Shown piece after piece: positions 1 to 23,359 of a DNA stretch of 23,359 nt (position 1 is its first letter; each line of letters opens with the position of its first letter). Source of the stretch: a virus. The notes below the pieces were generated by a model. It saw only the letters and a list, made by a program, of their open reading frames with translations. It was not told where the DNA came from and made no database searches. A program made the translations under genes and the position numbers. The DNA is taken from positions 1 through 23,359 of the IMG/VR virus record IMGVR_UViG_3300047548_000910, one strand, 5' to 3'.

Positions 1-556
1 CTTGAGCATCTTGGGCACTTTCAAATGTCCAACGAGCTTGCAACTTACGAGTCTTAGCTTCAACAGCTTGCTTCAGGATCTGGACGGAAATTTGCTTACC
101 GCCAGTACCTTCCATGGTAGCTGTAGCACCACCAGTGTAGCTAGTAGCTGTAGCTGTGTTCTGAGGAACAGTAGAGTAAGCAGTAGCAATGGTGAATGGT
201 GACAGAGCTTCTTGGCCGGCTGTTACAGAAGTAGCAGCAGCAGAGCTGTCAGTCAAGCTCTGAGCGTAACGAACACGCAGAGTGTGGATCTGACCAACTG
301 GACCGGTCATTGGCTGAACGCCGACCAACTCGTTAGCGATAACGGTTGGCATGACACGTCGGATAACAGGCAGAATCACACGGTTAAGTGTGGCGATGTT
401 ACCAGCAGTGGTGGAACCTGCGGAAGCGTTTTCCTTCAGGTACTTGCGAGTGTTTTCGAGGATAACACCCATGCTATTGCGCTTGGTGCCTTGCAGACCT
501 TCGAGCAGAGCTTCCTTGGTCTCGCCCCAGCGACTTTCTAACAATTGTTCTGACAT
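1..556 (-). CDS. 23: Major capsid protein gp23, N-terminal part (cut by window edge)
   Basis: Reading the minus strand from the ATG at 554-556 gives an open frame of 185 codons that runs off the window. The protein begins MSEQLLESRWGE. It carries the gp23 signature RRVMPTVIANELVGVQPM at about residues 66-83, followed by TGPVGQIHTLRVRY, and later RKLQARWTFESAQDAQ, the stretch that precedes the main capsid fold in T4 gp23. It would form the hexameric shell of the head. A strong ribosome binding site (TAGGAG) lies 8 bases upstream of the start. It is the last gene seen of the portal-to-capsid series and follows gp22 by 21 bases. T4 gp23 is 521 residues, so about two thirds is outside. The N-terminal propeptide is shorter than in T4; LKE at residues 40-42 fits the (L/I)xE consensus of the gp21 protease. 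Confidence 0.95.
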   Translation of the reverse strand, partial: MSEQLLESRWGETKEALLEGLQGTKRNSMGVILENTRKYLKENASAGSTTAGNIATLNRVILPVIRRVMPTVIANELVGVQPMTGPVGQIHTLRVRYAQSLTDSSAAATSVTAGQEALSPFTIATAYSTVPQNTATATSYTGGATATMEGTGGKQISVQILKQAVEAKTRKLQARWTFESAQDAQ

Positions 557-577
557 TTAAGTCTCCTAAAAATTAAA

Positions 578-1669
578 TTACAGTCCAGCCAAACGCTTGA
601 GGTCAATCACATTGCTGCGATCTTCATCAGTTGTTCGTACAGGAACAGTCTTATCACCGGTAACTGCGGAAACGCTTTCTGTGATCACGGGTTTTGCTTT
701 CACAGAGCGGTCTTCCAGCACTGCTGGTAGATACTTTTCGAATGCGTTTTTCAGACGTGAAGTCTGTACGCTTTCGAGCAAATTACGCATGACTTCGGCC
801 TTTTCGCGGTTAAGCGGGCTCAGCAATTCGCGCATAGTGGTTTCGCGCTCATTACTTTCTTTAATCATACGCAGTTCGCGTTCTTTTGACTCAACAACGG
901 CTCGCGCCTTTTCGCTGAGTTTAACAGCTTCAGCCAATTGCTGATCTTTGTTTGCTAACAAGCTGTATAGCTTGCGTACTTCGGCTTTCTCATTGAGGTG
1001 AGTAGATCCGAATTCAGCAGCATACGCTTCAAAGATACGACGACCAAAATTATTCTCGCGAGCAATCTTGATGTCTTCTTGCAATTGATTGAGTTCACTC
1101 TTAAGGTGACGGCTAACAGCCTGGCTCATCTTTTGGGCACTTTCCTTAACGAAACGTGTCTTGAGAGTTTCCAGCTTCTCACGAGCTTCACGGACGAGGC
1201 GGACTTTTGTTTCCACCACTTCACGCTTGTCTTGTGCGAATTCCTGAATTTCTTTTGCCAGTGCATGCACCATGAAGTTCTCCATCTTCTGAAGTCCTTC
1301 TGCGTGCATTTTGCGGTCCTTGCGCAGTTCGCCAATTTCTTCAGCTAACTTAGCAACCAAGAAGCTATTAAACTTCTGTGCTGATTCCTTCATTTTAGCT
1401 TGGAATTTGACGCGATCTTCTACCAGTTGTGCTTTTTCAGCAGCAACGGCTTGGATTTCTGCGGCAAGGCTTTCTGTTACCATCTTGTCAAGAGCTTCAA
1501 CCATGACTGACTTGTCGTGCTCATAGCGTTGTGCGAACTCCTCACGAAGTTCGGCACGAGCCTGCTCACGAGCTTCATTCAGCTTGGCTTCCCAAGCTTC
1601 ATTGATCTCTTTACGAGTGTCCTCGGTGATCAGGTCACTATCTAGCAATGGTTTGATAGCATCTAACAT
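578..1669 (-). CDS. 22: Prohead core scaffold protein gp22
   Basis: This 363-residue, highly charged protein is predicted to be almost entirely alpha-helical coiled coil, with repeated E/K/A/R-rich heptads from about residue 20 to 310. The segment NNFGRRIFEAYAAEFGSTHL (about residues 206-225) is the conserved patch of T4-type scaffolds. Known role of the family: gp22 builds the inner core on which gp23 assembles, and is later degraded by the gp21 protease. It lies directly between gp21 and gp23, as in T4. The start is fixed by AAGGAG, which overlaps the gp21 stop codon, so translation is probably coupled. T4 gp22 is 269 residues, so this version is longer, with a short polar tail ending DLKRLAGL. 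Confidence 0.93.
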   Translation of the reverse strand: MLDAIKPLLDSDLITEDTRKEINEAWEAKLNEAREQARAELREEFAQRYEHDKSVMVEALDKMVTESLAAEIQAVAAEKAQLVEDRVKFQAKMKESAQKFNSFLVAKLAEEIGELRKDRKMHAEGLQKMENFMVHALAKEIQEFAQDKREVVETKVRLVREAREKLETLKTRFVKESAQKMSQAVSRHLKSELNQLQEDIKIARENNFGRRIFEAYAAEFGSTHLNEKAEVRKLYSLLANKDQQLAEAVKLSEKARAVVESKERELRMIKESNERETTMRELLSPLNREKAEVMRNLLESVQTSRLKNAFEKYLPAVLEDRSVKAKPVITESVSAVTGDKTVPVRTTDEDRSNVIDLKRLAGL

Positions 1670-1681
1670 GCCTGGTTCTCC

Positions 1682-2314
1682 TTAAATTTTGAGTTCCTTG
1701 ATGAGCTTGACAACCTCGCTCTTCAAGTACCTCTGCACTTTGTTGTCCTGGCCAGCTTCTTTTGCAATCTCTAGCAGGCGATGACCATAATTCATGTTCA
1801 TCATACTTTCGTACACTGCCTTGGGATAAGCATTTGGAGCACTAGGCTGGGCAACCACATCTATAGTGACAATTTCAAAGTCACTTACATGTCCTGTTCT
1901 GTCGTCGACATTTCCTGATCCACGACTTGATACTCCCAGTTTCACGCCTGATTGCAGCAAGGTCTTGATTAAGTTACCCATGGGGGTAGGCAAAATCTTG
2001 AGCTTGCCGCAGCCTGCGGTTCCATCCATCCACATTTCTTCTACACTATGGCACACGCGGTCTAAGTTAATTTTCAGATCGTCTGGATGATCAACTTCAC
2101 CTAGAACCGAATAACCTTCAGCGATCTGTTTGTTAATTGTGTTAACCGCTTTAGTGATTTCGTGTAGAGGGTACACACGCTCGTTTGCATTACGCTTGTT
2201 ACCCTCAATGCAGATGCCCTTGAGATACAGGTTCTTACCGCCATTCATGTCGGCTTCTTCCAAAACCTGGATATTAGCTTGATGAAAGGTAAGTTGTTCT
2301 CTTAGGGTTTTCAT
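1682..2314 (-). CDS. 21: Prohead core protease gp21
   Basis: The 210-residue length matches T4 gp21 (212). The family is a serine protease with a herpesvirus-assemblin-like fold that matures the prohead by cleaving core and capsid proteins. Visible motifs are the NANERVYP start of the fold (residues 42-49), EVDHP with the likely catalytic His76, GVSSRGSG with the likely nucleophile Ser129 or Ser130, and VTIDVVAQPSAP (residues 149-160), the conserved strand after the nucleophile. It begins 2 bases after the acidic core protein stop, within one minus-strand head operon, and is followed by gp22. All catalytic landmarks are present, so the enzyme should be active. Confidence 0.93.
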   Translation of the reverse strand: MKTLREQLTFHQANIQVLEEADMNGGKNLYLKGICIEGNKRNANERVYPLHEITKAVNTINKQIAEGYSVLGEVDHPDDLKINLDRVCHSVEEMWMDGTAGCGKLKILPTPMGNLIKTLLQSGVKLGVSSRGSGNVDDRTGHVSDFEIVTIDVVAQPSAPNAYPKAVYESMMNMNYGHRLLEIAKEAGQDNKVQRYLKSEVVKLIKELKI

Positions 2315-2316
2315 GC

Positions 2317-3171
2317 TTAGTTGTGCTTGCTAGGAATTACACTCTTGGTGTTTACGCCAGAAGCCTGTGTTTTAACAGGAGCAGGAGCAGCACTCTTGAA
2401 TGCTTTCTTGCCAGCTTCTTGTGTAGGAGTTACACCAACTTCTTTGGTAGTGTTCTTGTAAGCAGCGGTGTCGTGATGGCCACCCATGCTAGCACCTGTG
2501 TGTACAGGCTTTACTGTGCTACCGATTGGGCCCTTGGCACCAGCGTTTGCAGCCACGGTAGACTTTTTGTTTACACTGCCTTCTTCACTGGTAACTGGCT
2601 TTGGGGCTGCTTTGAGGTCTAGACCTTCCATCATGCCCACTTCCATTTCTTCAGTGTCGTCCATTTCAATAGCGTCGCCGCCTTCGTCAGCGCCGAAACC
2701 ATCGCCGTCGCCCATGTCAGCACCGCCTTCGTCGCCCATTAGGTCTTCGAATTCAGCCATGAGTTGGTCTAATTTGTCTTCCAGGTTCATGATGTCGTCT
2801 TTGGTAGCTGGCTCGCCGCTGCCGCCTTCATCACCACCAAAATCGTCGCCGCCATCGTTTCCAAAGTCAGCTTCTTCGTCTTCGCCTTCTTCTTCGGCTT
2901 CCATGCTCATGTCGCTTTCTTCTTCAGCTTCGACTTCATCAATCAAGTCGTCGCTAGCGTCACCGCCCATGTCGCCTTCGTCCAGCTCTTCTTCAGCGCC
3001 TTCGTCCAGCTCTTCTTCAGCGCCTTCGTCCAGCTCTTCTTCAGCTTCTTCAGACATGATGTCTTCGTAAATCTGACGTGACTTCTCTACAACGATGTCG
3101 TGGAAAAGTTCACGTGCTTTTTGTTCTTCGTCATTAATGACGTACTCAATGAGTTGTTCAAAACGGTTCAT
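2317..3171 (-). CDS. Acidic prohead core protein (gp67/gp68-like)
   Basis: This protein has 284 residues in three parts. The N-terminal helix (residues 1-40, FEQLIEYVINDEEQKARELF) matches the opening of T4-type prohead core proteins. A very acidic middle (about 40-185) is dominated by E, D and G and includes three copies of the octapeptide EELDEGAE. The C-terminal part (about 185-284) is basic, rich in A, K, T and V, and ends IPSKHN. Position between portal and protease is where T4 carries genes 67 and 68, both minor core components degraded during maturation. TAGGAG stands 12 bases before the ATG. At 284 residues it is much larger than either T4 protein, mainly from expansion of the acidic part. 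Assignment to gp67 versus gp68 is uncertain; the role as a core protein is more secure. Confidence 0.75.
   Translation of the reverse strand: MNRFEQLIEYVINDEEQKARELFHDIVVEKSRQIYEDIMSEEAEEELDEGAEEELDEGAEEELDEGDMGGDASDDLIDEVEAEEESDMSMEAEEEGEDEEADFGNDGGDDFGGDEGGSGEPATKDDIMNLEDKLDQLMAEFEDLMGDEGGADMGDGDGFGADEGGDAIEMDDTEEMEVGMMEGLDLKAAPKPVTSEEGSVNKKSTVAANAGAKGPIGSTVKPVHTGASMGGHHDTAAYKNTTKEVGVTPTQEAGKKAFKSAAPAPVKTQASGVNTKSVIPSKHN
2977..3045. repeat. 24-bp in-frame tandem repeat, about 2.9 copies
   Basis: The unit TTCGTCCAGCTCTTCTTCAGCGCC occurs at 2977-3000 and 3001-3024 without a mismatch, and at 3025-3045 as its first 21 bases. On the coding (minus) strand each unit encodes an acidic octapeptide (GAEEELDE). 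Exact identity at synonymous positions indicates recent duplication by slippage or unequal recombination rather than selection on the protein alone. Confidence 0.9.
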
Positions 3172-3267
3172 AAGGTAAAAACTCCTATAGGTAAAGTATG
3201 CTGTTATTTAAGACAGAAAAGAAAAAGACGCGGTTTAATGCCGGAAAATGAAGATAAATGCCAACTT

Positions 3268-3486
3268 TTATGCTGCTGGAGGTGCAACTTGGCCATATTG
3301 CTGACGAATCAGCTTGAGTTTTTCTTTATACTCGTAGGTTCTGACGTCATTCATTTTTCTCAATTTATTGAGCTGACGCAGAGTCAGGCGACTTTTTCGA
3401 GTGTCGCCTAGCTCCAGCTGACTGTTGTCTGCTGACAAGTCCTGATATGCTTCAGGCTCTTTTTGGAAAAATTCAGTAAGAATCAT
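3268..3486 (-). CDS. Small conserved-looking head-module protein (gp67 position)
   Basis: This 72-residue protein begins MILTEFFQKEPEAYQDLS and carries LTLRQLNKLRKMNDVRTYEY (residues 34-53), an amphipathic basic helix, and ends QYGQVAPPAA. It lies between the portal gene (8 bases upstream) and the acidic core protein, the slot of T4 gene 67. I do not recognise a biochemical function. A small core or portal-associated assembly protein is likely from position. A perfect TATAAATA box ends 5 bases before its ATG. A transcript starting from that box would begin at or just inside the ATG, so full translation probably depends on read-through mRNA from gp20. Confidence 0.75.
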   Translation of the reverse strand: MILTEFFQKEPEAYQDLSADNSQLELGDTRKSRLTLRQLNKLRKMNDVRTYEYKEKLKLIRQQYGQVAPPAA

Positions 3487-3491
3487 AGTAA

Positions 3492-3499
3492 TATTTATA
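3492..3499 (-). promoter_or_regulatory. T4-type late promoter box TATAAATA
   Basis: The plus strand reads TATTTATA, so the minus strand has the exact T4 late consensus TATAAATA. The TAA inside it is the stop codon of the portal gene. A start site about 6 bases downstream would fall at the ATG of the 72-residue gene, feeding the core, protease, scaffold and capsid genes. Recognition by the gp55 encoded in this window is inferred. Confidence 0.55.
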
Positions 3500-5276
3500 C
3501 CGTTGGCGGTGCTGCGCCGCCAGCTGGACCTGCTGGTGCTGCCGGCATTGGAGCTCCAGCATCAGGACCCAAGGCTGCGGTAGAAGGTTCCATACCGGCT
3601 ATTTCTTCGCCTGTAGAGATGTCTGATTCTAAACCGCCAGGTGTAATGCCCACGCTACGCAGGTCCTGACCTGTAGTAGGCTGCATGTCAGGGTTGTCTC
3701 GCTCTTCGCGCCACATTTCTTCGTTCTTCTTGATTTCGTCTTGTGTTAAGCCCAGGAATCGTTCCAACAAGAAACGCTTGCTCATGTAAGGCAGTGCTTC
3801 TAATCCTTGGAAAGCAGTGATGCGAGTATTGTCTAGTTCGCTTTGACGATAGCTAGCAAAGTTCTGTGGTGCATTAAATTTGATGTTGAAAAGACCAGAG
3901 TCAATGTTGAAACCGCGCCACTTCAAGAACATCTTGAATTCGTCGTCTAGTTTTTGTGCAATCAACTGCTGCAAACGCTCGCAATACTGGTTAAAACGAT
4001 ACTCTTGAATCAATGCTGTGCCCACTTTACCGTCAGTCATAGCACGGTCTGAGTCATCGGGACCTGTGGGCAAATAACTTGATGGCACACGCAAACCACG
4101 TGCCATTTTGTTGTTGAAGTATTTCAAGTCGTCAATTTCGCCCAGATTCTGACCGCCTGGTAGGGTTTCAACCGATGATCCGCGACCGTCTGCTGTCTGT
4201 GGGAAAAAGTAATCTTCGTTGATGCTGAGTGGGTTGTAACTAGCATCCATCATATTAGTGCCGCCGCCTGTGACAGTGGGGATTCTGCGCTGGTGCATTT
4301 CGTTTTTAATACGTTCAACGAACTGCATAGCAAGGTGACTAGGCATGTTACCTACGTCAATCTTGAAGATTCGGCGCTCCGGAGCACGCTGCACACGATA
4401 GATCAAAATAGCATCTTCCAGCAGCTCTTTCTGCTTGAATACCTTGTAGATATTTTCCAAGATACTGCGACCAAATGGCCAAAACACATCTAGACCTTCG
4501 TTCAGGCTCATGTGTACAATGTGCTTGGCATCCAAGCAAACTTCGTTCATGGCCTGCATAAAGCGGCTGTTGCCCACCCCGCCACCGGTACCGCCGTTGG
4601 GCATGGTATAGTTTGCAGATCCAGCAATGGTACCTGTCACAGGATTGGTCATGTAGTCTGTGGTAGTCTTTGCTGCCACAGTCATGTTCTGGAAGTTGGG
4701 GTTGATGTCACGGATAACATACTGCTCGGGGCGCTTGCCTTCGCTTTCGTTGACAATAACACGAGCCACTTTGCTCATGTCAACCCACATCATTTCAAAT
4801 GTTTCTGGATCGCGTACAAAAACTTGATCGCCGTACTTGATTGTGTTACGGAACAGTTTGAAGATACGTTGATCTAGTTTGTTGAGTTTGACCCACTGCT
4901 GTAGCTGCTTGCGCACAATGTCAATTTCGTGATCAGTGGGCTTGTCATTGTACTGAATGTCAAACGGAGTGTGGTTTTGCTCGTTCATTTGAGTTGAGAA
5001 CTCAGCAATGATATCCAAGCAAGCATTGATCTCCGAATCCATGTCCATGTTTTCGTATTGATTGTAACGCTCAATACGGTTTGGGTGTCCAGAGTACACT
5101 TCAGGCAGACGGCTGGCGTAGTTGCGGAACACTAGGTCAGCACGACTGTCAGTTCCATCATTTTTGCCGTAGCCCGGAAAGCCATCTGAATAGCGTCCCG
5201 AAATAGGGCTCAGTGTTCCTGATGTATCAGCAACTTTGAAATATTTTTTCCAACCGGTTTTGTTTTGATCTGCCAT
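3495..5276 (-). CDS. 20: Portal vertex protein gp20
   Basis: This is a 593-residue portal protein of the T4 type (T4 gp20 is 524). The landmarks are the N-terminal block DLVFRNYASRLPEVYSGHP (about residues 48-66), then NMDMDSEINACLDIIAEFST (77-95), KLFRNTIKYGDQVFVRDP, MARGLRVPSSYLPTG and the DRAMTDGKVGTALIQEYRFN region in the second half. Known role: the dodecameric ring at one head vertex, which nucleates prohead assembly and is the DNA channel docked by terminase. It follows the tape-measure gene by 16 bases and leads the head-gene series. The C-terminal 20 or so residues are a Pro/Ala/Gly tail. No strong ribosome binding site precedes the ATG; GGTAAATAA, a weak late-promoter-like box, lies just upstream. 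Confidence 0.96.
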   Translation of the reverse strand: MADQNKTGWKKYFKVADTSGTLSPISGRYSDGFPGYGKNDGTDSRADLVFRNYASRLPEVYSGHPNRIERYNQYENMDMDSEINACLDIIAEFSTQMNEQNHTPFDIQYNDKPTDHEIDIVRKQLQQWVKLNKLDQRIFKLFRNTIKYGDQVFVRDPETFEMMWVDMSKVARVIVNESEGKRPEQYVIRDINPNFQNMTVAAKTTTDYMTNPVTGTIAGSANYTMPNGGTGGGVGNSRFMQAMNEVCLDAKHIVHMSLNEGLDVFWPFGRSILENIYKVFKQKELLEDAILIYRVQRAPERRIFKIDVGNMPSHLAMQFVERIKNEMHQRRIPTVTGGGTNMMDASYNPLSINEDYFFPQTADGRGSSVETLPGGQNLGEIDDLKYFNNKMARGLRVPSSYLPTGPDDSDRAMTDGKVGTALIQEYRFNQYCERLQQLIAQKLDDEFKMFLKWRGFNIDSGLFNIKFNAPQNFASYRQSELDNTRITAFQGLEALPYMSKRFLLERFLGLTQDEIKKNEEMWREERDNPDMQPTTGQDLRSVGITPGGLESDISTGEEIAGMEPSTAALGPDAGAPMPAAPAGPAGGAAPPTV

Positions 5277-5292
5277 GGTGTGTTATTTACCG

Positions 5293-8076
5293 TTAGTTTG
5301 CAGCCACCTGCAACAAGCGGCCGCTGATACTGTTTTGCTCTTTTTGTGCTCTCAAGAGGTCATTTAGCAATCCCACCAATTCGCCTGTGCGATCAGAATT
5401 TTGCTGCAAGATAGTAACAAGATCACGCATGGAACCAGGAGTTTCAAGACCTTCTGGCAATTCTGGCATTGTTGCATCTAAGTTGGATGTTTTAGCGTCT
5501 TCTAATGCTGTTAGCATTTGATTCTGCATTTCCTCAATGTTGAGTTTCAAATCTTCAGAGTTAATTCCAGCAAACGATGGCATCTGTATATTGGCAACAG
5601 GCTGCGACGACATTGCGGATTCGACACTCTTGAGCATGTCTTGGATAGACCCTGCTGATGGTCCCATGTCTCCTGACAGTTGCACTGGTACTGCACCATT
5701 CTTCAACGGAATAACTGCTTCCATACCATGCATGATAATGTTGTTGTAGCCCTCGTCTGGACCATCAAACACACCGCCTTCTTTGGCTTGGAAGTGAACT
5801 TTGTCGTTTGGTACTTTCTGGAAAAGACCCTGTCGATTAAACGCTGCAATAGCAGCAGGATCAGCATAGTTCTGAATGTCAACTGCTGCACCTTTTTCGT
5901 GCAAGCTAGAACCGGGTCTAGCAACTTTGTCACCTGTGGGTCCAATACCTGGGCGGCCTGCGGCCACAGTCTCTGCATACAGTCGTTCCTGGTCTTTGGG
6001 ATCACGCTTGGCGCTGTTGATTTGAATTTGCTTGCCAGTTACTGCTTGATATTCTTCTGAGGCACGCAGCACAGCATCTTTAAATGTTTGATCCAAAGAT
6101 TCAAATGCTGTTTTGCTACCTGAACGCTCTGTGAACTTTAGTAGTTTGTCTGTGTCAAGTTTAGCAGAAGCTCCTTCGCCTTCAATTCCTTTCGATTGAG
6201 GTTTTGCTGGCGTAGGTGCTGTTCCGCCTGCTGGTGCACCCCCTCCCCCCGATGGTGCTGGTGCAGGCCCGGCGCCGCCCGGTGCTGCTGGTGCAGTTGT
6301 TGCGCCACCTTTGCTGCCCGGTGCTGCCGGTGCTGCTGGCGCAGCTTGAAACTTTCCTTCTTTTTTCAAGTAAGCTGATTCAGATTCTACACGTTTTGCT
6401 TGTGCAGTATCTGCTAGATTTTCAAGAGCACCGATGCCTGTAACTCGTCCAAGTCCTCGGGCAAATCTTTCCATGCCTCGGGCAACAGAACTTTGAGCTT
6501 TTTCAACTGCACTAGCACTTTCCCAGTTCTTTTCATCTTGAGACTTTGTAGCTGTTTTTTCTTCTTTGCTAGGTCCTTTGCCTATTCCAAGAATGTTTAA
6601 CAATCCGTTGGCTGCATCAGTGAGTTCTTTGAAAACACCTGTGAGCTTTTCTGTAACATTTCCTAACTTGTTGGTAACGTCAAGAGCGTTGGAGATGCCC
6701 TTGAATACTTCTTTTTCCATTTTCTCGTTAAGCTCTTGCTGTTGCTTAACGTTGTCAGCATACTGTTTTGTAATGCCATCTGCACCTTTGGCTTGTTTTT
6801 CCTGCTCAGTTTGCACAAGCTTGGCCATTTCGACTTTGTCTTTTTCAGCAAAGATGCCCATTTTGAGCTGACCAGCGTAGTCTGTGGCATAGTCATTGAA
6901 CGTTCCCATTTGTGCTGAGAAGTTCATGTCCTTGGCTACTTGTCCGGCAGCTTTACCGATCTTTTGTGTGGCTTCGTATTCATCTATTTGCCCAGAAGTC
7001 AGCTTCTGGGTTGCATCCATCAACTCACCATAGGTACCACGCAGACCTTTTTGTGCAGCTTCAGTGCCTATCATTCCGGTACTGATGTCTCGGAACGCCT
7101 GGCCCATTTCTTTGCTCTGGCTACTGATAATCAAGTTAGCTCGTTCTAGGCGCTTGGCGGCTTCTTCGCCCTGTGTCATTCGAACTTCTTCTAACTTGGC
7201 ACGGAAACGCTGCTCATTGCGAGCTGCTTCCATGTTCTTTTCCATTTCTTGACGACTCTCACCTGTGAGCTTGGAGAGTCCATCCATTTCATACAAATAC
7301 TTTTTGGCGCCATCTGCAAGCTCTTTGTTGGTCATTGTCTGTGCTTTGCCCAACTGGGTTTGCAGTTTCAGGTAGCCCATGGTACCTTCGTTGATCTGCT
7401 CCTGTGTCAAACCGGCAGCCATGAGTTGCGCACGATAAGGTTCCATGGCCTTGCCAATGTCTTCGAAACGTTTGCGTCCTTCAAATACACTGCCTGCAAA
7501 CAGTGCTAGATCTTTGGAGTTGTTGCCGATCAACCCAACGTACTGATCTAGCTCGTTCATTGACAGGCCTAGCTTCTTGGCACCTTGGAACACGCCAGTC
7601 ATGCCATCGCCAGCCGCAGCACCTGACTTAGCTAGTTTGCTGTAGCCAGTGTAGACCTTGTCGGCCATTTCGTTGGCTTTTTTAACATACTCAGCAGTGG
7701 CTGTCGCTGCGGCAGTAACACCGGCAATAAACAGTTTGATAATAGGTCCACCAGGTACTAACATAGCTAGTGCTGCACCAGCAAGTTTGGCAGCATTGGA
7801 CATTTCGTCAATAGCACCGTTGAATGCAGCAGCGCCCTTTTTGCCTTCGTACATAGCTCCAGCAGCAGCCATGCCTGCTTTGGCTATGCCAGTTAGTGCA
7901 TCAGCAGCAACTTCTGACCCTTTGGAGAGCTTGTCTAGTCCTGGTTTAGATTTGGCCGCAGTGTCTTGAAAGTCGTTGACAGTGGTCTGACTCATTTTTG
8001 AAAGCATCTGCAAACTGCGGTTGAGCTGCTCCACCGTGTTTGCTAGTTCTTGTGTTTGCTGATTTACGTCGGCCAT
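5293..8076 (-). CDS. Tape-measure protein with embedded M15 zinc peptidase domain
   Basis: The protein has 927 residues. Residues 1-140 are helical with an Ala/Gly-rich hydrophobic stretch (about 95-128). Residues 140-500 are long charged helices typical of tape measures. Residues 570-630 are a Pro/Ala/Gly linker. Residues about 640-765 form a peptidase M15 (D-Ala-D-Ala carboxypeptidase/L-Ala-D-Glu endopeptidase) domain with SSLHEKGAAVDI, giving zinc ligands His726 and Asp733, and NDKVHFQ, giving His761 and a likely catalytic Asp758. Residues 766-800 (GGVFDGPDEG...HGMEAVIPLKNG) are a motif common near tape-measure C termini. Role: sets tail length; the peptidase probably cuts cell-wall peptide on DNA entry (inferred). 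T4 gp29 is 590 residues with no such domain. A TATAAATA box lies 25 bases upstream of the ATG. Confidence 0.85.
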   Translation of the reverse strand: MADVNQQTQELANTVEQLNRSLQMLSKMSQTTVNDFQDTAAKSKPGLDKLSKGSEVAADALTGIAKAGMAAAGAMYEGKKGAAAFNGAIDEMSNAAKLAGAALAMLVPGGPIIKLFIAGVTAAATATAEYVKKANEMADKVYTGYSKLAKSGAAAGDGMTGVFQGAKKLGLSMNELDQYVGLIGNNSKDLALFAGSVFEGRKRFEDIGKAMEPYRAQLMAAGLTQEQINEGTMGYLKLQTQLGKAQTMTNKELADGAKKYLYEMDGLSKLTGESRQEMEKNMEAARNEQRFRAKLEEVRMTQGEEAAKRLERANLIISSQSKEMGQAFRDISTGMIGTEAAQKGLRGTYGELMDATQKLTSGQIDEYEATQKIGKAAGQVAKDMNFSAQMGTFNDYATDYAGQLKMGIFAEKDKVEMAKLVQTEQEKQAKGADGITKQYADNVKQQQELNEKMEKEVFKGISNALDVTNKLGNVTEKLTGVFKELTDAANGLLNILGIGKGPSKEEKTATKSQDEKNWESASAVEKAQSSVARGMERFARGLGRVTGIGALENLADTAQAKRVESESAYLKKEGKFQAAPAAPAAPGSKGGATTAPAAPGGAGPAPAPSGGGGAPAGGTAPTPAKPQSKGIEGEGASAKLDTDKLLKFTERSGSKTAFESLDQTFKDAVLRASEEYQAVTGKQIQINSAKRDPKDQERLYAETVAAGRPGIGPTGDKVARPGSSLHEKGAAVDIQNYADPAAIAAFNRQGLFQKVPNDKVHFQAKEGGVFDGPDEGYNNIIMHGMEAVIPLKNGAVPVQLSGDMGPSAGSIQDMLKSVESAMSSQPVANIQMPSFAGINSEDLKLNIEEMQNQMLTALEDAKTSNLDATMPELPEGLETPGSMRDLVTILQQNSDRTGELVGLLNDLLRAQKEQNSISGRLLQVAAN

Positions 8077-8101
8077 GTTCTAATACCCATAAGTAGAACT
8101 A

Positions 8102-8109
8102 TATTTATA
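8102..8109 (-). promoter_or_regulatory. T4-type late promoter box TATAAATA for the tape-measure gene
   Basis: The minus strand carries the exact late consensus TATAAATA, 25 bases before the ATG at 8076. That spacing leaves a short leader and nearly equals the 24 bases at the gp48 promoter box. The site lies in the 41-base divergent gap shared with gp26, whose own binding site (TAGGTG) overlaps it on the other strand. Confidence 0.65.
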
Positions 8110-8117
8110 GGTGAAAA

Positions 8118-8960
8118 ATGAACCAAACTGCTAACCCATTACGTCAGTATTTCCGTCGCCCCAGCATCTATTTGAGACTACCTAGCGGCGGTGAATTTTG
8201 GCCGCAAGAATCACTGGCCTCAACTGAAAGCGGCGAATTTCCTGTTTTTCCCATGACTGCCATTGATGAAATCACGTACCGCACACCTGATGCACTGTTC
8301 AATGGAGAGGCTGTGGTCTCAGTTATTCAAAGCTGTGTGCCCAACATTCGAAATGCTTGGGAAGCACCTGCAACTGATATTAACTCTATCTTGGTTGCTA
8401 TTCGTATTGCCAGTTATGGTCACGAACTGGAGTTAGGAACTGTTTGTCCAAACTGTAGCAATCAAGCCGAATATACTCTGGACTTGCGGACTGTGCTGGA
8501 CCAACTCAAGAGCCCAGATTTCAAACACACTATCAAGCACGGGGATTTGGAGATTTTCTTCCAGCCTATTAGCTATCGCCATCAGCACGAGACCAACAGT
8601 GTACAGTTTGAGGAACAAAAGATGATTCAGATGATTCCTGGATCAGATTTGCCCGACGACGAAAAGTTGCGCAGACTTAATGCTGCACTCAAGCGTATCA
8701 CAGAACTCACAGTCAATGCTCTCAAGTACAGCATTGCAGGCATTCGTACTCCCACAGCATTTGTTACTGAAACAGAGTTCATTCAAGAGTTTTTAAACAA
8801 CTGCGATCGCAAGCTGTTTAATCAAATTCGAGATCATGTGATTGATCTTAGGCAGGTCTCTGAACTCAAGCCACTGCATATCAAATGCACTGAATGTAGT
8901 CACGAATATGACCAGCCACTAACGCTGGATATGGCAAGTTTTTTCGAAGCCGCCTCCTGA
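8118..8960 (+). CDS. 26: Baseplate hub protein gp26-like, zero-frame product
   Basis: This is a 280-residue member of the T4 gp26/gp51 baseplate family. The key block is FPMTAIDEITYRTPDALFNG (residues 44-63), followed by GEAVVSVIQSCVPNI and WEAPATDINSILVAIRIASYG. Two cysteine pairs, CPNC at 110-113 and CTEC at 257-260, would form a zinc site flanking a helical middle. In T4, gp26 (208 residues) helps assemble the central baseplate hub. AGGTG precedes the ATG by 5 bases. The gene diverges from the tape-measure gene. Its final codons contain a slippery heptamer at 8939-8945, and the next frame is open in -1, so a longer 352-residue product ending at 9175 is likely (276 residues of gp26 plus 76). 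The short form ends SFFEAAS. Confidence 0.85.
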   Translation: MNQTANPLRQYFRRPSIYLRLPSGGEFWPQESLASTESGEFPVFPMTAIDEITYRTPDALFNGEAVVSVIQSCVPNIRNAWEAPATDINSILVAIRIASYGHELELGTVCPNCSNQAEYTLDLRTVLDQLKSPDFKHTIKHGDLEIFFQPISYRHQHETNSVQFEEQKMIQMIPGSDLPDDEKLRRLNAALKRITELTVNALKYSIAGIRTPTAFVTETEFIQEFLNNCDRKLFNQIRDHVIDLRQVSELKPLHIKCTECSHEYDQPLTLDMASFFEAAS

Positions 8961-9012
8961 ACCTAAGCTACGAAGAAATTGACAAGTTGGTCCAACAAAT
9001 GGATCAGGAGGC
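8939..9012 (+). promoter_or_regulatory. Predicted -1 ribosomal frameshift site (slippery heptamer plus stem-loop)
   Basis: In the gp26 frame the sequence is AGT TTT TTC GAA, which contains T TTT TTC (8939-8945), where both phenylalanine codons re-pair perfectly after a -1 slip. Six bases later starts GCCTCCTGA (8952-8960), which is perfectly complementary to TCAGGAGGC at 9004-9012. After one A-A mismatch, two further pairs form (8962-8963 with 9001-9002). The loop is 37 bases. The gp26 stop TGA is inside the stem. The -1 frame is open from 8912 to the TAA at 9175. Heptamer, spacer and stem all match the standard bacterial and phage -1 frameshift layout. Confidence 0.75.
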
Positions 9013-9175
9013 AGATGCACTGCGAAAACAAGGACTCAAAATGTCATGGTACATGCGTGGTGGTGCCTCTTACGAAGATGTCATGAACATGAGTTACCAC
9101 GAGCGCACAATGCTCAACGAACTGATCAAAGAAAACCTCGAAACCACGCAGAAATCCAAGCTGCCATTCTTCTAA
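8987..9175 (+). CDS. Downstream frame of gp26, probably made as a -1 frameshift extension
   Basis: The frame is open from 8912 and ends at the TAA of 9173-9175. If read by a -1 slip at 8945 it adds 76 residues beginning RSRLLNLSYEEIDKL to residue 276 of gp26. Independent initiation would need TTG at 8987 or ATG at 8999, and neither has a recognisable ribosome binding site. The protein-like residues before the TTG (LLNLSYEEID) would then be lost. Visible features are a charged helix, the motif WYMRGGASYEDVM, then an acidic/basic helix ending SKLPFF. This arrangement resembles the G/GT tail assembly chaperone pairs of other tailed phages by organisation, not by proven homology. It ends in TAATG, overlapping the next gene. 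Confidence 0.7.
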   Translation: MVQQMDQEADALRKQGLKMSWYMRGGASYEDVMNMSYHERTMLNELIKENLETTQKSKLPFF

Positions 9176-9681
9176 TGTTAGACCTAGACACAGTTAAAAA
9201 AGACATCGAGACCTGGATTGTGAACTTTTGCGAAGTTGCACATCCAGCTTTAGGCAACTTCCCGCCATGTCCTTACGCTCGCAGCGCAAGATTAAAAAAC
9301 AGCTACGAAGTATACCTGGGCATGGATCCATACTATGATCTCAAGAACAGAGCACGCATGGGTATGGGCAACCGAGAAGTTATTATCTATGTCTACGACC
9401 CCAAAGAGTGGCCACATCCGTTGTTTAGTGCTAGCTTGCACAGCGCCAACACAGAGTTTTTGTTAGACGCTGATATCTTAGCACTGGAAGATCATCCCGC
9501 AGACGTAGAAGATGTCAACGGCGTTATCATGAATCAAGGGACCTACGCCATGGCCCTGGTACAAAGTCTGTCAGATCTAAACGCCAAAGCCAAGCTAGTG
9601 GCCAAGAAAGGTTTCTACGATACTTGGCCAGAAGAATACCTACAAGCATTGTTTCAGCACAGAGAGGACCCACGCCAATGA
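9175..9681 (+). CDS. Unknown 168-residue protein
   Basis: The start chosen is the ATG at 9175, which shares its A with the preceding TAA (TAATG). The frame stays open farther upstream (to 9046) but only as antisense-like overlap with the gp26 extension. The protein starts MLDLDTVKKDIETWIVNFCE and has a cysteine/proline-rich patch HPALGNFPPCPYARSARL (residues 23-40), with Cys19, His23 and Cys32. A later acidic segment reads ALEDHPADVEDVNG, and the ending is helical. No signal peptide or membrane segment is seen. I do not recognise the function. The tight coupling on both sides (TAATG before, ATGA after) shows it is read as part of one accessory operon following gp26. Confidence 0.75.
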   Translation: MLDLDTVKKDIETWIVNFCEVAHPALGNFPPCPYARSARLKNSYEVYLGMDPYYDLKNRARMGMGNREVIIYVYDPKEWPHPLFSASLHSANTEFLLDADILALEDHPADVEDVNGVIMNQGTYAMALVQSLSDLNAKAKLVAKKGFYDTWPEEYLQALFQHREDPRQ

Positions 9682-10112
9682 GCTGGCAGTTTGGTCGCAT
9701 TGATCTTAGTAAGACACACTATGTCAATGATCTTGACTGTCACTTGCTGGACCCTGTGCCTGTAAACGATGTACAACGTGTGTACAGAGACTACTGTGTT
9801 CACAAGCATTTCCAAAGTGTTATGCCCATGCTGCCCGGTAGACTCACGGATGCCAGCACAGAAATCATCGGCTACTACGATCAGGATAGGTTAGTGGCCT
9901 GGAGCATGTACAGACTCTGGGACCACGAAAACATACTCAGCGATCACTTTGCTTGGGACTATCGTAATCCCAAGCTTAGGCTGGGCATACGCAGCATAGA
10001 AAACGAATGTGCAATCTACAGAGATCGCGGATACCGCTACATGTACTTTGAAGCGGTGGAACCTTATATGCTAGACATACAAGGATTTGAAATACTAGGA
10101 CCAGTAAAATAA
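9678..10112 (+). CDS. GNAT-fold acyl/aminoacyl-transferase-like protein
   Basis: This 144-residue protein starts at an ATG overlapping the upstream TGA (ATGA), an arrangement that favours re-initiation. The block EIIGYYDQDRLVAWSMYRLW is a GNAT-like pair of strands. It is followed by NPKLRLGIRSIENECAIYRD (the acyl-CoA-binding loop and helix position) and RGYRYMYFEAVEPYML. This order resembles the C-terminal half of arginyl/leucyl-tRNA-protein transferases (the ...LGI..I..E...A...GY.Y.Y pattern) as well as ordinary GNAT acetyltransferases. Substrate is unknown. At 144 residues it would be a single GNAT domain without the N-terminal domain of Ate1/Bpt. Fold assignment is inference from pattern; catalytic residues cannot be named. 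Confidence 0.6.
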   Translation: MSWQFGRIDLSKTHYVNDLDCHLLDPVPVNDVQRVYRDYCVHKHFQSVMPMLPGRLTDASTEIIGYYDQDRLVAWSMYRLWDHENILSDHFAWDYRNPKLRLGIRSIENECAIYRDRGYRYMYFEAVEPYMLDIQGFEILGPVK

Positions 10113-10447
10113 TGGATATCTATACAATTTGGGCAAACAAAGAAGGCGACATTTCTGACCTAGACTGGGTCAACGGCATGAAAAGTTTCTTTGATCATTT
10201 AGTAAGCGAAGGCAAAATGGAAAGCTACAGAATCACACGCTGTAAAATGGGCTTCCGTAGTATTGCAGACATGCCTGAGTGGATGATTCTCATGGAGTTT
10301 AAGGACATGGGACAAATGGATTCAGCGTTTCGCAGAGTTGCACCGCTGGAAGGCGAACTTGAAACCAAACACCGGAGCTTTAACCAGTTTGTTGCTGGTG
10401 ACATTCAACACGCATTGTTTCGTGACTGGCCGGATCAGAACCTATGA
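10112..10447 (+). CDS. Small alpha-beta protein, DUF6614-like
   Basis: This 111-residue protein begins MDIYTIWANKEGDISDLDWV, continues with YRITRCKMGFRSIADMPEWM and ILMEFKDMGQMDSAFRRVAP, and ends HALFRDWPDQNL. The layout (strand, helix, strand with R-x-T-R, strand, helix, FRRV) looks like a ferredoxin-like dimeric alpha-beta barrel and resembles a bacterial family of unknown function that I believe is DUF6614. The family name is from memory and should be treated as tentative. The start overlaps the upstream stop as TAATG, and its own stop overlaps the next ATG (ATGA at 10444-10447). No catalytic residue can be named. Confidence 0.65.
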   Translation: MDIYTIWANKEGDISDLDWVNGMKSFFDHLVSEGKMESYRITRCKMGFRSIADMPEWMILMEFKDMGQMDSAFRRVAPLEGELETKHRSFNQFVAGDIQHALFRDWPDQNL

Positions 10448-10818
10448 TAGTACAAGCACCTATTTCAGTAGGCGAGTTGATTGACAAGATAACAATCTTA
10501 GAAATCAAACAGCTACATGCAATAAACGATCAACAACGTGGCAACGTAGAACAAGAACTGGCCCTGCTGTCAGAGATTGCCAGCAGCCTAAACCTGTCAG
10601 CCCATGTGCAAGAACTCAAAGAACTGCTAAAAGAAGTCAATCAAGCTCTGTGGTACATTGAAGACTTTAAACGTCAATGTGAAGCTCGTCAGGACTTTGG
10701 TGCTACGTTTGTTGATGCTGCCAGACAAGTGTATCTCAAGAACGACCGACGTGCATCGCTCAAACGCAAAATCAACGAAGTCAGTGGCAGCAGCATCGTA
10801 GAAGAAAAAATTTACTAA
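10444..10818 (+). CDS. DUF6165-like protein
   Basis: This 124-residue protein has the layout I associate with DUF6165: an N-terminal PISVGELIDKITILEIKQLH, a central helix pair, LWYIEDFKRQCEARQDFG, then FVDAARQVYLKNDRRASLKR and a C-terminal LVEEK-like ending (SIVEEKIY). It is all helical and soluble. The family has no known biochemistry; in bacteria it tends to sit near glycosyltransferase and surface-polysaccharide genes, which is background knowledge rather than evidence here. It is coupled to the previous gene by ATGA and followed 12 bases later by the sulfotransferase-like gene. Confidence 0.7.
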   Translation: MIVQAPISVGELIDKITILEIKQLHAINDQQRGNVEQELALLSEIASSLNLSAHVQELKELLKEVNQALWYIEDFKRQCEARQDFGATFVDAARQVYLKNDRRASLKRKINEVSGSSIVEEKIY

Positions 10819-10830
10819 CAAGGTCTGCGT

Positions 10831-11892
10831 ATGACAAATAAAATTGTTGCTTTTTTAACTGGGCAAAATAACGGATGCACATTTCTTGATTGGAGTGTAC
10901 TGTATCTATCAGGCCAGACACAGTTCTATTCATTTTTAGATCAAGGTTACATACCTTTAACGCACAACCCTGTGACTTCTCTCAATGCTCACGGACACAA
11001 GAAAAATCATTTGTGTGGAACCAAACGAAATGCCGAAGAAATTGAAAAATTTTTAAACCAGCAACAAGGGTTGCTGACCTTGTACCCTCGGGCTATATTG
11101 TTACGTGATGCAGCCAAACAACATGGCCTAGACATAGAGTCTTTGAATCTCACCCCAGACATAATCAACACCCTTGAAGATACCGTAGCCCAGGACCTGA
11201 GAAATCTTTGGTTACATCTAGATTCTTTGCAGTCCAAAATAGTGTATGTCGACGATGACCCTAATCTAGCAATGGCCCACATAGATCGACGCAGCATCGA
11301 GGGCGGAATCAAAATTTTTAAAAAGTCAATTACTTTGCAAGAACTCGATGAAGAGTACCAAGAACTATTTTATGCAGACAGTGTGAAAACCTGGCGGGAA
11401 TTAGGGCTAACAAACATCTGGGATGAAAGAGAACGTCGCGCATTGGATTTTCGACTGCACCTCGACTATACTCAATCCCGGCAACACCTGTTACCGTTTG
11501 AGTTACCACATCTACGTATCACTACGGCTGAGTTATGGACTCAAGGAGAATGGGTCATAAAAAGAGTCATGGACTTCTGCGAACTTGAGATTGATCAATC
11601 TCGCTGGGAACATTGGATCAATGTGTATCGTCAATGGCAGATGATTTTTCAACAGAGAATACTGTTCTGTTATCGACTACCAACAATAATAAAATCTATT
11701 GTTAACAACTGGTACTACGACATCGGCGAACTCACATTCATGCAAGAAGTTGTTGTGCAACATCTGTTGATTTACAAACACAATCTCAATCTCAAAACTT
11801 GGGAATTATCTAAATTTCCACACAATGCACAAGATCTACATAAACTGCTAGAACCCAACATACATCTAGTTCCAAACATCTATAATTCATGA
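10831..11892 (+). CDS. Sulfotransferase-like protein (tentative)
   Basis: The protein has 353 residues. The N terminus KIVAFLTGQNNGCTFLDWSV is a beta strand, a Gly/Asn/Cys loop and a helix, the position where sulfotransferases bind the 5'-phosphosulfate of PAPS, although the classical T-x-R-S/T-G motif is not clear. The middle contains SKIVYVDDDPNLAMAHIDRR, and the segment LRITTAELWTQGEWVIKRVM plus FCELEIDQSRWEHWINVY resembles the C-terminal helices of sulfotransferases and similar P-loop proteins. Function is therefore a guess at fold level. A GT-like or unknown enzyme is possible. It is the last gene of the plus-strand accessory operon, and a hairpin begins at its stop codon. The base composition is more AT-rich than that of the structural genes nearby. 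Confidence 0.6.
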   Translation: MTNKIVAFLTGQNNGCTFLDWSVLYLSGQTQFYSFLDQGYIPLTHNPVTSLNAHGHKKNHLCGTKRNAEEIEKFLNQQQGLLTLYPRAILLRDAAKQHGLDIESLNLTPDIINTLEDTVAQDLRNLWLHLDSLQSKIVYVDDDPNLAMAHIDRRSIEGGIKIFKKSITLQELDEEYQELFYADSVKTWRELGLTNIWDERERRALDFRLHLDYTQSRQHLLPFELPHLRITTAELWTQGEWVIKRVMDFCELEIDQSRWEHWINVYRQWQMIFQQRILFCYRLPTIIKSIVNNWYYDIGELTFMQEVVVQHLLIYKHNLNLKTWELSKFPHNAQDLHKLLEPNIHLVPNIYNS

Positions 11893-11916
11893 TCTACTTC
11901 GTAGATCAGTTGTTTT
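11890..11916 (+). terminator. Possible intrinsic terminator at the end of the plus-strand operon
   Basis: TGATCTAC (11890-11897) and GTAGATCA (11901-11908) form a perfect 8-bp stem closed by TTC, followed by GTTGTTTT. The first TGA is the stop codon of the sulfotransferase-like gene. The stem is only moderately GC-rich and the T run is interrupted, so termination may be partial. A second hairpin (11908-11914 with 11928-11934) overlaps it by one base. Confidence 0.45.
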
Positions 11917-12322
11917 CGCTTACGCTCAACAACTTGTATTTCTAGAGCGAAGCGATTTAAAGTTTCATCCAGATTCAATGGTCACACTTTGCCCGCACAG
12001 GGCAAAGAAACTTCATCCGAGTTCGGCAAGTCACACAGCATTATGGCATTACAGAGGCGGTTGTCCGGTACCTCGAGCCACGTCTTATTACAACGGCGGC
12101 TGACATAATACATGCTGTCGTATCATGCCAACGTGCTGCCCCACGGCAGCGTCATTTTAGCTTTTTATATTCTGTTCAAACAATCAAACCGCAAGCATTT
12201 CGCGATCGTCGTCCTGTCAAGGATAGTGATTGAGTGCTCACTAGCGCGGTGAGGCTTCCATCCCTGCGATCCGAGATCCAGGTCTAGGGCACATGAAGTT
12301 GACCTGTGCGAGTCTTAACTGC
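11893..12322. other. 430-base convergent intergenic block with several hairpins
   Basis: No long ORF lies here. Inverted repeats seen: CTTTGCCC/GGGCAAAG (11987-11994, 12000-12007) nested inside AAGTTTC/GAAACTT (11960-11966, 12007-12013); GCTGCC/GGCAGC (12135-12140, 12145-12150); TAGTGA/TCACTA (12224-12229, 12238-12243); CAGGTC/GACCTG (12279-12284, 12301-12306), which competes with GCACA/TGTGC (12289-12293, 12305-12309). An imperfect direct repeat, TTCATCCAGATTC and TTCATCCGAGTTC, flanks the nested hairpin. The block could be a structured RNA, a bidirectional termination zone, or the remains of a gene. No tRNA T-arm or anticodon-arm pattern was found on either strand. Confidence 0.5.
11982..12113 (-). 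CDS. Possible small cysteine-rich protein, 43 residues
   Basis: A minus-strand ATG at 12111-12113 opens a frame of 43 codons ending in TGA at 11982-11984. The product begins MYYVSRRCNKTWLEVPDNRL, continues CNAIMLCDLPNSDEVSLPCA and ends GKV. It has four cysteines (positions 8, 21, 27, 38), a balanced protein-like composition and no low complexity. Against it: it is short, has no clear ribosome binding site, uses codons somewhat more GC-ended than neighbours, and its last codons coincide with a strong hairpin. TATAAAAA, one base off the late consensus, lies upstream at 12162-12169 on the same strand. Function unknown. Confidence 0.3.
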   Translation of the reverse strand: MYYVSRRCNKTWLEVPDNRLCNAIMLCDLPNSDEVSLPCAGKV

Positions 12323-12751
12323 TTAAAGTTTGCCTATGATGTGACTACCATGAACACGTACTTGGATGTGTCCGTTGTAGTAGTCTTTTGATTCTAATAC
12401 ACGTCGGGAAAATTGTTCTCTTGCTTCAATGTAACTGCATTCGGCTTTGCTTTTACAATAATATAGGATTTCGCGTTGGAATTTGTCTGTGCCTAACTGT
12501 TCCACATCCTTGGTAAGCTCGGGGCTGCTACCGTAATAGTCTCGCCAATCGCTATCCACCTTGGTGCGGATCTTCTTTTTCTTTTTGCTGCCGTTTTTTA
12601 ATTTGACTGTCTTTTGTGTAGTCTTAGAGAACTTTGCTAGTTTTTTGCCTATATACATGCGGCCGTTTGTGGTGTTTGTGATTAGGTACACAAACCCCAC
12701 ACAATCTTCAGGTAGAGTGTCTACAGGTTGATTTTGATACAGCCAAGTCAT
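12323..12751 (-). CDS. GIY-YIG-type nuclease family protein
   Basis: The protein has 142 residues. The motif GFVYLITNTTNGRMYIGKK (residues 19-37) is a GIY-YIG variant with VYL for GIY and YIG intact. A lysine-rich basic loop (about residues 45-64) follows, then DWRDYYGSSPELTKDVEQLG (68-87), FQREILYYC and a glutamate-bearing ECSYIEAREQF (104-114), which supplies the likely metal-binding Glu109 or Glu112. Such short proteins are common in T4-like phages, where they are called Seg-like or putative homing endonucleases; no DNA-binding extension is visible, so a free-standing homing role is unproven. It is the last gene of the gp55-led minus operon, 18 bases after the radical SAM gene. Confidence 0.75.
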   Translation of the reverse strand: MTWLYQNQPVDTLPEDCVGFVYLITNTTNGRMYIGKKLAKFSKTTQKTVKLKNGSKKKKKIRTKVDSDWRDYYGSSPELTKDVEQLGTDKFQREILYYCKSKAECSYIEAREQFSRRVLESKDYYNGHIQVRVHGSHIIGKL

Positions 12752-12769
12752 GCATAGTAGTTATCGCTT

Positions 12770-13783
12770 TCACCACGATGTTGCGTAATTCTCATCTACT
12801 AGCGAACTACGGCATTTGGTTTGACACTCTTGCCAACCAAACGCACGGAATTCTGAGTTCCAAAAACTATCTGCTAACACTTGCTCTAGGGTTTTGTTGT
12901 GTAAGTTAAAGTTGTTTGCTATTTGCTGCCAGTCTGAATTGTGATTGTATCTGTTGGCTACCCAGCAGCAAGGGAATAATCTGCCGCGGGCATCAATGTA
13001 CAAACCTTTGTTGCCTATCTCGCACAGCGGTGTAACACCGTTGTGACTTTGTGTTTGATTGAATAGTTTTAAGTTTGTCAGGGGAATCTCTTGCCAGGCA
13101 CCTTGTTCAGATAGTGGCGTGATTTCACGTTCAAATCTGTGAGAACCACTGACAAACTTCACGCTGGGCTGTAGTGGATCCTCGGCACCATAGCTGGGAT
13201 ACACACTACCAAACTTTGTGCTCTTGGTTAGCTGGAAACGATCCACACCAAGTTTGCGGGCAAAGTCCCGCATGAAGTCTAGTCTATGTTCGTTGAACTT
13301 GAAAGCTATTGCAGCCCATACAATCTGACAAGAGCTAGTGGCTCTAAGTGTTTGTAGCCCTGAAATGATGCTGTCATAGTCGCTGTTGACTCTGTAGAGA
13401 TTGTTGCTGTTGTTGTCGTAGCCGTCGATGCTGAAATGAACGCTGTCATGGCTGTCTAGTAGCTGTCCAAGTTCAATCCACCATGCTGATTTTTTATGTG
13501 AGCCGTTGGTAATGATCACTATCTGTACAGGTTTGATACTCTTAAGATAACGTATGATATCGATTAAGTCGTGAGCATAGATAGGATCGCCATCGTCGCC
13601 GCAGAACGTAATTTTTTCTACGTTGGCCAGCACAAACTCTGGAGTAAAGTTTCGTTTAAAGAATTCGAGATCTAGTTCAGTATTGACTAGACTGTTGGGC
13701 ACTTCCTGGCGAGCACACCGCGGGCACCGCAGTGTACATTTGCTTGATACTTCAATGTGGAAATGCCAGGTAGCTAAACTCAT
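12770..13783 (-). CDS. Radical SAM/SPASM-type enzyme
   Basis: This 337-residue protein has the radical SAM cluster motif CTLRCPRC near the N terminus (Cys16, Cys20, Cys23, CxxxCxxC), a GDDGDP stretch at 62-67 (the GGEP position that contacts the SAM methionine), IITNGSH at 90-96, and HFSIDGYD at 116-123. The C-terminal part has CEIGNKGLYIDARGRLFPCC (254-273) and CQTKC (320-324), the cysteine layout of SPASM-type auxiliary iron-sulfur clusters. SPASM enzymes usually modify peptides or act in cofactor maturation; the substrate here is unknown. The ATG at 13783 overlaps the gp46 stop (ATGA), so it is translationally coupled to the recombination nuclease. It is not part of the T4 core gene set. 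Confidence 0.85.
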   Translation of the reverse strand: MSLATWHFHIEVSSKCTLRCPRCARQEVPNSLVNTELDLEFFKRNFTPEFVLANVEKITFCGDDGDPIYAHDLIDIIRYLKSIKPVQIVIITNGSHKKSAWWIELGQLLDSHDSVHFSIDGYDNNSNNLYRVNSDYDSIISGLQTLRATSSCQIVWAAIAFKFNEHRLDFMRDFARKLGVDRFQLTKSTKFGSVYPSYGAEDPLQPSVKFVSGSHRFEREITPLSEQGAWQEIPLTNLKLFNQTQSHNGVTPLCEIGNKGLYIDARGRLFPCCWVANRYNHNSDWQQIANNFNLHNKTLEQVLADSFWNSEFRAFGWQECQTKCRSSLVDENYATSW

Positions 13784-15543
13784 GCTATGTCTACATCAGT
13801 ATTATACTGTGTAAAGCCGTTTTCTTTGACCACTTTGAGAATGTTCTCAACGCGACCAGCTAGTTCGTCTTTGTGGCTCACAAGCCAGATTGACTTGTGA
13901 CGTTCACGGCTCATCTTCTTCAGCAAGCCCAAGCCGTTCTCAACACCTTGTGTGTCCAAGCCGTTGTCCATGAGTTCGTCGATGAACAACAAGTTAATGG
14001 GGTGATACAAGCTTTCCCACACATCGCGGAATGCCCAGCTCATTGAAAGGATCAGTCGTGTGCGTTCACCACGCGACAAGTTATCAAAGTCCAGTTCACG
14101 GCCTAGTTCTTCAATGCTCACAGTTAAATCATTTTGGAACTTCACAGTGTGCGGCAAGCCAATACGATCCAAATAGTGTGTGAGACGTTGATTCAAGTAA
14201 CTCAAATTTTGATCAATGATCTTCTTGCGAACAAAGCTGTCTTTGGATGTAAGCAGTTTCAACAAGAAATCTTGGTGTTCTTGTACTCGTGTAAGTTCAT
14301 TGAGCGTGTCGTAGCTCACAGATTGCAAGGCCTTGCCTTGCATATCTTCAATTTGTTCTCCATACGGATCAACTTCAGATTGACGGTTTGTTAAGTCTTT
14401 GCGCAGGCTCTCAACTGAATTTTTGTGATTCAATGCTTCTTCTAATGTGTCATAAAACACAGTGGGCGCTGTGCCTAGTTCACCCAGATCGTCTTGTTCG
14501 TTTTCGTATTCCACAAGATCGTTGCGTTTTTCTTGCCAAGACGCATTGACTTCGCCTAGCTCTGTTAACTTGGCTTGTTTGATTTCGTCGTGCTTGTGAT
14601 CGTGAACATCTTGACCGCAAGCGTGACACTTGTGTGCGTTCAGCGAAGCAAGATCCTGCTCGAGTTTGAGTCTGGACTTTTCTAGCTTGGAAATTTCTGC
14701 TGATATCAGTCGAATGTTTTTGGTACAGTCGTCAATGGCAGTTCTCTTCTTTTGAAAGCTGTCAAGGTCTCGGTGTGCTTGTACTTCGGCGTCAATATCA
14801 ATGTGTTCAAGTGCTTCGATGGCTTGTGACAGTTGAGTTACATCCTCATCACGCTTTTTGGTCCATAGCACTTGTCGTTTGCGCAGGCTTTCGATCTGTT
14901 CTTCGATGCGCTTGTTGGCTTCTTGCACAGCACGAATGCGAAATTCTTCTTGACTAATAGCATCTTTGGTTGCTTTGTTAAGCTCTTTGATACGATCAGC
15001 ACGTTCACTGAGTTGAGTAATGCCCAACAACTGCTCAATAATAGTGCGCTGTTCGTTGGCTTTTAAACTCAAGAACGGTTCGGTATAGGTGTTCAGCGCC
15101 AAGATATGTTTGAACATATCGTGGCTCATGCCCAAGATACGTTCAATGGCTTCTTGTGTTTCGCGACTGTCGCCTTGTGCCTCGTCTGTGGCGCTTTGTT
15201 CTTCGTTGTTGACGTAGAACTTTAGAACGTTGGGTTTGCGACCGCGCTCAATACGGTAGTCTTTGCTACCTACAGTGAAATCCAAACTTACCAACATGTG
15301 CTTGGCGTTGGTTTTGTTTACAAGATTATCTTTGCGAATATTTGACAAGGCATTGCCGTACAAAGCATAGCTTAGAGCATTGATAATAGTGGTCTTGCCT
15401 GTGCCATTGCGACTGCCGTCGCCGCCGAGATCTAAGTTCTCTCCCAACACTAGGGTCAGATCTCTGCGGTCAAAATCGATGCCTTGTGTGGCGTTGCCCA
15501 CACTCATGAAGTTTCTAACTGTTAGAGTTTTAAAATGAATCAT
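13780..15543 (-). CDS. 46: Recombination nuclease large subunit gp46 (SbcC/Rad50-like ATPase)
   Basis: This 587-residue protein (T4 gp46 is 560) has a Walker A loop at 34-52 (NGTGKTT with Lys50), coiled-coil arms either side of a zinc hook CHACGQ (Cys306, Cys309), the ABC signature LSRGER (489-494), Walker B INLLFIDE (517-524) and a switch histidine in VSHKDE (His557). With gp47 it forms the complex that processes DNA ends for recombination-dependent replication and degrades host DNA. Start and gp47 stop overlap (ATGA at 15540-15543), implying equal co-translation. An insertion, LDLGGDGSR, lengthens the Walker A loop compared with ordinary SbcC. All catalytic motifs are intact. Confidence 0.96.
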   Translation of the reverse strand: MIHFKTLTVRNFMSVGNATQGIDFDRRDLTLVLGENLDLGGDGSRNGTGKTTIINALSYALYGNALSNIRKDNLVNKTNAKHMLVSLDFTVGSKDYRIERGRKPNVLKFYVNNEEQSATDEAQGDSRETQEAIERILGMSHDMFKHILALNTYTEPFLSLKANEQRTIIEQLLGITQLSERADRIKELNKATKDAISQEEFRIRAVQEANKRIEEQIESLRKRQVLWTKKRDEDVTQLSQAIEALEHIDIDAEVQAHRDLDSFQKKRTAIDDCTKNIRLISAEISKLEKSRLKLEQDLASLNAHKCHACGQDVHDHKHDEIKQAKLTELGEVNASWQEKRNDLVEYENEQDDLGELGTAPTVFYDTLEEALNHKNSVESLRKDLTNRQSEVDPYGEQIEDMQGKALQSVSYDTLNELTRVQEHQDFLLKLLTSKDSFVRKKIIDQNLSYLNQRLTHYLDRIGLPHTVKFQNDLTVSIEELGRELDFDNLSRGERTRLILSMSWAFRDVWESLYHPINLLFIDELMDNGLDTQGVENGLGLLKKMSRERHKSIWLVSHKDELAGRVENILKVVKENGFTQYNTDVDIA

Positions 15544-16556
15544 AGGTTTTGATAAATCTTCAACAACAATTTGTTGTCGTAAAAATCGGATTCGATGTTT
15601 GTGAGCTGATCCACAACAATTTGATCTACTGATTCAAACTTGACATCACCGGGAGCCATGTCTTCGTCTACGCCTGCGGTTTTGTTTGGGATTAAAGCCA
15701 TTTCACGTAGACTGTATTGTTGGATAAACGTTTCTTTAATGAAGTTGGCTTCTTCGTAACTTATTTCAATGTCAAGATTGACCCTAACGTGCATTTTGGG
15801 CTGAAGAAGAGATGCTGCGTTATCAATAAGGTTTGCAAGGCCGTAGACTCTGTACGTCGGTTGAGCAGGCCAAGCATGAAAAGTAGGCGCTGATCCCCAT
15901 TCCAGTACGGTGAGACCTCTTTCGTCGTCACCAGCGTCTGCATAATTGTGAGGGAAAGCGTTACCGATGTAGGTAATATTCTTTTTAGTTTGTCGCTTGT
16001 GAAAGTGCCCGGTAAACACATGACCAAAGCCCGAAAGATCCTCGCGCTTGATTTCCCCATGATCTGGCATCTCCACCATTGCGTTCATCAAATAACCGGG
16101 CAGCTCAAAGTGCCCAAACAAGTATTCACCGCTTAGTTTGGCCAAGCGTTTATGATCGTCTCCACATAGCCAAGGGGCAATAGTGACATTACCGTGGCTG
16201 AACCAATCATTGCAGATTTCCACATTAGGGAGGTGCTTCGCCCACTCCACGCTTTGAATGTCACGTTTATCGCGATAATATAGATCGTGGTTACCAGGAA
16301 TAAAATACACACGCTCAAAATTGGCATTCAAGTGCTCCAAGGCCCGCAGGCTGTAGTTCAGTGTGACAATGTTTAGACTGGCACGGTTGTTGTGCCAATC
16401 ACCTAAGAACAAGCAAGTTTCGCAGCCCTCTTGTTTGGCTTTTTCGGTTGCCCATTTAACAAAAGCCAAACAGTCTTCGTTGTGAATTACACTGTTTGAC
16501 TTCAGTCCAAAATGGATGTCAGTAAAGATGGCTGCTTTGCGAAATAGATTACTCAT
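15540..16556 (-). CDS. 47: Recombination nuclease subunit gp47 (SbcD/Mre11-like)
   Basis: At 338 residues it equals T4 gp47 (339). Calcineurin-type metal-binding motifs are all present: FTDIHFG (Asp13, His15), FLGDWHNNR (Asp53), IPGNHD (Asn89, His90), FGHFE (His149) and TGHFHKRQ (His184, His186). It is the manganese-dependent nuclease partner of gp46. It starts 12 bases after the gp55 stop and runs into gp46 with a 4-base overlap, so gp55, gp47 and gp46 are one transcript. The C-terminal region (about 255-338) would contact the gp46 coiled coil. Confidence 0.96.
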   Translation of the reverse strand: MSNLFRKAAIFTDIHFGLKSNSVIHNEDCLAFVKWATEKAKQEGCETCLFLGDWHNNRASLNIVTLNYSLRALEHLNANFERVYFIPGNHDLYYRDKRDIQSVEWAKHLPNVEICNDWFSHGNVTIAPWLCGDDHKRLAKLSGEYLFGHFELPGYLMNAMVEMPDHGEIKREDLSGFGHVFTGHFHKRQTKKNITYIGNAFPHNYADAGDDERGLTVLEWGSAPTFHAWPAQPTYRVYGLANLIDNAASLLQPKMHVRVNLDIEISYEEANFIKETFIQQYSLREMALIPNKTAGVDEDMAPGDVKFESVDQIVVDQLTNIESDFYDNKLLLKIYQNL

Positions 16557-16568
16557 TCCGCTATTGTA

Positions 16569-17468
16569 TTACTCATCTAGGCTAGATACAACCGGTCCGG
16601 ACATTTCAGCTGCACTCTTGCCCCCGGCGTTTTGGCGGGTCCAACTTGGGTTGAGTCCGTTGATCTCCAAAATGTCGTCACGGATGTTCTGCATCTTTTT
16701 CTCTATGTTAAGAATCCGCGTAAAACTATTAGTGATCGCAGCAGTGTAATACGCAAACGGGTTCTGGCTCTTAGATTCGTCGAATTGTAGACCGATCTGA
16801 CTAAGCTGTAGAAGAGCTTGTCCACGCATTTCTTCGTTGTAGGTGTAGCCACGCCAATTGCTCCTTGTTGCATAACGCTCGCACAGCTTCATAAACATCA
16901 TAGCCAACTTGCGAGTCATTTGTCCGTGATCTTTGCAGAATTCACCTGTGGTCAAATCGCCCTTCCAATGGCTGCGACCCACAATGTAAGGCGCTTTTTC
17001 GTCGTCAATTCGGTAGTGCTCAAATGGGGGGAAGTTTACTCGCACATGGTTCATGTCCAGCACAGGAGCATCCACAAGTCCTTCTATGGGATCGTCTTCT
17101 GCAACGTCTTCCAGTTCAAAAATCTCGTCGAGCTTTTTCTTTTTTTGCTCGGCTTTGGTAAGCTTTTTGGGTGCCATGGGAATGTGATCCCAGCATGTGA
17201 TGCGAAACACAAGGTCTGTGTTGGCAATCTTTTTAGGATCAACAATTTCCCCTGTTTCGCGTTTGATACGATCTGCACGGTTTCTACGTGCTTCTGCCAC
17301 TGTGCGCTGGTTAATTTTGTCCAGGCTGGGCAGGATGATATCGTATTGGTGATCAGCATCGCGGTCTCGGTACCAGCAGTAGGTATTTTTACTGAGGTGA
17401 ATCTCTTTGAGAATGTCTCTGTTGTTGAGATAGTTTACTTTTGCAGGGGTCTTGGGTAGTAAAGTCAT
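16569..17468 (-). CDS. 55: Late sigma factor gp55
   Basis: The start at 17468 is preferred over the upstream ATG at 17510, because a strong sigma70-type promoter lies between the two and would not cover the longer form. The 299-residue product begins with VNYLNNRDILKEIH (residues 11-24), as T4 gp55 does. Residues about 180-260 are a sigma region-2 domain: MTRKLAMMFMKLCERYATRS, then NWRGYTYNEEMRGQALLQLS, then FDESKSQNPFAYYTAAITNS and FTRILNIEKK. T4 gp55 is 185 residues. The extra length is an insertion (about 30-180) with a lysine-rich run. The C terminus SSLDE keeps only part of the T4 clamp-binding SLDFL motif. Role: directs host RNA polymerase to TATAAATA late promoters. Confidence 0.9.
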   Translation of the reverse strand: MTLLPKTPAKVNYLNNRDILKEIHLSKNTYCWYRDRDADHQYDIILPSLDKINQRTVAEARRNRADRIKRETGEIVDPKKIANTDLVFRITCWDHIPMAPKKLTKAEQKKKKLDEIFELEDVAEDDPIEGLVDAPVLDMNHVRVNFPPFEHYRIDDEKAPYIVGRSHWKGDLTTGEFCKDHGQMTRKLAMMFMKLCERYATRSNWRGYTYNEEMRGQALLQLSQIGLQFDESKSQNPFAYYTAAITNSFTRILNIEKKMQNIRDDILEINGLNPSWTRQNAGGKSAAEMSGPVVSSLDE

Positions 17469-17478
17469 AGATGTATGT

Positions 17479-17506
17479 ATTGTAGCATTTTTACAACAAT
17501 TGTCAA
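17479..17506 (-). promoter_or_regulatory. Sigma70-type promoter of the gp55-gp47-gp46 operon
   Basis: On the minus strand a perfect TTGACA (17506-17501) is followed by a 16-base spacer and TACAAT (17484-17479, 5 of 6 to TATAAT). Only 10 bases separate the -10 box from the ATG at 17468, so the transcript would have a 3-4 base leader or none. This is the strongest host-type promoter seen in the window, as expected for an early or middle gene. AATAAATA, a late-like box, lies just upstream (17510-17517). Confidence 0.7.
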
Positions 17507-17542
17507 CCATATTTATTCAAAATCATAGCCGTTTTTGCAATC

Positions 17543-17550
17543 CATAAATA
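17543..17550 (+). promoter_or_regulatory. Late-promoter-like box CATAAATA ahead of gp48
   Basis: CATAAATA differs from the T4 late consensus only in its first base and ends 24 bases before the gp48 ATG, nearly the same spacing as the exact box ahead of the tape-measure gene. GAAAGG at 17558-17563 would serve as a weak ribosome binding site. The site shares a 106-base divergent region with the gp55 promoter. Confidence 0.5.
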
Positions 17551-17574
17551 ATAGATCGAAAGGCAAGCTAATCA

Positions 17575-20028
17575 ATGTCGACAGAAGCAACTAATCAACC
17601 AGTGTCAGCACAGGCCGCAACCACGGGCACAGGCATCTCTGTTACTGCACCTACGCCCATTGGTTCGCCAGCAGACAACACCATTGGCTACCAGTACGGC
17701 AGTGCAGGCGAAACAATTGCATTAGATAATTTAAGCCTTGCTGAGCGTCAAAAGATTCAACAGGTATTTGATGAGAATCCTGCAATTAAAAACGTCGTTG
17801 AGCAAGCCTACAGCATTGACCCGGGTTTAGAAACGTTTCAGCCTATTACTGCAAATCTTGTCACTGGTCTTGCTGCTGAAGTAAAACGCATTGGCTTTGA
17901 AGATGCCTCACAAAACTTTTTGAAACAAGCTCAGAATCTCGTGGGTTTTGGCGAGGCCACTTGGTTCCAGCAACAGAATCGTGGAAATACCAAATGGGCC
18001 AACTATCAAAAAGCCATATTGTCCTACAGCCCTGTGCTGCCCCAGGCCGAGTGGGAAGCATCGTTAAAGAAGTACACCGACATTGATCGCAATCTAGTTT
18101 ATCGAGATCCCATTTCTGGACGAGGCGTTGCAGTTTTATTCGACGAGATAAAGAGGGAAGCTCGTGGCCTTGTGTATCTTGACAGCGACGGAGAAAGATT
18201 CCGGAGTTCAATTTTTGCTTCGCCAGATTTGTACAGGGAGGCCGAAACCTTTGGTATAGATCTGTCGGGAATCAGTGTACTCAACGACAAACTAACTGCT
18301 GCAAACATAAAGTTTTTGCCTAGTCAACTATACAAAGGTTCAGATGCGGGCATCAACTTTGACAACATTGCAAACTACTCAAGCCTTGCTGTTTTTGCAT
18401 CCAGCGACTATGTTAAAAATGCCACCGAACAGGCACAAGCACAATGGGCCATTGCTGAAGCAGCAGGATTCACTATTCCTCAATCGCAAAAAGACGCAGA
18501 GCTGCTGGTAATTCAACAAACTCACGAAATGGCCCTGCGGACTGAAGCTCTTCGCAACGGCAACACATCGGGCGAGCTTTCAGTCAACCAAAAGACCATT
18601 GTTACCAGGGTAGACACTGCTGACGGAATTGTCACCAATTATTCTGCAGTGTCGGCTAATACTCCGGTTGATGCTGCGTCTTCTAACCTATACAGCTCGG
18701 GACCCTCATCGTCTACTGCCATAGCTGCTGCTGGTGCAGTCGCTGCCTCAGCAGCTCGCAGCGGCGTAAATTTTACCGCCGGACCGGGAGGCACAGACAT
18801 CTTAACCAACAGCGCCACCGGGGCAGTTACAGGAGTAGTTGATGGGGTTACAGGGGCTGTACAAGGTGTAGTCAGTCAGCCAGGCGACATTGCTGCTGGC
18901 CTGGCTGGACAAGCCAATGGATTAGTTGCTGGCGCTGGCGGCGCTGCTGGAGCAGTAGGCGGCTTGATAGGCCAAGCAGGAAGTGTTGCCAGTTTGGCAT
19001 TAGCTGGATATCAAAGTGCTGCATCGGCACTGAGTTCAGCAGAAAGTCTCATCAGCGGCGCCATTAGAAATCCACCCCAGTTAGATGCTTCGTTGAGTCC
19101 GTTTATCCAAGCGGCGCAAAACATTGGCAGCGGTTTAAGCACTAGCTTGAATTCAATCGAAACTACATTTGGCGCATTTGGCGAGCAATTTTCAACATTG
19201 TTGAAAGCCAAGAATCAAGCCACACTAAACGCTCGTTACAATCAAGCAGCATCCAATGATTGGCGAGTGAGACTGAGCTTGGCACCTGGTGCTGATTACT
19301 TGTACATGTCCCCAGAATCTGAGCGAGGCATTTTGGGACCGCTGTTTGATACCAAAGGCGTGATATTCCCTTACATGCCCAGCATTGAAACTTCGTATGT
19401 TGCTAACTATGACAAGTATGATCTTGTGCATTCTAACTATCGCGGGTATTTCTACAAGAACAGTGCAGTCAATGACGTCAACATTCGTGCCACATTTACA
19501 GCTCAGGACACACAGGAAGCTAACTATTTGTTGGCTGTGATACACTTTTTCCGTTCTGTGACCAAGATGTTCTATGGACAAGACCCTATTCGTGGAGCAC
19601 CCCCACCATTGGTGTATCTCAGCGGTTTGGGAGACTACCAGTTCAATGGACATCCTTGCTTGGTTTCTAACTTTAGCTACAGTCTGCCCAACGATGTTGA
19701 TTACATTCGCGCTCTAGCACCCAACAACTACGGTAATTTGTTTAGCAAGCGAGAGCGCACAGGTAGCTCCAGCAGCGGCTTGTTGGGATCTACAGCAACA
19801 CGATTAGTTAATGCAGGTTTAAATGCAATTAATCCAAGTCAGCCCAATGTACCTACGCCAAGTATCATCAATACCAACGTGAATAATCTGAGCACTGCAA
19901 CTTATGTGCCTACCAAAATTGAAATTAACATTTCGTTGCTGCCAACCAATACTCGAGCACAAGTCAGTCAGCAATTCAGTGTCAAAGACTTTGCTAATGG
20001 AAAACTAATCAAAGGAGGATTCTGGTAA
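17575..20028 (+). CDS. 48: Baseplate tail-tube cap gp48-like, with a large N-terminal extension
   Basis: The protein has 817 residues. The C-terminal 260 or so match T4-type gp48: NDWRVRLSLAPGADYLYMSP (561-580), GVIFPYMPSIETSYVANYDK (595-614), AVIHFFRSVTKMFYG (654-668), GAPPPLVYLSGLGDYQFNGH and the final FANGKLIKGGFW. gp48 sits on the baseplate and seeds tail-tube polymerisation. T4 gp48 is 364 residues. Here residues 1-380 are an unrecognised, mostly helical part, and 385-500 is a Gly/Ala/Val/Ser-rich stretch with glycine-zipper character (for example GAVTGVVDGVTGAVQGVV). The stop overlaps the gp53 ATG (TAATG). Upstream of the ATG lies a late-like box. Assignment of the C-terminal part is firm; the extension is of unknown role. 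Confidence 0.85.
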   Translation: MSTEATNQPVSAQAATTGTGISVTAPTPIGSPADNTIGYQYGSAGETIALDNLSLAERQKIQQVFDENPAIKNVVEQAYSIDPGLETFQPITANLVTGLAAEVKRIGFEDASQNFLKQAQNLVGFGEATWFQQQNRGNTKWANYQKAILSYSPVLPQAEWEASLKKYTDIDRNLVYRDPISGRGVAVLFDEIKREARGLVYLDSDGERFRSSIFASPDLYREAETFGIDLSGISVLNDKLTAANIKFLPSQLYKGSDAGINFDNIANYSSLAVFASSDYVKNATEQAQAQWAIAEAAGFTIPQSQKDAELLVIQQTHEMALRTEALRNGNTSGELSVNQKTIVTRVDTADGIVTNYSAVSANTPVDAASSNLYSSGPSSSTAIAAAGAVAASAARSGVNFTAGPGGTDILTNSATGAVTGVVDGVTGAVQGVVSQPGDIAAGLAGQANGLVAGAGGAAGAVGGLIGQAGSVASLALAGYQSAASALSSAESLISGAIRNPPQLDASLSPFIQAAQNIGSGLSTSLNSIETTFGAFGEQFSTLLKAKNQATLNARYNQAASNDWRVRLSLAPGADYLYMSPESERGILGPLFDTKGVIFPYMPSIETSYVANYDKYDLVHSNYRGYFYKNSAVNDVNIRATFTAQDTQEANYLLAVIHFFRSVTKMFYGQDPIRGAPPPLVYLSGLGDYQFNGHPCLVSNFSYSLPNDVDYIRALAPNNYGNLFSKRERTGSSSSGLLGSTATRLVNAGLNAINPSQPNVPTPSIINTNVNNLSTATYVPTKIEINISLLPTNTRAQVSQQFSVKDFANGKLIKGGFW

Positions 20029-20327
20029 TGTCCACTTACACCACTTCCAGTCCTTATTATGCAACAGGCTACAGTCAGTTCTATCTTGACGTTATGGTCA
20101 ATAGACCAATACCTCGAGAAAGTGATGACTTGTCGTTTGAAATTACACAAACATATCAATATCGTCCTGACTTGCTGGCCTATGACTTATACGGCGATGC
20201 AGGCCTATGGTGGGTATTTTATCAACGAAATCCCAACACATTGACCACACCTGTGGTGGATTTCACCACTGGTAAAAAGATTTATCTACCTAAGATTTCT
20301 GTACTACAGCAAAGTCTTGGAATTTAA
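20028..20327 (+). CDS. 53: Baseplate wedge protein gp53-like, short form
   Basis: The protein has 99 residues. The core YQYRPDLLAYDLYGDAGLWW, followed by VFYQRNPNTLTTPVVDFTTG and KKIYLP, is the signature part of gp53-type wedge proteins, which locks wedges together around the hub. T4 gp53 is 196 residues, so only the conserved core is kept. GGAGG at 20012-20017, within the end of gp48, is a strong ribosome binding site for this start. The A of the ATG is shared with the gp48 stop. It is followed 3 bases later by the 982-residue structural gene, making a gp48-gp53-hub operon. Confidence 0.87.
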   Translation: MSTYTTSSPYYATGYSQFYLDVMVNRPIPRESDDLSFEITQTYQYRPDLLAYDLYGDAGLWWVFYQRNPNTLTTPVVDFTTGKKIYLPKISVLQQSLGI

Positions 20328-20330
20328 TAC

Positions 20331-23279
20331 ATGGCTAACATAACAGCGTTACAAGTTCAGATTAATCAGATTAGGGCTCAGCTTGCTGTTCTTAGAGATC
20401 GCCTTAATCGACTTTTAGATGATCCGCTTTCGAGTCGCAGCGAGCGACAAGAAGTCCAAAAAGAAATAGATCAACTTGAGTTGCAATTGGGCGTTCTTGA
20501 AAAAGAATTAGCAGCAGCATCCGCCACGGCAGCAGACGATTCGTTGATAACACAGATACCGCCTCCGCCGGTAACTGCTGGTCAAACAGTCAATGATGAT
20601 TCAATAGACAATCCTATTAGGCCTCCTGCACTAGAAGCTGATCCTGTGACTGGTAGGATTACGCCAGCTAATCCGCTGGTAGTACCTACCAATGCTGATT
20701 CGACTCCCACAGCAGAAAGCGGAGCCATAGATCTCAACACTGACGGACCTGTGGTTCCGTTGACAGTGACACAAGCTGAAATTAACAAGCCAGATACTCC
20801 TATTCCTATTCCCGAGGATGTAATTGACACGGGTCGTGTACCTCTCACAGTTACCCCAAAACCTGGAGCCAAAGTTCCATTGGCTCCGGGCAGAGGCATC
20901 AACGATGACGCAGTTACAGTGGGCCCTAGGCAAACAAGCACTGAAGTCAACAACACCTATAACAATCCACAAACTGTACAGCCACAGGCCAATGTATTGG
21001 ATCAATTCGGTAGCTACACCTATTCTATCAGTGTGTATTTGATGAGTCCTGAACAGTATGCTACTTTGGTGCAAAGCAAAGTAAAAACAGTGGTTGGCTA
21101 TAATTTACTGTTCCAAAGTGCAGGTGCTCCGGTGGGCGGCCGTAGTCCTTACTTTGGCAATGACTTCTACATCGACGGGTTGACGCTGGAAACAGCGTTC
21201 CCAGGCAAGGGCACACGCCAATCGCACAGTGCTGCATCATTTAAGATGACAGTGATTGAGCCTAATGGCATTAGCTTCCTTGACCGTTTGTATCAAGCTG
21301 TTCAAGAATTCAAACCTCAAGACGCATCTGGTGCAGTTAACTATACCGCTGCTCAGTATCTGCTGGTTATACGTTGGTACGGCTGGGACCTCAATGGCAA
21401 ATTAATCAAAGGCCTAGGCGGAAACACATTGAGCGATCCTAATGCAGCCGTTGAAAAGTTTATACCATTTCGCATATCCAAGCTCAACTGGGGCGTTAGC
21501 AACAAACTAGTGACCTATGATTTTGAGTGTATGCCGGTGCCGCTGGCCATTGGTGCAACTACATCGCGGGGCACAGTACCTTACAACGTTGAACTGTCTG
21601 ACGGTACTGTAAAAGGTCTGTTGTCAGGTGATGTACAAATACAAGAAACCAGCGGCACCTCGGCCCCGAACAAAGCCAATGCAGCGCCTACTAACAAAAT
21701 AACTGTGCGCCAAGGACTCATGGGGGCCATGAATGATTTCCAGAAAAAGTTAGTAGCTGACGGGATCTACGAAATACCCGACGAATACGAAATTGTGTTT
21801 GTTGACAAAGCAGATGTGATTGCTAGTGCTAGTATTTTAAAACCAGAAAACGTTGTAAAGAATCTCAGCGCCACACCTATGGCTCCGCCGGTAACCAAAA
21901 ATGCAACAGGGTTAGATCCCAGCAGAGTCAGCATTGACAACAATGTGCGAAACGTTACTATCACAGCAGGTCAGCAGTTGTTACAGGTCATTGACCTTGT
22001 GATTCGTAACAGTACTTTTATCAGTGACCAAGCCCGAGTAGTTAACCAAGAAGAGCCAGAAATCTTCACCGACGAGTTTGGCAATGAATACGAAATACCA
22101 AAAAATACTCCGCCAACTGCACTGATATTGTGGCACAATGTTACTATGAGTGCAGTGCCTACCAAGTACGACAAGAAACGCAACGATTATGCGTTTAAAA
22201 TCACATACTATGTGAGCACATATGTTGCTCCGAACTTTGACAGCAAGTATTTTCCTGTGCCCAAGTTCAACGGTGTTCACAAAAGCTACAAGTATTGGTG
22301 GACTGGTGAGAATACCGCGGTGTTAGATTACCAAGTCACGTTTAATCACATGTATCAACAAACAGTGAGCGGCAGCGAGCCAGGCAATTCTGCCACAGAC
22401 AAGCTGCGTCAGCAGCGGGCAGCAGCCATGCGTGATGTTCCTAAATATGTGTACCAAACTACGAGTACAGAAAGCTCGCAAGGCGCTGAAGGTCGTGCCA
22501 ACGAAATTGCTGCCAATGCTGCGGAATTTTTATACAGTCCTACTGACCTAGCCGAAACCAAACTTCGTATAGTGGGAGACCCTGCATGGATCATGCAAGG
22601 CAGTTTGTCAGAAGGCGTGAACCCTAATCTTTTCAACTTTGGTGGATTTTTGCCCGATGGTACCATCAACATGGACAGCCAGCAAGTGCTGTTTGAAATC
22701 GCCTGGCAGCGCCCACAAGACTATGATCTCGGCACAGGACTGGCAGACCCTTATGCCAATATCAATGGCGCTAGAGAACCTATTCAAAGCAACATTTACA
22801 TTGCTAAAAAATGCATCAGTGAATTCCGCCAAGGCAAGTTTGAACAAACAATTGAAGGATCGTTGTACACATGGCCAATCCCCAGTGGACAAAATACTCC
22901 AGCAACTAAACCAGTCAGCGTCAGTGTTAACAGCAGCGGAGTATCAGACCGTGCAGCAGGCACCGAAGTTACTCGCACCGCCGAGCTGGCAATTCCGGGC
23001 GCAGGCGCAACCGCAGCACCGCCTACCACGGATGCTGTTAATTTGCAAACGACCAATACAACAGATGCCAATAATCTATTGCCTGATACAGTACAGAGAC
23101 AAGAAAATTCAGCACCAATTAGCAATGGCGAAGTTGTTGGCTTAAACTTGCCAGCGCCAGAAGTAATTAGGTCATCGGTATCATCGGATGGTGTTCAAAC
23201 CATAGTAACTCGATCGGTAGATAGTAATGGGGTTGTTTTCTTACAAGAGACTCAGCAGCTAATTACTGTTTCACCATAA
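20331..23279 (+). CDS. Large baseplate/hub structural protein
   Basis: The protein has 982 residues. Residues 1-65 form a coiled coil (LQVQINQIRAQLAVLRDRLN and LELQLGVLEKELAA). Residues 70-220 are a Pro/Thr/Asp-rich flexible linker. From about 220 (NVLDQFGSYTYSISVYLMSP) to about 850 the protein looks beta-rich, with GRSPYFGNDFYIDGLTLETA, SAASFKMTVIEPNGISFLDR, YLLVIRWYGWDLNG and KFIPFRISKLNWGVSNKLVT. Residues about 860-982 are a Ser/Thr/Ala-rich tail. These blocks resemble the hub (gp27-type) structural proteins annotated in environmental T4-like phages, but I cannot show homology to T4 gp27. It lies between gp53 and the next baseplate-type gene, and no signal peptide or membrane segment is seen. 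Confidence 0.75.
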   Translation: MANITALQVQINQIRAQLAVLRDRLNRLLDDPLSSRSERQEVQKEIDQLELQLGVLEKELAAASATAADDSLITQIPPPPVTAGQTVNDDSIDNPIRPPALEADPVTGRITPANPLVVPTNADSTPTAESGAIDLNTDGPVVPLTVTQAEINKPDTPIPIPEDVIDTGRVPLTVTPKPGAKVPLAPGRGINDDAVTVGPRQTSTEVNNTYNNPQTVQPQANVLDQFGSYTYSISVYLMSPEQYATLVQSKVKTVVGYNLLFQSAGAPVGGRSPYFGNDFYIDGLTLETAFPGKGTRQSHSAASFKMTVIEPNGISFLDRLYQAVQEFKPQDASGAVNYTAAQYLLVIRWYGWDLNGKLIKGLGGNTLSDPNAAVEKFIPFRISKLNWGVSNKLVTYDFECMPVPLAIGATTSRGTVPYNVELSDGTVKGLLSGDVQIQETSGTSAPNKANAAPTNKITVRQGLMGAMNDFQKKLVADGIYEIPDEYEIVFVDKADVIASASILKPENVVKNLSATPMAPPVTKNATGLDPSRVSIDNNVRNVTITAGQQLLQVIDLVIRNSTFISDQARVVNQEEPEIFTDEFGNEYEIPKNTPPTALILWHNVTMSAVPTKYDKKRNDYAFKITYYVSTYVAPNFDSKYFPVPKFNGVHKSYKYWWTGENTAVLDYQVTFNHMYQQTVSGSEPGNSATDKLRQQRAAAMRDVPKYVYQTTSTESSQGAEGRANEIAANAAEFLYSPTDLAETKLRIVGDPAWIMQGSLSEGVNPNLFNFGGFLPDGTINMDSQQVLFEIAWQRPQDYDLGTGLADPYANINGAREPIQSNIYIAKKCISEFRQGKFEQTIEGSLYTWPIPSGQNTPATKPVSVSVNSSGVSDRAAGTEVTRTAELAIPGAGATAAPPTTDAVNLQTTNTTDANNLLPDTVQRQENSAPISNGEVVGLNLPAPEVIRSSVSSDGVQTIVTRSVDSNGVVFLQETQQLITVSP

Positions 23280-23288
23280 GGATAGCAC

Positions 23289-23359
23289 ATGTCAGAAGAT
23301 ATTCAGCGAAGTCGAGGTCGGCCACAGAATTACAAGCAGGATCGCGGTGGCGTTCCTGC
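23289..23359 (+). CDS. Start of a further baseplate-region gene (cut by window edge)
   Basis: An ATG at 23289, 9 bases after the previous stop and preceded by AAGGA, opens a frame of 23 codons to the window end: MSEDIQRSRGRPQNYKQDRG then GVP. The short basic start followed by GGVP recalls the N terminus of gp5-type hub proteins before their OB-fold, and the position after gp53 and a hub-like gene supports that, but 23 residues are too few to decide. Confidence 0.55.
   Translation, partial: MSEDIQRSRGRPQNYKQDRGGVP

Follow-up and report, generated by a model that had tools for sequence, protein, structure and literature searches.

Tail-assembly chaperones made in a short and a long form have their closest described counterparts to the present locus in T4-like phages. 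PMC12846349 credits Vladimirov, Gautam and Davidson 2022 (Virology 566:9-15) with the poly-T slippery signals in the TAC-N genes of these phages, and the PRFect paper (PMC10885494), citing the same work, states that some T4-like phages dispense with frameshifting and carry, besides a short gene, a longer fusion gene; a 2016 review (PMC5009743) still left T4 out. These chaperones very probably belong to the same family as the gene described here, that of T4 gp26/gp51, and follow the same TAC-N/TAC-NC logic. The arrangement of a short gene plus a fusion fits T4 genes 26 and 51, both members of PF12322, whereas the DNA analysed here, an IMG/VR record of 23,359 bases that we call the window, appears to use a frameshift. 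As both papers cite Vladimirov et al. 2022 (doi 10.1016/j.virol.2021.11.003), the kind of system was already known, and the statement in an earlier note on this DNA that no such report was known to its author for the gp26 family had been overtaken by that study.

Two further systems resemble the locus by design. In the lambda gpG/gpGT system (Xu, Hendrix and Duda 2004), as proposed for the window, a -1 slip shortly before the short gene ends yields a C-terminal extension, and the pair lies beside the tape-measure gene; the tape-measure candidate of the window is divergent, while the tape-measure gene of lambda lies downstream on the same strand, and the likeness is one of design. In phage Adele and the Vandenendeviridae/Andersonviridae (PMC12846349) a conserved poly-T -1 site is likewise found at the end of TAC-N, with the -1 frame unannotated; these are other phage families with a GTTTTT motif, and here too the likeness is one of design.

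What is added here is the reach of the signal to RaK2-like, Agrobacterium, Pseudomonas and freshwater jumbo lineages, a covarying stem at a fixed position, and the errors of annotation that have accompanied the gene. The abstract of the 2022 study is said to report frameshifting as conserved in several T4-like groups and to name genes 26 and 51. The reach across lineages may already be contained in Vladimirov et al. 2022.

Slippery site, stem and reading frames in the window

The earlier note had described, at the end of the gp26-family gene, a slippery heptamer, a 6-nt spacer, a 9-bp stem that includes the gp26 stop codon and a -1 frame open to 9175, and this description is correct base for base (Table 1). 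Read in the gp26 frame, the heptamer falls into TTT (8940-8942) and TTC (8943-8945), which is the phase required for slippage. The stem (8952-8960 with 9004-9012) is perfect over its 9 bp, and folding of 8939-9020 returns exactly the stem that had been claimed, at -20.6 kcal/mol with z -1.66; by this z the fold of the window alone is only mildly unusual, and its significance comes from the relatives. From 8945 the -1 frame has 76 open codons and ends at TAA 9173-9175. Its first ATG codon is residue 19 of the extension, and ATG 9041 in the same frame has AAGGA upstream.

The TAA of the -1 frame shares bases with the ATG of the next gene (TAATG, 9173-9177), so that frameshifted ribosomes could reinitiate there; phrog_28122 matches a longer open reading frame at 9046-9681 (E 2e-14).

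Table 1. Features of the gp26-family locus and its flanks, in window coordinates
Feature	Position	Strand	Evidence or remark
Probable tape-measure protein, 927 aa, with VanY-like peptidase segment	5293-8076	-	PF02557, E 1.4e-5; homologous divergent neighbours in relatives
gp26-family gene of 280 aa with two CxxC pairs, putative short form (TAC-N)	8118-8960	+	PF12322, phrog_150, cysteines conserved without exception in alignments A1 and A3
Slippery heptamer T TTT TTC, matching X XXY YYZ when read in the 0 frame	8939-8945	+	Sequence; about 190 loci have T TTT TTN at this position
Spacer, 6 nt	8946-8951	+	Helix onset peaks 5-7 nt past the heptamer in 65 non-redundant loci
Stem 5' arm GCCTCCTGA, with the 0-frame stop TGA 8958-8960 at the arm end	8952-8960	+	
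Stem 3' arm TCAGGAGGC	9004-9012	+	Loop between arms 43 nt
-1 frame extension, putative TAC-C, 76 aa, predicted all-helical domain	8945-9175	+	Non-synonymous/synonymous ratio 0.056; pLDDT 91.4
Predicted frameshift product TAC-NC, 276 + 76 = 352 aa	8118-9175	+	
Next gene, ATG 9175-9177 overlapping the -1 frame stop (TAATG)	9175-9681	+	Sequence

Conservation, covariation and coding selection among relatives

The signal in the window is far beyond chance. Among loci collected from named phages and from IMG/VR, we find T TTT TTN at the same codon pair, followed by an open -1 frame, in about 190 related loci (a few of them duplicates of one phage), in which the identity of gp26 to that of the window falls as low as 23-35%. 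They include Atu_ph07, Phosso, PA5oct, RaK2, BF, 121Q, GAP32, CBB, Munch and Kaldavass, as well as XaC1, SCTP-2, a Vibrio jumbo phage, S-CAM8 and other contigs of the cyanophage group; a large set of contigs related to L005 is referred to here, as a working label, as the freshwater group. CM1 and XacN1 carry T TTT TTT, a run of seven. In four divergent loci of the cyanophage group the second codon is TTG or TTA, so that Phe has become Leu while the run of six T is kept, which indicates that the constraint acts on nucleotides.

Pseudomonas phage Cygsa01 (L025, 2807-2811) is a real exception: both frames are present, the heptamer is absent, and TAATG stands in its place. Cygsa01 counts against the frameshift reading, and its TAATG junction possibly represents a third way to make the gp26 and C-terminal parts. 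In two other loci (L177 and L180) the loss of the heptamer is only apparent, with an early stop inside gp26 and the heptamer still downstream. The three cases of AAAAAAG retain T TTT TTC as well.

The stem was surveyed in 65 loci left after removal of near-identical sequences, the best helix being scored at each offset past the heptamer. Its onset peaks sharply at 5-7 nt. The mean best helix is -6.74 kcal/mol; dinucleotide shuffles average -0.67 (sd 0.19), and random positions of the same genes -0.80 (sd 0.19). No sequence likeness links the arms of one lineage with those of another: GCCTCCTGA/TCAGGAGGC in the window, GGCTCTTTGT/ACAAAGAGCC in Atu_ph07, CCATCAAGTCC/GGACTTGATGG in XacN1 and TCCTAGTATCG/TGATATTAGGA in PA5oct. 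Across 32 freshwater (L005-group) loci there are 19 two-sided changes, against 5.7 expected from shuffles, and the covariation score of 0.296 (0.182 in shuffles) is reached by none of 500 shuffles. The onset lies within the 5-9 nt spacing expected of a frameshift stimulator. Only 36 of the 65 loci reach -5 kcal/mol or better with a simple helix, and in most cyanophage and RaK2-like loci the helix is weaker or missing.

Comparison with the relative L002 indicates that the -1 frame is under purifying selection. Its ratio of non-synonymous to synonymous change is 0.056, compared with 0.147 for gp26, while the same bases read in the other frames give 1.3 and 4.1; the changes fall 7/1/25 over the three codon positions. 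A block of 15 codons (8966-9010) is identical to that of L002 (codon permutation P 0.005), which would be expected were the RNA under constraint as well. The stretch of 14 codons preceding TTG 8987 holds five changes, too few for the dN/dS test suggested in the earlier note. All 36 members of alignment A4 have Arg directly after Phe-Phe in the -1 frame, and the extension's first long helix is predicted at residues 9-36 of the extension (pLDDT 91.4), spanning the first ATG codon. Conservation from residue 1, together with this predicted helix, argues that the extension begins at the heptamer.

Probable frameshifting and its alternatives

What else could account for such an arrangement? The C-terminal segment might be a separate small gene inside the -1 frame, translated for example from ATG 9041, either through a ribosome binding site of its own or by ribosomes that reinitiate once gp26 has ended. 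The AAGGA before this ATG and the small separate open reading frame annotated in several relatives are in keeping with this. In view of the AAGGA, the absence of a ribosome binding site asserted in the earlier note is too strong a statement, although most freshwater relatives do lack a conserved internal start. Of the 78 freshwater-group loci, however, 60 have no ATG in the first 30 codons of the -1 frame, and 44 have no ATG, GTG or TTG in the first 20. Conservation begins at the heptamer, 5' of any start codon; a start at ATG 8999 or 9041 would cut or remove the first predicted helix; and a separate gene leaves heptamer, spacer and stem unexplained. We regard it as very unlikely.

Slippage could also be placed in transcription, with RNA polymerase slipping on the T6 run at the junction (T7 in CM1 and XacN1) to give a mixed mRNA pool, the long form being made from the slipped transcripts. 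Efficient transcriptional slippage usually requires longer runs. The T run keeps a length of six, as a rule with C at its end, and its phase fits X XXY YYZ exactly, as suits two tRNAs slipping in tandem; a covarying stem with a fixed onset of 5-7 nt is a typical stimulator of ribosomal frameshifting. We regard polymerase slippage as highly improbable. As to a chance overlap, or a sequencing error that splits one gene, the + strand of the window contains TTTTTT 12 times and the fold taken alone reaches only z -1.66, but about 190 loci, drawn from isolates and assemblies independent of one another, show the break at this very codon. This already refutes both explanations, and their probability is practically nil.

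From the observed signal, its conservation, its covariation and the coding selection on the -1 frame we infer that programmed -1 ribosomal frameshifting very probably produces a short and a long tail-assembly chaperone (TAC-N/TAC-NC) here, the slippage event, its rate and the chaperone function being the conditional parts of this proposal. The anatomy of the sequence predicts two forms with a common N-terminal domain. Most ribosomes would stop at TGA 8958-8960 and release TAC-N of 280 aa; the stem (8952-9012) would pause a minority, and these would slip back one base on T TTT TTC, the two Phe tRNAs re-pairing from TTT TTC to TTT TTT, and would read on to 9175 to give TAC-NC of 352 aa with its C-terminal helical domain. 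On the model of lambda gpG/gpGT, the tape-measure protein may be coated by many copies of the short form, and few copies of the long form may recruit tail-tube subunits. Conservation and covariation lend strong support to the programmed frameshift and the G/GT-type pair put forward in the earlier note, and a tape-measure-like divergent neighbour is conserved as well.

A more elaborate proposal, which we hold to be unlikely, is that the jumbo TAC-C, not demonstrably related to that of T4, shares the same slippery site, that a stem fixed in position with a lineage-specific loop (about 10 to 50 nt) sets a lineage-specific ratio of short to long form, and that TAATG in the window couples frameshifted ribosomes to the next gene.

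Protein family, the T4 gene pair and the divergent neighbour

The 280-aa open reading frame is a member of PF12322 (T4_baseplate; E 1.2e-14, 55 bits against a curated cut-off of 24.5), and phrog_150 (baseplate hub) matches the gene with E 2.7e-15. In T4 both gp26 (208 aa) and gp51 (249 aa) belong to PF12322. The extra C-terminal segment of gp51 aligns with the -1 extension of the cyanophages (hhalign 95.5%, E 1.5e-8; reversed control 0.3%), and phrog_634 matches both. T4 gp51, a longer paralogue of gp26 and a baseplate hub assembly catalyst, thus has a gp26-like body and a C-terminal segment homologous to the cyanophage extension, but is encoded in one frame by a separate gene, and we found no slippery heptamer at its end. 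This match suggests that the two T4 genes correspond to what relatives make from one by frameshifting; T4 appears to encode as two genes the pair that its relatives would obtain from a frameshift.

The extension of the jumbo group taken alone gives 2.8% with the T4 gp51 C-terminus, no better than its reversed control (2.4%), so that this direct match is not significant. Full-length profiles connect the jumbo group with the cyanophages (98.5%) and the cyanophages with gp51 (99.0%), so that the link from jumbo group to gp51 is transitive. Searches of Pfam and PHROG with the extension of the window returned no match of note, and Foldseek against the PDB no significant match for either domain. The structural model of gp26 (8118-8957) resembles uncharacterised giant-phage proteins of about 440-690 aa, with TM about 0.5 by query length, among them proteins of Erwinia phages Special G and phiEaH2 and Ralstonia phages RSF1 and RP12; these larger proteins are perhaps diverged tail chaperones.

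The gp26-family gene carries a hub-component annotation in many records, the GenBank product name of CBB gp250 is 'structural protein', and genetic work cited in PMC3004832 puts gp26 in the hub. The same paper tabulates T4 gp26 and gp51 as hub assembly chaperones, and in the available part of the CBB virion mass-spectrometry list neither CBB_250, the gp26 homologue, nor CBB_249 appears. The label of hub protein used in the earlier note is therefore probably wrong, and a tail-assembly chaperone with an extension fits better. In GenBank the -1 frame is blank in RaK2 and PA5oct and a separate hypothetical open reading frame in other records. For many large phages our results correct how a conserved assembly gene is annotated; they also support gp26 as a tail-assembly chaperone over a baseplate hub part, and support the view of T4 genes 26 and 51 and the frameshift as two routes to the same protein pair, whose function could then be tested by swapping the arrangements in laboratory phages.

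The divergent neighbour is a probable tape-measure protein, judged by its position, its length and the presence of its counterpart in virions. Outside the cyanophage group, 102 of 110 loci have a divergent open reading frame of more than 150 aa that starts at most 450 nt upstream, and many of these are homologous to the candidate of the window. The counterpart in CBB, CBB_251, is listed as a virion protein with 29 peptides in the part of the list available; its 722 aa would correspond to about 108 nm at 0.15 nm per residue, and the CBB tail measures 123 nm including collar and baseplate. Atu_ph07 lacks this arrangement: next to its gp26-family gene lies a divergent open reading frame of only 90 aa, and the predicted tape measure is gp701.

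The VanY-like D-Ala-D-Ala carboxypeptidase segment occupies residues 671-752 of the candidate, and when the whole protein was searched in the named-phage collection, only this segment found matches, in peptidases of Vibrio phages. Elsewhere in the window, two small genes at 10112-10818 (+) match DUF6614 and DUF6165, the first without a PHROG match, and a radical SAM protein (PF04055; 12770-13783, -) is encoded between a gene for a SegE-like GIY-YIG endonuclease and recombination genes resembling gp46/gp47.
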